NCBI GenBank assembly: GCA_937902925.1
Contig: CALFNN010000012.1
Coordinates: 62,001-126,000 of the forward strand
Length of the DNA stretch: 64,000 nucleotides
Reading direction: 5' to 3'
DNA from: an uncultured Opitutaceae bacterium
GTDB taxonomy: Bacteria > Verrucomicrobiota > Verrucomicrobiia > Opitutales > Opitutaceae
The notes under the pieces were generated by a model. That model saw nothing but the letters and a program-made list of their open reading frames with translations. It was not told where the DNA came from and ran no database searches. Made by a program: the position numbers and the translations under genes. Of this stretch, positions 1 through 64,000 are shown in pieces. Numbering within the stretch: position 1 is the first letter of the stretch; the number at the start of each line of letters is the position of its first letter.

Positions 1-815
1 GCGTCGGTGATCCGCCACGCAGGTCCGAGGGTGCGCGCGACCAGTGTCGCCGTCGCCGCGTTCCACCGCTGATAGTCACCCTCAAGGTTCGTCTCCGGAT
101 AACCGGCTAGTTCCTCCCCGAACGTTTCTCCCACCGACATGAGCGGCGCCCCGCGCGTCCTGGCAACCCGTCGAATCACCGTCGCTGCCTCCGGTGGCAC
201 CCGTCCCATCACGACCGGGCGTCCCGGCTTGATGATGCCGGCCTTTTCACCCGCGATATTTTCGATCCCCTCGCCGAGAAACTCGCAATGATCGAGGCTG
301 ATCGAAGTGATCACGCTCACCTCCGGCGTCACGATATTCGTCGCATCCAGCCGGCCGCCCAGGCCGACCTCGAGGACGGAGATGTCGCAGGCCTTCCGCT
401 GGAACTGCAGAAACGCCATCGCCGTCATGAATTCAAAAAAGCTCGGCCGGTCGTCCGCCGCGACCGCCGCGAGCTTCTCCGCGATGGGCCGCAACTCTCG
501 GACGTAGGCCACGACCTCGTCTTCGGTCAAAGTCTCGCGCTCCACCTGCACGCGTTCCTCGAGTTTCACCAAGTGGGGCGACGTATAGAGGCCCGTCCGC
601 CAGCCCGCGGCGTGCAGGATCGCATCGAGCATCGCCGCCACCGAGCCCTTGCCGTTGGTGCCGGCCACGTGCACGCACGGCACGGCCTGCTCCGGGTGGC
701 CCAGCGCCGCCGCGAGCGGGCCCATGCGATCGATGCCGTGTTTGCTTCCGGCCGGCTTCAGCCCGAACAGATACTCCGTCACGGCCGCGTGGTCGGCCGG
801 GTCGCCGGTGGCCAT
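1..815 (-). CDS. folC: Bifunctional folylpolyglutamate/dihydrofolate synthase, 3' end outside the window
   Basis: This ligase adds glutamate to folates and, in many bacteria, also makes dihydrofolate from dihydropteroate. I read about 271 residues from the ATG at 815; the C-terminal half lies beyond base 1. The Mur-ligase P-loop AGTNGKGS is at residues 51-58, followed by a YTSPHL motif and the GLGGRLDATN segment typical of FolC. The gene follows accD with 16 bases between stop and start, the classic accD-folC order, so it is probably the last gene of the ruvX-truA-comF-accD-folC run. No Shine-Dalgarno sequence precedes the start. The family call is firm; only the length is unknown. Confidence 0.9.
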   Translation of the reverse strand, partial: MATGDPADHAAVTEYLFGLKPAGSKHGIDRMGPLAAALGHPEQAVPCVHVAGTNGKGSVAAMLDAILHAAGWRTGLYTSPHLVKLEERVQVERETLTEDEVVAYVRELRPIAEKLAAVAADDRPSFFEFMTAMAFLQFQRKACDISVLEVGLGGRLDATNIVTPEVSVITSISLDHCEFLGEGIENIAGEKAGIIKPGRPVVMGRVPPEAATVIRRVARTRGAPLMSVGETFGEELAGYPETNLEGDYQRWNAATATLVARTLGPAWRITD

Positions 816-831
816 GAGGGCGCGGTGGCGA

Positions 832-1704
832 TCAGTTTTTGCCGGCCGCGCGCGCCGGGGATTTCCTGCGGACATGCAATGCGTGCAGGATTTCGGCAAG
901 CCGGTCGCGCATTTCCAGCCGGCTTACGATCTGGTCGATGAGGCCATGCTTGAGCAGGAATTCGGCCGTCTGAAACCCCACGGGCAGCGTCTGCTTCGTC
1001 GTGTCCTTGATGACCCGCGCCCCGGCGAAACCGATCAAGGCCCCGGGTTCGGCCAGGATCACGTCGCCCAGGGTCGCAAAGCTCGCCGTCACCCCGCCCA
1101 TCGTCGGGTGCGTCAGCACCGAAATGAAGGGCAACCGCGCCTGCGCCAGCCGGCCCAGCGCGGCACTGGTCTTGGCCATCTGCATCAACGAGTAGATGCC
1201 CTCCTGCATCCGCGCGCCACCCGACGCGCTGAAGACGATGCACGGGATTTTCTTCGCAATGGCCGCTTCGATGGCCCGCGTGATTTTTTCGCCCGCCGCC
1301 GCCCCCATCGCCCCGCCGCAAAAGCGGAAATCCATCACCGCCGCCGCGACGTCCACCCCGTGGATTTTTCCCACGCCGCAGATCACGGCCTCCGGCAGCC
1401 CGCTGTCGCGCTCGTAACGCTTGATCCGCTCGGGATATGGCTGGGAATCGACGAAATTCAGGGGATCGCTCGAACGGACCGCCGCGTCCATTTCGACGAA
1501 GCTTCCCTCGTCAAACAGCTTCGCGATGCGCGCCCGCGCCCCAAGCGGAAAATGGTGCCCGCTCTTCGGCACGACCATCTGGTTGTCCTCGACCTCCTTG
1601 TTGAAAATGATCTCCCCGCTGGCAGGATCCTTGGTGTAAACCCCTTTCGGGATGTCTTTTTTCTTCGTCTTGCGGACCGTGTAGGTGGGTTTGTCGAAAT
1701 GCAT
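832..1704 (-). CDS. accD: Acetyl-CoA carboxylase carboxyltransferase subunit beta, zinc ribbon cysteines missing
   Basis: AccD with AccA moves the carboxyl group from biotin to acetyl-CoA, the first step of fatty acid synthesis in the cytoplasm. The carboxyltransferase core is complete, including the segments [16 protein letters not shown] and [13 protein letters not shown]. The N-terminal ribbon keeps the AccD framework, but all four zinc cysteines are replaced: Asp26, Ser29, Val45 and Ser48. I chose the ATG at 1704 (290 aa), four bases after comF. A TTG at 1722 would add six residues and overlap comF by 14 bases. The carboxyltransferase identity is secure; how the ribbon works without zinc is open. 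Confidence 0.93.
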
Positions 1705-1708
1705 GGGT

Positions 1709-2464
1709 TCAGCCGTGGCCAAAGGTTGCGACGCCGAGGTTCAAGCCACCCGCCCGCCGGAGCGTGCGCGCGCAGCTGTTGAGCGTGGAGCCGGTTGTGA
1801 AAACGTCATCAACAAGGAGGTAATGCAGGGACGGATTTAGGATCGCGCCCCGGACCAGTGCAAAGGCATTTTTCAGGTTCGCCATTCGGGTGCGCCGGTC
1901 GAACGCCGTCTGCGTCGCGGTGTCCGTCACCCGGCGGAGCAACCGCTCGACGCGGGCGCCGCCGCCGGCCGCCCGGGCCAGCGCCTCGGCCAGCAGGGTC
2001 GCCTGGTTGTAGCCGCGGTCGCGTTCCTTCCGCGAATGCAGCGGCACCGGCACCAGCACCGCCCCGCGCGCCAGTTCGCAGACGTGCGCCGCCCGGCGGA
2101 AGATCTTCTCCATGTCCGCCAGCACGTGCAGGCCGCGGTGGTATTTGAGCTCGATCACCAGCGCCCGCGCCGGTCCCTTGAAGAGCACCGCCGTCCGACC
2201 CTCGTTGAACGCCGGAGCCAGTCCGACACAATGCGGACACTCCCGCTCACCCTCGACCACGCCATAAAACGGGTGCCCACACGTCGCGCAATGCGGCGGC
2301 TGGACGTAGTCGATCAGCCCCGCGCAACGCGCACACAGGTGACGGAGCCCCTCGGCGCCCGCGTCCGCAGCCTCCGTCTCGACAACGCCCCGGCAATGCA
2401 CGCACGACGGCGGAAACACCACGTTGCTCAAACCACGCCCGAGTCGTGCCAGCGTCGTGCTCAT
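1709..2464 (-). CDS. comF: ComF-family phosphoribosyltransferase-like protein
   Basis: ComF proteins are cytoplasmic and needed for DNA uptake in naturally competent bacteria; their biochemical reaction is not settled. This 251-residue protein has the usual two parts. The N-terminal zinc region has paired cysteines at 21/24, 44/47, 59/62 and 76/79. The C-terminal type I phosphoribosyltransferase fold has the PRPP-binding loop [10 protein letters not shown] near residues 218-227. The start ATG at 2464 lies one base past the truA stop, so the two are cotranscribed and probably coupled. No other competence gene is in view, so a role in transformation is inferred from family only. Confidence 0.85.
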
Positions 2465-2465
2465 C

Positions 2466-3209
2466 TCATCGATAAAAGACCTTCGCCAGAAACAAGCCTT
2501 GCGGCGGCGCCGTCTGGATCGCCGCGGTGCGCTCCTTCGACGCCAGGATCCGCTGCAGGTCCGCCGGCGAGAGCTTCCCTTCGCCCGCGCTCACGAGCGC
2601 GCCGACGAGGCTCCGCATCATCTTGTAAAGAAACCCATCCGCCTCGGCCGTTATGCGGATGCGCCGTCCACGCCGGCTGACCTCCAACCGGCGCAGGTCG
2701 CGCACCGTGTCCTCGCGCGCCGCGCCGTTTAGCGCGGTGAACGCCCGAAAGTCATGGCGCCCGCGCAACATCGCCCCCGCCGCCAGCATGGCGGAAAAAT
2801 CGAGCGGCTTGAAAATCGTCCAGCAATACGGGCGCGTGAACGGATCGGCGTCGCCGAGGTGCAGCTCGTAGAAGTAGCGTTTCCCCCTGGCCTGAAACCG
2901 CGCGTGAAAGTCGGCCGCCGCCGGGCGCACCGTTTTAATCTGGATCGCCGCCGGCAGGCCGGCCCGGAACGCCGCGAGCAGCTGGTCGGTGTCGTGGCGC
3001 CAGTCCGCGTCGAAATGAAACACCTGCCCGAGGGCGTGCACGCCGGAGTCCGTCCTTCCGCTCCCGTGCAATCGCACCGGCCGGCCGAAAATCTTTGCCA
3101 GCCGGGCCTCGATCACGTCCTGAACCGCCCGCCCGCCCGCCTGGCTCTGCCAGCCGGTGAAGCCGGTGCCATCGTAGGCGCAGACGCCTTTCCATCGGCG
3201 CGCGCTCAT
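2466..3209 (-). CDS. truA: tRNA pseudouridine(38-40) synthase TruA
   Basis: TruA isomerises uridines 38-40 in the anticodon stem of tRNAs. The 247-residue length is normal. The catalytic aspartate is Asp54 within GSGRTDSGVHALGQV, and the second conserved region, FYKMMRSLVG-like (here FLYKMMRSLVGAL), is present. The start overlaps the ruvX stop by four bases (ATGA). Its position between ruvX and comF suggests an operon of RNA and DNA housekeeping genes. Nothing unusual is seen. Confidence 0.93.
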   Translation of the reverse strand: MSARRWKGVCAYDGTGFTGWQSQAGGRAVQDVIEARLAKIFGRPVRLHGSGRTDSGVHALGQVFHFDADWRHDTDQLLAAFRAGLPAAIQIKTVRPAAADFHARFQARGKRYFYELHLGDADPFTRPYCWTIFKPLDFSAMLAAGAMLRGRHDFRAFTALNGAAREDTVRDLRRLEVSRRGRRIRITAEADGFLYKMMRSLVGALVSAGEGKLSPADLQRILASKERTAAIQTAPPQGLFLAKVFYR

Positions 3210-3637
3210 GGCAGCTCCGCCTCGGGTGGCGGCAAAACTTGGTTCAGGTAATCCTGCAAGATCAGCGTGGCGGCCCGCGAATCGATGATGCCGCTTTCCC
3301 GCACGCCGCGGCGCTTCGATTTCGCGATGGTCGACTCCGCCTCGTAGCTCGTCAGTCGCTCATCGATGAGGTGGACCGGCAGGCCGGTTTCGCCCCTGAG
3401 TGTCGCTGCGAACGCCTCCGCCTCCTTCGCCTTCGGGCCGGCCGTGTCATCCATGTTGAGAGGGTGGCCCAGCACGACTTCCTCCGCCCGCCGTTCGCGG
3501 ATCACGGTCAGCAACGCCGCGTGGCGCGCCGCCGCGTCCGCCTGCGTCAGCGCCGCCAGCGGCGTGGCGACCCCCAGCTCGTCGCCAAACGCGAGTCCGA
3601 TGCGGCGTGTGCCAAGGTCGATCCCGATATAACGCAT
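3206..3637 (-). CDS. ruvX: Holliday junction resolvase-like / pre-16S rRNA nuclease RuvX (YqgF)
   Basis: YqgF is an RNase H-fold nuclease that trims the 5' end of 16S rRNA precursor; the older annotation is Holliday junction resolvase. The protein begins MRYIGIDLGTRRIGLAFGD, with the metal-binding Asp7, and later has the conserved LIDERLTSYEAE segment and a DSxAA-type C-terminal region. I chose the ATG at 3637 (143 aa) because the longer frame to 3742 adds 35 low-complexity residues and runs into the start of the divergent moeB gene. The stop overlaps the truA start by four bases. It is probably first in the five-gene minus-strand operon. Confidence 0.9.
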   Translation of the reverse strand: MRYIGIDLGTRRIGLAFGDELGVATPLAALTQADAAARHAALLTVIRERRAEEVVLGHPLNMDDTAGPKAKEAEAFAATLRGETGLPVHLIDERLTSYEAESTIAKSKRRGVRESGIIDSRAATLILQDYLNQVLPPPEAELP

Positions 3638-3714
3638 CGCGGGATTCCCGCCCGGCCGCGCCACGGGCGCAATTTCATTTGCGACGCGGCCCGTTCGCGC
3701 TCTCTTTCGCGGCG

Positions 3715-4887
3715 ATGGCCGATCCGCTGCCCAATCTCGCACCCGCCGAACTCGCGCGTTACAGCCGGCACATCCTGCTCGCGGAGGTCGGCGTCGAGGG
3801 CCAGCGTCAGCTGGCCGCCGCGCGGGTGCTCGTCGTCGGGGCCGGCGGGCTCGGCAGCCCGGCGGCGCTCTATCTCGCCGCCGCCGGGGTGGGCACGCTT
3901 GGGATCGCCGATTTCGACCTCGTTGCCGACCATAACCTCCAGCGCCAGCTGCTCCACGCCGCCTCCGCGGTCGGCACGCCCAAGGTGAGTTCCGCCGCGC
4001 AGCGCCTGCGGGCGACCAACCCCTTCATTCGGGTGGTCGAGCATCGCGACGGTATTACGCCGGCCAACGCACTGGAGATTTTCTCAAACTACGACGTCAT
4101 CGTCGACGGCACCGATAATTTCGGCGCACGTTATCTCAATAACGACGCCGCTTTTTTTGCGGGCAAGCCGCTTGTCTACGGCAGCGTCTTCAAATTCGAA
4201 GGTCAGGTCGCCGTCTTCGACCCCGCGCATGGCGGCCCCTGTTACCGTTGTCTTTTTCCAGCGCCTCCCGCCGCTGGCGCCGTGCCGGCCTGTGGAGAAG
4301 CGGGCGTGCTCGGCGCAGTGTGCGGGGTCATCGGCAGCCTGCAGGCTCTCGAAACGCTCAAACTCGTGTTGGGGATCGGCGAGCCGCTTGCCGGCCGCTT
4401 GCTCGCTTACGACGCCCTGACCCAGCAGTTTCAACGACTGTCGCTCCCGCAGGATCCCGCCTGCCCGCTTTGCGGCGCGCGGCCCTCGCTTCGCGGGTTG
4501 CTCGCCGAAAACTATGCGGGAGCCTGTGCGACCGTCTCATCATCTTCCATGGACTCCAGTGATTATCCGCTCGAACTCTCCGTCGCGGAGGCCCGGCGCC
4601 TGCTCGCCGAATCCCCGTGCACCGCCCTGCTCGTCGACGTGCGGGAGCCTTATGAAACCGAAATCTGCCGGATCGCCGGGGCCGAATTGATTCCGATGCG
4701 TGAAATCCCCGCGCGCATGCATGACCTGCCGCGTGGCGAACACCTGCTCGTCATTTGCCATGTCGGCAGCCGGAGCCTGCGCGTGACCGAGTTTCTCCGC
4801 GCCCAGGGATTCACCGCCGTCAGCAACGTCGCCGGTGGGATCGACGCTTGGGCGGAACAGATCGAGCCCGCGATGCGCCGCTATTGA
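3715..4887 (+). CDS. moeB: MoeB/ThiF-type adenylyltransferase fused to a rhodanese domain
   Basis: This E1-like enzyme adenylates the C-terminal glycine of a ubiquitin-fold sulfur carrier such as MoaD or ThiS. The attached rhodanese can then supply sulfur as a persulfide. In the 390-residue product the nucleotide loop GAGGLGSP is at residues 42-49 and DGTDNFGARYL follows. Zinc cysteines occur as CYRC and CPLC pairs. The rhodanese domain spans roughly 285-385, with the active-site loop CHVGSRS starting at Cys348. The architecture resembles eukaryotic MOCS3 and many bacterial MoeB-rhodanese fusions. No carrier protein gene is nearby. I use the ATG at 3715, 77 bases from the divergent ruvX start. 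Confidence 0.9.
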   Translation: MADPLPNLAPAELARYSRHILLAEVGVEGQRQLAAARVLVVGAGGLGSPAALYLAAAGVGTLGIADFDLVADHNLQRQLLHAASAVGTPKVSSAAQRLRATNPFIRVVEHRDGITPANALEIFSNYDVIVDGTDNFGARYLNNDAAFFAGKPLVYGSVFKFEGQVAVFDPAHGGPCYRCLFPAPPAAGAVPACGEAGVLGAVCGVIGSLQALETLKLVLGIGEPLAGRLLAYDALTQQFQRLSLPQDPACPLCGARPSLRGLLAENYAGACATVSSSSMDSSDYPLELSVAEARRLLAESPCTALLVDVREPYETEICRIAGAELIPMREIPARMHDLPRGEHLLVICHVGSRSLRVTEFLRAQGFTAVSNVAGGIDAWAEQIEPAMRRY

Positions 4888-4890
4888 AAC

Positions 4891-5805
4891 CTACGCTCGC
4901 AACTCCGGGTGCGCCGCGGCGTAGGCCCGGGTGTATTCCCCGAACGCCGCCTTGAGTCGCGCCGTCACCGAGTCGGCCGCGACCCGGAACCGCCGGTCGT
5001 CGATCGCCGCCACAGGCGACACGTCCTTGGTGCTCGAGAGCAGGAAGCACTCATCCATCGCGGCGAAGTCCGCGGGCCGCACGGTCTCCTCGCCAGCCGG
5101 CACCCCGGCCATCGCCGCGATTTTTTTCAACAACAGGTCGCGGGTGATCCCGTGCAGGATTCCCGCCGTCAGCGGCGGCGTCACGACGGCGCCCTGGCGG
5201 ACAAACCCGATGTTCGACACCGCCGCCTCGGTCACCTCTCCGGCTTGGTTGAGAATGACGACCTCCTCCGCGCCGCGTTCGCGCGCTTCGCGCAGACAAA
5301 GGAGATTGTTCAGGTAGTTGCCAGTCTTCCATGCGGGATTCAGGCTCTCGGCGGGATTCCGGCGCAGGCTGGTCGCCACGGAAAGTCGCAGTCCGGACCT
5401 CAGTTTTTCCGGCGCGAGTGCCGGACAGGGCTGCACGATCAGCACGAACTCGGGACGATCGGCCAGCGCGACATCCAGCCCGATCGCGCCGGCGCCACGG
5501 GAAACCTGCAGGCGAATATATACGTCGCCCGCGTCCGCCGCCTGGGTGCGAAACGCCGCCACCGTCCGCTTGATTTCCCCCAGCATCTCAGCGGCGCCGC
5601 ATGGCAGCGCCATATATAATGCGCGCGCCGAAGCCTCCAATCGCCGCCAGTGTTCCTCCCAGGCGAAAATTATTCCGTGATAGGTTCGCCACACTTCGTA
5701 AATCGCGTCCCCGTAAAGGAAGCCGCGGTTCACTGGCGCGATCGAAGGTTCGTGTGCCGCGTGCAGCCGGCCGTTCGTGTTCGCTTGGATGAAATTTGCA
5801 GGCAT
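4891..5805 (-). CDS. Class IV PLP-dependent aminotransferase (branched-chain or D-amino acid type)
   Basis: This fold type IV aminotransferase is most like the branched-chain amino acid / D-alanine aminotransferase group. The PLP lysine is Lys160 in AWKTGNYLNN. The pocket segment EAAVSNIGFV and the LTAGILHGITRDLLL stretch are also typical. Specificity cannot be read from sequence; 4-amino-4-deoxychorismate lyase is a more distant option. I start at the ATG at 5805 (304 aa). The longer frame to 5871 would cross a terminator hairpin at 5850-5877. The gene converges with moeB, with only three bases between the stops. Confidence 0.82.
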   Translation of the reverse strand: MPANFIQANTNGRLHAAHEPSIAPVNRGFLYGDAIYEVWRTYHGIIFAWEEHWRRLEASARALYMALPCGAAEMLGEIKRTVAAFRTQAADAGDVYIRLQVSRGAGAIGLDVALADRPEFVLIVQPCPALAPEKLRSGLRLSVATSLRRNPAESLNPAWKTGNYLNNLLCLREARERGAEEVVILNQAGEVTEAAVSNIGFVRQGAVVTPPLTAGILHGITRDLLLKKIAAMAGVPAGEETVRPADFAAMDECFLLSSTKDVSPVAAIDDRRFRVAADSVTARLKAAFGEYTRAYAAAHPELRA

Positions 5806-5849
5806 GGTCGAAATCGGCCTCACTGTCCGCAAACGTCCGCGATTCGCCA

Positions 5850-5877
5850 AACAAAAAGCCTCCGTTCGCACGGAGGC
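5850..5877 (-). terminator. Intrinsic terminator of the small DNA-binding protein gene
   Basis: Read on the minus strand, a perfect 7-base stem GCCTCCG/CGGAGGC with a 6-base loop is followed by TTTTTG and further T. It lies 32 bases past the stop of the gene at 5909-6289. It also sits just upstream of the aminotransferase start, separating the two units. Confidence 0.85.
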
Positions 5878-5908
5878 CGAAGATCCCGCCGGGAGGCTGG
5901 CGTCGCGC

Positions 5909-6289
5909 TCAGCGTTTTTTGACGAGTCCGAGCGCCTTCTTGATATTCTGCACGCTCGGGAGCGAGATGCCGACGGTCTTGGCGATCTGGCCGCCCGTCT
6001 TTCCCGCCTCGACCAGCTTTTTCACCTCGGCACGGGTCGCGTCCGTAATCACGGCGCGCGAACGGCGCTTCTTGCCGGCCGCCGGCTTCTTGCCCGCCTT
6101 CGCCGCCGGGCCCTTCCGCCTGCCGCTCGCGGCCGCCTTGACGGCCTTGATAAAGGACTTGGCGTCGCCAAAGCCATATTTGGCCGGCAACTGCGCGAGT
6201 TCTTTGCTGAGTTCGGCCGCGATGGCGTTTTCCAAGGAGGCGATTTTTGCCTTCGCCGCCTCGAGTTGGTGCATCTTTTTGCTGATCAT
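5909..6289 (-). CDS. Small basic DNA-binding protein with coiled coil, Lys/Ala linker and C-terminal helix-turn-helix
   Basis: I do not recognise a named family. The 126-residue protein has three visible parts. An N-terminal helical segment (about 1-50) is rich in Ala, Lys and Glu and contains an LPAKYGFG stretch reminiscent of H-NS-like proteins. A histone H1-like linker rich in Lys, Ala and Gly spans roughly 52-78. A helix-turn-helix of the resolvase or sigma-region-4 kind covers about 82-126, with EAGKTGGQIAKTVGISLPSV. A nucleoid-associated protein or repressor is the natural reading, as inference. I prefer the ATG at 6289; an ATG at 6328 is in frame but upstream of the likely promoter. 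The gene is monocistronic with its own terminator. Confidence 0.72.
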   Translation of the reverse strand: MISKKMHQLEAAKAKIASLENAIAAELSKELAQLPAKYGFGDAKSFIKAVKAAASGRRKGPAAKAGKKPAAGKKRRSRAVITDATRAEVKKLVEAGKTGGQIAKTVGISLPSVQNIKKALGLVKKR

Positions 6290-6291
6290 AG

Positions 6292-6304
6292 GAGGCAATA
6301 TATA
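6292..6304 (-). promoter_or_regulatory. Candidate -10 element giving a leaderless or near-leaderless transcript
   Basis: On the minus strand TATATA/TATATT lies at 6297-6304, eight bases before the ATG at 6289. With usual -10 spacing, transcription would begin within a few bases of that ATG. The -35 candidate TTGCGC, about 17 bases upstream, is weak. No ribosome-binding site fits in the remaining space. Confidence 0.4.
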
Positions 6305-6366
6305 AGGCCCAGTCCCTACATAGCGCAAGTCTTCTGTCGGCAGGACCGGGCAAAGTGCATCCCTCT

Positions 6367-7170
6367 CTAGATGGTCATTGCATGATATCCGCCGTCTACA
6401 ACGATTTCCGACCCGGTGATAAAACTCCCCGCGCCGTCGCTCGCCAGCAGCAGGGTCGCACCGATCAGTTCGCGGGCTTCACCGAAGCGTTTCGCGGGCG
6501 TATGGCCCATGATCGAGGCCACGCGCTCGGGCGTCAGCACCTTGCGGTTTTGCTCCGCGGGGAAGAATCCCGGGACGAGTGTGTTGACGCGCACCCGCTT
6601 CGTCGCCCACTCCCGGGCGAGGTTCTTCGACAGATTGTGCACCGCCGCCTTGCTCGCCGAATAAGTAAACACGCGCGACAGCGGCACGATGCCGGACATC
6701 GAGCCGAGATTGATGATCGACCCACCCTCGCCGCGTTCGACCAGGTATTTGCCAAAAATCTGGCAGCCAAGGAACACGCCCTTGACGTTGATGCGCATGA
6801 TCCGGTCGAACTCGTCTTCGGGAATCTCCAGGTAAGGCGTGGCCGAGTTCACGCCGGCGCCGTTGACGACGATGTCGACCCGGCCCGACCGCGTCAGGGT
6901 TTCTTTCAGCAAAGCCTCCAACGGCGCCTTCTCGCTGGCCTCGGCCGCGACAAAATACGCCTTGCCGCCGGCGGCGGCGATCCGTTCGAGCCTGGTCTTC
7001 GCCTTCTCCGCATTTCGCCCGACGAGCACGACCTCGGCGCCCGCCCCCGCCAGACCCTCGGCCATGGCCCCGCAAAGCTCGCCCGTGCCGCCGATAACGA
7101 CCGCGACCTTGCCGGAAAGCGAAAATAGTGACGTGAGATAATTGGACGGATTGCTCATGTGAACGGTCAT
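6367..7170 (-). CDS. Short-chain dehydrogenase/reductase, possibly mannonate/fructuronate type
   Basis: A classical SDR oxidoreductase of 267 residues. The cofactor loop is [11 protein letters not shown] near the N-terminus, a variant of TGxxxGxG; NxAG appears as NGAG, and the catalytic Ser and YSASK tetrad are present. The C-terminus ends in the usual [17 protein letters not shown]-like segment. SDRs of this subfamily are often annotated as D-mannonate oxidoreductase, and an RbsD/FucU-like gene lies directly upstream, which fits sugar or sugar-acid catabolism. That substrate assignment is inference. A TTG at 7173 and an ATG at 7158 are alternative starts. Confidence 0.85.
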
Positions 7171-7232
7171 CAAAGCGCGGGGCCGCCACCGCTGGCAATG
7201 CTAACCTTGCGTCCCGCCCGCGCCGGCCGTCC

Positions 7233-7622
7233 TCAGCCCGAAACGAGGATCACATTCGCATATTGCACCGTGTCTCCGGTTCGAATGAGCCCAATGACAC
7301 CGGACACCCGCCGCTTGAACGCCACATGCGGCTCGTGTCCGAGTTTCGCCCCTTTGAGCGCCGTCGCGAAGCTCCGGCGGACGGACGGAGGATTCGCCCG
7401 AATAAATTCTTCCGCCATCCAGGCCTCGGCCACGGCAAAATTCCGCCGCACCGCGGCCAGGACCTGCCACACGGTCGGCACTCCATCGACGAGCGACAAA
7501 TCGATCGTCTCGACGCCCGGCCAAAACGGGAATCCGCGGTCGGCGACGACCAGCGAGTTGGTGTGGCGCACTCGCGCCAGCAACGACAGCACGTGCGGAT
7601 TAAGAATGCCGTTGGCGACCAT
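7233..7622 (-). CDS. RbsD/FucU-family sugar mutarotase-like protein
   Basis: RbsD (D-ribose pyranase) and FucU (L-fucose mutarotase) interconvert anomers or ring forms of sugars before phosphorylation. The 129-residue product keeps the family hallmarks: His20 in RVRHTNS, Asp28 in VVADRGFP, and a C-terminal YANVILVSG segment. I start at the ATG at 7622; the open frame reaches 7685 but the extra residues do not resemble the family. It lies 62 bases upstream of the SDR on the same strand, probably cotranscribed. Which sugar is handled cannot be told. Confidence 0.82.
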   Translation of the reverse strand: MVANGILNPHVLSLLARVRHTNSLVVADRGFPFWPGVETIDLSLVDGVPTVWQVLAAVRRNFAVAEAWMAEEFIRANPPSVRRSFATALKGAKLGHEPHVAFKRRVSGVIGLIRTGDTVQYANVILVSG

Positions 7623-7741
7623 GGCGGAAGCGACGCTAGCCTGCCGGGGAGCGGCGAATCCAGTATTATCGCGACCGGGCGCCACGCCTTTCGTGGCATT
7701 CGACTTGCGCGCGATGCCGGCGCGGGGATTGATTGCTCACC

Positions 7742-8566
7742 GTGGCCCGCATTCCGCTCGAAGACAATTTTGACGACGTCATCAACAAGGCCCAGCGCGG
7801 CCTCAGGATCTCCGACGCCGATCTGGCCCAGCGCGCCGAGGTGTCGGCCGGCGATCTCGCCGCCGTCAAATCCGGCGAGCCGATCGACCCGGTGATTCGC
7901 CGCGTCGCCCGCCACCTGCGCCTTTCGGCGGATGCGCTCGAGGCGCTCGCCCACAAGCGATGGTATCCCCAGCAGCCGGTCTTCCCGACCGGTTTCGCCG
8001 CGTTCAACACCGCCTACGAGGACATGCGCGTGAACAGTTACCTGGTGTGGGACGGTCGGACCAAGATGGCCGCCGCATTCGATACCGGCGCCACGGCCGA
8101 GCCAATGCTCGACCTGATTCGCGCCGAGAGCCTCGACCTGCGCTATATTTTCCTGACGCACACCCACGAGGACCATGTCGCCGATCTCCCGCGTCTCGCG
8201 GCCGAGACCAAGGCCGAGGTCTGGGCGCATGAGGCCGAGCCGGCCGATCTGCCGGCAGCCAGGACGTTCAAGGAGAACGCCCATTTTCACCTCGGACCGC
8301 TCGCGATCAAGACGCTCCTGACCTCCGGGCACTCGCCGGGGATGACGACCTATTACCTCACCGGAATGAGCTGGCCGCTCGCGATCGTCGGCGACGCCAT
8401 TTTCGCCAGCTCGATGGGTGGCAGCGCCACCCACTTCGCCGAGCAATATCGCAACAACCGGGATAAAATCCTTCCGCTGCCGCGCGACACGGTGCTCGCG
8501 AGTGGACACGGCCCGCTCAGCACCCTCGGGCAGGAAAAACAGCACAATCCTTTTTTTGCGCGCTGA
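7742..8566 (+). CDS. Metallo-beta-lactamase-fold hydrolase with N-terminal Cro/CI-type helix-turn-helix
   Basis: Residues up to about 75 form a Cro/CI-like helix-turn-helix (SDADLAQRAEVSAGDLAAVKSGE). From about 95 the glyoxalase II-like metallo-beta-lactamase fold follows, with the metal motif THTHEDHVAD, the SGHSPGM histidine, Asp in GDAIF and His in SGHGP. This suggests a zinc hydrolase, possibly a thioesterase of the GloB group. The HTH fusion is uncommon and may bind DNA or only aid assembly. I chose the GTG at 7742 (274 aa); a TTG at 7733 follows GGGGA by four bases and is a real alternative. The gene is divergent from the RbsD-like gene and 25 bases before the next. Confidence 0.8.
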   Translation: MARIPLEDNFDDVINKAQRGLRISDADLAQRAEVSAGDLAAVKSGEPIDPVIRRVARHLRLSADALEALAHKRWYPQQPVFPTGFAAFNTAYEDMRVNSYLVWDGRTKMAAAFDTGATAEPMLDLIRAESLDLRYIFLTHTHEDHVADLPRLAAETKAEVWAHEAEPADLPAARTFKENAHFHLGPLAIKTLLTSGHSPGMTTYYLTGMSWPLAIVGDAIFASSMGGSATHFAEQYRNNRDKILPLPRDTVLASGHGPLSTLGQEKQHNPFFAR

Positions 8567-8591
8567 TCGTTCCGGCCAACCGCCTCGCACC

Positions 8592-9476
8592 ATGCCTGAA
8601 AAAATCGCCTTCGTCGGTGTCGGTCGAATGGGAGCCAACATGGCCCGGCGCCTGAAAGACTGTGGCTACACCATCACGGCGATCTATGATCCCAACCGTG
8701 CGGCGGCCGCAGCACTGGCAAAAGAACTCGGGGCCCGACGGGCCGCGACGCTTGCCGCGGTCACGGCGGCCGCCGAGGTGATTTTTACGGTCGTGCCTGA
8801 CGATGCCGCGCAGCTCGCCGTGTTTGCCGCCAACGGCGACTCGTTGCTCGTCCGGGCGGGAGGGAAATATTTCATCAATTGCGCGACGCTCACCCCGGGC
8901 ATCCATCTCGAAGTTGAACGTCGTGCGAAACGCGCCGGCGCTTTCACGCTGGAGGGCTGCATGGCTTCGTCCATTCCCCAGGCGCGCAATGGCACGCTTT
9001 ACCTGATGTGCGGCGGCCCGCGGAAAACATTCGAGCGGGTCAAACCCATCCTCGAGCGGCTGAGCTCCGCGCTTCGCTACATCGGCCCGACCGGACGGGC
9101 GGCGCAGGTGAAGGCGCTGGTCAATCTCGTCATGAACATCAATACCGCCGGCCTGGCCGAGGGGCTCGGCCTTGGCGCCGCGCTCGGACTCGACCTCGAC
9201 ATGCTCCGCGAGGTCTTTGCCCAGACCGGGGCCAGCTCCCAGGTGTTGAAGACCGACGGCGAGGACATGCAAAACCGGGCTCACGACTGTTTTTTCTCCG
9301 CGGCTCACGCCGCGAAGGATTCCACCATCGCGTGGACGCTGGGCGCCCAGGCCGGACTGCAACTCCCTCTTTCCGTCGCCACGAAACAGCAATTCGACCG
9401 GATGGTCGCGCTCGGCCTCGGCGGACTGGACAAGAGTGGGGTTGCCGAACTCACGTTCAAAGGGCGACACGCTTGA
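8592..9476 (+). CDS. NAD(P)-dependent beta-hydroxyacid dehydrogenase (3-hydroxyisobutyrate dehydrogenase family)
   Basis: Members oxidise or reduce 3-hydroxyacids such as 3-hydroxyisobutyrate, tartronate semialdehyde or glyoxylate. The 294-residue product has the Rossmann loop GVGRMGANMA at residues 9-18. The catalytic lysine is probably Lys174 in QVKALVNLVMN, with Asn178 four residues later. The substrate-binding segment around residue 123 (EGCMASSIPQ) departs from the usual DAPVSGG, so specificity is uncertain. The start ATG at 8592 follows the hydrolase by 25 bases, suggesting one transcript. Confidence 0.85.
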   Translation: MPEKIAFVGVGRMGANMARRLKDCGYTITAIYDPNRAAAAALAKELGARRAATLAAVTAAAEVIFTVVPDDAAQLAVFAANGDSLLVRAGGKYFINCATLTPGIHLEVERRAKRAGAFTLEGCMASSIPQARNGTLYLMCGGPRKTFERVKPILERLSSALRYIGPTGRAAQVKALVNLVMNINTAGLAEGLGLGAALGLDLDMLREVFAQTGASSQVLKTDGEDMQNRAHDCFFSAAHAAKDSTIAWTLGAQAGLQLPLSVATKQQFDRMVALGLGGLDKSGVAELTFKGRHA

Positions 9477-9787
9477 TCCGCTTCCGCCGAGGCCGGGATT
9501 TATCGCAAAATAGGGCAAATTACCCTGGAGCGCCGCTTCCTCGATCAACCAATTCACGCCCAACCCGGCGTCGAAATTATCGCGGACACATAAGATCTGA
9601 CCGACTGCCGGGAGGCTTTTCGCTTTCCCTGCAGCGATTCTCTTGTCGCCTTGATCCTGCCGGGGCGGAACAGTCTCGCTGCGCGCCCGTCCCCAGAGCG
9701 GCGGCCCCCGCAGGCAGGTCCTCTTCCGGTGTGAATGCTTTTTCGTTAGACTTCCGCCCCGAGCCCCGGCATTCCTGAAGGCCCGAC
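9477..9787 (+). other. Intergenic region without a gene
   Basis: These 311 bases separate the dehydrogenase from the PAS histidine kinase. I see no open reading frame with family features, no RNA gene and no convincing terminator. The only structured element is the dyad at 9512-9526. The region must hold the promoter of the kinase gene, but I cannot place it. Confidence 0.5.
9512..9526. promoter_or_regulatory. Near-perfect 15-base dyad, possible operator
   Basis: AGGGCAAATTACCCT has 7-base arms around a central A with one mismatch. It lies 35 bases after the dehydrogenase stop, about 260 bases upstream of the kinase start. A repressor site is possible; no cognate regulator is identified. Confidence 0.3.
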
Positions 9788-11239
9788 ATGTCCGACAGCA
9801 CGAAACGGAAGACGTATTTCATTCTGGCCTTGGCGCTCGCCCTCGTCGTCGCGTCGATCGCCATCATTGCGGACGACCAAATGCGGGTGAATCTAGGGGA
9901 GAACTACTATGTGTTCGGTTTCGTGGTCATCGGCTGCGTCGCCCTCGTCCTATCAGGTTATGTCAGCGACCGGTCGATCATGCAGCGGCTCAAGTCACTC
10001 CGGACTGCGGTGCCGGCGGATGCCCAGGACGGGATTGGCGACGAACCCGACCACGACGAGATCATCGGACTCGCCCGGAATATCGAGCGGATGGCGCAGG
10101 CTTTGCAGAAGACCGAGGCGAGCTACCGCGGCATCGTCGAGGACCAAGTCGACCTCATTTGTCGCTACCGCCTCGACGGCAAGCTGACGTTCGTCAACAG
10201 CGCCTACGCTCAGGCCTTTGGGCGCAAGCGCAACGAGCTGGTCGGTCAGCCATTCACCTTGTTCACGCCGGGGGCGGCCATCGGTGACGAGCCCTACACG
10301 TTTGAACGCGAGATGGATTTCTCGGACGGCCGCCGTCGTTGGTTCATGTGGACCCAACGGGCGATCAAGGACGACCGGGGCGAGACGCTCGAATATCAGG
10401 GTGTCGGCCACGATATCACGCTGCGCAAGGAGGCCGAGGCCGCCCTGCTCCACGCCAAGGATGCCGCCGAGGCGGCCGACCGCGCGAAGAGCGAATTTCT
10501 GGCCATCGTCAGCCATGAAATCCGCACCCCGATCAACGGAGTCATCGGGTTTGCGCAGATTTTGGCGGATTCGCCGTTATCGCCCGAGCAGCGCGAGCAG
10601 GTTGCCATCATCCGCTCGAGCGGCCAGGCGCTGGAAAAACTCATCGCCGACATTCTCGACCTTTCCAAGATCGAGGCGGGCAAGATCGAAATCGAGTCCG
10701 CGCCGTTTGGCCTCCACAAGTGCGTGGAGGATGTCTGCGCCTTCTTCGCGCCGAAAGCCCGCGCCGCGACCCTCACGCTCACCGCCCAGATCGACCCCGA
10801 TGTCCCCGCGATCGTCAACAGCGACGAGTCCCGGTTGCGGCAGATTCTCACCAACCTCATCAACAACGCGCTCAAGTTCACCGAGCGCGGCAGCGTGACG
10901 GTTCACGTGTCGTGCATGCGGGGCGAACCGGTCAGCATGCGGGACACGCGCCGGGCCCTGCGGCTGTTCTTCTCGGTGGCCGACACCGGCATCGGCATCC
11001 CGGCGGACAAGATTTCGAAGCTCTTCAAGCCCTTCAGCCAGGTCGACGCGTCGTCGGAACGCCGCCGCAGCGGCACCGGGCTTGGCTTGATCATCTCGAA
11101 GCGGCTCTGCGAGCTCATGGGCGGCTCGATCTCTGTCGACAGCAAGCCCGGCGAAGGCACGACTTTCCGATTCTCGGTTCTCACGGACTACGAAAAGGGC
11201 GACACGATGCCGCCGTTTCCGATGCGCCACGGCAACTGA
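9788..11239 (+). CDS. Membrane sensor histidine kinase with PAS domain
   Basis: The 483-residue kinase has two N-terminal membrane segments (about 10-28 and 41-57) with only a short loop between them. A linker and a PAS domain (about 112-215) follow, then the dimerisation domain with phospho-acceptor His243 in SHEIRTP. The ATP-binding domain has NLINNALKFTE, DTGIGI and GTGLGL boxes. There is no receiver domain and no adjacent cognate regulator, so it is an orphan here. The near absence of a periplasmic loop suggests sensing in the membrane or cytoplasm. The gene ends at the terminator at 11263-11295. Confidence 0.92.
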   Translation: MSDSTKRKTYFILALALALVVASIAIIADDQMRVNLGENYYVFGFVVIGCVALVLSGYVSDRSIMQRLKSLRTAVPADAQDGIGDEPDHDEIIGLARNIERMAQALQKTEASYRGIVEDQVDLICRYRLDGKLTFVNSAYAQAFGRKRNELVGQPFTLFTPGAAIGDEPYTFEREMDFSDGRRRWFMWTQRAIKDDRGETLEYQGVGHDITLRKEAEAALLHAKDAAEAADRAKSEFLAIVSHEIRTPINGVIGFAQILADSPLSPEQREQVAIIRSSGQALEKLIADILDLSKIEAGKIEIESAPFGLHKCVEDVCAFFAPKARAATLTLTAQIDPDVPAIVNSDESRLRQILTNLINNALKFTERGSVTVHVSCMRGEPVSMRDTRRALRLFFSVADTGIGIPADKISKLFKPFSQVDASSERRRSGTGLGLIISKRLCELMGGSISVDSKPGEGTTFRFSVLTDYEKGDTMPPFPMRHGN

Positions 11240-11262
11240 CCCGCGGTTTAATTCGAATCGCG

Positions 11263-11295
11263 AAAAAAGCCGGCCAAGTCTGGCCGGCTTTTTTA
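11263..11295. terminator. Bidirectional intrinsic terminator between the histidine kinase and ahcY
   Basis: AAAAAAGCCGGCCA, a four-base loop and TGGCCGGCTTTTTT form a perfect GC stem flanked by A and T tracts. It can therefore act on both strands, ending the kinase transcript (plus) and the ahcY transcript (minus). Confidence 0.92.
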
Positions 11296-11338
11296 TTCGA
11301 AACGTCCCGCCCCGTCGGACGCCCCGCGGCCAGTCCCG

Positions 11339-12775
11339 TTAGTAACGGTAATGCTCGGGTTTGTAGGGACCCTCGAGCGGCACGCCCAGGTAGGCCGCCT
11401 GCTCCTTGGTCAACTTCGTCAGCTTCGCCCCGATCTTCTCGAGATGCAGCCGGGCAACCTCTTCGTCGAGGTGCTTCGGCAGCCGGTAAACCCCGATCGC
11501 ATAGCTGTCGCGGTTCTTCCACAGGTCGAGCTGCGCGAGAGTCTGGTTGGTGAAACTGTTCGACATCACGAACGACGGATGCCCGGTCGCGCAGCCGAGG
11601 TTCACGAGGCGGCCCTCGGCCAGCAGATAGATGCTCGGCCCGCCTGGAAACGTGTAGAGATCGTATTGCGGTTTCACGTTGACCCGCTTCGCATCCGACT
11701 GGTTGAGGCGGTCGACTTGGATCTCGTTGTCGAAATGGCCGATGTTACAGACGATGGCCTGATCCTTCATCTTCCGCATGTGCTCGAGCGTGATGATATC
11801 CTTGTTGCCGGTCGTCGTAACGTAGATATCCGCCGTGCCGAGGGTGCTCTCGATGGTGTTGACCTCGAAACCCTCCATCGCGGCCTGGAGGGCGTTGATC
11901 GGGTCGATCTCCGTGACGACCACCCGCGCACCGAAACCCTTGAGCGAATGCGCCGAGCCCTTGCCCACATCGCCATAGCCGCAAACGCACGCCACCTTGC
12001 CGGCGATCATGACATCGGTCGCCCGCTTGAGGCCGTCCGCCAGCGATTCCCGGCAACCGTAGAGATTGTCGAACTTCGACTTGGTGACGGAATCGTTGAC
12101 GTTGATCGCGGGCACGCGGAGTTTGCCCTTCTCGAGCATCTGGTAGAGGCGGTGGACGCCAGTGGTCGTCTCCTCCGAGACGCCGCGCCATTCCTTCACC
12201 ATCGTCGTCCAGCGAAGCGGATCCTCCTTGTGCACGCATTTGAGAACATTCTTGATGACTTGTTCCTCGTGCGAGCCGGAGGGCGTGTTAACCCAGTCGC
12301 TGCCCTCTTCGAGTTCGCAGCCCTTGTGAATCAGCAGCGTGACGTCGCCGCCGTCATCGACGACCAACTGCGGGCCCTTGCCGCCGGGGAACGAGATCGC
12401 GCGCAGCGTCAGATCCCAATACTCCTCGAGCGTCTCGCCTTTCCATGCAAACACCGGCGTGCCGGTGCCGGCGATCGCCGCCGCGGCGTGGTCTTGCGTC
12501 GAGAAAATGTTGCACGAAGCCCACCGGACATCGGCCCCCAACTCCTTCAAGGTCTCGATCAACACCGCCGTCTGGATGGTCATGTGGAGGGAACCGGTGA
12601 TACGGACTCCCTTGAGCGGCTTCGCCGGGCCGAACTTTTTGCGCACCGCCATCAGGCCGGGCATCTCGTGCTCCGCGATCGAGATCTCCTTGCGGCCCCA
12701 ATCGGCGAGCGTGATGTCTTTGACGAGAAAGTCGGGCACGGCGGATTTACGTGCAGATTTGGTGGCGGAGGGCAT
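11339..12775 (-). CDS. ahcY: Adenosylhomocysteinase
   Basis: This NAD-dependent cytoplasmic enzyme splits S-adenosylhomocysteine to adenosine and homocysteine, removing the inhibitor left by methyltransferases. The 478-residue length and the conserved segments are typical: the NAD loop [13 protein letters not shown], the [13 protein letters not shown] active-site lysine region and the C-terminal KPEHYRY end. It lies 34 bases downstream of metK on the same strand, so both steps of the activated-methyl cycle are probably made from one transcript. Confidence 0.96.
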
Positions 12776-12809
12776 GGCGGTTTCCGGGATGGAGATTAAG
12801 GACGTTGAA

Positions 12810-13976
12810 TCATTTCACGGCGGCGCGGAGCGCCGCCACTTTGTTGGTTTGCTCCCATGGCAGGCCGGCTTTGCCGAAGTGACCGTAGTTGGTCGTCTGC
12901 CGGTAAATCGGCCGGAGCAAATTGAGTTGCGCGACGATGTCGGCCGGCTTGAAGCCAAAGACCTGCTTCACGGCGCGGGCGATTTTTTCGTCGGCCACCC
13001 GGCCCGTGCCCATGGTGTCGACGTAAACACTGACCGGGTCGGGATACCCGATCGCATAGGCCACCTGCAGTTCCGCGAGGTCAGCGAGACCGGCCGCGAC
13101 GATATTCTTTGCGACCCAGCGGCACATGTAGGCCGCGGAACGATCAACTTTCGAGGGATCCTTGCCGGAAAACGCCCCGCCGCCGTGCCGACCCCAACCG
13201 CCGTAGGTGTCGACGATGATCTTGCGCCCGGTGAGGCCCGAGTCGCCCTGCGGACCACCGACGACGAAGCGTCCGGTCGGATTGATCAGGAACTGTGTTT
13301 TCCTCGTCAACATTCGCCGCGGAAGCACCTTTCGGATGACGTTATCGACGAGAAAACTCTCGATCTCGCGATGGGAAACATCGGCCGTATGCTGCGTGGA
13401 GATGACGACATTCTCAACGCCGACCGGCCGGTCATTTTCATAGCGAATCGAAACCTGCGATTTCGCGTCCGGCCTCAGCCACGGCACCCGGCCCGATTTG
13501 CGAAGCTGGGTCAAGCGGCGCCCCAGACGATGGGCGAACATCACCGGCGTGGGCATCAGTTCCGGCGTTTCGTTGCAGGCGTAGCCAAACATGAGCCCTT
13601 GATCGCCGGCGCCCTGCTCCGCTTTCTTCTTCCCGCGCGCCTTCACGGCGTCGACTCCCTGGGAAATGTCGGGCGACTGCCGGGTGAGATAGTTGTTGAT
13701 GAAAACGGTGTCTGCGTGAAACACGTCGTCGTTGTTGACATAGCCAATCTCGCGGATCGCCGCCCGCACGATAGCCTCGTAGTTGAGGGCCGCCTTGGTC
13801 GTGATCTCGCCCGCCAGGATGACCAGGTTCGACTTGACCATGGTCTCGCACGCAACGCGGCTCGTGCGATCCTGGGCGAGGCAGGCATCGAGGACGCTGT
13901 CGGAAATCAGGTCCGCGACCTTGTCCGGATGCCCCTCACCCACCGACTCGGAGGAAAAGACGAATGTTTTGGCCAT
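12810..13976 (-). CDS. metK: S-adenosylmethionine synthetase
   Basis: MetK makes S-adenosylmethionine from methionine and ATP. The 388-residue product begins [19 protein letters not shown], with the metal and ATP-binding GHPDK. It also contains the signature [12 protein letters not shown] and the phosphate loop [16 protein letters not shown] take the ATG at 13976 because the longer frame adds 14 unrelated residues. The leader upstream (13977-14060) may fold into competing hairpins. Directly downstream is ahcY. Confidence 0.96.
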
Positions 13977-14060
13977 AGAATAAAACCCAAGAAAACCGGC
14001 GTGCCCCGGCCGGGGCAAGTTAAAACATCAACGTATCTCGATTGCCTGATGTGACAAAAG
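13977..14060 (-). promoter_or_regulatory. metK leader with candidate promoter and competing hairpins
   Basis: On the minus strand TTGTCA is followed after 16 bases by TACGTT, a plausible sigma-70 promoter. Downstream lies the self-complementary GCCCCGGCCGGGGC. Part of it can instead pair as CCGGC with GCCGG, which is followed by TTTTC, a terminator-like form 17 bases before the start codon. I cannot match it to a known SAM riboswitch class. Attenuation is a hypothesis only. Confidence 0.3.
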
Positions 14061-14148
14061 AGTCGCGCCTCCCGTCGCCCAAATTCGTGGTCTTTCTTCC
14101 GAACTTCCCATTGCAGTCGCTTCCCCCGCCCGCACACTGTCCCCGCCG

Positions 14149-15294
14149 ATGGAGCCCGCAACGCCCGCACCCTTCGATCTCACAGGCCGGAAGATTCTCA
14201 CGGTGGACGACGACCGCGTGAACCTTCGCATCCTCAGCGGCATCCTGCGCGGCGAGGGCTATGTGCTGACCGAAGCCTCCTCCGGGGAAAAGGCCCTCGA
14301 CGCCTACGCGGAATTTCAACCCGACCTCGTGCTCCTGGACGTCATGATGTCCGGGATCGACGGTTTCGAAACCTGCCGGCGCCTCAACAAGCTCCACGGC
14401 GAAAAATGCGCTCCCATCATATTCATCACCGCCCGGAACGAGTCCGATGACGTCGTCGAGGGTTTGGGTGCCGGCGGCGTCGACTACCTGCCAAAGCCGT
14501 TCAAACCCAAGGAGGTTCTCGCCCGCATCCGCTCCCACCTGCACAACCGGATCCTCTCCGAACAGCGCAAACTCCTGGTGGACCAGTTGAGCAAGGCCAA
14601 CGCCGAGAAGAACCGTTTTTTGGGCATGGCCGCCCATGACCTGCGCAATCCGCTCGCCTCCATCCGGGGACTCGCCGAGTTTCTGCGCGATGGTGCGGTG
14701 GGGCCGCTCGCACCCGACCAGCTCGACCTCATCAACACCATCCATGGTGCGAGCCAGTCGATGCTCGAACTCGTCAATGAACTGCTCGACGTGGCCACGA
14801 TCGAGTCCGGCGAGCTCAAGCTGCACGTTGCTCCTTACAACCTCGCCGACCTTATCACGAAATCCGTGTCGCTGACCAACATCGAGGCCGCCAAAAAGCA
14901 GACGACCGTCGTGTTTGAATCCCGCGGGGCGGGGCCCGTTCTGATGCTGGACCTCGCGAAGATGCGCCAGGTCATCGACAATCTTCTCAGCAACGCGGTG
15001 AAATTCTCCCCGCCGGGTTCGACCGTCACCGTCCTGGTCGAACCTGGCGCCACGCCGGGCGGCGGTGGTTTTTCCGTGCAGGACCAGGGACCGGGGATTC
15101 CCGAGGGGGAGCGGGACAAGCTGTTCAAGGATTTTGGCCGCCTCTCCGTCCAGCCGACCGGCGGTGAAAAAAGCACCGGGCTCGGTCTCGCCATCTGCCG
15201 AAAGATCGTCGAGGCTCACCGTGGCACCATTTCCGCCGTCAACCTGCCGCACCGGGGCTGCGCCTTCCGCGTCGTCCTGCCAGCCCACGCATGA
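14149..15294 (+). CDS. Receiver domain-histidine kinase fusion (REC-HisKA-HATPase)
   Basis: The 381-residue protein is soluble. A receiver domain spans about 14-130, with phospho-acceptor Asp64 in VLLDVMM and Lys115 in LPKPF. A short coiled linker leads to the kinase core with His162 in AAHDLRNPLAS. The ATPase boxes NLLSNAVKFS, DQGPGIP and TGLGLAI follow. Such REC-kinases take phosphate from an upstream partner and act inside phosphorelays. Its stop overlaps the next response regulator by four bases, and an Hpt gene lies at the end of the cluster. A common relay with these genes is inferred from the arrangement. Confidence 0.92.
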   Translation: MEPATPAPFDLTGRKILTVDDDRVNLRILSGILRGEGYVLTEASSGEKALDAYAEFQPDLVLLDVMMSGIDGFETCRRLNKLHGEKCAPIIFITARNESDDVVEGLGAGGVDYLPKPFKPKEVLARIRSHLHNRILSEQRKLLVDQLSKANAEKNRFLGMAAHDLRNPLASIRGLAEFLRDGAVGPLAPDQLDLINTIHGASQSMLELVNELLDVATIESGELKLHVAPYNLADLITKSVSLTNIEAAKKQTTVVFESRGAGPVLMLDLAKMRQVIDNLLSNAVKFSPPGSTVTVLVEPGATPGGGGFSVQDQGPGIPEGERDKLFKDFGRLSVQPTGGEKSTGLGLAICRKIVEAHRGTISAVNLPHRGCAFRVVLPAHA

Positions 15295-15689
15295 AGTTAC
15301 CCAGCACCATCCTGCTCGTCGACGACGAGCCCCACATCAGGAAATTCGTTGGCCTGCTGCTGCGCCAACTCGGCCCGGCGCGGCTCGTCGAGGCCGGCTC
15401 TGGTGCCGAAGCGGTCGCCGCCTACGGCGTGGAAAGGCCGGACCTGGTGCTGCTCGACGTCAACATGCCGGGAATGGACGGCCTCGAGACATTGCAACGA
15501 CTTCGCGAGTTGGATCCCGAATGCGTGGTCATCATGCTTACCTCGCTCGCCAACCGCCAGACCGTCGAGGAGGCTCTCGCACTCGGTGCGGTCAATTATA
15601 TCCGCAAAGACACGCCCAAGGACGAGATTTTGCGCACCTTGACCGAGACCATCACCGCTTGCTTCGATCAGGAAGAACCCGCTCCATGA
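15291..15689 (+). CDS. Single-domain CheY-like response regulator
   Basis: A stand-alone receiver of 132 residues with Asp11-Asp12, phospho-acceptor Asp56 (VLLDVNMP), a conserved Thr in MLTSL and Lys in YIRKD. There is no output domain, so it acts by protein contact or phosphate transfer. It overlaps the REC-kinase upstream and the 68-residue gene downstream by ATGA, so translation of all three is probably coupled. The GspE-like ATPase that follows is a plausible target. Confidence 0.92.
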   Translation: MKLPSTILLVDDEPHIRKFVGLLLRQLGPARLVEAGSGAEAVAAYGVERPDLVLLDVNMPGMDGLETLQRLRELDPECVVIMLTSLANRQTVEEALALGAVNYIRKDTPKDEILRTLTETITACFDQEEPAP

Positions 15690-15892
15690 ACTCGCCGCCG
15701 CGTCACGACCCCGCCCCGTCACGACCGCTACCAGTCATCGCCGAAGTCAGGTATTCGCTGCCCGAGATGCTCGAAGAACTCAAAGCCGAGCGAGCCACCG
15801 GCGTTTTCGCGATGGAAAAGCTCGACCAGTTCGAGATCGGCAAGCTCTTCAAGGCGAACGCCACCCCCCGTCGTGCCAAATCCAAAAAATAG
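15686..15892 (+). CDS. 68-residue protein of unknown function, coupled to the response regulator and the ATPase
   Basis: No family is recognised. The frame opens with the ATG at 15686, sharing ATGA with the regulator stop, and its last 20 bases overlap the GTG start of the ATPase. The product has a proline-rich N-terminus, a helical, acidic middle (LPEMLEELKAERATGVFAM) and a basic tail ending KSKK. It has no membrane segment or cysteine. Double overlap with two well-defined genes argues that it is real. A role linking regulator and ATPase is a guess from position. Confidence 0.6.
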   Translation: MNSPPRHDPAPSRPLPVIAEVRYSLPEMLEELKAERATGVFAMEKLDQFEIGKLFKANATPRRAKSKK

Positions 15893-17576
15893 CGCCTTCG
15901 TCGAGCGCGTCCGTCAGACACGGAATTTCGACTACGGGCAGGAACTGAACTCCCTCGCCTCCCGCCTCGAGGGCAACGCCTTGGTGCAGGCCGTGATCGA
16001 TGGCAAGATTCTCCCCAAGGACGACGCCTGTCGTTTTTGGGCCGACTCCCTGAATGTGGCGTATGTCGACCCGTTCGCCTCCGTCATCACCGACGAAGCG
16101 ATCGAACGAATTCCCGTCGAAATCGCGCGCAAGGTGAAGGCGATCGGTCTCTATGTGTTGAACGGGGTCCTGACCGTCGCCATGAGCGACCCGGGCGATG
16201 GCAGCCTTGTCAAACGCCTGGGGCAGATCGCCCAGCTTCCAATCAGTCCGGTCTTCGCGCTCGCACGCGAGATCGAGGATGCCATCGCCATCCATTACAG
16301 CACCGAGAAGGGCTTGGAGGAGAGCCTCAACGAGCTGGAGCGGTCCACGCTCTTCGACCGGCCCGAATCCGCCGCGGAAAAACTTGCGGTGCTCGCCGAG
16401 AACAACGCCCTCGTCCAGATCCTCGACGAGATCGTCTATTACGCGATGCGCGAGCGCGCCACCGACATCCACATCGAGGCGCATGAGACCCAATGCCGCA
16501 TCCGCTTCCGCATCGACGGCAACCTCCGCGAGGTGCTCACCTACTCCCGCAAACTGCACCAGGCGCTGATTTCCCGGATCAAGATCCTCTGCAACGTCAA
16601 CATCTCCGAGACCCGCTTTCCGCAGGACGGCCGCTTCTCCATCTCCATCGGCGGCCAGACCGCCAACTTCCGGGTCTCCACCATCCCCTCGGCCTACGGC
16701 GAGAAAGCCGTCATCCGCGTCCTCGCGATGACCGGCAAGAAGACGATGCTCACGCTCGACAAGATGATGATCTCGCAGACCATCGTCCAACCGTTCAAGC
16801 GCCTGATCCAGAATCCGAACGGCATTATCTTTGTCACCGGTCCGACCGGCTCGGGCAAAACCACGACGCTCTATGCCGCGGTGCATGAGATCAACACCCC
16901 GACGATCAACATCTCCACCATCGAGGACCCGATCGAGATCCAGCTGTCGGGCGTCACCCAGAGCCAGGTCAACGCCAACATCGATCTCAAGTTTTCCACG
17001 ATCTTGCGCGCGTTGATGCGCCAGGATCCCGACGCCATCCTCGTGGGCGAAATTCGCGATCTCGAAACGGCCAAAATCGCGACCGAGGCCGCGCTGACCG
17101 GGCACATCGTCTTCGCCACGCTCCACACGAACACCGCGCCGCAGGCCATCACCCGCCTGATCGAAATCGGCGTGGAGCCGTTCATGGTGGCGCCGTCGGT
17201 GATCGGCGTCCTCGCGCAACGGCTGGCGGCGCGGATTTGCGAGGCCTGCAAGGAGGCTTATTATCCGACGCGCGACACGCTGCGAAAATATTTTCTCGAT
17301 GAGGGCCTCACGGACGTTCCGTTCTTCCGCGGCCGCGGCTGTCCGGCCTGCCGCCACAGCGGCTACAAGGGTCGGATCGCATTTCACGAACTGGTGCTCA
17401 TCACCGAGGAAATCCGGACGCTGATCAGCGAAGGCCGCAGCGTGCAGGAGATCTCCCGCGCCGCGGCCAAGGTCGGCTATCGGCCGCTCCGTTACGACGG
17501 GCTCAAAAAAGTGCTGCTGGGCCTCACGACCATCGAGGAGATCGAGCAGAACACCTCGTTCGAGTGGGCGACCTGA
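15873..17576 (+). CDS. GspE/PilB-type secretion or pilus assembly ATPase with MshEN-like N-terminal domain
   Basis: These hexameric cytoplasmic ATPases drive type II secretion or type IV pilus extension. In the 567-residue product, residues about 35-150 resemble the MshEN/T2SSE_N domain, which in some members binds cyclic di-GMP. The Walker A motif GPTGSGKTT is at 323-331; the Asp box TIEDPIE, Walker B-like LVGEIRD and His box TLHTN follow. The zinc pairs are Cys456/459 and Cys490/493. The start is GTG at 15873. No pilin, secretin or platform gene is in the window. Its partners here are phosphorelay proteins, which is unusual. Confidence 0.9.
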   Translation: MPNPKNSAFVERVRQTRNFDYGQELNSLASRLEGNALVQAVIDGKILPKDDACRFWADSLNVAYVDPFASVITDEAIERIPVEIARKVKAIGLYVLNGVLTVAMSDPGDGSLVKRLGQIAQLPISPVFALAREIEDAIAIHYSTEKGLEESLNELERSTLFDRPESAAEKLAVLAENNALVQILDEIVYYAMRERATDIHIEAHETQCRIRFRIDGNLREVLTYSRKLHQALISRIKILCNVNISETRFPQDGRFSISIGGQTANFRVSTIPSAYGEKAVIRVLAMTGKKTMLTLDKMMISQTIVQPFKRLIQNPNGIIFVTGPTGSGKTTTLYAAVHEINTPTINISTIEDPIEIQLSGVTQSQVNANIDLKFSTILRALMRQDPDAILVGEIRDLETAKIATEAALTGHIVFATLHTNTAPQAITRLIEIGVEPFMVAPSVIGVLAQRLAARICEACKEAYYPTRDTLRKYFLDEGLTDVPFFRGRGCPACRHSGYKGRIAFHELVLITEEIRTLISEGRSVQEISRAAAKVGYRPLRYDGLKKVLLGLTTIEEIEQNTSFEWAT

Positions 17577-17677
17577 CGCCCGCCTGTAAAGGGATGGCGC
17601 GGCAACCGCTTGACTGTTCAAAACATCCGCATTGCAGCCTCCAGTTTTTTGGCGAAACTCCGATCTAGCACTCCACC

Positions 17678-18040
17678 ATGGCAGACCCGCTCGTCATCGA
17701 TCCGCAGGCCATCGAAAATCTTCGCGCGCTGAATCCCGGCGACCACGACGAGTTTCTCCGGGAAATCGCCGGAATCTTTCTCGAGGACACGCCGCTCCGG
17801 ATTGCCGAGCTGGCCCAGAGTCTGGGCGCGGGCGACGCCGCCAAATTCACCCGCGCGGCCCACAGTATCAAGGGCAGTTCCGCCAACCTGGGCGCCATGA
17901 CCCTGCGGGCGGTCGCCGAGCGCCTCGAGCACCAGTCACGCAAGGACGGGCTTGGCGGGGTCGCGCCCCTCGTCGACGAGATCAAGTCGGAGTTCGCCCG
18001 GGCCGAGGCCGCACTCCGCAAGATTATCCAGCCCCGTTGA
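17678..18040 (+). CDS. Hpt-domain phosphotransfer protein
   Basis: A 120-residue single-domain histidine phosphotransferase. His62 in AAHSIKGSSANLGA is the phospho-acceptor, with the usual KGSSxNxG surface. Hpt proteins pass phosphate between receiver domains. Together with the REC-kinase and CheY-like protein 2 kb upstream it could complete a relay. It is 101 bases past the ATPase stop, so it may have its own promoter (TTGACT at 17610-17615 is a possible -35). It converges with opgH, with nine bases between stops. Confidence 0.9.
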   Translation: MADPLVIDPQAIENLRALNPGDHDEFLREIAGIFLEDTPLRIAELAQSLGAGDAAKFTRAAHSIKGSSANLGAMTLRAVAERLEHQSRKDGLGGVAPLVDEIKSEFARAEAALRKIIQPR

Positions 18041-18049
18041 AGCCCGCGG

Positions 18050-20197
18050 TCAGCGATACAACGCGGTCGTCGGGGCGGCGGTCAGCACGTTATACTGGCG
18101 CATCGCCAGCCGCCACCACTCCGCGAGCGCCTCAGCCGGGCCGCTCCACAATTCGCGGTGCAGCCAGATCATCGATTCGGCGTCGAGCAGCAGCGCCATC
18201 TTCTCCTTCGTGGTGAACTTGCCCGGGCCGTCGCGCAGCAGCCGCTCGCGTAATTGAATGAACCACTCGCGCGCCTCCTCGCTGGGCCGCCGCTGCCGCA
18301 GCAGCGCCACGTGCAGCGCATTGACGTAGGGATCGAGCACGGCCTGCAGCAGGCCGTAGTCCGCGCGCAACGGCTCGAACGGCGCCAGGTGCCGGTAACA
18401 TTCCGCGAGATTCTGGCGCAAGCGCCGCAGCTCGTAGGGCGGATGCGTTTCCTCCGGCGTGAGAAAAATCCCCAGCGTCTTCGCCGCCCGGCCGACCCCC
18501 GCCTTGCTGAGAAAAATCGACAGCGGGATCGAAAGCACCAACCCCGCCAGCACCGGGCTCAGCCACCAAAAAAATGCCGGCGAAACCACCAGCGCCGACA
18601 CGCCCCACACGAGGCCAAATGCCGTCTGGCCGCCGTGGGTGATGATGGCCTCGCGCCAGTCGGTGCCATCGTCTCCGTCGCGCCGTTGCGTGACCCACGA
18701 CACTCCTTGCCCGAGCAACGTGAACAGCACGAACTTCGAATTGAAGGCCATGTTGACCGGCGCAAGCAGAGCGGAAACGAACATCTCGAGCAACGCACTC
18801 GTCACGAGGCGGCGCTTCCCGCCAAACCGCTCCACCTCTTCGCGGCGGCCGAGCGTGACCACGACGCTCACCAGTTTCGGCAGGAAGATTAGCACCATCG
18901 TGAAGGCAAACAACGTGAGCGCCTCGGGCACCCGCAGCGAATATCCGAACAAAGGCGTGGTATCGTCCGGCTGGATCAATCCGTCCGCCGCCGGCGAGGC
19001 TGCGAGTGAAAAAACGTGGATCGTGCTCAGGATCATGAACAGCAGCCACAGGGGCGAGGACAGGTAGCCCATCACTCCCATCAGGAGATGAAACCGGCTC
19101 GCCGGCCGGAATCCGCGCGTCGTCAGCAGCCACGCGTGCTGCATGTTCCCCTGGCACCAGCGCCGGTCGCGTTTCGCCGAGTCGATGAGCGTCGGCGGAC
19201 CCTCCTCGTAACTGCCCTCGATATCGCCCGCGAGCCATACCGCCCACCCGGCCTTGCGCATCAGGGCGGCCTCGACGAAATCGTGGGACAGGATGCGCCC
19301 GCCAAACGGCTCCCGGCCGGGCAGCTCGGGGAGCGAGCAATGGTCGATGAACGGCTGCACGCGCACCACGGCGTTGTGACCCCAGAAATTTCCCTCGTGC
19401 TGCTGCCAGTAGTTGAGTCCGGCGAGGAACAGCGGGCTGTAGAGCCGGCTGGCGAACGCTTGCAGCCGCACGAACAATGTCTCGCCGTTCACGATGCGCG
19501 GCGCCGTCTGGATGATCCCGACCTGCGGATTCTTCTCCATCAGCGCGACCAGCTGCACCAGCGCCCGGCCCGTCATGATCGAGTCGGCGTCGAGCACGAT
19601 CATGTAGCGGTAGCGCCGGCCCCAGCGCCGGAGAAAATCCGCCACGTTGCCGGCCTTCTTGTTGATCGACTGCCGGCGCTTGCGATAAAAGATTTTCCCG
19701 AAGCCCCCCACCTGCTTGCACAGTTCCAGCCACGCGACCTCCTCCTGAATCCACTGGTTCGGCTGGTTCGAGTCGCTGAGGATGAAAAAATCGAAATGCT
19801 CGAGCTTCTTCGTCTCCTGCAGCGAACGGAACACGACGCGCAGCCCTTCGAACACCCGGCTGACGTCCTCGTTGCACGCCGGCATCACGATGGCTGTCGA
19901 CGCCAGCGGCGGTTCCTCGCCGGGCGCCAGCGTGGCGGTGATGCGGGCGCTGTCGCCCCCGCGGTTGATCACGTAAAAGCCCGCGACTGCCGTGCAGAAT
20001 CCGGTCGCGATATGCGTGAAGAGGATCACGAACAAGCCGAGCAACGTGCCTTCGAGCACGCTGATGCCGCCCCGCCACAGCAGGTCGGCCATGAACCAGG
20101 TCGCCAGGCTCGTCAGCGCGAAAATCGCCGAGAAAAACACGAACCGCCGGCGGTTGAGCCGGCGTGCGTCCATGTGGCTGTTCAGGTGCAACGGCAT
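18050..20197 (-). CDS. opgH: Glucans biosynthesis glucosyltransferase H
   Basis: OpgH (MdoH) is an inner-membrane family 2 glycosyltransferase that builds the beta-1,2-glucan backbone of osmoregulated periplasmic glucans from UDP-glucose. The 715-residue product has membrane segments near the N-terminus and in the C-terminal third. The cytoplasmic catalytic part has VLDADSIMTG, the SHDFVEAALMRKAGW segment and the RRWCQGN motif of processive synthases. It is shorter at the N-terminus than the roughly 850-residue enterobacterial protein. It starts three bases after the unknown membrane protein gene, which lies between it and opgG. Confidence 0.92.
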   Translation of the reverse strand: MPLHLNSHMDARRLNRRRFVFFSAIFALTSLATWFMADLLWRGGISVLEGTLLGLFVILFTHIATGFCTAVAGFYVINRGGDSARITATLAPGEEPPLASTAIVMPACNEDVSRVFEGLRVVFRSLQETKKLEHFDFFILSDSNQPNQWIQEEVAWLELCKQVGGFGKIFYRKRRQSINKKAGNVADFLRRWGRRYRYMIVLDADSIMTGRALVQLVALMEKNPQVGIIQTAPRIVNGETLFVRLQAFASRLYSPLFLAGLNYWQQHEGNFWGHNAVVRVQPFIDHCSLPELPGREPFGGRILSHDFVEAALMRKAGWAVWLAGDIEGSYEEGPPTLIDSAKRDRRWCQGNMQHAWLLTTRGFRPASRFHLLMGVMGYLSSPLWLLFMILSTIHVFSLAASPAADGLIQPDDTTPLFGYSLRVPEALTLFAFTMVLIFLPKLVSVVVTLGRREEVERFGGKRRLVTSALLEMFVSALLAPVNMAFNSKFVLFTLLGQGVSWVTQRRDGDDGTDWREAIITHGGQTAFGLVWGVSALVVSPAFFWWLSPVLAGLVLSIPLSIFLSKAGVGRAAKTLGIFLTPEETHPPYELRRLRQNLAECYRHLAPFEPLRADYGLLQAVLDPYVNALHVALLRQRRPSEEAREWFIQLRERLLRDGPGKFTTKEKMALLLDAESMIWLHRELWSGPAEALAEWWRLAMRQYNVLTAAPTTALYR

Positions 20198-20200
20198 GGT

Positions 20201-20794
20201 TCAACGGGTCGCGTAGAAGATGCCCGCCAGCGCGGCGCCGAAAATCAGCCAGAGCAGCAGCGTGCGCAGGATGGGCCATTTCTCGATTTGCTCGAGGGTC
20301 TCGCCCGCCGCCTCCGTGATCGGCCCCAGGTCGATCGACCGTGGCACCATGCTCGACACGGCCATGTCGGGTCCGGCTTGGATCGCCCCCGCGCGCATCG
20401 CCTCGGCAAAGTCCGCCGGGATCTGCTGTTCATCGAGGAACGCATACGGCCACTTCTGGGGCCCGTCGCACAACAACATCGCCACGCGCCCGTCCACGGC
20501 CATGCGCTCGCGAGCGCGGCCGCGCTCGGCGAGCACCTCGGCAAACCAGAGATCCATCATGGCCTCGGTTTCCTCCGCGGCGATCGCCGTCGGGTCGAGC
20601 GAGGGCGCCGCCTCGTGCCGGCGCGCCGCCCGCTCGAGGATTTTCTGGATGAGCCGGCTCTGGTGCAGGCGATTGTGGATCCGGTGCGCGCGCAGATAAT
20701 CCTCCACGCGGACGTAGGCGGCGTTCCAGCCCTCCATCGTGCCGGTCGCCGGGCGGAATGCGCCGGGAAGTTCGACGCGTTGCGGATCGTTCAT
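20201..20794 (-). CDS. Unknown protein with C-terminal membrane anchor, between opgG and opgH
   Basis: Not a family I recognise. The 197-residue product is mostly soluble and helical, with a basic middle (residues about 33-60) and one membrane segment near the C-terminus (about 173-193, WPILRTLLLWLIFGAALAG), so it looks tail-anchored. Spacing is 16 bases to opgG and three to opgH, so it is surely in the operon. It might replace the N-terminal cytoplasmic extension of longer OpgH proteins, as this OpgH is short there. That is a hypothesis from size and place, not from visible similarity. Confidence 0.7.
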   Translation of the reverse strand: MNDPQRVELPGAFRPATGTMEGWNAAYVRVEDYLRAHRIHNRLHQSRLIQKILERAARRHEAAPSLDPTAIAAEETEAMMDLWFAEVLAERGRARERMAVDGRVAMLLCDGPQKWPYAFLDEQQIPADFAEAMRAGAIQAGPDMAVSSMVPRSIDLGPITEAAGETLEQIEKWPILRTLLLWLIFGAALAGIFYATR

Positions 20795-20810
20795 CGGAGG
20801 CGGCGGTCGG

Positions 20811-22319
20811 TCAGGGCTGCCAGAGATAGGTCCAGGTCTCCGTCAGGGCGTGCGACGATTTCCTCAGGAAGCATCGCAGTTCGACCGGCCGGCCGGTGCC
20901 GTCCGGCCGCAGGAGAAACCCGGCGCGCCAGTTGCCGTTGAATCTGTTCTTCTGCGCCGCCGCATGCACGAGCGTCGCGCCTGGCCCCACCGTGACCACC
21001 GGCTCAACGGCCGGGTCCTCGCCCAGCCGGTTGAGGTAGGCGCCATCGAAATCCACCAGGAACCGCTCCAACCCCGCATCCGGCGTCCCGGCGCGAACGT
21101 GCCGCGTCGCCACCGTAAAACCAGCGGGCGGATGGATCTGGTCCAGCAGCCAGTGCAGGCGATACTCGATTTCCAGCGGCTCCCCGGGGGCCGGCGACTT
21201 TTCGGGCGACCAGAATGCGACGATATTGTCGTTGAATTCGTTGGGTGACGACAGTTCGACCAGTCGCACGCTGCCGCGGCCCCACGCGCCAACGGGCTCG
21301 ACCCACGTGCTCGGCCGCAGCTGATAGGCCGCCTCGAGGTCCTGGTAGTGATCGAAGTCGCGGTCGCGCTGCAGAAGCCCAAAGGCCCGTGGATTGGTGT
21401 CGGCAAATGTCGCCAGCCGGATCCCCGCCGGGTCGGTCAACGGTCGCCAGAGCCACTCCCCGGCTCCCGTGTTTATCAAGAGACCGTCGGAATCGTGCAC
21501 TTCGGGGCGGAAATCGTCGACGGCGACCGCGGAATTCTCGCCGTGCCAGAACATGCTCGTGAGCGGCGCCACCCCAAGAAGCTTCACCAGTTTTCGCGCA
21601 TAGAGCACCACCTTCACCTGCATGACGGTATCGTCGCCGGGCGTGATGATGAAGCGATAGGCGCCGGCCACGCTTTCACTGTCGAGCAACGCAAAGACCG
21701 TGATACTCGTGGTGTCGGCCGCCGGCCGTGCGACCCAGAAATCGGTGAAGAACGGAAACTCCTCCCCTCCGGGCTCGCCGGTGTCGATCGCGAGGCCGCG
21801 CGCCGAGAGGCCGTAGACCGCCTTCCGGCAGAGCATCCGAAAATAACTCGCGCCGAGGAACGCTCCGAGTTCGTCGTTGGCGTGGTTCAACGGATAGAGA
21901 ACGCGCAGGCCGGCGAAACCCATCGTGTCCGGCAGATCGCCGACCTTGAGCTTGGCGCGGTCGTAAATGAAGAAATTCGAGTCGAACGGGATCGGTTCCG
22001 CCGTCTTGCCGCGCACCTCGAAAATCCCGACGGTCTGCTGCTGGATATCGCCCGGGTGAAAAAACTGGAGCTGAAACGGCAGCCCGTCCCGCCGCCAGTA
22101 GGAACGTTCCGGATTGAACACGATCAACCGTTGCTGGTCGTAGCTCAGCTGGCGCAGCCAGGCGGGCACCCGGCTGGCGGGCCGCACATACGGCTTCGCC
22201 GCGAGCATCTTCGCGCGGTAGCGCAGCGTCTCAAAATCGAACATCTCGTCCGCCGCGCGCAGGGCGCACCCGAGCGCGAACAAGGTGAACGCAGAGAGCA
22301 GGCCGGCCCGAAGCTTCAT
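20811..22319 (-). CDS. opgG: Glucans biosynthesis protein G, periplasmic
   Basis: OpgG (MdoG) is a periplasmic protein needed for making or branching osmoregulated periplasmic glucans. The 502-residue product has a signal peptide (about 1-22, ending ALRA). The family segments include FDFETLRYRAKMLA, PYVRP near the mature N-terminus and the central SYFRMLC. I take the ATG at 22319, which overlaps the upstream uracil-DNA glycosylase stop by ATGA. The open frame runs far further upstream, but only as an out-of-frame shadow of its neighbours. It acts with opgH two genes downstream. Confidence 0.92.
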   Translation of the reverse strand: MKLRAGLLSAFTLFALGCALRAADEMFDFETLRYRAKMLAAKPYVRPASRVPAWLRQLSYDQQRLIVFNPERSYWRRDGLPFQLQFFHPGDIQQQTVGIFEVRGKTAEPIPFDSNFFIYDRAKLKVGDLPDTMGFAGLRVLYPLNHANDELGAFLGASYFRMLCRKAVYGLSARGLAIDTGEPGGEEFPFFTDFWVARPAADTTSITVFALLDSESVAGAYRFIITPGDDTVMQVKVVLYARKLVKLLGVAPLTSMFWHGENSAVAVDDFRPEVHDSDGLLINTGAGEWLWRPLTDPAGIRLATFADTNPRAFGLLQRDRDFDHYQDLEAAYQLRPSTWVEPVGAWGRGSVRLVELSSPNEFNDNIVAFWSPEKSPAPGEPLEIEYRLHWLLDQIHPPAGFTVATRHVRAGTPDAGLERFLVDFDGAYLNRLGEDPAVEPVVTVGPGATLVHAAAQKNRFNGNWRAGFLLRPDGTGRPVELRCFLRKSSHALTETWTYLWQP

Positions 22320-23224
22320 CGATCCAGGAAAAACGCGCGCTGCTTGTCCGAGACGGGCAGCCCGGCGCGCTCCATGACCTTGAGCAGATCCTCCCAGATC
22401 ATCCGCTTCGAGCGGTTCGACTGGTTTCGCAGGATGTAACTGGGGTGATAAGTGACCATGAGCGGCTTGCCGGCAAACTCGCGCCATCGTCCGCGGATCT
22501 CGCCGAGCGCCTTGAACGTGCCGAAACCCAGCAGGCCCTGCGCCGCCGTGGAGCCCAGCGCGACGAGCAGCGCCGGGGCGACGATCTCGATTTGCGCCCG
22601 CAAATACGGCAGGCAATAGCGCATCTCCTCCTCCGTCGGCGGCCGGTTGCCGATCTGCTGCGCACCGGGGGGCGTGGGCATTTCGGGGCGCCAGTTCATG
22701 ATGTTGCCGATGTAAACGTCTTCGCGCTTCAGCCCCATCGCGCCGATCATGCGCGTGAGCAACTGGCCCGCGGGACCGACAAACGGCTCGCCCTTGACCT
22801 CCTCGTCCGCTCCCGGCGCCTCGCCCACGAACATGATTTTTGCCTCGAGGTTGCCGACCCCGAGCACAACGAGTTTGCCGGGGCGGACGTGCGCCCGGCA
22901 GGTCGGGTCGTTGCGGACCAACTCGAGCAGCGCATCCCACCGCACCTGTTTCCCCCCCGGCGGCAACACGACCGGCGGCGGCGGCGACATGGGTTTGCCA
23001 GCGGGGCTTGCCACGGGTTTCAGCGCCACGACCGGCGCCGGTGGGACAGAGGATTTGGCCGGGGTCACGACAGGCGCGGCGGCAGCCGCCGGCCGACTGG
23101 CCTTGCACCCCGCCACGACCCGCCGGAGCGCGGCGACGCTTTCGTCGGACACGGCAACCGACTTCACGCCGGCGGTCTTCAGGCGGCGGAGTTCGTCGGT
23201 CAGGGCGATGAGGGCGGTGCGCAT
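22316..23224 (-). CDS. Uracil-DNA glycosylase family 4-like protein with incomplete cluster cysteines
   Basis: Family 4 enzymes remove uracil from DNA and normally carry a 4Fe-4S cluster. The catalytic core from about residue 100 has GEAPGADEE (134-142), FVGPAGQLL and HPSYILRN. Of the four cluster cysteines only Cys109 and Cys204 remain; the other two positions are His112 and Trp178 (NWRP in place of KCRP). Residues about 40-92 form a low-complexity Ala/Pro/Val linker after an N-terminal helical part. The stop overlaps opgG by ATGA and ribE lies nine bases upstream. Glycosylase activity is likely by family but the cluster is doubtful. Confidence 0.85.
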
Positions 23225-23233
23225 TTCGGCGGC

Positions 23234-23830
23234 TTACGCGGAGCGACAGCCGGTCAGCTTCTCCACATACTTGCCGAGCAAGTCGAATTCCAAATTGACG
23301 AACTCCCCGGCTCGCCGGCCACGAAGGTTGGTCACGGCCAGCGTGTGCGGTATCAGCCAGACGGCAAACGTGTCGCCCGCGACTTCCGCCACCGTGAGCG
23401 AGATGCCGTCGATGGCGACGCTGCCCTTGTGCACCAGGTAGCGTCCGCTGCCCGCCGGTCCGCGGACCTTGAGATAGTGGTCCTTGCCCCGCGGTTCGAA
23501 TATTTCGACCGCCCCGAGCCCGTCGATATGCCCGGTGACAAAATGGCCCCCGACCTTGCCGTCGAAGCGCAGGCTGCTTTCGAGATTGACCGTCCCGCCC
23601 GCCGCCAACGCGGAAAAATTGGTCAACCGCCGCGTCTCTTCCAGGACGTCGAAAAAGAGGTGTTGCCCCTCGACCTTCGCCACGGTCAGGCAGCACCCGT
23701 TGACCGCGATGCTGTCGCCCGGAGCGACCTCCGTCAGCACGGCACGTGCGGCGATCTGCAATTGCCATGCGGCCGGACCCGCGGCGAAGGCCACCACCCG
23801 CCCCGTCTCCTGGACAATGCCCGTAAACAT
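23234..23830 (-). CDS. ribE: Riboflavin synthase alpha chain
   Basis: Riboflavin synthase dismutates two 6,7-dimethyl-8-ribityllumazines to riboflavin. The 198-residue product shows the two tandem lumazine-binding repeats, starting [12 protein letters not shown] and again near residue 98 with [12 protein letters not shown] and [10 protein letters not shown]. Length is normal. It lies four bases after the degenerate HtrA gene and nine before the glycosylase gene, so it is a housekeeping enzyme embedded in an envelope operon. No FMN riboswitch is visible. Confidence 0.95.
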
Positions 23831-23834
23831 GACG

Positions 23835-25226
23835 TCACTTCAATTTCGCGCGCAGCACGGCGGTCTCACCGCCCCGGCTCACGAGCAGCACAAATTCCGC
23901 CCGCGCTTGATCGCGGTCGATTTCGCCGAGCTTCGCGACCGCGTCCGCGAATGTCTTCACCTCCACCCCGTCGATCTCCTTGATCCAGTCCTCGGGACGG
24001 AGGCCCGCAATCGCCGCGGGGCTGCTCGGTTTCACGAAGTGGGCGATCACGCCGGTGGCCTCGCTGGTCTTGGCGCGCCGCTCCACCGCATCGCCGTAGA
24101 CAAACTCACGCGCCGTGAACCCCAGCCGGTCAAAATATTTCCGCTCCGCTTCGCGGAGCAGTTTCGGCTCCTCGCCCAAGAGCGGCTTGAGTTCGACGCG
24201 CTCGCCACCACGGAGGACCGTCAGGGCCAGCGTGTCGCCGGGGGCGCGGCGCTCGATCTCGCGTTCGATATAGTCAACGACGACCCGGTCGGGCTTGAGC
24301 TGGGGCAAGGGCTTGCCATCGAGCGCGAGGATGATGTCGCGGTCCTTCAAGCCGGCTTTTTCCGCGGGGCTGCCCTCGAGCACTTCGCTCACCACTGCGC
24401 CGGACTGTGCCTCGAGCTTGAGAAATTTGGCCACGTCGCGATCCATCGGCTCGAGCCCGTAGGCGCCCAGCCACGCCAGCGGGCGGCCCGAGACATTTTT
24501 CGGAATCCGCCCGAGATAAGGCAGCATCTCGCCAGCCAGCGTGAAGGCCATGCTCTCCTCCACGTTGATGAGCGTCACCTGCTGCGGTCCCCGGCCGCGA
24601 CTGCCGAACTGGAGATACGTCTGGCCGAACGCCGACGCCCCCAGCCCGATGAGCGCGCCGGATTGGTTGAACACGGGCAGGCCCGGACCGGCGACCTCCT
24701 GCTGGGCAATCGCGGTGCGCTGCGGCAACGATTGAATCAACACCACATGGCTTTCCATCAGATAGGGCGCGAAATCCTCGTCCTTGGGGCGAAGGCCGAG
24801 ACCCCAGACGAATTCGGCCAGCGCGGGGACGGGCGGCGGACCTTTCAGGGCAAACGCCGTCACCGGGGTCAGTTGGGACCGGATCTTCTCGTCGGCGCGG
24901 ACGAAGTGCCACCCGGTGAACGCGTCCTGCCCGAGATATTGCGCGGGACTTCCCGTCGCATCGCCGGGCAGATAAACCTTGAATTCCTTGAGCTGCCACG
25001 TCGCGGCGCGCGGATCGATCGCCCCGGAAGGCAGGATGATCGTGCCGTTCGCGTCGATGACCGTGCCCATCGAGATCGACGGTTGCCGGTCGGTCTCCGT
25101 TTCCGTGACGTATTCGACCGCCACGATGCATTTGGTCCGCTCAGCCCAGAGCGCCGGCAAATCCTGCGCGCGCAGGGCGGCCGGCACCAGCACCAGCGCG
25201 GACAGGAAAAAAAGTCGGACGTTCAT
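23835..25226 (-). CDS. HtrA-like secreted protein with degenerate protease domain and two PDZ domains
   Basis: The 463-residue product has a signal peptide (1-20, ending ALRA) and aligns in layout with HtrA/DegP. The protease domain has lost all three catalytic residues. The strand that should end TNxHV reads ILPSGAIDP, the TDLALL aspartate region reads TGWHFVRAD, and the GNSGGP serine loop reads AGPGLPVF. Two PDZ domains (about 255-345 and 365-455) keep the SPAEKAGLKDRDII and SPAAIAGLRPEDWI signatures. It overlaps the active htrA by ATGA. A chaperone or regulatory subunit for that protease is a reasonable inference. Confidence 0.85.
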   Translation of the reverse strand: MNVRLFFLSALVLVPAALRAQDLPALWAERTKCIVAVEYVTETETDRQPSISMGTVIDANGTIILPSGAIDPRAATWQLKEFKVYLPGDATGSPAQYLGQDAFTGWHFVRADEKIRSQLTPVTAFALKGPPPVPALAEFVWGLGLRPKDEDFAPYLMESHVVLIQSLPQRTAIAQQEVAGPGLPVFNQSGALIGLGASAFGQTYLQFGSRGRGPQQVTLINVEESMAFTLAGEMLPYLGRIPKNVSGRPLAWLGAYGLEPMDRDVAKFLKLEAQSGAVVSEVLEGSPAEKAGLKDRDIILALDGKPLPQLKPDRVVVDYIEREIERRAPGDTLALTVLRGGERVELKPLLGEEPKLLREAERKYFDRLGFTAREFVYGDAVERRAKTSEATGVIAHFVKPSSPAAIAGLRPEDWIKEIDGVEVKTFADAVAKLGEIDRDQARAEFVLLVSRGGETAVLRAKLK

Positions 25227-26587
25227 GGCTTGAGGATATAAAGGGAGACGCGGCGATTGTTCTGCACTTCAAAAAGCGTGGGGGCCGGCTTGGCCTCATA
25301 AGCCGCCTGTGCGGCCTTGATGACCTCGAGGCTGTTCACGGGTTGCTGGTTGATCTTGGTGATCACGTCGCCACGGGAAAGCCCCGCAACGTCGGCGGGG
25401 TATCCCGGCTGCACCCCGATGACGAGCACGCCGGTTTCATCGTCGAGTTGCCGTTCGCGAGCGAAGGTCCGCGAAACTTTGCGAACGCTCAGGCCCCACT
25501 TCTCGAGCGCCCATTCCTCGCCGACGCGACTCTCGAGCTTCTCGGTGACGACGGTGAAGTCACGCGTCTCGTTGTTGCGCTTGATCGTCAGGGTCAACGA
25601 CGCGCCGACCGGCTGGCTGGCGATGAGATTCTGGATGGCCGGCAGTTGCTCGGGGAAACGTCCGTCGACCTTGGCGCCATTCAGCGCGAGGAGGATGTCG
25701 GTGCCACGCAGACCGGCCTTGGCTGCGGGCGAGCCCGAGTCGACACTGTCGATCAACATGCCGGTGTTGGCCGCCAGCGAATAGAAGGTTTCCAGGTCCT
25801 GGAGTTCCTTGGGCACGATGCCGATGTAACTGCGCGTGATGACACCGTCGCGCACCAGGCCGGCGACGATGCGTTGCGCGGTGCTTGCCGGGATCGCAAA
25901 GCCCAGGTTGTTCGCGCCGGAATAGCCCCGCGTGCTGATGCCGACGACCTTGCCGTCCTCGGTGACGAGCGGCCCCCCGGAGTTGCCCGGGTTGATGGCG
26001 GCATCCGTCTGCAGCCAAGTGTTGAACAAGCCGGTCTCGTAACCGTTCACCCCCTGCAGATCCTTGAGATATTGATTATTGTTCGAGATGATGCCCCGGG
26101 TAATCGTGCGCGAAAGCCCGTAGGGCGTGCCCACCGCGTAAACGGTCTGCCCGGGATAAAGTTTATCGCTGTCGCCAAAGTCGGCATGGGTGAACTTAAG
26201 GTTCCGGCGTTTCACCTCGTCCATGTCGATTCGGAGGAGCGCAAGGTCCGTCCAGTGATCCCAGCCGACCAGCTTCGCGCCCACCCGCTCCAGGCTGGCG
26301 AGGGTGATGTTCAGCTCGACCGCCCGGTTGCTCGCCACATGGGCATTGGTGAGGACCAGCCCGTCGGCGGAAAGGATGACCCCGGAACCGATGGAGGCGG
26401 AATAGCGCCTCGCCCCCGCCTCAAACGCCAGTTCGCGCACGTCGATCCGCACCACCGCGTCGAGCAGTTGGTTGAAACCCCGGCTCATGGCGGCTCGCGC
26501 CGGCAACCCGGCGGCGGCCAGCAAAAACACGAGCACGAGGGCGGAGATTGACCGGGCCGGGAAAGGTTTCACAGTGGCAGGTTTCAT
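25223..26587 (-). CDS. htrA: HtrA/DegP-family serine protease with two PDZ domains
   Basis: A periplasmic trypsin-like protease that degrades or refolds damaged envelope proteins. The 454-residue product has a signal peptide (about 1-32) and a full catalytic triad: His83 in NAHVASN, Asp114 in WTDLALL and Ser203 in PGNSGGP. Two PDZ domains cover roughly 235-325 and 355-445. The start ATG at 26587 is supported by the signal peptide. Only three bases separate it from the divergent leuS start. Its stop overlaps the degenerate paralogue by ATGA, heading a seven-gene minus-strand run. Confidence 0.93.
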
Positions 26588-26590
26588 ACG

Positions 26591-29173
<2,583 letters not shown>

Positions 29174-29263
29174 GTAATCTTACGAACTTGCCAATTCTAG
29201 GGTTTATACCTCATTTTCGCGCCGCCTGAAAAGACCTCAATCTGCTTTCCGATTCTCACCATC

Positions 29264-30301
29264 ATGAACACCCATCGTCGCGCTTCCTTATTCTGCGGCA
29301 TCCGCGTGCCGGCTGCCATCGCGGGCTTATCGGCTTTGCTGGCAACGGTGGCCCATGCCCAAGGCGGGCAGTCGAAGAATCCAGCCAGCAAGCTGTTCGT
29401 GTCGGACGTTAGTGGTGAGGCGCAGATCGACACCGGCGACACGGTCCAGGACCTTGCCAAGCGCTCGGTCTACAATGCCCAAGGCACGATCATCGAGACC
29501 AAGCGGGCCGAAAAGGAATCAGACAAGGCCAAGATTTACTCCACGATGGTTTATTCGAATGGCACCGGGGCTTATTTCGACCACGATACCCGCGTTGAGC
29601 TCAAAAAATTCGTGCAGGAACCGTTCACCCCGAATCGGACGGACATGGATGTCGAGCCCTCGATCTCCCAAACTCAGGCCTATGTGTCGCGCGGCGCGGT
29701 CGGCTTGTGCACCAGCAAGCTCGTCGCCGGCAGCACCATGGTTTACAACACACCCCACGGCGCCGTAAACGTCCTCGGTCGCAAGGTGGTGATCGAGGCC
29801 GACGACAACGAAACGAAGATTTCAATGCTCGAAGGCGACAGCACCGTGCGCGGGGGAGCGGCGGATTTGGGCGGCGAGACATTGCACGCCGGCCAGCAGG
29901 CGATTATCCGCCCGGGCGGACCCGGCCAGCCCAACATCGTGCAGGTTCAGGCGATTCCGCCGAACGAGGTGAACATGCTCGGCGACAAGGTCGATCAGGC
30001 GTGCATGGCCAAAAAGACCGTCTATTTCGAGGTTAAGGAACATGCGGTTGGATCGGGCCCCGCCGGTGATTCTGCGTCCGAAAAGTCCGGCGGCGACACG
30101 GCGGCCGGAGCCAGCAATGCCGATGCCGGCACTCCCGTCACCGCCTTCAACGGCCCCGCCGAGAACGCCAACACGCCGGTCACGGGCACCAACGTGGTCC
30201 GCGAGATCGTGCCGGTGGAGGTCGTGCCCACCACCCTGCCCGTCCAGTTTACGGTCAGCCCCGCCACGCTGACCAGTCCGCAGCCGAATACGGGCGGGTA
30301 A
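29264..30301 (+). CDS. Secreted FecR-domain protein at the head of the exopolysaccharide operon
   Basis: The 345-residue product has a signal peptide (about 1-32, ending VAHA). A beta-rich FecR-like domain follows (about 130-225), with YNTPHGAVNVLGRKVVI resembling the TPxGxVxVxGT pattern of that family. The C-terminal 90 residues are a disordered Ala/Gly/Pro/Thr-rich tail. FecR domains occur in anti-sigma factors but also in many secreted proteins; there is no cytoplasmic part here, so it is not a classical anti-sigma factor. It is followed by export genes and probably sits in the periplasm or at the outer membrane. Its role is unknown. Confidence 0.72.
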   Translation: MNTHRRASLFCGIRVPAAIAGLSALLATVAHAQGGQSKNPASKLFVSDVSGEAQIDTGDTVQDLAKRSVYNAQGTIIETKRAEKESDKAKIYSTMVYSNGTGAYFDHDTRVELKKFVQEPFTPNRTDMDVEPSISQTQAYVSRGAVGLCTSKLVAGSTMVYNTPHGAVNVLGRKVVIEADDNETKISMLEGDSTVRGGAADLGGETLHAGQQAIIRPGGPGQPNIVQVQAIPPNEVNMLGDKVDQACMAKKTVYFEVKEHAVGSGPAGDSASEKSGGDTAAGASNADAGTPVTAFNGPAENANTPVTGTNVVREIVPVEVVPTTLPVQFTVSPATLTSPQPNTGG

Positions 30302-30321
30302 CAGACTGCACCGAATTACCC

Positions 30322-31503
30322 ATGACGTTTGGGCGAAATTTCCGCGCTCTTGTCGCCACGCTGCTGGCGGCGGCCATGGCCCGCCCGCCCGTCTACGCCC
30401 TCGTCACACTCAACGACAGCCACGATCACATCTACGTCGACACCTCCTTTGGCGTGAGCCACGACTCGAACGTCTTCGCCAACAAGGATAGCCAGGGCGA
30501 CTACGTCTATAATTCCGGTTTGGTGGCCGAATATACGCGTCGCGCCGGCTGGATCGGGCTCAATGCCAGCGTCTCCGTGAGCGCCTCGCGCTACGGCAAG
30601 GTGAAGGGCGAGAACTTCAGCAACCCAAGCTACTCGCTCGAGCTGACCAAGCAGACCGGCCGCACCACCGGTTCCTTCACGCTGAGCGGTGCCCGCGAAA
30701 GCCGGGCCGATGCGGCGGTCAACATTCGCAGTTCGTCCTGGAATTATTCCGCCGGCCTCAACTTCGCTTACCCGATCGTCAACCGGTTCAAGCTTTCCGG
30801 CAGCTTGGGCTATTCGGCGCGAAAATACATCGATGAGACGTCGCTCGCCAACCTTTCCACTTACAGCGCCAGCACCGATCTGTTTTATGTCCTCAGCGGC
30901 GAGCGCGACATCATCGGGGGTTATCGCTACCGTTATAGCGAGACGTCGCGCCGCACGGCGACGTCGGACCACGCGCTCACCGCCGGCCTGAACGGCCGCA
31001 TCGTCCGCGGCTTGAATGGGACCGTCCGGTTCGGCTACCAAATTCGTGTGCCGCAGGGCGCCGGGAACACCGACCCCACGTTTCACGCTCTCACCGCCAG
31101 CGGCTCCACGACCTACGCGCTGACGCGCAAACTGAACGTCTCCGGGCAGGTTTCCAAGGACTTCTCGACCACCGCGACGGACACGTCGGTCGACACGACC
31201 GGCGCCAGCCTCGTGGTCGCCTACGCCTATAACAAAAACTGGAATGTCGGGCTCAACGGCGGCTGGGGCTCCAGTCGTTTTCTCGGCCCGAGCGGTCGTG
31301 TCATCCTCTCCGGCGGCACCACGCCGCTGTTCGGCCCGCAACGGCTGGACAACTACGTCGACTGGGGCGCCACCGTCGGCTACGGTCGGAGCGAGCACCT
31401 GAAGCTTTCCTTCGGCTATTCATGGTTCGAAAACTGGTCGACGGTCGCTTACGCCGATTTTATTCGCACGAACTGGAATCTCAACCTCTCCTCGCGTTGG
31501 TAG
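30322..31503 (+). CDS. Outer-membrane beta-barrel protein of the exopolysaccharide operon
   Basis: The 393-residue product begins with a signal peptide (about 1-26). Alternating polar and hydrophobic strands rich in Tyr, Ser, Asn and Gly follow, ending in an aromatic residue (NLNLSSRW), the usual outer-membrane barrel signature. Many such proteins lie next to polysaccharide export genes in Verrucomicrobia and Proteobacteria. It could be the porin-like exit channel or an assembly partner. The gene is 20 bases after the FecR-like gene and five before the Wza-like gene. Confidence 0.78.
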   Translation: MTFGRNFRALVATLLAAAMARPPVYALVTLNDSHDHIYVDTSFGVSHDSNVFANKDSQGDYVYNSGLVAEYTRRAGWIGLNASVSVSASRYGKVKGENFSNPSYSLELTKQTGRTTGSFTLSGARESRADAAVNIRSSSWNYSAGLNFAYPIVNRFKLSGSLGYSARKYIDETSLANLSTYSASTDLFYVLSGERDIIGGYRYRYSETSRRTATSDHALTAGLNGRIVRGLNGTVRFGYQIRVPQGAGNTDPTFHALTASGSTTYALTRKLNVSGQVSKDFSTTATDTSVDTTGASLVVAYAYNKNWNVGLNGGWGSSRFLGPSGRVILSGGTTPLFGPQRLDNYVDWGATVGYGRSEHLKLSFGYSWFENWSTVAYADFIRTNWNLNLSSRW

Positions 31504-31508
31504 TCTTT

Positions 31509-32159
31509 ATGCACTCACGTCGCCTCCTCTGCCTCCTGCTGATCGCGAGTCCGATTGCAGGCCCCCTCGGGTTCGCCATCGCCGCCCGCGCCGAATCCGC
31601 GCCCGCCGTCGACACGGCCGCCGGGAAAAACCCCATCGCCTACCGCCTTTCGCGCACCGACAAGATCAGCATCGCCATCATCGGTGAGCCCGACCTCAAC
31701 GCCGCGAACAAGCGGATCGACGTCAACGGCAACGTCAACCTCGCGCTCGTGCAGGACGTCCACCTTGCCGGCCTCACCGTCACCGAAGCCCAGACCGCGG
31801 TCGAAAACGCCTATCGCGACGGCCGGATCCTGCGCAATCCGCAGGTCACGATCAATATCGAGGAATACGCCCCCCGCACCGTCACGGTCGGCGGTCTGGT
31901 CAAGTTTGGCGGCACCATCAGCCTGCCACCCGAGACCGTGACGACGCTCAAGGACTTGCTCAGCAAGGTGCAGTTGCAGGAGACCGCGAACGCCAAGGCA
32001 GTCCGCATCAGCCGGGACGGCCCTGACGGCAAGACGGTGGTCTTCACCAAGAACGTCGACAGCGTGATGCATGCACGCCGCGACAGCGGCGATTCCAACG
32101 ACGGCGACTTCATAATCGAACCCGGTGACAATATTTTCGTCCCCGAGAAAATTTTCTAA
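31509..32159 (+). CDS. Polysaccharide export protein (Wza/OPX family, short form)
   Basis: A periplasmic/outer-membrane polysaccharide export protein of 216 residues. After a signal peptide (about 1-31, ending ARA) there is a Poly_export domain (YRLSRTDKISIAIIGEPDL), then a SLBB-like domain with VTVGGLVKFGGTISL. There is no lipobox cysteine, unlike E. coli Wza, so anchoring differs. It is far shorter than Wza and lacks the C-terminal helix that spans the outer membrane, so the beta-barrel protein upstream may form the channel. It is 12 bases before the tyrosine kinase gene. Confidence 0.85.
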   Translation: MHSRRLLCLLLIASPIAGPLGFAIAARAESAPAVDTAAGKNPIAYRLSRTDKISIAIIGEPDLNAANKRIDVNGNVNLALVQDVHLAGLTVTEAQTAVENAYRDGRILRNPQVTINIEEYAPRTVTVGGLVKFGGTISLPPETVTTLKDLLSKVQLQETANAKAVRISRDGPDGKTVVFTKNVDSVMHARRDSGDSNDGDFIIEPGDNIFVPEKIF

Positions 32160-32171
32160 CGCCCGTCCTCG

Positions 32172-34358
32172 ATGGCCGAAAACACCGCCAAACCGCCGCC
32201 GGCACTGCCTCCCATCGCGCCGCCGCCCCCGCCACGCCCCGACAAGGAGGACGATGTCATCGAGCGCCGCACGCTGCGCGATTACTACATCATCCTGCGG
32301 GAACGCCTCTGGATCGCCCTCCCGCTCGCGCTGCTGGTTTCAGTTGGCTACGGCTACGTCAAATTGCGAGAGCTGCCCTCCTATCGCGCCGTTGCGACGA
32401 TGCAGTTCGAGAAGCCCGATACCGTCGTCATGACTCAGGGCGTGGTCGATCAGGCGATGCGCAGCGATGTCGACCTCAACACCAACATCCAGATTCTCCA
32501 AAGTGGCCGGTTACGCGCGAAGGTGATCGAGTCCTTCACTCCGGATGAACGTAGAATCCTGCAGCGCGCGGCCCTCAAGCGCGCCCCTCCGGGCACCGCC
32601 CCGGCGGCGGTCGGCCTGCCGCTGGGTCAGGTGACCTTCGGCTCCGTCCACAACAGTTTTCTGATCAGCGTCAGCGTCATTCACGACGATCCGGAAGCGG
32701 CCATGATCGTCGCCAATCGCTACGTGAAAAAGTTCATGGAGTATCTGCGCGATAACGCCGGCGGTCGGACCGAGGAGGCCGTGGCGAATCTCAACGAGCA
32801 AGCGGAGAGACTGAAGGGCGAGTCGGAAGCGGCGGATGCGAAGTTGCAGCAATACATGAAGGAGAAGAACCTGATCTCCCTCGACAGCAACCGGAACATG
32901 GTCGACGAGGCGCTCAAGACCGTGAGCGGCAAGCTGCAGGAGGCCCATCTCGCCCTGCTGGCCGTCGAAAACCAGGTCAAGCAGGTCGACGAGTTCAAGG
33001 CGCAGGGCAAAAACCTTCTCGAAATCTCTTTCATTGCCAGCTTCGGCTCCGTCCCCGATCTCAAACGGCAGCTCGACGCTTATCATCAGGAACAGGCCCG
33101 CCTCTCCGAACGTTATTTGGAGCGGCACCCCTTGATGATCACGAATGCCAACAACATCGCGATCACCGAGGAGCAGCTGGAAAAAGCCAAGGCGTTGGCG
33201 ATCGCCGCGCTCAACACCCGCCTCGAGGAGGCGCGCCAGAGCGTCAAGACTTACGAGCAGGAATATGCCAAACGGGAACAGGAATCGCTCCGGCTTAGCG
33301 ATCTCGGCGTCGAATACCGCAGTCTCAAGCAGGAGTCCGATGTCGCGAAGACCAACTATCAGGCCATCCTCAACCGCCTCAACGAAACGCGCACCACGAA
33401 ATATATCGAAAACCTTCCGCTCCATCCGCTCGACGACGCGACCCTGAATCCCTTTCCGATCTCCCCGAACAAGGGTGGCATCATGAACACGTGCGTCGGC
33501 CTGGGTGTGCTGGTCTTCGTGGGCGTTGCCGTCGGGCTCAGCTTCATCGACGACCGGATCAAAAGCGCGTGGGACGTCGAATCGTTCATTGGCGCCAACC
33601 TGCTCGGGATCATCCCGGACCTCGGTGGCGTCAAGGATGACGAAAAATACACGCTGCTCCTTGAAAACAAACAGGCGCCCGGCGTGGAGGCGTTCCTGAG
33701 CGTTTACAGTTCGATCAAGATCCATTCGAAACTGGATTTCCCCAAGTCCCTCCTTGTCACGAGCACCATTCCGGGCGAGGGCAAGACGCTTATCTCGTGC
33801 AACGTCGCGGGCAGTTTTGCCCGTCATGGCAAGAAGACACTGCTGGTCGACTGCGATCTCCGCCGCCCGATGTTGCATCGGCACTTCAAGCAGCAGAACA
33901 CCTCCGGCCTGATCTCCTGGTTCGAAGGCGGCGCGGCGATCGAGGGCACGCTCGCCACCAATCCCGGTCTCGGCATCATCAAGGTCGGCGAGAATCTCTC
34001 GCTCCTTTGCTCCGGCGGCCGGTCCAAGAGCCCGACTGAACTGCTCGAAAGCCCGGCGTTCGGCCAACTGCTCGAAAAGCTGAAGAAGGAGTATGACCTT
34101 GTTATCGTCGACTCGCCGCCGCTCGGCGCCGTGACCGATTCGCTGCTCATCGCCGAGCGCATCGACGAAGTGGTCTACGTCTGCCGTTTCAATCGCGCCT
34201 ACCGCAAACACATCCGCCTCTACATGCGAGCCCTGCGCAACGGCAAGAACGAGATCCTCGGCGTCGTGCTCAACGGCCTCTCGCCGCGCCGGATCGAGTA
34301 TTACTCGAACTACCGCTATTATCGCAGCTACAAGAAATATTACGGCTCCCAGACCTAG
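32172..34358 (+). CDS. Wzc-like chain-length determinant and tyrosine autokinase
   Basis: The 728-residue inner-membrane protein controls polymer length and export. Membrane segments lie at about 47-63 and 438-457, with a long periplasmic coiled coil between. The cytoplasmic BY-kinase domain has the Walker A motif GEGKT at 535-539, Walker A' LLVDCDLRRP and Walker B LVIVDSPP. The C-terminus carries the tyrosine cluster (YYSNYRYYRSYKKYY) that is autophosphorylated. A proline-rich stretch precedes the first membrane segment. No phosphatase gene is visible. The operon ends at the terminator 28 bases downstream. Confidence 0.93.
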   Translation: MAENTAKPPPALPPIAPPPPPRPDKEDDVIERRTLRDYYIILRERLWIALPLALLVSVGYGYVKLRELPSYRAVATMQFEKPDTVVMTQGVVDQAMRSDVDLNTNIQILQSGRLRAKVIESFTPDERRILQRAALKRAPPGTAPAAVGLPLGQVTFGSVHNSFLISVSVIHDDPEAAMIVANRYVKKFMEYLRDNAGGRTEEAVANLNEQAERLKGESEAADAKLQQYMKEKNLISLDSNRNMVDEALKTVSGKLQEAHLALLAVENQVKQVDEFKAQGKNLLEISFIASFGSVPDLKRQLDAYHQEQARLSERYLERHPLMITNANNIAITEEQLEKAKALAIAALNTRLEEARQSVKTYEQEYAKREQESLRLSDLGVEYRSLKQESDVAKTNYQAILNRLNETRTTKYIENLPLHPLDDATLNPFPISPNKGGIMNTCVGLGVLVFVGVAVGLSFIDDRIKSAWDVESFIGANLLGIIPDLGGVKDDEKYTLLLENKQAPGVEAFLSVYSSIKIHSKLDFPKSLLVTSTIPGEGKTLISCNVAGSFARHGKKTLLVDCDLRRPMLHRHFKQQNTSGLISWFEGGAAIEGTLATNPGLGIIKVGENLSLLCSGGRSKSPTELLESPAFGQLLEKLKKEYDLVIVDSPPLGAVTDSLLIAERIDEVVYVCRFNRAYRKHIRLYMRALRNGKNEILGVVLNGLSPRRIEYYSNYRYYRSYKKYYGSQT

Positions 34359-34385
34359 CCCGGCCTTGCGGCCCGCCTTCCCATC

Positions 34386-34413
34386 AGCCGCGCCGTCACC
34401 GCGCGGCTTTTTT
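34386..34413 (+). terminator. Intrinsic terminator of the exopolysaccharide operon
   Basis: AGCCGCGC, a seven-base loop and GCGCGGCT form a perfect 8-base stem followed by TTTTT. It starts 28 bases after the tyrosine kinase stop and separates that operon from lpxI. Confidence 0.92.
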
Positions 34414-34465
34414 CTCGCCGCATTTCCGCCTTCCGCCTTCGCCTTCCAGCCCCCAGCGTCTCCTC

Positions 34466-35314
34466 GTGCCGCTGTCATCCGCCTTTCTTCCCGCCGCCTT
34501 TGACCCGCGCAAGCCCGTCGCGCTCATCGCCGGCCAGGGCCTCTATCCCGTCTTGGTTGCGCAGGCGGCGCGGCAGGCAGGGATACCGCTCCGACTCATC
34601 GCGTTCGAGGAGGAAACTCCGCCCGACCTGGTCGCCTCGTTCCCGGAGTCCGACCGCCGCACCCTGCTCGTGGGCCAGCTCGGCAAGATGCTGAAAGCGC
34701 TCCGCGACTTTGGCGCGGGCTACGCTCTCATGGCCGGCCAGATCACGCCCCGCCGCCTCTTCAAGGGACTGCATCCCGACCTGAAGGCCACCAAGATTCT
34801 TTTCTCCCTCAAACGTCGCAATGCCGAGACCATCTTTGGCGCCATCGCCGCGGAGATCGAGGAACTCGGTGTGACCCTGCTCGACGCCCGCGCCTTCCTC
34901 GACGAGCACCTCGCCACGCCCGGTTGTATGACAGGAGGCAAATTCCCCATCGAGCGCGACTATGTCGACCACGGCGTCCTGATCGCCCGCGAATGCGCGC
35001 GCCTCGACATCGGCCAGGGCTGCGTGGTCCGCAAAGGCACGGTGTTGGCGGTCGAGGCTTACGAAGGCACGGACGAAATGCTGCGGCGCGCCGGCACATT
35101 GAAGACCGACCACACGCTCTTCGTGAAAACGGTAAAGGCCCGGCAGGATTTTCGCTTCGACGTTCCCTGCGTCGGCCAGCGCACCCTCGAGACCATGCGC
35201 GAGGCGCACGTCGCCGCCGCGGCGCTGGAGGCGGGCAAGGTCATCATCCTCGACCGCCCCGCCGTCTTCGAACAGGCGCGCGCCTGGGGCATCAGCCTCC
35301 TCGGTTTCGCCTAG
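34466..35314 (+). CDS. lpxI: UDP-2,3-diacylglucosamine pyrophosphatase LpxI
   Basis: LpxI hydrolyses UDP-2,3-diacylglucosamine to lipid X in lipid A synthesis. It replaces LpxH in many bacteria and was first described in Caulobacter. The 282-residue product shows the DUF1009 signatures: IAGQGLYPVLVAQAAR near the N-terminus, GKMLKALRDFG and the C-terminal block GCVVRKGTVLAVEAYEGTDEM. The start is a GTG at 34466. The leader between the terminator and the gene contains short CCGCCTT-type repetitions. Its presence implies a lipopolysaccharide-bearing outer membrane. Confidence 0.9.
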   Translation: MPLSSAFLPAAFDPRKPVALIAGQGLYPVLVAQAARQAGIPLRLIAFEEETPPDLVASFPESDRRTLLVGQLGKMLKALRDFGAGYALMAGQITPRRLFKGLHPDLKATKILFSLKRRNAETIFGAIAAEIEELGVTLLDARAFLDEHLATPGCMTGGKFPIERDYVDHGVLIARECARLDIGQGCVVRKGTVLAVEAYEGTDEMLRRAGTLKTDHTLFVKTVKARQDFRFDVPCVGQRTLETMREAHVAAAALEAGKVIILDRPAVFEQARAWGISLLGFA

Positions 35315-35329
35315 CTCGCGAGCTTGGAT

Positions 35330-36880
35330 ATGTCACCGGTTAGCACGCCGCACCTTCTTCGTCGGGCGACATTGCCCGCCATATTGACTGCTTCGGTGGC
35401 CGCCCGTTGGGCGCTGGCCATGGCCGGGGGCCAGTATTTTTTTGGAGATGAAGGGCGCTATGGCCGGGGCATTCAGCTCTATCTGGCCCTTCTGCACGGG
35501 GACGGGACTGGTGTCCGAACCCAACTGGCGCAGCCAGAACATCCGGCATTCACGTGGATCGCCGCCGGAGTCACCGCAGTCCAACACCTCGTGGCTAAAG
35601 CCGGTCCATTCGGCGATTGGTCGCGAGGCGATCCTTCGATACTTACCATCGGTTTCGCCGCCGGCGTCCTGTCGCTATTCGGCTCGCTGAATATCCTCCT
35701 CGTTCATCGTCTGGCGCGCGCCACCGGGGCGGCGGAAGACGAGGCGCTCTGGAGTGCCGGACTGATGGCTTTGTCGAACACCGCGCTGTATTATTCCAGA
35801 CATCTCTTGCCTTACGATGCCGCCCTGGCCGCCGCGTTAGGCGGACTGCTGCTGGGTCTGCGCGCAGAGAACCCCCGCCGGCTTCTGGTCGCGGGTTTTA
35901 TGATCGGCTTTGCCTATCAGATTTACAACGGCTACTGGTTTCTGGTCCCCGTGGCCGCAACGATGATTGCCTGCAGGGCGTGTCCTGTCCTTCCTCTAGC
36001 CACACGGGGACTCGCGCTGTGCGCGGGCGTCGCAGGGGGGATCGGTCTGCCCGTTGCCGTTGGTGCGACCGCCGGTGGGATGGAATATTTCCGCATCATG
36101 AGGGCGTTCAGCCAGACCGCTACCCAAGGGTTGTTCTCCGAAGGCTGGTCGCTACCGTGGGCTTATCTCGCGCAATCGGAATCCTGCACCGGAATCGCCG
36201 TGGTGGTGTTGAGCGCGACGCTCATCTGCACCCAACTTTGGCGGGGTGTTCTGATCGAACGCAGGGTGAAGCTATGGTTGGGAGGCATCGCCGGCGCGTA
36301 TGCGCTCCTGATTCTATTCTCGACGGTATTGGAGATCTTTGTCGTCTACGGTCGGACGGCAAAGCCTTTCGTGCCTCTCCTCGCGTTGGTTGGCGGTTGG
36401 GCATTTTCCACCCTGCTGGCCCAACGGACAGCAATGGCCGTCCTGTCGATCCTGACCCTCACGGTCCTCGCTGTGCTCAATTTTGCGGGGCATCTTGAAC
36501 GTCTCTTTCCACGTGACGTCGAAATTGCAGTGTTGAAAAATTACGGCAACCCCAAGCATACGCTGAGTGTTTCCGGCTCGTTGTATTTTCCACTCGACCT
36601 GCCTGTGACAAGGCCTGACTTGGCCTTGGTCAATGCACAGGTGCTCTATCCTGTTCGTGGCGCGCTACCCTGTCCGGCAGGGAACACTTTGATTGAAATT
36701 GAAAATCCGCTCTCCTACCCGCCCTACCAATATGAGTCATACACCCCGGCTCAGCGGGAGTTCATTCGCACTCACGATATCAAGATTCGGCTGATTCGGT
36801 TACGGGACCCTAACTCGATTCCAAACGACCTTCCGGCCCAATTTCGCTACCAGAACTCTGAGCACCCAACCGGCCTGTAG
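35330..36880 (+). CDS. Multi-spanning membrane protein, GT39-like glycosyltransferase
   Basis: The 516-residue product has about ten predicted membrane segments and a soluble C-terminus (about 400-516). The early acidic motif FFGDEGRYGRGIQ, after the first membrane segment, matches the position of the catalytic Asp-Glu in lipid-linked sugar transferases of the PMT/ArnT type (GT39/GT83). These transfer sugars from polyprenyl phosphate at the periplasmic face. The acceptor is unknown. Codon use is less GC-rich at third positions than neighbours. An in-frame TTG lies six bases upstream of the ATG chosen at 35330. Confidence 0.65.
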   Translation: MSPVSTPHLLRRATLPAILTASVAARWALAMAGGQYFFGDEGRYGRGIQLYLALLHGDGTGVRTQLAQPEHPAFTWIAAGVTAVQHLVAKAGPFGDWSRGDPSILTIGFAAGVLSLFGSLNILLVHRLARATGAAEDEALWSAGLMALSNTALYYSRHLLPYDAALAAALGGLLLGLRAENPRRLLVAGFMIGFAYQIYNGYWFLVPVAATMIACRACPVLPLATRGLALCAGVAGGIGLPVAVGATAGGMEYFRIMRAFSQTATQGLFSEGWSLPWAYLAQSESCTGIAVVVLSATLICTQLWRGVLIERRVKLWLGGIAGAYALLILFSTVLEIFVVYGRTAKPFVPLLALVGGWAFSTLLAQRTAMAVLSILTLTVLAVLNFAGHLERLFPRDVEIAVLKNYGNPKHTLSVSGSLYFPLDLPVTRPDLALVNAQVLYPVRGALPCPAGNTLIEIENPLSYPPYQYESYTPAQREFIRTHDIKIRLIRLRDPNSIPNDLPAQFRYQNSEHPTGL

Positions 36881-37005
36881 GCGACAATCCAGCCGCTAAC
36901 ATCGCATGTTTTGCCTCTTGGTCGCCCACTCGCAGTCTTCGGTATTTTGGCGCCCCGACGAAGCGGGGTTGCGCTTTCCCGCTGTTCCCGCAGAGTTTTC
37001 GCGCG

Positions 37006-37479
37006 ATGCAAAACGACGTTGTTGCCGTAACCATCAAGGGGGTGATGCCCACCGCCAACGGCTGCGCCGTCTTCCTCGGCAACGACGCCAAGACGTTTGT
37101 CATCTATGTCGACCATTCCGTGGGCAACGCGATCCAGATGACGCTGAACGGCGTGAAAAAAGACCGCCCGCTCACCCACGATCTCATCGGCAGCCTCCTC
37201 GTCGGACTCGGCACGCGGCTCGATCATGTCGTCGTCAACGACGCCCGCGACGGCACTTTCTTTGCCCGCATTCTTCTCCGCATGGAAAACGAGCTGGGGA
37301 AAAAAATCGTCGAGCTCGACGCCCGCCCGAGCGACTCGATCGTCCTCGCCCTCCAGCAGAAACGCCCCATCTACGTCGCCCGCGTCGTCTTCGACGGCGT
37401 CGACGACATGACCGAGATCCTCGAACGCGTGCTCAAGCAGCAGGCCGAGGAAAATGACGAGCCCTCCGAGGGCGCCTGA
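37006..37479 (+). CDS. Bifunctional nuclease family protein (DUF151)
   Basis: Small cytoplasmic proteins of this family include plant BFN and bacterial homologues with RNase and DNase activity. The 157-residue product shows the family core: IYVDHSVGNAIQMTL, THDLIGSLLVGLG, FFARILLRME and the ARPSDSIVLAL motif near residue 106. The acidic C-terminal tail is typical. It lies two bases before dus, likely cotranscribed. Function in this organism is not known. Confidence 0.85.
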   Translation: MQNDVVAVTIKGVMPTANGCAVFLGNDAKTFVIYVDHSVGNAIQMTLNGVKKDRPLTHDLIGSLLVGLGTRLDHVVVNDARDGTFFARILLRMENELGKKIVELDARPSDSIVLALQQKRPIYVARVVFDGVDDMTEILERVLKQQAEENDEPSEGA

Positions 37480-37481
37480 GC

Positions 37482-38582
37482 GTGGCCGCGGCGCTCCCAG
37501 TTCCGCTTCCGCCCGGCCAGCAGGCCGGCGGCCCCCTGACGGCGCTCGCGCCGATGCAGGACGTGACCGACCTCGCGTTCATGCGGGTGATCGCCCACTA
37601 CGGTGCGCCCGATTATTTTTTCACGGAGTTCTTCCGGGTTCATGCCCAGTCGCGACCCGAGAAGCACATTCTCCGCTCCATCGACGAAAATACCACCGGC
37701 CGGCCGGTTTTCGCCCAGCTCATCGGCGAGGACCTCGGCCATCTCGCCCGCACGGTCGACGAATTGCTCCGCCACAACGTGGCCGGCATCGACCTCAACC
37801 TCGGCTGCCCGGCGCCCAAGGTTTACAAAAAAAACGTCGGTGGCGGTCTCCTGCGCGATCCCGACACGGTCGACCGCATCCTCGGCACGCTTCGCGCCGC
37901 CGTGCCCGGTTTGTTCACAGTCAAGATGCGCATCGGTTTCGAGGACACCACGCACTTCAACCGGCTCCTCGATCTCGTCAACGCGCACCGCGTCGACCTC
38001 CTGAGTGTTCACGGCCGCACCGTGAAGGAAATGTATCGCAGCGAGGTTCGCTACGACTTCATCGCCCGCGCCGTGGCCCGCGCGCGGTGCCCCGTCCTGG
38101 CGAACGGCAACATCACCTCCGCGGCCCGCGCCGCCGGTGTCGTCGCGGAAACCCGCGCCGCCGGCGTGATGATCGGCCGCCACGCCATCCGCAATCCCTG
38201 GATTTTTCAGCAGTGTCGGGCCCTGTTTGCCGGCGCGCCCATCCCGCGTCTCACGCTCGCCGAGGTGCGCGACTACATCGAGCGTCTCTATCGCGCCACC
38301 GAGGTGCCCGGTCTGCCGGAGCGGGATCACGTCAACAAGATGAAGAAATACCTCAACTTCGTCGGCCAGGGCGTGGATGCGACGGGCGCTTTTCTGCACG
38401 ATATGCGACGGGCCGAAAGCGAGTCCGGCCTTTTTTCCGTCTGCGACCGCCATCTGGTCGCCGCCGGTGCGGCCGCGCGCGAATTCTCCCTCGAGCCCTA
38501 CCCCGGCGTGATCGCCCGGCCCAACTGCGAGACACCCGCCGCCATCGCCGACGGCTGCTCGCTCGAGACCGTCACCGCCTAG
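37482..38582 (+). CDS. dus: tRNA-dihydrouridine synthase
   Basis: An FMN-dependent enzyme reducing uridine to dihydrouridine in the tRNA D-loop. The 366-residue product has APMQDVTD at the flavin end of the TIM barrel. The catalytic cysteine is Cys109 in NLGCPAPKVYKKNVGG, the FMN-binding lysine lies in VKMRIGF, and HGRT and NGNI follow. The start is a GTG at 37482, two bases after the upstream stop. The exact tRNA position (DusA, B or C class) cannot be assigned with confidence. Confidence 0.92.
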   Translation: MAAALPVPLPPGQQAGGPLTALAPMQDVTDLAFMRVIAHYGAPDYFFTEFFRVHAQSRPEKHILRSIDENTTGRPVFAQLIGEDLGHLARTVDELLRHNVAGIDLNLGCPAPKVYKKNVGGGLLRDPDTVDRILGTLRAAVPGLFTVKMRIGFEDTTHFNRLLDLVNAHRVDLLSVHGRTVKEMYRSEVRYDFIARAVARARCPVLANGNITSAARAAGVVAETRAAGVMIGRHAIRNPWIFQQCRALFAGAPIPRLTLAEVRDYIERLYRATEVPGLPERDHVNKMKKYLNFVGQGVDATGAFLHDMRRAESESGLFSVCDRHLVAAGAAAREFSLEPYPGVIARPNCETPAAIADGCSLETVTA

Positions 38583-38624
38583 GGCCGGATTTCGCCGCCG
38601 TCTGTCCCGGCCTCGGGCGATCTG

Positions 38625-39167
38625 CTATTCGAGCCCCAGCACCTTGCGCCCGGTCGCCGAAATCATCTGCGGCGTCCACACCGGATCCCAGACGATATGC
38701 ACCTTGGCATCGTCCACCGTCGGCAGCGTCGCGATTTTCTGGCGCGCGTCTTCCGCGATCACCGGGCCCATGCCGCAACCGGGCGCGGTCAGCGTCATTT
38801 TCACCTCGACGACATGCCCGCCTCCGGGAGCCGTCTCGATGTTCAAGTCGTAAACGAGCCCAAGGTCGACGATGTTCACCGGGATTTCCGGATCGAAGCA
38901 GGTCTTCAGCGTTTCCCACACCGCCTGCTCGCTGAAGTCGGCCGCACCCGCCGCCGGCGCAACCGTTTCTCCACCGCCGTCCTTTGTATAGCCGCCGATC
39001 GCGTCGGCGTTTTCCCGCGCGATGCGGAAGAGCCCGTTGTCGGTGCGGACCGTGACGTTGCCGCCAAGGGTCTGGGTGATGAAAACCTCCGCCCCAGCCG
39101 GCAGGGTGACGGCGTTACCCGCCGGTATGGCAGTGGCAGGGGTGTCGCGGGAGAGGATGTGATTCAT
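38625..39167 (-). CDS. sufT: SufT-like iron-sulfur cluster assembly protein (DUF59)
   Basis: SufT proteins help mature Fe-S enzymes. The 180-residue product has an N-terminal SufT-specific part and a DUF59/MIP18 domain from about residue 80. That domain has [19 protein letters not shown], which contains its conserved Cys-Asp-Pro-Glu, and [15 protein letters not shown] with a second conserved cysteine. No other suf gene is nearby. It converges with dus (42 bases between) and lies 15 bases before the sppA stop, reading sufT after... the order on the minus strand is sppA then sufT, so they may share a transcript. Confidence 0.85.
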
Positions 39168-39182
39168 GGGCTGGATTCCGGA

Positions 39183-41021
39183 CTAGTGAATCGTCAATTC
39201 CAGTGGAAGGCGCGCGTAGACGCCGCGCGGGTCGTTGAACGACTTGAGCGTCTGGAGTTCCGTCTCGATCCGCGCGGCGATCTTCGCCGCGATGCCGGTG
39301 CCTCGCGCCCGCTCGGGCAGGCCGTTTTCCATGAAGTCCTGAATCACCTCGAAGAGCTCTTTCTCGCGCGGATATTCGGTCAGTTGATAATGCGTGCCGA
39401 GCCCCGCCCGGGATGCCGCGAGCGCGATCGCGGCATCCAGCCCGCCGATCTCGTCCACCAACCCGAGCTTGACCGCCTCCGTTCCCGACCAGACGCGGCC
39501 CTGGGCGATTTCTTCCACGACTGTGCGCTGCAGTTTCCGTCCATCGGCCACCTTGTCGATGAACTCGTTGTAGATCCAGTCCACCATGCGCTGGAAGACC
39601 GCCATCTCTTCCGGGGTTTTCGGGCGCGTGATCGTGATCGAATCGGCGAATTTCCCCGTCTTCACGCTGTCAAACGTCAGGCCGAAATTGTTGGCCAGTT
39701 TTTTCACGTCGAACTGGATCCCGAACACCCCGATCGAACCCGTGATGGTGGTCGGCTCCGCCAGGATCCGGTCGCCGTAGGCGGAAATCCAGTAACCGCC
39801 CGACGCGGCGTAACTCCCCATCGAAACAATCACGGGTTTCACCTTTTTCAGGAGCCGGATTTCGCGCTGGATCGTCTCGGCCGCCGAGGCGCTGCCGCCG
39901 GGACTGTTCACCCGCAGCACGACCGCCTTCACTTCGTCGTCCTGGCGCAGCTTGCGCAATTCCCGCGAGAACCGGCTGCCACCCACCTCGCCGATGTCGC
40001 CCTCGCCGTCGACGATGTCGCCCTCCGCGTAGACCACCGCGATGCGACCCGACCCGCCAGATCCGGCCGACCCCTCGTCTTTCTCGCCCTGCTTTTCCGG
40101 CGCCAAGGGAACGTCCTTCGCAATCTTCGCGTAATCGGCGAGCGTGATTTGCTTGAATGGCTCCGACGAATCCTTGCGCCCCGTCTTGGCCTTCAAGTCA
40201 TCGTAGATCTCGTCGCGATACGCCACCCGGTCCACCAGCCGGGCCTTGGCGGCGGCCTCGGGGCGGATGAGTCCCTCCGCGTCGACGGTCGCCTGAATCT
40301 TGGCCGGCGTCAGTCCGCGCCCGGCCGCGACATCGGTCAGCAGGCCGCCCCAGATGTCGTCGAGAAGTTTCTTCACCTGCTCCCGGTTTTCCGGGCTCAT
40401 GTCGGTCCGCGTGAACGGCTCGACATAGGACTTGTATTTGCCGACCCGCGTGACCTGGACATCGATGCCGTATTTTTCGAACGCTCCCGCGTAGAACATC
40501 GGCTCGCTCGCCAGCCCGGGCATCATGATCATGCCGTAGGGATCGATCGCCAGGTCCGTCGCGGCCGAGGCGAGATAGTAATCCTTGGTGGTCGCATAGG
40601 TCAGGTAGGCCGTGATCGGCTTGCCCGCCGCCTTGAACTCGTTGAGCGCCGCCCGCACCTCGCGGAGCGCCGCATAGCCCGATCCAAATGCCGCCGGCGT
40701 CAGGTCGCCCGTCACGAAAACTCCCGCCACCCGATCGTCCTTTGCGGCCGCCCGCAGGGCGCGCGTGATCGTCCGCAGTTGAATGGTGTCGTCGCGCGCG
40801 CCTCCGAACATCCCGAGGTCGACCGGCGGCGGCGCGTCCGTGATGTTGCTCGACAGGTCGAAGACCACGTAGGAGCCGCGCGCCAGGGCCGGCGCCGCCT
40901 TCTCCCCGCCGCCGATGGCGGCAATCGCCCCGATAAACCCGATGAAGACCAGCACGCACCCGCCCGCAAAGATGACCAGGGCCACCAGTGCGCCCAGCAT
41001 CGACGTGAAAAAATTTCTCAT
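39183..41021 (-). CDS. sppA: Signal peptide peptidase SppA, 67-kDa type
   Basis: A membrane-bound serine protease that degrades cleaved signal peptides. The 612-residue product has one N-terminal membrane segment (about 8-35) and two tandem ClpP-like domains. The general-base lysine lies in the N-terminal half (RVGKYKSYVEPF) and the nucleophile serine in the C-terminal half (GSYAASGGYW), as in the long E. coli-type SppA. I chose the ATG at 41021; the frame extends to a GTG at 41033. It is 15 bases upstream of sufT. Confidence 0.93.
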   Translation of the reverse strand: MRNFFTSMLGALVALVIFAGGCVLVFIGFIGAIAAIGGGEKAAPALARGSYVVFDLSSNITDAPPPVDLGMFGGARDDTIQLRTITRALRAAAKDDRVAGVFVTGDLTPAAFGSGYAALREVRAALNEFKAAGKPITAYLTYATTKDYYLASAATDLAIDPYGMIMMPGLASEPMFYAGAFEKYGIDVQVTRVGKYKSYVEPFTRTDMSPENREQVKKLLDDIWGGLLTDVAAGRGLTPAKIQATVDAEGLIRPEAAAKARLVDRVAYRDEIYDDLKAKTGRKDSSEPFKQITLADYAKIAKDVPLAPEKQGEKDEGSAGSGGSGRIAVVYAEGDIVDGEGDIGEVGGSRFSRELRKLRQDDEVKAVVLRVNSPGGSASAAETIQREIRLLKKVKPVIVSMGSYAASGGYWISAYGDRILAEPTTITGSIGVFGIQFDVKKLANNFGLTFDSVKTGKFADSITITRPKTPEEMAVFQRMVDWIYNEFIDKVADGRKLQRTVVEEIAQGRVWSGTEAVKLGLVDEIGGLDAAIALAASRAGLGTHYQLTEYPREKELFEVIQDFMENGLPERARGTGIAAKIAARIETELQTLKSFNDPRGVYARLPLELTIH

Positions 41022-41151
41022 GGAAGGGCGCACCGTAGCCGCTTTCCGGCGTTCCTCCAGTCGAAACGCCGCCGGGCGATTTCACCGCGCTGACACGCGT
41101 TCCGTCACGAACTGGTTGCGCCATGCCCGCGTATGGTCACCATGGTTCACC

Positions 41152-42654
41152 ATGGCCGCGCAAAACACTCTCCTGACCACGAACCGCAAGGCGCTGACGA
41201 TTAATCTCAACGACGAGCAATACGGCACGTTCGCCGAGATCGGCGCCGGCCAGGAAGTCGCCCGCGTCTTTTTCCATGCCGGCGGCGCCTCCGGCACGAT
41301 CGCGAAAACGATTTCCGCCTATGACATGACGTTCAGCGACGCGATCTACGGCAAGGCGCCCCGCTACGTCTCGCACGAACGCCTCGAACTCATGCTCGAG
41401 CACGAGTTCAACCTGCTCGTCGAGCGGCTCGCGCAGCAGCGCGGCGACCGCACGACGTTCTTCGTGTTCGCCGATACCGTCGCCACGAAAAACTTCAAGG
41501 GGACCAACGAGGCCCACGGTTGGATGGGGATCCGCTTTCAGGCCGAAGCCGGCGGCGCGCCGAGCGACATCATCCTGCACGTCCGGATGTGGGACAAGGA
41601 GAACGTCCTCCAGCAGGAGGCGCTGGGCATCGTCGGCACCAACCTCGTCTACGGCGCGTTCTATTTTCGCGACGACCCGCGAAAATTCATCGAGTCGCTC
41701 CTCGATAACCTCAGCGCCGACCGCATCGAGGTCGACATGCTCAAGTTCATCGGCCCCGCCTTCGCGCACGTCGACAACCGCCTGATGTCGCTCCACCTCG
41801 TGCATTTTGGCCTGACCAACGCCGTGATGTTCGGCCCGGGCGGCGACGTCCAGCAACCGTCCGAGGTGCTCTACAAGAAGGCCATCCTCGTCGAGCGCGG
41901 CAGTTTCCGTCCCGTCACGCACGTCAACGTCGACATGTTGAACTGCGCCACCGCGCAGTTCGTCCAGGAACCGCTCGTGAAGGGCAAAGACGTGATCGTC
42001 CTCATGGAGATCACGATGAACAACCTCCTCGCCGCCGGCGAACTCGACGCCCAGGACTTTCTTTCCCGCGTCGACCTCCTCGCCGACATCGGGTTCACCG
42101 TCCTCATTTCAAATTACTCCGAGTATTACCGCCTCACCTCCTACTTCCGCCGTTACACGAAGGAGATGATCGGCGTCGCGATGGGCATCAACAACCTCAT
42201 CGAGATCTTCAACGAAAAATACTACGAAAACCTCGAGGGCGGCATCCTCGAGTCGTTCGGCCGCCTCTTCCGCCATTCGGTCCGCCTCTACGTTTACCCC
42301 ATGCGCCAGGAAGCCTACGACCGCTACCTGATGAACGGCCAGGTCGTTCCGGCGCCCGGCGCCACCGGCAGCCATACGTTCGCCTCGAACGTGCTGATCA
42401 ACGCGAAGAACGTCCAGGTCGTGGATCACCTGCGCAACCTCTACAATCATCTCCTCGAGAACCATTACATCGACTCGATCGTCGGCTTCGATCGCGACAT
42501 CCTGCACATCTTTTCCCGCGACGTGCTTCGCCGCATCAAGGAAAACGACGCGACGTGGGAGCAAATGGTCCCGACCTCCGTCGCCACCGCCATCAAGAAG
42601 CGAGGTCTCTTCGGCTACGCTCCTCCGGCCGGCGTCGCCGTCGCCACGAAATAA
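41152..42654 (+). CDS. Conserved-looking 500-residue cytoplasmic protein of unknown function
   Basis: I do not recognise the family. The product has no signal peptide and no membrane segment. It is well ordered and of mixed composition, with several short, conserved-looking blocks: THVNVDMLNCATAQF, IVLMEITMNNLLAAGELD, TVLISNYSEYYRLTSYFRRY and MGINNLIEIFNEKYY. It reads like an enzyme with at least two domains. I start at the ATG at 41152; the frame is open further upstream but the extra residues are shadow of the sppA leader. It is followed 64 bases later by a DUF4336 gene. Confidence 0.75.
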   Translation: MAAQNTLLTTNRKALTINLNDEQYGTFAEIGAGQEVARVFFHAGGASGTIAKTISAYDMTFSDAIYGKAPRYVSHERLELMLEHEFNLLVERLAQQRGDRTTFFVFADTVATKNFKGTNEAHGWMGIRFQAEAGGAPSDIILHVRMWDKENVLQQEALGIVGTNLVYGAFYFRDDPRKFIESLLDNLSADRIEVDMLKFIGPAFAHVDNRLMSLHLVHFGLTNAVMFGPGGDVQQPSEVLYKKAILVERGSFRPVTHVNVDMLNCATAQFVQEPLVKGKDVIVLMEITMNNLLAAGELDAQDFLSRVDLLADIGFTVLISNYSEYYRLTSYFRRYTKEMIGVAMGINNLIEIFNEKYYENLEGGILESFGRLFRHSVRLYVYPMRQEAYDRYLMNGQVVPAPGATGSHTFASNVLINAKNVQVVDHLRNLYNHLLENHYIDSIVGFDRDILHIFSRDVLRRIKENDATWEQMVPTSVATAIKKRGLFGYAPPAGVAVATK

Positions 42655-42718
42655 TCCGGGGCGAGGGCGGTCCTCCGAGCTACCCTGGCTTTTTGCGCGT
42701 TCCCCCTTCACCGAGCCG

Positions 42719-43393
42719 ATGCTCACGCCCTTTGCCCCGGGCCTCTGGGAACTCGATGCGCCGCTGATCGTCGTCGGCATGGCGCTTGGCCACCGGATGA
42801 CGGTCGCCCGCCTCCCCGACGGTTCGCTCTGGATTCATTCTCCGGTCGCTCACTCGCGTGAACTCGCCGCGGCGCTTGCGGCGCTCGGCCCCGTCGCGCA
42901 CGTCGTTGCGCCCAACGGCGGCCACGACACCTATCTCGAGGGCTGGTTCGCTGCCTATCCGCGCGCCCGCTTCCACGGCGCGAGAGGTTTCTCGAAGTTC
43001 CGCCCCGCCCTGAAATTCACCGACACGCTCGGCGACACACCGGATCCGGCTTGGGCCGCCACCTTCGATCAACACGTCCTGCGCGGCATGCCCCGGGTCA
43101 ACGAGGTGGTTTTCCTCCATCGCGCCAGCCGCACGATCATCGTCACCGACTTGGTCTTCAACCTCGGCTCCGACATGCCGCTGCTCAGCCGCGTCCTGCT
43201 CCGTCTCAACGACTGTTACTGCAAATTCGGCACCTCGCGTTTCTATCGCGCCTTCATCCGCGACCGGCCGGCCCTCCGCGCTTCGCTCGATCACATTCTC
43301 GCCTGGGACTTCGACCGCCTGATCCTCAGCCACGGCCGCAACCTCGAAACCGGCGCAAGGGACACCCTCCGCCTCGCTCTCGCGTTTCTGTGA
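42719..43393 (+). CDS. DUF4336 family protein (metallo-beta-lactamase-like fold)
   Basis: The 224-residue product matches the DUF4336 pattern: opening FAPGLWELDAPL, then MTVARLPDGSLWIHSPV, HVVAPNGGHDTYL, VTDLVFN and a closing LILSHGRNL. It resembles a degraded metallo-beta-lactamase, having isolated histidines and aspartates in place of the HxHxDH motif. No function is known to me. It follows the unknown 500-residue gene closely and may be cotranscribed. A strong hairpin lies at 43399-43426. Confidence 0.78.
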   Translation: MLTPFAPGLWELDAPLIVVGMALGHRMTVARLPDGSLWIHSPVAHSRELAAALAALGPVAHVVAPNGGHDTYLEGWFAAYPRARFHGARGFSKFRPALKFTDTLGDTPDPAWAATFDQHVLRGMPRVNEVVFLHRASRTIIVTDLVFNLGSDMPLLSRVLLRLNDCYCKFGTSRFYRAFIRDRPALRASLDHILAWDFDRLILSHGRNLETGARDTLRLALAFL

Positions 43394-43398
43394 AATAA

Positions 43399-43426
43399 CG
43401 TGGCGCGTGTTCGGTCGCGCGCCACG
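43399..43426. terminator. GC-rich hairpin after the DUF4336 gene
   Basis: CGTGGCGCG and CGCGCCACG form a perfect 9-base stem around a 10-base loop, six bases past the stop codon. No T tract follows on the plus strand, so an intrinsic terminator is doubtful; it may protect the mRNA end or aid factor-dependent termination. Confidence 0.4.
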
Positions 43427-43497
43427 GAGATCTGTGCCCGCCGCCGTCGGTTTTCTACTCGCTCCCGGTCGCCCGCTACTCACTACTTTTAGTGGCC

Positions 43498-44352
43498 ATG
43501 CGCTTCCACAAATACCACGCCCTCGGCAACGACTACATCGTGCTCGACCCGCGCGACTTTCCCTCATGGGAACCCGCCCCCACGGTCGAGCAGATCCGTG
43601 TGGTCTGTCATCGCAACTTCGGCGTCGGCTCCGACGGCATCCTCTGGGGCCCGCTGCCGTCGAAGCAGAGCGAGTTCGGCCTGCGCATCTTCAACCCGGA
43701 CGGCTCCGAGGCCGAGAAATCCGGCAACGGACTCCGCATCTTTTCCCGTTACCTTTGGGACCAGGGCCTCGTGAAGAATCCGAATTTCACCGTCGAGACT
43801 CCCGGCGGCCACGTGCAGGTCGCGATCAAGGACGGCGGCAAACTGCTCACGATCGCGATGGGGTCGGTGAGCTTCGACAGCACGAAAATTCCGGTCATCG
43901 GCGCCCGCCGCGAAGTGCTCAACGAGAAGATCAAGATTCTCGACCGCGAGTTCACCTACAACGCCGCGACCATCGGCAATCCCCACTGCGTCGTCCCGCT
44001 CCCCGCCGTCACCTCCGAAATCGCCCACCGTTACGGCCCGCACCTCGAGACTCATCCGAATTTTCCACGCAAGACGAACGTGCAGTTTCTGCAGGTCCTC
44101 GACCGGGCAAACATCCGCATCGAGATTTGGGAGCGCGGCGCCGGCTATACGCTCGCGTCCGGCAGCAGCTCCAGCGCCTCGGCCGCCGTCGCCCACAAGC
44201 TCGGGCTCGTCGACCGGAGCGTGACCGTCCACATGCCCGGCGGCACGATCGGCATCGAGATCGGCGACAATTTTTCGATCATGATGACCGGCACCGTGAA
44301 CAAGGTCGCGGACGGCACCATGCATCCGGAGCTGTTCGCGGTAAAGGTCTGA
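43498..44352 (+). CDS. dapF: Diaminopimelate epimerase homologue lacking both catalytic cysteines
   Basis: DapF converts LL- to meso-diaminopimelate using two cysteines as acid and base. This 284-residue homologue keeps the fold and binding motifs: ALGNDYIVLD at the start, NPDGSEAEKSGNG, the GNPHCV loop and ERGAGYT. The first catalytic position, Cys in SGNGxRCF, is Ile81 here (SGNGLRIF). The second, Cys in TxACGTG, is Ser221 (TLASGSSSS). Either a divergent clade uses other residues or this is a paralogue with a different role. An in-frame GTG six bases upstream could also start translation. I keep the dapF symbol as homology, not proven activity. Confidence 0.82.
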   Translation: MRFHKYHALGNDYIVLDPRDFPSWEPAPTVEQIRVVCHRNFGVGSDGILWGPLPSKQSEFGLRIFNPDGSEAEKSGNGLRIFSRYLWDQGLVKNPNFTVETPGGHVQVAIKDGGKLLTIAMGSVSFDSTKIPVIGARREVLNEKIKILDREFTYNAATIGNPHCVVPLPAVTSEIAHRYGPHLETHPNFPRKTNVQFLQVLDRANIRIEIWERGAGYTLASGSSSSASAAVAHKLGLVDRSVTVHMPGGTIGIEIGDNFSIMMTGTVNKVADGTMHPELFAVKV

Positions 44353-44871
44353 TCCGGCAGCGATCACTCGGTCCGCCAGGCCGCCGACGCGCATGGTTTT
44401 CGCCACATCGATCAGCATCGTCCGAGAGACGAATTCATCGGGCGCCCAAGGGAATCAGGCGAACCGCGCGTTGAACTCCCCTCAGCCATAGATCGCGATC
44501 CGGGGTCGCACTCCCGAGCAAAGAACGTTCGCGGACCGGAACGGCTCTTCTTGCCGGCCTGGGGGCGATTTTGCTCGGCACCGAGATCGCCTTAGAAAGA
44601 TCGACGTAAGCCTGACAGGTTGGCGCAACGAGTGCCCGTGTCCCTTCGTCATGCCCGGATGGACCGCGCTTGCAGGCGCGTTTCGATGCCGGATCCGCCC
44701 CCATCGGCTTCGGCGCCACCCATGAGTTTTCCGCTCGCCCACCCCCTCAGTCCACCACCGGTTGTCGTTCGCACGTGCCCGACGAACGGGCGCTCGACTC
44801 CGCCGCCGAAGAAGATGAACTTCGTCCACCCCTCCGAAGCGCCGGCCCCTCCTCCACGCCCGGAAAAAGCG
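44353..44871 (+). other. 519-base region without a supportable gene
   Basis: The frame of the downstream DUF1592 gene is open back to 44620. However, the extra residues are a low-complexity Pro/Ser stretch, while a clear signal peptide begins at 44872. Minus-strand frames at 44435-44829 have no family features. No RNA, repeat or terminator is evident. It presumably holds the promoter for the DUF1592/DUF1552 genes. Confidence 0.5.
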
Positions 44872-47715
44872 ATGAAACTCGTCCCACTCCTCTTGCTTTC
44901 ATTGATGATGACGGCTCCCACGGTCCGGCCGGCCGGCCTGGCGCCCGCTTCCGCACCCACCAACTCCGAACCGGCGCCGGCCCCGGTCTTGCCGGCGATC
45001 GATCGGGCTCTCGGGTTCACTGACAAATACTGCTCCAACTGCCACAACGACGAGGACCTGAAGGGCGGGCTGGATGTGACATCGCTCAACTTCAAGCCCG
45101 GCGACCCGGCCAACTTTCTCACTTGGGTCAAGCTGCACGACCGGCTCGAGGCGGGCGAGATGCCGCCCAAGGATCGCAAGCGCCCCGACCGGGCCGAGGC
45201 CGCGGCATTTCTTCAGGACATCACGTCCGCTCTGACCACCTACGAAAACGACCTCGCCGCGCGCGAGGGCCGCGCGACCCAGCGCCGGCTCAATCGCGGC
45301 GAATACGAGAACGCCCTGCGCGATCTCCTGCAGTCGCCCTGGCTGCAGGTGAGGGACCAGTTGCCCGAGGATGGCGACGCCTATCACTTCAACCGCATCA
45401 GCAGCGCGCTCGACGTCTCCTACGTGCATCTCGCCCGCTTCATGAGCGCCGCCGACTATGCGTTGCGCCAGGCGATCGCCGCCGAGCTGGTCCGCCCGCC
45501 GACCATCACCAGGCGCTACTACGCCCGCGAGAGCTTCTCGATGCGGAACCCAGGGGACGACGGCAATCCGGACCGCCAGAAATTTCCCGTGCTCGACGCC
45601 AAGGCGCAGCCCGACGTCCTCTCCGGGGCCGCGCCGATGACCGTCGGCGACACCGATCCCGCCACGCGCGAGCGGGAGGCGATGGGCTGGGTCCAGAGCA
45701 ACTACTCGACGGGCTTCGGCTCGACGTGGGGCGGCTTCCGCGCGCCCGCCGCGGGCCGCTACCGGCTGCGTTTCAGCGGTTACACGGTGTGGGTTGGCCC
45801 GGGCGGAACACGGCGGCCGACGCTTTCGTTCATCGGCAAGACGCCCAAGGGCGGCAACCCGTCGGACATCGCCGTTCTTCCGGCCGAGTGGTATCGACCC
45901 AACTTCAAGGACATCTCACCCGGCCGCCGCTACGAGCCGATCACGATCTACGCGAAGGGCGCGACGCTGAACCGCCGGATCGGCCAGTTCGACGTCACGC
46001 CCGATCCAACCGTGAGCACGCTCGAGGACGTCTGGCTGGCAACCAACGACGTGATCGTGACGGATGCCACGCGGTTTTTTCGGTCGCGCCCCACCGGCAT
46101 TCCCGACGGCTACACGAATCCGCTGGCGCAACGGGACGGAATGCCCGCCGTGGCATTCCGCTGGATGGAGATTGAAGGCCCGCTCTACGACGAACCCGCC
46201 GCGCCCGGTTACCGCCTTCTGTTTGGCGATCTCCCCCTGACAAAAGTCGCTGCGAACGCGCCGGGCGTGGGCATCGAGGTCGCCGCGGAGCCACCCGCGG
46301 GACCTCCCGCCGGCCGCGGCGCCCGGGGCGCCGGTCGTGGCAACGCCGGGGGCGGATTCGGCTTCGCCGGCGCGCAGCGCGGCCGGCCCCCGCCGACCGT
46401 CCTCACCAAAGTCGAGGTCGTTTCCGCCCATCCGCACGAGGATGCCGCGCGACTGCTCCGCGCGTTCATGGCGCGCGCCTACCGGCATCCCGTCGACGAC
46501 AGCGACGTGAAGCTGTTCCTCGGCTTGATCGACCAACAGATGGACGCCGGCCTCGGGTTCGCCGGCGCGATGCTCGCCGGCTACACTGCCGTGCTTGCCT
46601 CGCCGAAATTCGTCTGCGTCGAGGAAGCTCCCGGCCGCCTCGACGACTACGCGCTCGCCACGCGCCTCTCGTTGTTTCTCTGGAATTCCACGCCCGACGC
46701 TGCTCTCCGCGACCTCGCGGCGAAGGGCGAACTCCATCGACCGGAAGTGTTGCGCGCGCAGACGGAACGACTGCTCGACGACCCGAAGTCCCGCGACTTT
46801 GTCGAGGCGTTTCTCGACTACTGGCTCGATATCCGGAAGGTGAACGACACGTCGCCCTCGACCACGCTCTACAGCGACTATTACATCGACGACTCGCTCG
46901 TGGAAGCGTCGCTCGACGAGACCCATCTCTTCTTCGCCGACTTGCTCGATCACGACCTGCCGGCCCGCAACATCGTGGCGTCCGATTACACCTTCCTCAA
47001 CGACCGGCTCGCTGCGCACTACGGAATTCCCGGCGTCACGGGTGTCGCCATGCGGCGCGTCGCGCTGCCGCCGGACAGCCCGCGCGGCGGACTGATGACC
47101 CAGGCCAGCGTGCTCAAGATCACCGCCAACGGCACCACGACGTCGCCGGTCCTCCGCGGCAAATGGGTCCGCGAACGCATCATGGGACTCGACACCCCGC
47201 CGCCACCACCATCCGTCCCGGCCGTCGACCCCGACATCCGCGGTGCGGTCACCATCCGGCAGCAGCTCGACAAACATCGCGCCGACCAGACCTGCGCAGC
47301 GTGCCACAGCAAGATCGACCCCCCGGGTTTCGCACTCGAGAGTTTCGACGTGATGGGGGCATGGCGCGATCGCTATCGAGCCTCGTCGGAGGACGGCGTC
47401 GTCGAGCCGGGCTTCGGCAAGAACGGCTGGCCGTTCACGTTTCACTATGCGCTCCCCGTCGACTCCAGCGGCGCGCTTCCCGACGGGCGCACCTTCAAGG
47501 ACGTCCGCGATTTCAAGCGCCTGCTCCTCGCCGACGAAACGCAGATCGCGCGCAATCTCGCCCGTCAACTCGCGGTCTACGCCACCGGCGCCCCGATCCG
47601 TTTCAGCGACCGCCCGGCCATCGAGCGAATCCTCGCCGGCGCAAAGTCGCACGACTACGGCGTGCGGAGCCTTGTGCATGAGATCGTGCAGAGCGACCTC
47701 TTCCGCAATAAATAG
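44872..47715 (+). CDS. Secreted DUF1592-family protein with two haem-binding motifs (planctomycete-type cytochrome)
   Basis: The 947-residue product has a signal peptide (about 1-20). A CSNCH haem-binding motif at 54-58 starts a PSCyt-like N-terminal domain. The DUF1587, DUF1592, DUF1588 and DUF1585 domains follow in the order typical of these large proteins, with a second CAACH motif at 808-812. About 35 residues near 475-510 are a Gly/Arg/Ala/Pro-rich low-complexity insert. The family is abundant in Planctomycetes, Verrucomicrobia and myxobacteria; its function is not established, though periplasmic redox work is suggested by the haems. It is followed by its usual DUF1552 partner. Confidence 0.9.
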
Positions 47716-47770
47716 ACCTCCGCCCTTCTCGATTCCCTCCGTTTGCCCACTCCCGCCAGCGACCCACCCC

Positions 47771-49123
47771 ATGAGCAAAAAATCCTCTTCTCCGTTTGGC
47801 TCCGGTCCATTCATCACGACGCGCCAGCCGATGTCGCGCCGCCACTTTCTCCGCGGGACCGGGATCGTGCTCGCCCTGCCATTCCTCGATTCGATGCTGC
47901 CGGGGTTCGCCCGCGCGACGACGTCGTCGTCTCCGCTCGTGCCGGGCGCAACCCCGCGCCGGATGTTTGCCATCTGCAACAATCTCGGGCTGCTCGGCCG
48001 CGAGTTTTTCCCCGCGGGCGCCGGCCGCGACTACACGCCTTCCCCGTATCTGCAGCACCTGCAGGAACACCGCAACGACTTCACCGTCTTCAGCGGTGTC
48101 TCGCATCCTTCGGTCGACAGCGGTCATCCCGCGGACGTTTGCTTTCTCACCGCGGCGCCGCATCCCGGCAGCGGCTCGTTCCACAACACCATCTCGCTCG
48201 ATCAATACATCGCCGAACGCATCGGCACGCTCACGCGCTTCCCCTCGATCACCCTCGCGGTCAACACCCGCAGCCGGAGCCTGTCTTGCACCGGCACGGG
48301 CGTCGCCATCCCCCCGGAGGACAAGGCCGCCGAGGTCTTCAAGCAGCTCTTCCTCCAGGGCACCCAGGCGGAGGTCGACGCGCAGGTTCGCAAGCTCGAC
48401 ACCGGCCAAAGCATCCTCGACACCGTCGCGCAGCAGACGAAGGACCTGCAGCGCAACCTCAGCGTCAACGACCGCGAGCGCCTCGACCAATACTTCACCA
48501 GCGTCCGCGATCTCGAGCATCGCCTCCAAGCCTCGAAGGGCTGGGAAACCAAACCGAAACCGGTTGTCCACGTGCCAGTGCCCGTCGACCCGCCGAGCCC
48601 CGGCGCGTATATGGCCAAGGTCAAGGTCATGTATGATCTCGCGAAACTCGCCTTCCAGACCGACTCGACCCGCTCGATTTCGCTGATGCTCGACAGCGCT
48701 TCCACGCCCGCCGTCGAGGGCATCACCGACATCGCGATCACCGAGGGATATCACAACCTCTCGCACCACGGAAAGTCCCCGGAGAAGCTCGCGCAGTTGC
48801 GGGCACTCGATCTCGCCCACATGAAGCTCCTCGCCAATCTCTACGCCGAACTCAAGGAGGTGCGCGAGGACGGCGAGTCGCTCCTCGACCGCACGATGGT
48901 GCTCTACGGTTCGAACCTCGGCGATGCGAACGCCCACGTTTGCACCAACATGCCGGTCATCTTCGCCGGCGGCGGATTTCGCCACGGGCAGCACCTCGGA
49001 TTCGACCGAGAGCACAATTATCCGCTGCCCAATCTCTTCGTCTCCATGCTCCAGCGGATGGGCATCGAGGAAGACAAGTTCGCCTCCTCCACCGGCACGA
49101 TGCGCGGTCTGGAGATGGCCTGA
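47771..49123 (+). CDS. DUF1552 family protein with Tat signal
   Basis: The 450-residue product carries a twin-arginine signal ([10 protein letters not shown] at about 22-31) and belongs to the DUF1552 family, the regular partner of DUF1592 proteins. The fold is thought to relate to the DUF1501/sulfatase-like group. Segments such as [32 protein letters not shown] and [17 protein letters not shown] carry conserved acidic and His residues that could bind metal. It lies 55 bases after the DUF1592 gene. Export by Tat implies folding, perhaps with cofactor, in the cytoplasm. Substrate unknown. Confidence 0.9.
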
Positions 49124-49145
49124 CGACGAGCGGCTTTGACGGCAG

Positions 49146-49583
49146 ATGAACACTACCCATTTCTGCAAGGATTTCGGCGTCAGGCCGGCCCGCGCCGTTC
49201 GCGGCGCACTGCTGGCGATCGCGCTGGGCGCGGTGATGTCGCTGTTCGCCGCCGAATCCACGCCTGCCACCCAGCCACCGCCCCACTTCACCACCGAGCA
49301 GAAAGCCGCGCTCGACGTGCTCGACGGCGTGCTCGCGCGATTCGAGGCCTTGCTGGCTCGTGATGACGATGTCCACCACAAGGCCGCCACCTCGGCGGTC
49401 CTCCAGGATTTCACGGAACGGCGGGCGGCGCTCCGCCAGAACTTCGATCAATCCCGCTACGATGAACTGAGGGTCGATCTGAATCTCGCCTATCAACGGC
49501 TCGCCAGCTGGCTGGCGGCACCGACGTCACCGCCGCCGGCAGCCCAGCCATCAGCACGCTCGGCATCTTCGACCGCCAGGTGA
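49146..49583 (+). CDS. Small secreted helical protein of unknown function
   Basis: A 145-residue product with an N-terminal membrane/signal segment (about 18-36) preceded by basic residues. A helical, charged middle spans about 48-120, and the tail is Pro/Ser/Ala-rich. No family recognised. It starts 22 bases after the DUF1552 stop and so is likely the third gene of that transcript. Its size and helices would suit an accessory subunit, but nothing proves it. Confidence 0.55.
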   Translation: MNTTHFCKDFGVRPARAVRGALLAIALGAVMSLFAAESTPATQPPPHFTTEQKAALDVLDGVLARFEALLARDDDVHHKAATSAVLQDFTERRAALRQNFDQSRYDELRVDLNLAYQRLASWLAAPTSPPPAAQPSARSASSTAR

Positions 49584-49636
49584 ACGCGGCCACCGCGAAT
49601 CGCGGCCCAGCAGCCGCGCCGCCGGCCGCGTTAGGC

Positions 49637-49667
49637 AAAACAAAAGCCGGAGCTGGTGGCTCCGGCT
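49637..49667 (-). terminator. Intrinsic terminator of the redoxin gene
   Basis: On the minus strand AGCCGGAGC, a five-base loop and GCTCCGGCT make a perfect 9-base stem followed by TTTGTTTTG. It lies 25 bases beyond the stop of the redoxin gene; the same stem may also end the plus-strand transcript. Confidence 0.88.
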
Positions 49668-49691
49668 CAACCCGCGGCAGTCGCGCGACGT

Positions 49692-50309
49692 TCAGTATTT
49701 CACCGAGCATCCATAGGGATGCGTCGCCGCTTTCTCGACCGGTTTGCCGGCCTTCACGTCCGCGAGCGCGGCCGCGACGTAATTGGTCGCCCGCGGGATA
49801 TCCGCCTTGTTCGCCGAGCTGATGCTGTCGATCGCCCCGTCATAAACGAGCGTGCCGTCCTTCGTGATCACGAACATATGCGGCGTCGTCTGCGCCGCGT
49901 AGAGGTGGCCGACCTTCCCGTCGGGGTCGCGAAAGTATTCCGTCGGCGCCGCCTTGTGTTCCGCCAGCCATGTCTTCAATTCGGCATCGCTGTAGTCGGC
50001 CCCCTGCTGGCCTTTCGCCCCTGAATTGATCAGCAGCCACACCACCCCGTCGGCCGTCGCCGTGCGCTGGAGGCTGGGAAGGTTGTCGCTCTCGTAATGC
50101 TTGCGCACGATTGGGCAGTCGGGGTTGTTCCACTCGAGCACCACCGTCTTGCCCTTGTAATCCGAGAGCTTGTGCGTCTGGCCGCTGAGGTCGGTCAGGG
50201 TGAAATCCGGCGCGGCTTTCCCGATTTCCACGGACGCCCGCGCCGTTGGCATCGCACCGGCGGCGGCCACGGCCACCGCGAACGTGATGAGTTTGGCAAT
50301 GGTTTTCAT
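49692..50309 (-). CDS. Exported thioredoxin-fold protein (redoxin/peroxiredoxin-like)
   Basis: The 205-residue product has a signal peptide (about 1-26, ending ARA) and an AhpC/TlpA-like fold: KAAPDFTLTDLSGQTHKLSDYKGK, then NPDCPIVRKHY. A single active-site cysteine occurs where TlpA has CxxC, with Arg four residues on, as in peroxiredoxins. A second cysteine is five residues from the C-terminus (YGCSVKY) and could resolve it. I use the ATG at 50309. It converges with the DUF1592/DUF1552 group, so a shared redox role in the periplasm is possible but unproven. Confidence 0.82.
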   Translation of the reverse strand: MKTIAKLITFAVAVAAAGAMPTARASVEIGKAAPDFTLTDLSGQTHKLSDYKGKTVVLEWNNPDCPIVRKHYESDNLPSLQRTATADGVVWLLINSGAKGQQGADYSDAELKTWLAEHKAAPTEYFRDPDGKVGHLYAAQTTPHMFVITKDGTLVYDGAIDSISSANKADIPRATNYVAAALADVKAGKPVEKAATHPYGCSVKY

Positions 50310-50416
50310 GGGAGAACTGTGAGCCAGACGAAACACGATCCCGAACGTTTCGCAACCCCGTCCGCCGCTCCGAAAACAGTTTGCCGGGCCGCTTGCCCGC
50401 CCGTTAACGTCCGCGT

Positions 50417-51940
50417 GTGCTGGGCTGGCTCGCCGACCTTTTCCGCCTCGCAGGGGGCCTCGTCTACTGGAACTTGCGCAAATCCTGGTTCCGGCTTCGG
50501 CGCGGGCGCGCCCGCTGCCCCTGCCAGAGTCTGAGCGACTCCGGCCGCGCCTTCGAAACCATCTGCGAAGCCAGCGTCCAGTGGGACAAGCCCGCGCGTT
50601 TCCGCCGCGTCTGCCCCCTGCTGGTCGGGACGAAGGACGGGCTCCGCTGCTCCGTCGACACGGCGGACGTCCGACCGTTCTGGGGCCGGATGTTCGGCTG
50701 GTATGGCAGCACGCTCCTGGCGATCTACCTCACCGGCGCCATCGGGGTTTTCATTTTTCTCCGGGCCATCGGCTATCCGGTCAGCATCGTGCACGTGACG
50801 TGGCCGGGGCTGTGGTATCGCGTGCCGCAGGCCCGTGGGTGGTTCTTTTTCGAGCGCTCGAATCGCGCCTTTGCCGCGGGCCGGACAGCCGAGGGACTGC
50901 TCTATCTCGCGAACGCCTACGAATTCGATCCGGGCAACTACGCCGTCGGCCTCACCCTCGCGAAAAACTACCAGGCCGCCCACCCCCAGGCCTCCGACCA
51001 GATCTTCAACCAGCTGTTGCGGGACCACCCCGCGGAGCACAACGCCACCGCCCAGGAATGGTTTCGCGCCCTGCTCGCCCGTGGCAGCTTTGAAAAGGTG
51101 GCCGCACTCGCGCGGGACGAGGCGCTTTCCGATCCCGTCCACGCCTACGCCTGGATGCGCGCCCTGCTCTTTGCGACGCACCAGACCGGCGACGACTCGG
51201 CCCTGCACGCCCTGCTCGCCAATGCGTCGCCCGCCGCGGCACTCTGGCACCAGTTGATCGAAACCGAGCTGCTTGTTCGCACGGGACGGACTCGCGAGGC
51301 CCAGGCCGCTTTGCGGCGGCCGTGGCGAACGGACCCGTCGCCCAACACCCAATTCACCCTCTACTACCGTGTGCGAACGCTGATCAAGCTTCACGACCCC
51401 GGTGATATCCTCGACGCTGTCGACCTGCTTCTCACCCCAAACCACCTCGACGACGAGGCCGCCACCACGCTGCTCCTCGATGCCTATGCCGCGGCCGGCG
51501 CCCAGCGTTCCCGCCAGGCCGAGATCGACCGGCTGCTCGCTCCGAAACTCGACCTTCCCCGGATCAAGATCCTTTGTGCCCACCTGATTCGCTGGCCCGA
51601 CGCGGCCACCTTCGCGCGCCTCTGTGACAAAGTGGAGCTCGACCAGATCCCGATGAACACCGACAGTGCCGGCGTGTGGTTTTCGCTGATGTGCACGGCC
51701 GGCGCGGTCGGCGACTTCGCCCGGCTGCACGCTTTGGTCGTCAAACTCAAGCAGGCGTCGAACTCGCCCTTCGTCGCCCTCAACGCCGTCGAGTCGTTTT
51801 TTCGCGGCGACACCGCGATCCAGCGCGTCACCACGCTCCTGCCGGTGCTGCCGCTGCCGCTCGAGACCAATTATGCGCTGATCGAGCGCTATCCCGGCCC
51901 GCCGCGGTCCATCGGGACGGTCCGGCCGGAGAGCCCATGA
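50417..51940 (+). CDS. Membrane protein with N-terminal cysteine cluster and TPR-like repeats, coupled to exosortase
   Basis: Not a named family. The 507-residue product starts with GTG. Cysteines at 34, 36, 50, 66 and 78 precede the membrane segments (about 97-117), perhaps a metal site in the cytoplasm. From about 140 to 480 the protein is an array of helical pairs with TPR-like pattern (AFAAGRTAEGLLYLANAYEFDP and similar). The stop overlaps the exosortase start by ATGA, so the two are translationally coupled. TPR proteins commonly accompany exosortase loci and could scaffold substrates; this is inference. Confidence 0.7.
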   Translation: MLGWLADLFRLAGGLVYWNLRKSWFRLRRGRARCPCQSLSDSGRAFETICEASVQWDKPARFRRVCPLLVGTKDGLRCSVDTADVRPFWGRMFGWYGSTLLAIYLTGAIGVFIFLRAIGYPVSIVHVTWPGLWYRVPQARGWFFFERSNRAFAAGRTAEGLLYLANAYEFDPGNYAVGLTLAKNYQAAHPQASDQIFNQLLRDHPAEHNATAQEWFRALLARGSFEKVAALARDEALSDPVHAYAWMRALLFATHQTGDDSALHALLANASPAAALWHQLIETELLVRTGRTREAQAALRRPWRTDPSPNTQFTLYYRVRTLIKLHDPGDILDAVDLLLTPNHLDDEAATTLLLDAYAAAGAQRSRQAEIDRLLAPKLDLPRIKILCAHLIRWPDAATFARLCDKVELDQIPMNTDSAGVWFSLMCTAGAVGDFARLHALVVKLKQASNSPFVALNAVESFFRGDTAIQRVTTLLPVLPLPLETNYALIERYPGPPRSIGTVRPESP

Positions 51941-53556
51941 ACCCACCCGCTGTGCCTGCCTCCGCCGTTGCCCGGATGCCGTGGCTGGCCAAGTTCAACC
52001 TCCTTGCGCTCGCCGCGTGCATGGTTGCGTTGTGCGTGCAACTCTGGGGCGACTGGCGCCACAACCCCGATCTTTCCCATGGGCTGCTCATGCCGGTGGT
52101 GTTCTTGTTGCTGTTGAACGAGAGCCGGGCCGCGGGCCCCGTGCGCTGGGCTCCAGCCGGCCGCGGCTCCGTCGTCGTTCTGCTGGCTTTGCTCGTCGCC
52201 GGTCTCGGCGCGCTCGTCATGGCCGGGCTCTACGCGGCCTCGCTCGACTGGTCGCACGCGCTGGTAAATCTCTCGCTCACGCTCTCGCTCGCGTTCCTGC
52301 TTGGCGCCGGGCTCGTGGTGTTCTCGAATTCTGGGCTCCGTCTCATCCCGATCAATTGGACGGCATGCGTCGCGATCGCCCTCTGGCTCCTGTGCGCGCC
52401 GATCCCACCCGGCACCTACACCCGCCTGACGATCGCCCTTCAACTCCGGGTCACCGAAAACGTCCTCCACACCCTCCACGTGCTCGGTATCGCCGCGAAC
52501 CGGCATGGCAACGTCCTCGAGCTGGCTCGCGGCTCCGTCGGCATCGAGGAGGCGTGCAGCGGCGTCCGCAGCCTGATTTCGTGCATTTTCGCCGGTCTGT
52601 TTTTTTCCGCCACGCTCGTGCGCCGGCCGTGGGCGCGCGCGCTCATCATCGCGTTGTCGGCGCCGCTCGCGCTCTTGATGAACTTCATTCGCTCGCTCGC
52701 TCTCACGTTGCTTGCCTCGCGCGGCATCGACATCGCCGGCACCTGGCACGACGTCACCGGCTTTGCCGTGCTCGGGGTGACCGCCGTGTTGCTCGGCGGG
52801 CTCGCGCTCCTGCTCGAACGTCGCCCGCCGCCCCCGCCCGCTCTTGCGGCCCCGCCGCCCGCCGCGGACCCGCGGTCCTTGGCGGTTCGCTCGCAGTTCA
52901 GGATCCTCTCGTCCGGCCTCGTCGCGGCCCTCGGGCTGACCATTCTCTTCATCGCCAACACCCATCCGTCCGACCATCGCGACGCGCCCGTCCCCAACCT
53001 CCTCGCGATGCTGCCCGCCTCGGCGCCCGGTTGGGCGATCGAGACGAGTTCCGACATCTATCAGTTCCGTGATACGTTGCAGACCGACAATCTCGCGCAA
53101 CGGATCTACAAGAAAACCGATGCACGCGGTCATGGCGTCGAAATCATCCTCTACCTGGCCTACTGGCGCCCCGGCCAGGCGTCGGTGAGCCTTGTCGCCT
53201 CCCACACTCCCGACGCGTGCTGGCCGGGCTCCGGCTGGAGCGCATTGCCCACCCCGCAGGCGCGCGAGCAACCGGTGATCACCGCCCGCACCCTTCCGAC
53301 CGCGGAGTATCGCCTCTTCAAAAATGGCGACTTCCCCCAGTTCGTCTGGTTCTGGCATCTCTACGACGGCCAGCCGATTGCCTACCGCGATCCTTACTCG
53401 GCCATCGAGCTTTTGCGCATCGCCTGGCGCTATGGTTTCCGTCACAACGGCGATCAGCTTTTTGTCCGCGTCTCCAGCAACCGCCCCTGGGCTGAAATTG
53501 CTGGCGAGCCGTTGCTCGCCGAGTTTTTCGCCCATACCCAATCGCTCGGCTTGTAA
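51937..53556 (+). CDS. Exosortase fused to EpsI-like domain
   Basis: Exosortases are multi-spanning transpeptidases that process proteins with PEP-CTERM-like tails, usually in bacteria that make exopolysaccharide. The 539-residue product has about eight membrane segments. The catalytic residues are Cys207 in EEACSGVRS, Arg252 in NFIRSLA and His271 in TWHDVTG. A periplasmic EpsI (DUF3485) domain follows from about 330 to the end. The fusion is seen in several exosortase classes. No PEP-CTERM substrate is visible in this window; targets must be elsewhere. Confidence 0.92.
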   Translation: MNPPAVPASAVARMPWLAKFNLLALAACMVALCVQLWGDWRHNPDLSHGLLMPVVFLLLLNESRAAGPVRWAPAGRGSVVVLLALLVAGLGALVMAGLYAASLDWSHALVNLSLTLSLAFLLGAGLVVFSNSGLRLIPINWTACVAIALWLLCAPIPPGTYTRLTIALQLRVTENVLHTLHVLGIAANRHGNVLELARGSVGIEEACSGVRSLISCIFAGLFFSATLVRRPWARALIIALSAPLALLMNFIRSLALTLLASRGIDIAGTWHDVTGFAVLGVTAVLLGGLALLLERRPPPPPALAAPPPAADPRSLAVRSQFRILSSGLVAALGLTILFIANTHPSDHRDAPVPNLLAMLPASAPGWAIETSSDIYQFRDTLQTDNLAQRIYKKTDARGHGVEIILYLAYWRPGQASVSLVASHTPDACWPGSGWSALPTPQAREQPVITARTLPTAEYRLFKNGDFPQFVWFWHLYDGQPIAYRDPYSAIELLRIAWRYGFRHNGDQLFVRVSSNRPWAEIAGEPLLAEFFAHTQSLGL

Positions 53557-53601
53557 CCCGGCCCCACCCCTGTCTCTCCCACTCCCGGCTTCTGCCACCC
53601 C

Positions 53602-53694
53602 GTGCCCCTGCCCGTCACCGCGCTTGAGAAGCGCATCCTCGCCATCCTCGCCTTGCTCATCGTTCTGGGCTTGATCGGGCTGACCGTGCTCTAG
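53602..53694 (+). CDS. 30-residue single-pass membrane peptide after the exosortase
   Basis: A GTG-started frame of 30 residues lies 45 bases after the exosortase stop. The product has a short polar N-terminus with EKR, then about 19 hydrophobic residues (ILAILALLIVLGLIGLTVL) to its end. Its stop codon abuts a hairpin-T-tract terminator, so the frame fills the transcript end. Short size leaves room for chance, but composition and position support a real small membrane protein, perhaps an exosortase accessory. Confidence 0.45.
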   Translation: MPLPVTALEKRILAILALLIVLGLIGLTVL

Positions 53695-53711
53695 CGGGCC
53701 TCCCGCCTTTT
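53694..53711 (+). terminator. Short intrinsic terminator of the exosortase operon
   Basis: GCGGG, a three-base loop and CCCGC form a 5-base GC stem followed by CTTTT. It begins at the last base of the 30-residue frame's stop codon. Confidence 0.6.
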
Positions 53712-53804
53712 CCTGAACCGCCCGGTTTCTCCTCTGCAACTTTCCCCTTTCACCCCCGGCCGTCTCCTGCATCCTTCCGGCCCTGCCACGCGTATGATTC
53801 GGAA

Positions 53805-54491
53805 ATGTCCATCATGCTGTCCTGCCTGCCCGACGCGTTTGCCGCGACGGTTTCCGCAGGGGACAATCCGGCCCGCCCGCCGGACGACGCGCGCATGAGC
53901 GGAGCCGCCCCCACTCCTCCATCCGACGAGCGTCAGCTCGCCGACGCGCGCCTCCTGCGCCGCATGGCAGCCGGCGACAAGGCTGCCTTCGCGGAACTCT
54001 ACGACCGCTTTTCGCGCCCGCTCTACGCCACCGCGCTCCGCATCGTCAACGACCCCGCGGAGGCGCAGGACATCACCCACGACGCGTTTCTCGCCCTCTG
54101 GGAAAAGGCCGCCGTCTTCGCGAGCGAACGCGGCACCGCGTTCGCCTGGGCCGTCACCCTCGTCCGCAACCGCGCCATCGACCGCGTGCGCACCCGCCGC
54201 CGCCGCGCCGAACTCCTCGCCGCCTCGCCCCCCGCCGACCTCGGTTACCACGAGGACACCGCCGGCGCCGCCGCGGACGATAGTGCGACGCTCGGCGACG
54301 AGGCCCGGGTCGTTCGCGCCGCCGTCGCCACGCTCCCGCCCGAGCAACGCCGCGCCCTCGAGCTCGCGTTCTTCGGCGGCCTCACCCAGCAACAAATCGC
54401 CGAACGGCTCTCGGAGCCCCTCGGCACCGTCAAGGCCCGCGTTCGACGCGGTCTCCTCAAACTTCGCGACTCGCTCGCGCGCCGGCTATGA
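53805..54491 (+). CDS. ECF-type RNA polymerase sigma factor
   Basis: The 228-residue product has sigma region 2 (about 55-115; FSRPLYATALRIVNDPAEAQDITHDAFLALW) and region 4 with a helix-turn-helix (about 170-225; LTQQQIAERLSEPLGTVKARVRRGL). It has a low-complexity N-terminal extension; an ATG at 53895 would shorten it by 30 residues. Its stop overlaps the anti-sigma gene by ATGA, the usual stoichiometric arrangement. Sequence resembles the SigK-like group paired with RskA. The regulon is unknown. Confidence 0.9.
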   Translation: MSIMLSCLPDAFAATVSAGDNPARPPDDARMSGAAPTPPSDERQLADARLLRRMAAGDKAAFAELYDRFSRPLYATALRIVNDPAEAQDITHDAFLALWEKAAVFASERGTAFAWAVTLVRNRAIDRVRTRRRRAELLAASPPADLGYHEDTAGAAADDSATLGDEARVVRAAVATLPPEQRRALELAFFGGLTQQQIAERLSEPLGTVKARVRRGLLKLRDSLARRL

Positions 54492-55573
54492 TCGACGAAC
54501 GTCACGAGGAACTCGCCGCGCTCGCCGCCTTCGACCTGCTCGAGGGCGCCGAGCTGGCGCAGTTCGAGGCCGAGTGCGCCCGCGACCCCGCGCTGGCCGC
54601 GCTTGTGCGCGATCTCCGCGAGGCTGCGGCCAGCCTCGCCCTCGCGGCGCCCGCGGTCGAACCACCGGCCGCTCTCCGCGACCGCGTGCTTGCGTCCATT
54701 GTGAATTCGAAGGCCGGGACTCCCCGGGCGAACATCATCTCGTTCCCCGTCTGGCTGCCCTGGTTCGCCGCTGCGTGCCTCGCGATCTCGACCGCCTGGT
54801 TCGGCCAGCTTTATTTCGCGAGCCGTTCCACGGCCACCCTCTTGGGCGAACAGCAGGAACTCGCCGACATCGGGCTCAAATCCGCCCGCACCCAGCTCGA
54901 AACCGAGCGCCTTCTTTCTGGTCAGCAACGCGCCAGCCTCGACCGCCAGCTCGCGGAATCCACCCGCCAGCTCGCGGACGCCACCTCGCGCGCCACGTCG
55001 ACCGACCAGCTTCTCGCCGCCGCCCGCTCGCAGCTCGGGGAGGAGCGTGCCACTCTCGGCGCTCGCGTCGCTGCGCTCGACCAGCAGCTCGCCGCGATGC
55101 AATCGCGGTCGGCCGACACGACCCGGCAGCTCGAGGACGCCCGGAAATTGCTCGCGGCCAGCGACGCCGAATTGGAGCGGCAGGCCCAGCGCATCGTCGC
55201 CATTGCCACGGACGCGAAGCTCGAGTCCGACCTCGCAAACTTCAAGATCACGACGCTCGCCTCGATGCTCAAGAATTCGCCCCAGGCCCTCGCCGTCGCC
55301 GTCTGGAATCCCGCCACGCAGCAGGGCGTTCTTCAGGTCGACAAACTGCCCGCGCTGGCCGCCGACAAGGATTATCAGCTCTGGGTCGTCGATCCGCAAT
55401 ATCCTGCGCCCGTGGATGGCGGAGTATTCACCGTCGACGCCAAGACGGGCGCAGCCCATGTCGCGTTCACGGCGAAGCAGCCGGTCCGCGCGATCAACGC
55501 CTTCGCCGTCACCCTCGAACGCAAGGGCGGTGTGCCCAAGGCCGAGGGTCCGTTCGTCCTCCTCGGCAAATAG
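54488..55573 (+). CDS. RskA-like membrane anti-sigma factor with periplasmic coiled coil
   Basis: The 361-residue product has a cytoplasmic anti-sigma helical part (1-60), which lacks a zinc HxxxCxxC motif. One membrane segment follows (about 87-110). A long coiled coil of Gln/Leu/Ala heptads (about 115-255) leads to a C-terminal RskA domain with YQLWVVDPQ. It presumably holds the preceding sigma factor until an envelope signal triggers its proteolysis. The coiled coil is longer than in the mycobacterial RskA and may mediate oligomerisation or sensing. Confidence 0.87.
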   Translation: MIDERHEELAALAAFDLLEGAELAQFEAECARDPALAALVRDLREAAASLALAAPAVEPPAALRDRVLASIVNSKAGTPRANIISFPVWLPWFAAACLAISTAWFGQLYFASRSTATLLGEQQELADIGLKSARTQLETERLLSGQQRASLDRQLAESTRQLADATSRATSTDQLLAAARSQLGEERATLGARVAALDQQLAAMQSRSADTTRQLEDARKLLAASDAELERQAQRIVAIATDAKLESDLANFKITTLASMLKNSPQALAVAVWNPATQQGVLQVDKLPALAADKDYQLWVVDPQYPAPVDGGVFTVDAKTGAAHVAFTAKQPVRAINAFAVTLERKGGVPKAEGPFVLLGK

Positions 55574-55719
55574 CTCCCGCTTTTTCGCTGTTTTTGGCCT
55601 CGGCGCGTCAGCGTCGGTGGGACCCGTTTCCCGCGCGGCCCGGGTTCGCGGATCCAAATCGTTTCCCGCGTTTCCATCCCGGCCTGATTGACCTCGAATC
55701 GCTTCGCCCCCGTGCATGC

Positions 55720-55755
55720 TGGAAGTTTCTCTGGTTGTTGGAGCTTGGCGCTGGG
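55720..55755 (+). repeat. Dispersed intergenic repeat, copy A
   Basis: The segment beginning TGGAAGTTTCTCTGGTT and continuing with TTGGAGCTTGG resembles the two copies at 61299-61336 and 61385-61427. It lies in the 251-base gap before fabV. Similarity was judged by eye; the shared core is (T/G)GAAG(C/T)TTCTCTGGTT. Confidence 0.45.
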
Positions 55756-55824
55756 GGTTTCACGCCGTCGGCCCGGAGCTTTCCCCTTGTCAGCCGTCCT
55801 CCCCCCGCGAAATCTCCCCGCCGC

Positions 55825-57012
55825 ATGATCATCAAACCCAAGGTCCGCGGATTTGTTTGTGTCACGGCGCACCCGGAAGGTTGCGCCGCCCACGTGCAGG
55901 AGTGGATCGACCACATCAAATCCAAGGGGGCCATCGCTCCCGGGCCAAAGAAGGTCCTGGTCATCGGTTCTTCGACCGGCTACGGGCTCGCCTCCCGCAT
56001 CGCCGCCACCTTTGGCTCGGGCGCCGCGACGCTCGGCATCTTTTTCGAGCGCCCTTCCGAGGAGGGCCGCCCCGCGACGCCCGGTTGGTATAATACGATC
56101 GCTTTCACCCGTGCTGCCCGCGCCGCCGGGCTCTACGCGAAGAATCTCAACGGTGATGCGTTTTCCGCCGATATGAAGCGCCAGGCCCTCGATCTCATCC
56201 GTGCCGACCTCGGTAAGGTCGACCTTGTCGTCTACTCGCTCGCCTCGCCACGCCGCACGCATCCGCAGACCGGCGTCGTTCACAAGTCCTGCCTCAAGCC
56301 CGTCGGCGTCTCCTACACCAACAAGACCGTCGACACCGACAAGGGCATCGTCAGCACGGTCACCATCGATCCCGCCACCGGGCAGGAAATTGCCGACACG
56401 GTTGCCGTGATGGGCGGAGAGGACTGGGAAATGTGGATGAATGCCCTGGCCGAGGCCAGGCTTCTCGCGCCCGGCGCGCAATCGGTCGCCTACTCCTACC
56501 TCGGCCCCGACGTCACCTGGCCCATCTATAAGAACGGCACCATCGGCCTGGCCAAAAACGATCTCGAGCGCGCCGGCCGGAACATCGACTCGCTCCTTAA
56601 GCTCAACGGCGGCGGCCGCGCATTCATTTCCGTCAACAAGGCCCTCGTCACCCAGGCCAGTTCGGCGATCCCGGTCGTCCCGCTCTACATTTCGATCCTC
56701 TACAAGCTCATGAAGGCCGCCGGCACGCACGAGGGCTGCATCGAGCAGATCCAGCGGCTTTTCGCCACGCAGATGTATGCCGGGCACACGCCGCAGTTCG
56801 ACGAGGCCGGCCGCGCACGGGTCGACGATTGGGAAATGCGCCCGGCGATCCAGGCGGCCGTCCGCGAAATCTGGCCGCGAGTGACGACGGAGAATCTCGC
56901 GGTCGAGACCGACATCGCCGGTTACCGCAGCGAATTCCTGAAGCTTTTCGGCTTCGGCCTCGCCGGCGTGAACTACGACGCCGAGACGGAACCGCACCTC
57001 CCGATGCTGTAA
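55825..57012 (+). CDS. fabV: FabV-type trans-2-enoyl-[ACP/CoA] reductase
   Basis: FabV reduces the double bond of trans-2-enoyl-ACP with NAD(P)H, the last step of each fatty acid elongation cycle, and is naturally insensitive to triclosan. The 395-residue length is normal. The cofactor region is VLVIGSSTGYGLASR. The Y-x8-K active site is Tyr235 and Lys244 in IYKNGTIGLAK, and YSLASPRR is also present. The ATG at 55825 gives MIIKPKVRGF, the typical N-terminus. It is a single gene, converging with the beta-galactosidase. Confidence 0.95.
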   Translation: MIIKPKVRGFVCVTAHPEGCAAHVQEWIDHIKSKGAIAPGPKKVLVIGSSTGYGLASRIAATFGSGAATLGIFFERPSEEGRPATPGWYNTIAFTRAARAAGLYAKNLNGDAFSADMKRQALDLIRADLGKVDLVVYSLASPRRTHPQTGVVHKSCLKPVGVSYTNKTVDTDKGIVSTVTIDPATGQEIADTVAVMGGEDWEMWMNALAEARLLAPGAQSVAYSYLGPDVTWPIYKNGTIGLAKNDLERAGRNIDSLLKLNGGGRAFISVNKALVTQASSAIPVVPLYISILYKLMKAAGTHEGCIEQIQRLFATQMYAGHTPQFDEAGRARVDDWEMRPAIQAAVREIWPRVTTENLAVETDIAGYRSEFLKLFGFGLAGVNYDAETEPHLPML

Positions 57013-57094
57013 CCACGGGCGCAAGCCCACGGACCGTCTGGTCGCAGCGATCGCACCGTTTCCGTGGCGGGCCTCCCGCCGTTCACGTGCCGGG

Positions 57095-59140
57095 CTATTC
57101 CCCGGTCCCGGCGCGCGCAGACCCGCCGTCCACCGCCACCACCCGCACTCCCAGCGGCTCCAGCTTCACCGTTCCTCTCACTCGTCCGCCCGTCAGCAAA
57201 TCCACACCCGCAAATCCTCCCAGCGCGACCGACGCTGGTTGCACCCCGTGGTTGAGCAAAAACAAAAACCGCCCGCCATCCTTCTCGCGTAACGTTACCT
57301 CGACGTTTTTCGGCGCCCGCAACACCGGCGCCACCTTCGCTCGTTCGCACACGCCGTCGAGCACGCGCGCCAAATCCTCCGTCTCGAACTTCGTGCCCGC
57401 GTAGTAGGCCGCCCCTCGCCCGAATTCGTTCACCGTCAGCGCCGGAGTTCCAGCAAAAAAATCCTCCGCGTAGGTCGCGAGCGCCTTCGCCCCCTCGAGG
57501 TGCAGCACGTCGCACCAATGCGAGCACGCGACCGTCCGTCCTTCCTTCGCAAATCGCACCCGCTTGGTTTCACCCTCGACGCAGGGTGACCATTCCTCGA
57601 CCCACAGCCCGAGCACACGGCGCAGGTCTGCCGGGTAGCCGCCCGGCACGATCCGTTCGTTTTCGTCCACGATCCCCGAAAAATATGTCGTCAGGAAAAC
57701 CCCGCCTCGCGCGACAAATCTCTCCAGGTTTGCCGCATCCTTCGCGGCCAGCAGGTAGAGCGCCGGCGCGACCACGAGATCGTAGTCGCCGAGGTCCTCG
57801 CCCGGGTGCACGAAATCCACCGCGATATTTCGCTCGAAAAAGTAGCGGTGAAATTCCGCCAGTGTCGCCGCGTAGTTGATCCGCCCCGGCCGCGAATCGA
57901 GCCCGACGCCCCACCATGCGTTCCAGTCCATCGCGATGGCGGCGCGGCTGCGCACCAGCGACCCGATCACCGGCCCGAGCATCCTCACCTCCGCGCCGAG
58001 CGCCTTCGCCTCGCGAAACACGCGGCTCTGCTTCGTGCCCGCGTGGGGCACCAGCGCCCCGTGAAATTTCTCCGCCCCGCCGAGCGACGCCCGCCACTGA
58101 AAAAACATCACCCCGTCGGCGCCGCGCGCGATTGCCTGCAGGCTCCACAGCCGCATCACCCCGGGCCGCTTGAGCACGTTGACGGGGCGCCAGTTCACCT
58201 GCGAGGTCACCTGCTCCATCAAGACCCACGGCCGGTCCTTCTTGAGCGAACGCGTCAAATCGTGCCCGCTCGCGGCCGACGCCTCCGCCGCGTGGCCTGT
58301 CGCCGGGTCGGGATACGAATCCCAGCTTGTGAAATCCAGCTCCCGCGCCCAGCGCCGGTAGTCGAGCGGTTCGAAAAAACCCATGAAGTTCGTCGTGATC
58401 GGCACCGCGGGTGTCGCCGCCCGCAGGATGTCGCGCTCCATCACGCAGAGCTCCAGGAAGGCATCGCTCATGAACCGCCGGAAATCGAGCTGCTGCGTCG
58501 GATTGGGGTGATAAGGCGCGCGCCGCGGCGTCAGGATCTCGTCCCAGCCGTAATAATGCTGGCTCCAAAACGCCGTGCCCCACGCCTCGTTCAACGCCTC
58601 GAGCGACCGGTATTTTTTCCGCAACCACCCGCGGAACGCCCTCGTGCTCGCCTCGCCGTGGCACGCGCTCATGTGGCAGCCGTATTCGTTGTTGATGTGC
58701 CACGCCGCGAGCGCCGGATGCTTCGCATAGCGGGCCGCCAGCCGCCGCACGAGCGCCGCCGCCAGCCGCCGGTAAGTCGGACTGCACGGCGAATAATGCT
58801 GCCGCGCCCCCGGATAGTAGGTCTTCCCCTGGGCATCCACCGCGAGCACGTCCGGATACTTCTTCGACATCCAGGCCGGGGTCGACGCCGTGGCCGTCGC
58901 CACGCACGCCAGGATCCCATTCTCCGCCAGCAGGTCCATGACCCGGTCAAACCACTCGAAGGTGTAGGTCTTCTCGTTCGGCTGCAGTCGCGCCCAGCTG
59001 AAAATCCCGACGCTCACGAGATTCACCCCGGCCTCCCGCATCAGCTTCACATCTTCCCGCCAGACCGGCTCCGGCCATTGCTCGGGATTGTAGTCGCCAC
59101 CGTAAAAAATCTTCGGGAGCTTCGGGGAAAGCATCGTCAT
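57095..59140 (-). CDS. Beta-galactosidase, glycoside hydrolase family 42
   Basis: GH42 enzymes release galactose from beta-galactosides. The 681-residue product has the N-terminal [12 protein letters not shown], the acid/base Glu152 in HINNEYGCH and the nucleophile Glu in [13 protein letters not shown] middle trimerisation domain (VAPALYLL) and a C-terminal beta domain follow. Cysteines in the barrel (SPCSP, CHMSAC) may bind zinc as in other GH42. There is no signal peptide, so it acts in the cytoplasm. ATGs at 59152, 59140 and 59134 are possible starts; all abut the divergent dtd start at 59139. Confidence 0.92.
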
Positions 59141-59633
59141 GCGCGCCGTCATTCAGCGAGTCAGCGAGGCCCGTGTAAAGATTGAGAACGCCGTCGCCGG
59201 GGAAATCGGCCCTGGTCTGCTCGTTCTCCTCGGCGTGGCGTCGGGCGACACGGACGCCGACGCGTTGTGGCTCGCCGGGAAAATCTGCGCCCTCCGCATC
59301 TTCGCCGACGCCGACGGCAAAATGAACCGCTCCGTCGCCGACCTTGCCTCCGGAGCCGCCGATCCCGGCCGCTCCGTCCTCCTCGTCGTGAGTCAATTCA
59401 CGCTGCTGGCCGGCATCCGCAAGGGCACCCGCCCCTCCTTCCACGACGCCGCCCGGCCGGAAGTCGCCATCCCGCTCTACGAATTATTCGTTCGTCACGC
59501 CCGTTCCGCGCTTCCCGCCGCCGCCAACGGAGTCGACCGCGTCGCCACCGGCCGTTTCGGCGCGATGATGTCCGTCTCCCTCGTCAACGACGGCCCCGTC
59601 ACCCTCATCCTCGACTCTCACGTCCGCGAGTAG
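59139..59633 (+). CDS. dtd: D-aminoacyl-tRNA deacylase
   Basis: Dtd removes D-amino acids (and glycine from tRNA-Ala) mischarged on tRNA. The 164-residue product begins [13 protein letters not shown] and has the catalytic motifs SQFTLLAG and NDGPVTLIL with the Gly-cisPro pair, the standard layout. It is a little longer than the E. coli form because of a short central loop. The start codon overlaps the divergent beta-galactosidase start region. The antiporter gene follows 40 bases later. Confidence 0.95.
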
Positions 59634-59673
59634 TTCGGTTCACCACCGGCTTATCTCCCGGCCCGTTCCCACC

Positions 59674-61284
59674 ATGCTCGCCTTCGAACACGCCCTCGTG
59701 CTCCTCCTGCTGATCGCGAGCCTCAACGTCGTCGGGCGCTGGCTCCCGTGGCCCCAGCTCATCACCTACCTCCTCGGCGGCGTGATCGCCGCGCTCATCC
59801 CGGCGTTTCCGCGGATCCGCCTCGACCCCGGGTTTTTCTTTCTTTGCTTCCTTCCGCCGCTTCTTTTCGCCGACGGCTGGCTCATGCCGTTGCGCGAATT
59901 CGTCCGCGCCAGGCGCCCCATCCTCACCCTCGCCGTCGGCCTCGTGATTTTTACCACGCTTGCGGTCGGTCTTGTCGCGCACTGGCTCGTGCCCGGTTTG
60001 CCGCTCGCGATGGCTCTTGCCCTCGGCGCCATCGTCTCGCCCACCGACGCGGTCGCCGTCAACGCGATCACCGAGCGGCTCCGCGTGCCCGCCCGGCTTT
60101 CCACGATTCTCAACGGCGAAAGCCTGATGAACGACGCCACCGGCCTCGTCGGTTTCAAATTCGCCCTTGCCGCCGTCGTCGCCGGCACGTTCTCGCTCTC
60201 CCGCATCGCGCTGTCGTTCTCCCTCCTCGCGCTCGGTGGTTTTGCCACTGGTCTTGTCGTTGGCTACGTCGTCGGCCGGTTGCGCGATGCCCTGAAATTC
60301 CTCCAGGTCAGCGATCCGCTCATCGAGATCACCCTGTCGCTCCTCACGCCGTTCGCCGCCTACCTCGCCGCCGAGTTTCTCGGCGTGTCCGAGATTCTCG
60401 CCGTCGTGGCCGCCGGGCTCTACTCGGGCTGGCGCGATCCCGTTCGCATGGACGTCGAAACGCGCCAGACCACCTTCGCGGTCTGGGGCCTCACCCTCTT
60501 CTGGCTCAACGGCGTCGCGTTCGTGCTGCTCGGCCTGCAATTTCCCAGCCTCCTCGCCGCGGTCCGCGATCATTACAGCGTCGGCCAGCTCGTCGGCTTC
60601 ACCGCGGGGGTCGCGACGACGGCGATGCTGGCGCGGTTTGTCTGGGTCTACTCCGGCGTCTATCTGCCGTTTCTCTCACCGGGCGTCTGCGCCAGCCCGG
60701 CTCGCCGGGCCACCGCGCTCACCATCAGTTGGGCCGGCATGCGCGGCACCGTCACCCTCGCGGGCGCGCTCTCGATCCCGCTCCTGCTGCCCGACGGCAC
60801 GCCGTTCCCGGGCCGCGACATCACCATCTTCCTCGCGTTCGGCGTCATCGCCGCGACGCTGCTCGTTCAAGGCACCTCGCTCGAGCGCCTGATCCGTCGT
60901 CTGCACTTGCGCGAGGACGACAGCCGCGCGCAAGAGGAGCATCTGGCCCGCACCTCCGCCGTCGAGGCCGGGCTCAAGGTTCTGCGTTCCCTGGAGGCCG
61001 CCGCCGCCACGCCCGAGCAAAGCGCCGCGCTCGGCCACGTGGCCGCCGAATACGAACACCGCCTTGCCGCCCTCGCCGCCGAGGGCGAGACCCGCACCAG
61101 CGCCCGCCGCCGCCGTCGCGCCGAGCACCACTACCGCACCGCGGCGCTCGAGGCCGAACGCCACACGGTCAACGATCTCTGGCGCCGCGGCGTCATCGCC
61201 GACGAGGTTCACCGGCCGCTCCAACAGCTCCTCGACCACGAGGAAGCCATGCTCCGCGCCGGTCCGCCGCCGCCCGATTCGTGA
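59674..61284 (+). CDS. CPA1-family Na+/H+ antiporter (NhaP-like)
   Basis: The 536-residue inner-membrane protein has about 12 membrane segments. It carries the CPA1 signatures SPTDAVAVNAI and NGESLMNDATGLV, the latter with the ion-binding Asn-Asp, and WAGMRGTVTLA. A charged cytoplasmic C-terminal tail of about 120 residues (from about 410) is helical and rich in Arg, Glu and Ala, probably regulatory. It exchanges Na+ or K+ for H+. Its stop codon lies inside a 23-base palindrome at 61273-61295. Confidence 0.9.
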   Translation: MLAFEHALVLLLLIASLNVVGRWLPWPQLITYLLGGVIAALIPAFPRIRLDPGFFFLCFLPPLLFADGWLMPLREFVRARRPILTLAVGLVIFTTLAVGLVAHWLVPGLPLAMALALGAIVSPTDAVAVNAITERLRVPARLSTILNGESLMNDATGLVGFKFALAAVVAGTFSLSRIALSFSLLALGGFATGLVVGYVVGRLRDALKFLQVSDPLIEITLSLLTPFAAYLAAEFLGVSEILAVVAAGLYSGWRDPVRMDVETRQTTFAVWGLTLFWLNGVAFVLLGLQFPSLLAAVRDHYSVGQLVGFTAGVATTAMLARFVWVYSGVYLPFLSPGVCASPARRATALTISWAGMRGTVTLAGALSIPLLLPDGTPFPGRDITIFLAFGVIAATLLVQGTSLERLIRRLHLREDDSRAQEEHLARTSAVEAGLKVLRSLEAAAATPEQSAALGHVAAEYEHRLAALAAEGETRTSARRRRRAEHHYRTAALEAERHTVNDLWRRGVIADEVHRPLQQLLDHEEAMLRAGPPPPDS

Positions 61285-61295
61285 CACGAATCGGG
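61273..61295. repeat. Perfect 23-base palindrome across the antiporter stop codon
   Basis: Arms CCCGATTCGTG (61273-61283) and CACGAATCGGG (61285-61295) flank a single A and can fold as a 9-base stem with a 5-base loop. AAAA follows on the plus strand, so a plus-strand intrinsic terminator is not supported. Confidence 0.6.
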
Positions 61296-61298
61296 AAA

Positions 61299-61336
61299 AT
61301 CCAAGCACCAACCTCCCGGCTCCAGAGAAACATCAA
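61299..61336 (-). repeat. Dispersed intergenic repeat, copy B (inverted)
   Basis: Read on the minus strand it begins TTGATGTTTCTCTGG and later has GGTTGGTGCTTGGAT, matching copies A and C. With copy C, 48 bases away, it forms an inverted pair between two convergent genes. Confidence 0.45.
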
Positions 61337-61384
61337 CCGCCAAACCTCGCCTACGCTCGCCTCGTAACAATTGAAGAGTGTGTC

Positions 61385-61427
61385 TTGAAGCTTCTCTGGT
61401 TCCTGGCGCTTGGAATTTGGAGCTTCC
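61385..61427 (+). repeat. Dispersed intergenic repeat, copy C
   Basis: Begins TTGAAGCTTCTCTGGTT and contains GGCGCTTGGAATTTGGAG. It differs from copy A at about two of the first 17 bases. It lies just beyond the stop of the minus-strand SDR gene. Confidence 0.45.
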
Positions 61428-61442
61428 AGGCCACCGGCCCCG

Positions 61443-62129
61443 TCAATCCTCATATCCGCCCACGCTTACCGACTGCCCGTTGTGCTTCGGCCCGAGTTTC
61501 AAGATGAACGGCGCGGCCGATTTCGCCCACTGCTCCGCCTTCGGATAACTCGCTGCGCCGTCCGCCCAGCACGAGCGCAGCATGTCGGTGTCGATCACGC
61601 CCGGATTCAGCGGCACCGCCGCCATGCCCGCCGGCAGTTCCGCCGCCAGCGCCTTCGTCAATCCCTCGATCGCCCATTTCGACATGCAATAGGGCGCGAC
61701 CTCCGGCGACACGCTCCGACCCCAGCCCGAGCTGAAGTTCACGATCACACCCTTTCCTCGCGCGGCCATCGCCGGCACGAAATGCCGGATGACATTCTGC
61801 ACGCCCCGGATGTTCACATCGACAAGCTTCGTGAATTCCCGGTCATCCTGCTCCCAGAGTGGCGACAAACGGTTCATCACGGCGGCGTTGTTGATGAGCA
61901 GATCCGGCGGGCTTTCGTTTTCGAGCACCTTCGCCGCCCACAGCGCCACTTTGCTGTCGAGCGCGACGTCGACGACCGAAAAATCGTGCGGCGCCGGATG
62001 CGTCATCCGCAGGTCGAAGATCGCCTCTCCGCCGCGGCCGCAGCCGATGACCGTGTGCCCGCCCCGGATGAACTCCTCCGCCAGCGCCCGCCCCAGCCCG
62101 CGGGTCGCGCCCGTGATGACGATTTTCAT
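61443..62129 (-). CDS. Short-chain dehydrogenase/reductase
   Basis: The 228-residue product is a classical SDR: cofactor loop GATRGLGRALA (8-18), NNAA in place of NNAG (LLINNAAVMN), Ser in VNFSSGWG, and catalytic YCMSK. The substrate is unknown. It is shorter than many SDRs at the C-terminus. It lies about 60 bases downstream of the ExbD gene on the same strand and may be cotranscribed, though no functional link is evident. Confidence 0.88.
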   Translation of the reverse strand: MKIVITGATRGLGRALAEEFIRGGHTVIGCGRGGEAIFDLRMTHPAPHDFSVVDVALDSKVALWAAKVLENESPPDLLINNAAVMNRLSPLWEQDDREFTKLVDVNIRGVQNVIRHFVPAMAARGKGVIVNFSSGWGRSVSPEVAPYCMSKWAIEGLTKALAAELPAGMAAVPLNPGVIDTDMLRSCWADGAASYPKAEQWAKSAAPFILKLGPKHNGQSVSVGGYED

Positions 62130-62189
62130 GCCGTCAGGTTGGCGAACGCGTGTCCACCGCGCAACTGCTGCGCGCGAGACCGCGACGGC

Positions 62190-62603
62190 TTACCGGCTCT
62201 GCAAGCTGAACTTGTTCAGTCCCGCCTTGCGGCATGCGTCCATCACGAAGGCGAGCTTCTTCAACTGTGTCGTCTCGTCCGCCTTGATCAACACCGGGAT
62301 GTCGCGGTCGATGTTCTTCACCTGCTCGAGCAGCCCGATCAGTTCGTTGTCGCTCACCACGTGATTGTTGGTCGCCGTCGTGCCGAAGGAAATGGCCCCG
62401 TCCTTGTCGATCGAGATCGTGATCGTCCCCTTGAACTCGTTCTTCCCCGCGGTCTCGACCTTCGGCAGCGTGATATTCAGGGTCGCCATCGACTTGAACT
62501 GCATCGTGACGAATGCGAAAAAAATCAGCATCACGAGCACGTCGATCAACGGCACGAGGTTGAGCTCGGGGCGCTTCCGGCGCCGCTGGTAAAGCCCGCT
62601 CAT
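62190..62603 (-). CDS. ExbD/TolR-family biopolymer transport protein
   Basis: ExbD/TolR anchors the proton-driven motor that energises TonB-dependent uptake or the Tol system. The 137-residue product has one N-terminal membrane segment with the proton-carrying aspartate (LVPLIDVLVMLIFFAFV; Asp at about residue 21). A periplasmic beta domain follows, with RDIPVLIKAD. The start ATG at 62603 overlaps the ExbB-like stop by ATGA. No tonB or tolA lies nearby. Confidence 0.92.
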   Translation of the reverse strand: MSGLYQRRRKRPELNLVPLIDVLVMLIFFAFVTMQFKSMATLNITLPKVETAGKNEFKGTITISIDKDGAISFGTTATNNHVVSDNELIGLLEQVKNIDRDIPVLIKADETTQLKKLAFVMDACRKAGLNKFSLQSR

Positions 62604-63172
62604 TGCCGGCCGCGTTGCAGGATCCGCTCCAGCAGCACGTCGAGCTGCGCCGCATAGCTCTCGATCTTGCGCTGCAGATAGCCGCTGCCGACGAGCGACG
62701 GGATCGCAATCGTCAGGCCGATCACCGTCGCCGACAACGCCAGCGCCACGCCTTTCGTGAACGCCACCGGGTCCGGCAGGCCCGTGTCGGGCGAGATCTG
62801 GGAAAACACCTGCAGCAGGCCCGTCACGGTGCCGGTGAGCCCGATCAGCGGCGCGGCCGCATAAATGACGTCGAGATACGGGACGCCCCGCTCCATCCGG
62901 TTGACCTCGAGCCGGGCGAAGGCCTTGACGGCGCCCTCGTCGTTCTTGTGCTGCTCCGCGAAGTCCACGATGCGGGAGAGCACCGTATGTTTCCCGCCGA
63001 CCAGCAGTCGTCCGGCAATGACGGCATCGACCAGATCCTGCGGCATCACCGCGGCGCGGCGGAGGGCGAAAGCCCGCTCGCAAATGATAAAGACGGCCGC
63101 CGCCGAACACAGCCCAAGCGGGTAAATCAGGAGGCCGGCACCCTTGAACACTTCAATGGCAGCGAAGAACAT
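62600..63172 (-). CDS. MotA/TolQ/ExbB-family proton channel protein
   Basis: The channel partner of ExbD. The 190-residue product has three membrane segments (about 10-30, 105-128 and 140-165). The conserved block APLIGLTGTVTGLLQVF and the GVALALSATVIGLTIAIPS segment line the proton path. It lacks an N-terminal periplasmic extension. It is the first gene of the pair with ExbD. The sequence alone does not tell ExbB from TolQ. Confidence 0.92.
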   Translation of the reverse strand: MFFAAIEVFKGAGLLIYPLGLCSAAAVFIICERAFALRRAAVMPQDLVDAVIAGRLLVGGKHTVLSRIVDFAEQHKNDEGAVKAFARLEVNRMERGVPYLDVIYAAAPLIGLTGTVTGLLQVFSQISPDTGLPDPVAFTKGVALALSATVIGLTIAIPSLVGSGYLQRKIESYAAQLDVLLERILQRGRQ

Positions 63173-63268
63173 GGAGTTGGAAAGTGGCCGGATATGACGC
63201 CCGTGTGAAGCAAAGGTTCAGAAAATCTTCGTAGTTCGGCGTGTTGCCGGCGAATAGCCCATCGACTT

Positions 63269-63303
63269 GGCTCCTGGCCGCCCGGGGCGCAAGCTCAGGA
63301 GCC
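63269..63303. repeat. Inverted repeat downstream of leuD
   Basis: GGCTCCTG (63269-63276) and CAGGAGCC (63296-63303) are perfect complements around a 19-base GC-rich loop. No T tract follows on the minus strand; a factor-dependent terminator or mRNA-end structure for leuD is possible. Confidence 0.4.
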
Positions 63304-63365
63304 GGGCAGTCGCCGACTTCGGGTCATACCGGCGCTACGGGCCAGCCCGCCCTCTCCCCCACGCC

Positions 63366-63968
63366 TCACACGGTAACGTAAGGCAGCTTCGCCGCCGTGG
63401 TTTTCACCGCCGGCACGCCGTCGAGCAGCTCCCCGATCGGGTCCCAGCGACCGTTGACCAGCGCATCCCGGGCGGCCTCTCGCACCGTCGCCTTGACCGT
63501 CTGGCCCGCGAACCGGATTTCCTGCTTCACCACGTCGATGACCACCTCGGTCGCCGGATTCTTTTCCACCGCCGCCGCGATCCGCGCGATATCCTCGCGG
63601 CTCGCCGCCGCACAGGGAATCCCGAGCGTCGTGCAGTTGCCGAAAAAAATCTCGGCGAACCCCTCGGCCACGACAGCCTTGAAGCCATATTTCTGGATGG
63701 CCTGGGGCGCGTGTTCCCGCGACGACCCACAGCCAAAATTGGCGCCTGACAGGAGAATCGTCGCACCCTTGAACCGGGCTTCGTTCAACGGATGCGGCTT
63801 GTCGGTGCCGTCGGCGTTCTTGCGGACGTCGTAAAAAAGCCCCTCGCCGAGGCTGTCGAACGTGATGCACTTCAAGTAACGCGCCGGGATGATCCGGTCG
63901 GTGTCGATATCGTTACCGGGCACGCAGACGGCCCGGCCGGTGATGGAGGTGATTTTTTCGAGAGCCAT
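63366..63968 (-). CDS. leuD: 3-isopropylmalate dehydratase small subunit
   Basis: LeuD with LeuC isomerises 2- to 3-isopropylmalate in leucine synthesis. The 200-residue product shows the swivel domain signatures: GNDIDTDRIIPARYLK near the N-terminus and SGANFGCGSSREHAP (about 73-87). It lacks iron-sulfur cysteines, as expected for the small subunit. leuC is not visible and would lie beyond base 64000 if adjacent. No Shine-Dalgarno sequence precedes the ATG at 63968. Confidence 0.94.
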   Translation of the reverse strand: MALEKITSITGRAVCVPGNDIDTDRIIPARYLKCITFDSLGEGLFYDVRKNADGTDKPHPLNEARFKGATILLSGANFGCGSSREHAPQAIQKYGFKAVVAEGFAEIFFGNCTTLGIPCAAASREDIARIAAAVEKNPATEVVIDVVKQEIRFAGQTVKATVREAARDALVNGRWDPIGELLDGVPAVKTTAAKLPYVTV

Positions 63969-64000
63969 GTTCGGAAGGAGGAGAATGGAAGGAGTGAATC

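Follow-up and report, generated by a model that had tools for sequence, protein, structure and literature searches.

A deep DapF subfamily of the Opitutaceae and their relatives, with serines in place of both catalytic cysteines, is a likely diaminopimelate epimerase

Results

An intact dapF gene with serines at both catalytic positions

The window, namely the whole stretch of 64,000 nucleotides analysed here from an uncultured Opitutaceae bacterium, carries a dapF homologue whose frame is open throughout, from the ATG at 43498 to the stop codon that ends at 44352. The gene and the codons discussed below are listed in window coordinates; HiDapF stands for the Haemophilus influenzae enzyme, and papers cited by PMC number are drawn on for the excerpts available.

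43498..44352, + strand: DapF-family gene of the Ser/Ser type, 284 amino acids by translation (TIGR00652, 5e-69; PF01678, 4.1e-57)
43513..43515, + strand: Tyr6 codon; co-occurs with Ser75; replaced by Met or Trp in the Cys/Cys proteins read
43720..43722, + strand: Ser75 codon, TCC; equivalent to catalytic Cys73 of HiDapF by alignment to 2q9h
43738..43740, + strand: Ile81 codon; equivalent to Cys79, non-catalytic, by alignment
44146..44148, + strand: Tyr217 codon (HiDapF position 213); Tyr in 124/125 Ser/Ser proteins, Glu in 53/58 Cys/Cys proteins
44158..44160, + strand: Ser221 codon, TCC; equivalent to catalytic Cys217 of HiDapF by alignment
44167..44169, + strand: Ser224 codon (HiDapF position 220), three residues past Ser221; Ser in 124/125 Ser/Ser proteins, Gly in 58/58 Cys/Cys proteins

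The encoded protein scores 232.7 bits against the NCBIfam profile TIGR00652 (cut-off 114.65), which labels it DapF well above the cut-off despite its different catalytic residues, and it matches the Pfam profile PF01678 in two stretches (191.9 against a cut-off of 34.7). Its closest solved structures by sequence are diaminopimelate (DAP) epimerases. Against NF038284, the profile for bifunctional DapF/glutamate racemases, it reaches 64, below the cut-off of 350.

DapF-type cofactor-free racemases are generally held to work through a pair of cysteines, one as thiolate and one as thiol. The initial annotation had proposed that both catalytic thiols are missing here, and this is borne out, since Ser75 (within EKSGNGLRIF) and Ser221 (within TLASGSSSS) occupy the positions of Cys73 and Cys217. 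It had, however, paired Ser221 with Ile81, and only the first of these assignments stands. The titles of the H. influenzae structures 2q9h and 2q9j name the mutants C73S and C217S, respectively, and 2q9h reads SGNGAR in the alignment, so that the catalytic Cys73 precedes GNG; likewise, the signature quoted in PMC8225329 places the cysteine ahead of the GN motif. Ile81 was thus discarded as a catalytic position, as Cys73 matches Ser75, and the pair that defines this protein is therefore Ser/Ser. Because the presence of both Cys73 and Cys217 was checked and serines were found instead, we do not file the protein as a classical two-cysteine DapF. The PROSITE active-site signature, as quoted in PMC8225329, occurs in none of the 125 Ser/Ser proteins described below and in 56 of the 58 Cys/Cys proteins.

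DAP-pathway genes were looked for beside dapF, and none of the flanking genes is obviously linked to DAP. Upstream lie an SppA-like peptidase (39183-41033, - strand), with relatives in at least 52 of 80 dapF loci, and a 579-residue frame (40915-42654, + strand) that has no Pfam match and relatives in at least 56 of the 80; a DUF4336 neighbour was matched in at least 14, all three counts being lower bounds as flanks end at contig ends. Downstream, a Planctomycete-type cytochrome protein with PSD2-PSD5 domains (44620-47715, + strand) has no match among the 80 loci, within flanks bounded in the same way.

The Ser/Ser type is widespread and forms one side of a deep branch

Serine is found at both positions in all 110 loci of a set (L003-L112) made up of the window's own gene (L003), 29 loci from a search of the family and the 80 best of 240 relatives, with some contigs duplicated. 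We then considered 186 distinct natural homologues, for which a further 100 loci were drawn, 20 of them from the family and 80 picked for coverage of the order and the phylum, leaving out identical proteins and two loci that are parts of the window gene (L001, L002). These comprise 125 Ser/Ser proteins, 58 Cys/Cys proteins, no mixed pair, and three fragments with one readable position each, two with Ser and one with Cys. A sequencing or assembly error is rejected on these grounds, as the same residues recur in the 110 loci, the window's own included, and in 125 distinct proteins, and we regard its probability as negligible.

By their record titles, the relatives come from Opitutae, Opitutaceae and Verrucomicrobia, phyla beyond the host's being sampled through plasmids, phage records and viral contigs, and the Ser/Ser proteins are as little as 37% identical to the window protein. 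In a maximum-likelihood tree of 42 of the 125 Ser/Ser proteins, 42 of the 58 Cys/Cys proteins and the H. influenzae enzyme, thinned by identity and built with the two catalytic stretches left out, a branch supported at 100/99 separates the 42 Ser/Ser proteins from all the others. A clade had been raised as a possibility for an Ile/Ser pair; the clade is there, but the pair that marks it is Ser/Ser. The serine codons of the 125 proteins are TCN in 89 and AGY in 36 at position 75, and TCN in 122 and AGC in three at position 221. The window gene is under purifying selection, with a median dN/dS of 0.125 over 45 comparisons with relatives of equal length (45 finite values out of 47 pairs).

Both types occur together in two metagenome-assembled genomes (MAGs), G508 (L167 and L173) and G536 (L164 and L179), with contamination of 5 and 9%. 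Other genomes have two DapF matches, G202 in the order and, for example, G399 and G481 in the phylum.

The DAP pocket is kept while the surroundings of the serines differ

The initial annotation was right that the GNDY, GNPHCV and ERGAG motifs are intact and the pocket retained. When the 125 Ser/Ser and 58 Cys/Cys proteins were compared at HiDapF positions, N11, N64, G74, N75, N157, H159, N190, E208, R209, T214 and G218 were identical in all 125 Ser/Ser proteins. This group includes the six residues that contact both DAP ends, namely N11, N64, N157, N190, E208 and R209, as listed in PMC8225329, the source of the contacts compared. Since these contacts are kept in every Ser/Ser protein, the DAP pocket looks complete.

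Around this pocket, the two types differ consistently (HiDapF numbering). First, position 6 is Tyr in 124 and Phe in one of the Ser/Ser proteins, whereas it is Met in 54 and Trp in four of the Cys/Cys proteins. Second, near the first catalytic position, residue 72 is Lys in 121/125 against Met in 56/58, and residue 79 is Ile in 124/125 against Cys in 55/58. Third, residue 192 is Gln in 125/125 against Asn in 37, Glu in 20 and Asp in one, and residue 205 is Glu in 120/125 against Arg in 57/58. With the changes at 213 and 220 given in the list above, the window protein thus departs from the Cys/Cys proteins by Met6 to Tyr, Cys79 to Ile, Arg205 to Glu, Glu213 to Tyr and Gly220 to Ser, and so the putative acid and base positions and their surroundings have changed together in the Ser/Ser type.

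Tyr6 accompanies Ser75 in 124 of the 125 proteins and in three proteins outside the set (L241, L250, L251), while natural proteins with a Cys/Ser pair have Met at this position. As Tyr6 thus tracks Ser75, we infer that it is the first candidate for a partner of this serine. The residue three places after Ser75 is Gly78 and that three places after Ser221 is Ser224. In the proline racemase superfamily, members with a catalytic Ser anchor it through the residue three positions later (PMC4113996); the Asn that these members have there is absent from the window protein at both sites, and by analogy with these enzymes Ser224 may hold Ser221.

These clade-specific residues also bear on an alternative in which the protein is a DAP epimerase whose protons are moved by other residues (Tyr6, Tyr217, Lys74 or Cys37), the serines only holding the substrate. 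Tyr6 (124/125), Tyr217 (124/125) and Gln196 (125/125) are indeed specific to the clade, and a relocated thiol would find a candidate in Cys37, which is invariant in the 125 Ser/Ser proteins (Cys164, present in 119, is variable). However, Lys74 is replaced by Ile in four of the 125, Tyr217 by Arg in one and Tyr6 by Phe in one; the column of Cys37 is also Cys in 31 of the 58 Cys/Cys proteins, and in an accessory Ser/Ser protein (P0003) the corresponding residue looks like Ala (LVAHRK, aligned by eye). Moreover, the serines hold the very helix-start positions of the catalytic cysteines, and we consider this alternative unlikely.

The positions of the serines as direct acid and base candidates can be appreciated in an AlphaFold2 model of the window protein, a prediction with a mean pLDDT of 96.5 from a 91-row alignment, in which helices 76-88 and 222-234 begin directly past Ser75 and Ser221. 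Catalytic residues of the DapF-like fold occupy such helix starts (PMC11602996). The model has the two-domain DapF-like fold, and the folds closest to it are DAP epimerases, with 8qzy_A of Pseudomonas aeruginosa at the top of the comparison given here (Z 37.5, rmsd 1.6 over 271 residues).

The window protein is the sole DapF found in a genome that should need one

The genome of the window (6.0 Mb, 95% complete) was searched for a second dapF with both cysteines, as the initial annotation had suggested, and none was found; the window protein is the only PF01678 protein in it. The same genome encodes DapL (4.8e-172) and LysA (3.2e-136), both above their cut-offs, and a MurE with the DNPR motif (PMC3681970), and has no match to the meso-DAP dehydrogenase Ddh. 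With DapL, LysA and a DNPR-type MurE and no Ddh, LL-DAP should therefore need conversion to meso-DAP. Of 30 genomes searched, 27 have a MurE match, and in all of these but G153 the MurE carries the DNPR motif (26 of 27).

A DapF match was obtained in 141 of the 150 family genomes, the remaining nine showing neither type. Only a Cys/Cys-type DapF, 25-38% identical to the window protein, is held by 18 genomes (17 read at both positions and one, a fragment, at the first), and 123 have a close relative of the window protein, with a best match at least 57% identical, the catalytic residues having been read in 32 of these, one at the first position only. Both types together were seen in none of the 141. 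Three reduced genomes of 0.8-1.3 Mb (G169, G186, G160) retain a Ser/Ser DapF and a DNPR-type MurE without a LysA match, a combination to be expected if DAP goes into the wall; none of the three has DapL over the cut-off.

These observations weigh on the proposal that the protein is a non-catalytic binding or regulatory protein, a pseudo-enzyme. Both known catalytic thiols are gone, and Escherichia coli DapF is reported to partner RppH as well, which would fit such a role. However, no other DapF was found in the genome, the serines are kept without drift, and a Cys/Cys DapF or Ddh takes the place of the protein in other genomes. A binding protein, one of the options first raised for this gene, thus fits poorly and is in our judgement very improbable. 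Another of these options, a DapF clade that uses different catalytic residues, is favoured by the sole DapF, the either-or pattern among the 141 family genomes and the Ddh-linked loss seen in the order, though not in the family, which is described below.

Chemical data on the wall come from PMC5303756, which reports measurements of DAP for Lacunisphaera and Opitutus terrae; in Opitutaceae it was low by GC/MS, with no isomer assigned in the excerpts available, and TLC found no DL-DAP. The same source lists the DapL route plus a DapF for Lacunisphaera, and a Lacunisphaera MAG in our set carries the Ser/Ser type (L112).

Loss of DapF accompanies Ddh in the order

Among 183 genomes of the order that are at least 90% complete, DapF of either type was counted in 161, low-identity cases (e.g. 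f7, f20) being scored by match rather than by residues and G294 and G296 being scored as lacking it by elimination, and Ddh over the cut-off in 16. Of the 16 genomes with Ddh, 10 have no DapF, against 12 of the other 167 (Fisher p 3.9e-7 by genome); seven of the latter 12 are only 0.7-1.0 Mb in size. Six of the ten DapF-less genomes with Ddh belong to a single genus, g78; counted by genus, a genome lacking DapF occurs in 4 of 7 genera with Ddh and in 5 of 70 others (p 0.003). Losses that coincide with Ddh occur in g78, g61/g106 and g107, and within the family in g3. Within g61, g107 and g3, some genomes have Ddh and DapF, others Ddh without DapF; in g3, G002 and G079 hold both, and G050, assembled as a single contig, has Ddh but lacks DapF and DapL alike. 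Such a pattern of loss would be expected of a functional epimerase that a meso-DAP dehydrogenase renders unnecessary.

In the family sample the link is not seen, DapF being missing in one of eight genomes with Ddh and in eight of 142 without (p 0.4), and six of the 16 Ddh genomes of the order keep both genes. Of the routes to LL-DAP, which include acyl ones, the search covered DapL, and this is over the cut-off in only 68 of the 183 order genomes. Five order genomes larger than 1.5 Mb (G021, G215, G249, G261, G294), some of them assembled in many contigs, have no DapF match and no Ddh over the cut-off.

A putative serine-based epimerase and its known relatives

The genome patterns suggest that the window protein is a working DAP epimerase, a claim that we hold with good confidence. 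That it is an LL/meso-DAP epimerase of a deep Ser/Ser subfamily of DapF in which the serines themselves serve as acid and base we consider likely. The fullest account, namely that a thiol-free, cofactor-free epimerase whose two serines are activated by helix ends and by co-evolved neighbours such as Tyr6 supplied meso-DAP to an ancient clade and was lost in several lineages with Ddh, has in our view slightly better than even chances. The likelihoods worded in this text are judgements and were not computed.

In the proposed mechanism, which is most likely that of DapF, the two domains would close on LL-DAP and the serines at the starts of the two central helices would face the alpha carbon from opposite sides. 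One serine would take up the proton and the other would give one back. They may be made reactive by the helix ends, by the kept His163 and Glu212, and by the clade-specific Tyr6, Tyr217 and Ser224.

To our knowledge no Ser/Ser protein has been assayed, and a literature search, mostly without subscription journals, returned no paper on a serine DapF. In DapF, one cysteine acts as base and the other as acid, and Cys-to-Ala mutants of the Corynebacterium glutamicum enzyme are nearly inactive (PMC5296763). Single Cys-to-Ser mutants of PddB retain less than 0.1% of activity, similar traces being reported for Mycobacterium tuberculosis DapF (PMC8225329), and those of HisR are greatly reduced (PMC11602996). 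Given that Cys-to-Ser mutants of a related racemase have less than 0.1% activity, a working Ser/Ser pair would be a surprise.

Comparison with four known systems places the window protein as follows. First, with the two-cysteine DapF of H. influenzae (1gqz) and P. aeruginosa (8qzy) it shares the fold along its full length (Z 34.3 and 37.5), TIGR00652, the substrate contacts, His159, Glu208 and the DAP-pathway genes in the genome, but Cys73 and Cys217 are replaced by Ser. Second, a natural 4-hydroxyproline 2-epimerase of the proline racemase superfamily with a Ser/Cys pair and a catalytic Ser, and its Ser/Thr relative, a trans-3-hydroxyproline dehydratase, also have Ser for a catalytic Cys in a DapF-like fold, but they have a single Ser with Cys or Thr opposite and act on other substrates (PMC4113996); matches from these families are 10-17% identical. 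Third, the O-ureidoserine racemase DcsC (7vdy), compared by fold and identity rather than by catalytic residues, has the DapF fold (Z 36.4, 32% identity) but, unlike DapF, acts on O-ureidoserine in D-cycloserine synthesis (PMC8142540). Fourth, the bifunctional DapF/glutamate racemase of chlamydiae, likewise in the PVC superphylum, keeps both cysteines and needs both for racemase activity (PMC5885031).

The window's genome, too, lacks a match to the glutamate racemase MurI. A tie between the Ser/Ser pair and the absence of MurI was considered and rejected, as MurI has no match in 24 of 30 genomes, including all four with a Cys/Cys DapF (G013, G019, G047, G109). In other words, G000 and 23 of the 29 other genomes show no MurI match, carriers of either type alike.

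If the serine reading is true, a natural Ser/Ser DAP epimerase would show a pair of alcohols performing the chemistry of two cysteines and would challenge the textbook mechanism; such an enzyme is expected to withstand oxidation and thiol reagents, and it would explain the synthesis of wall precursors in much of Opitutales. Thiol-directed inhibitors of DapF should miss the Ser/Ser type.

Serine homologues on plasmids and viral contigs

Two plasmid genes annotated as dapF, from Streptomyces sp. NBC_01216 (L253) and Agrobacterium vitis pRvVAT039a (L254), encode Ser/Ser proteins with Tyr6 that have lost Asn157; a third plasmid gene that was read, from Paenibacillus (L252), is Cys/Cys. In a wider tree of 18 Ser/Ser proteins, 23 Cys/Cys proteins, H. 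influenzae DapF and nine loci from plasmids or viral contigs (L246, L248 and L249 left out), L253 and L254 fall on the Ser/Ser side with support of 100/100. Both lie in a common run of genes for an iron-containing redox enzyme, a 2OG-Fe dioxygenase, dapF, a molybdopterin oxidoreductase and an aldo/keto reductase, which looks like an amino-acid pathway. These homologues show that the Ser/Ser pair extends past housekeeping DapF, and they probably act on an amino acid other than DAP. An EamA transporter gene lies near the five-gene run.

The plasmid genes bring in a further alternative for the window protein, in which it shares the fold and needs no cofactor but handles a different substrate or catalyses a different reaction, for instance a single-base elimination, meso-DAP being made by an unknown enzyme. 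Ser/Ser homologues do sit in accessory clusters of Streptomyces and Agrobacterium, the proline racemase superfamily includes a dehydratase with a Ser/Thr pair (PMC4113996), and the Ddh link is absent from the family sample. However, the DAP contacts are kept in 125/125 Ser/Ser proteins, while the two accessory proteins lost Asn157, and the either-or relation with the Cys/Cys DapF across 141 family genomes and the loss of DapF with Ddh in the order also speak against it. We regard another reaction as improbable for the window protein, for which DAP epimerisation stays the preferred reading; it is more plausible for the distant accessory homologues.

Serine at the second position also occurs opposite a cysteine. 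Natural DapF proteins with Cys73 and Ser217 are encoded on contigs listed as viral (L243:1501-2301, L245:1501-2307, L246:1501-2298), with the motifs TLASGSSSC and TLASGSCSC. Since L243 and L245 fall elsewhere in the tree, serine at 217 arose separately there. A further contig listed as viral, of 15 kb, encodes a Ser/Ser DapF (L241:1501-2328) with Tyr6 and Tyr217, in which His159 is replaced by Asn.
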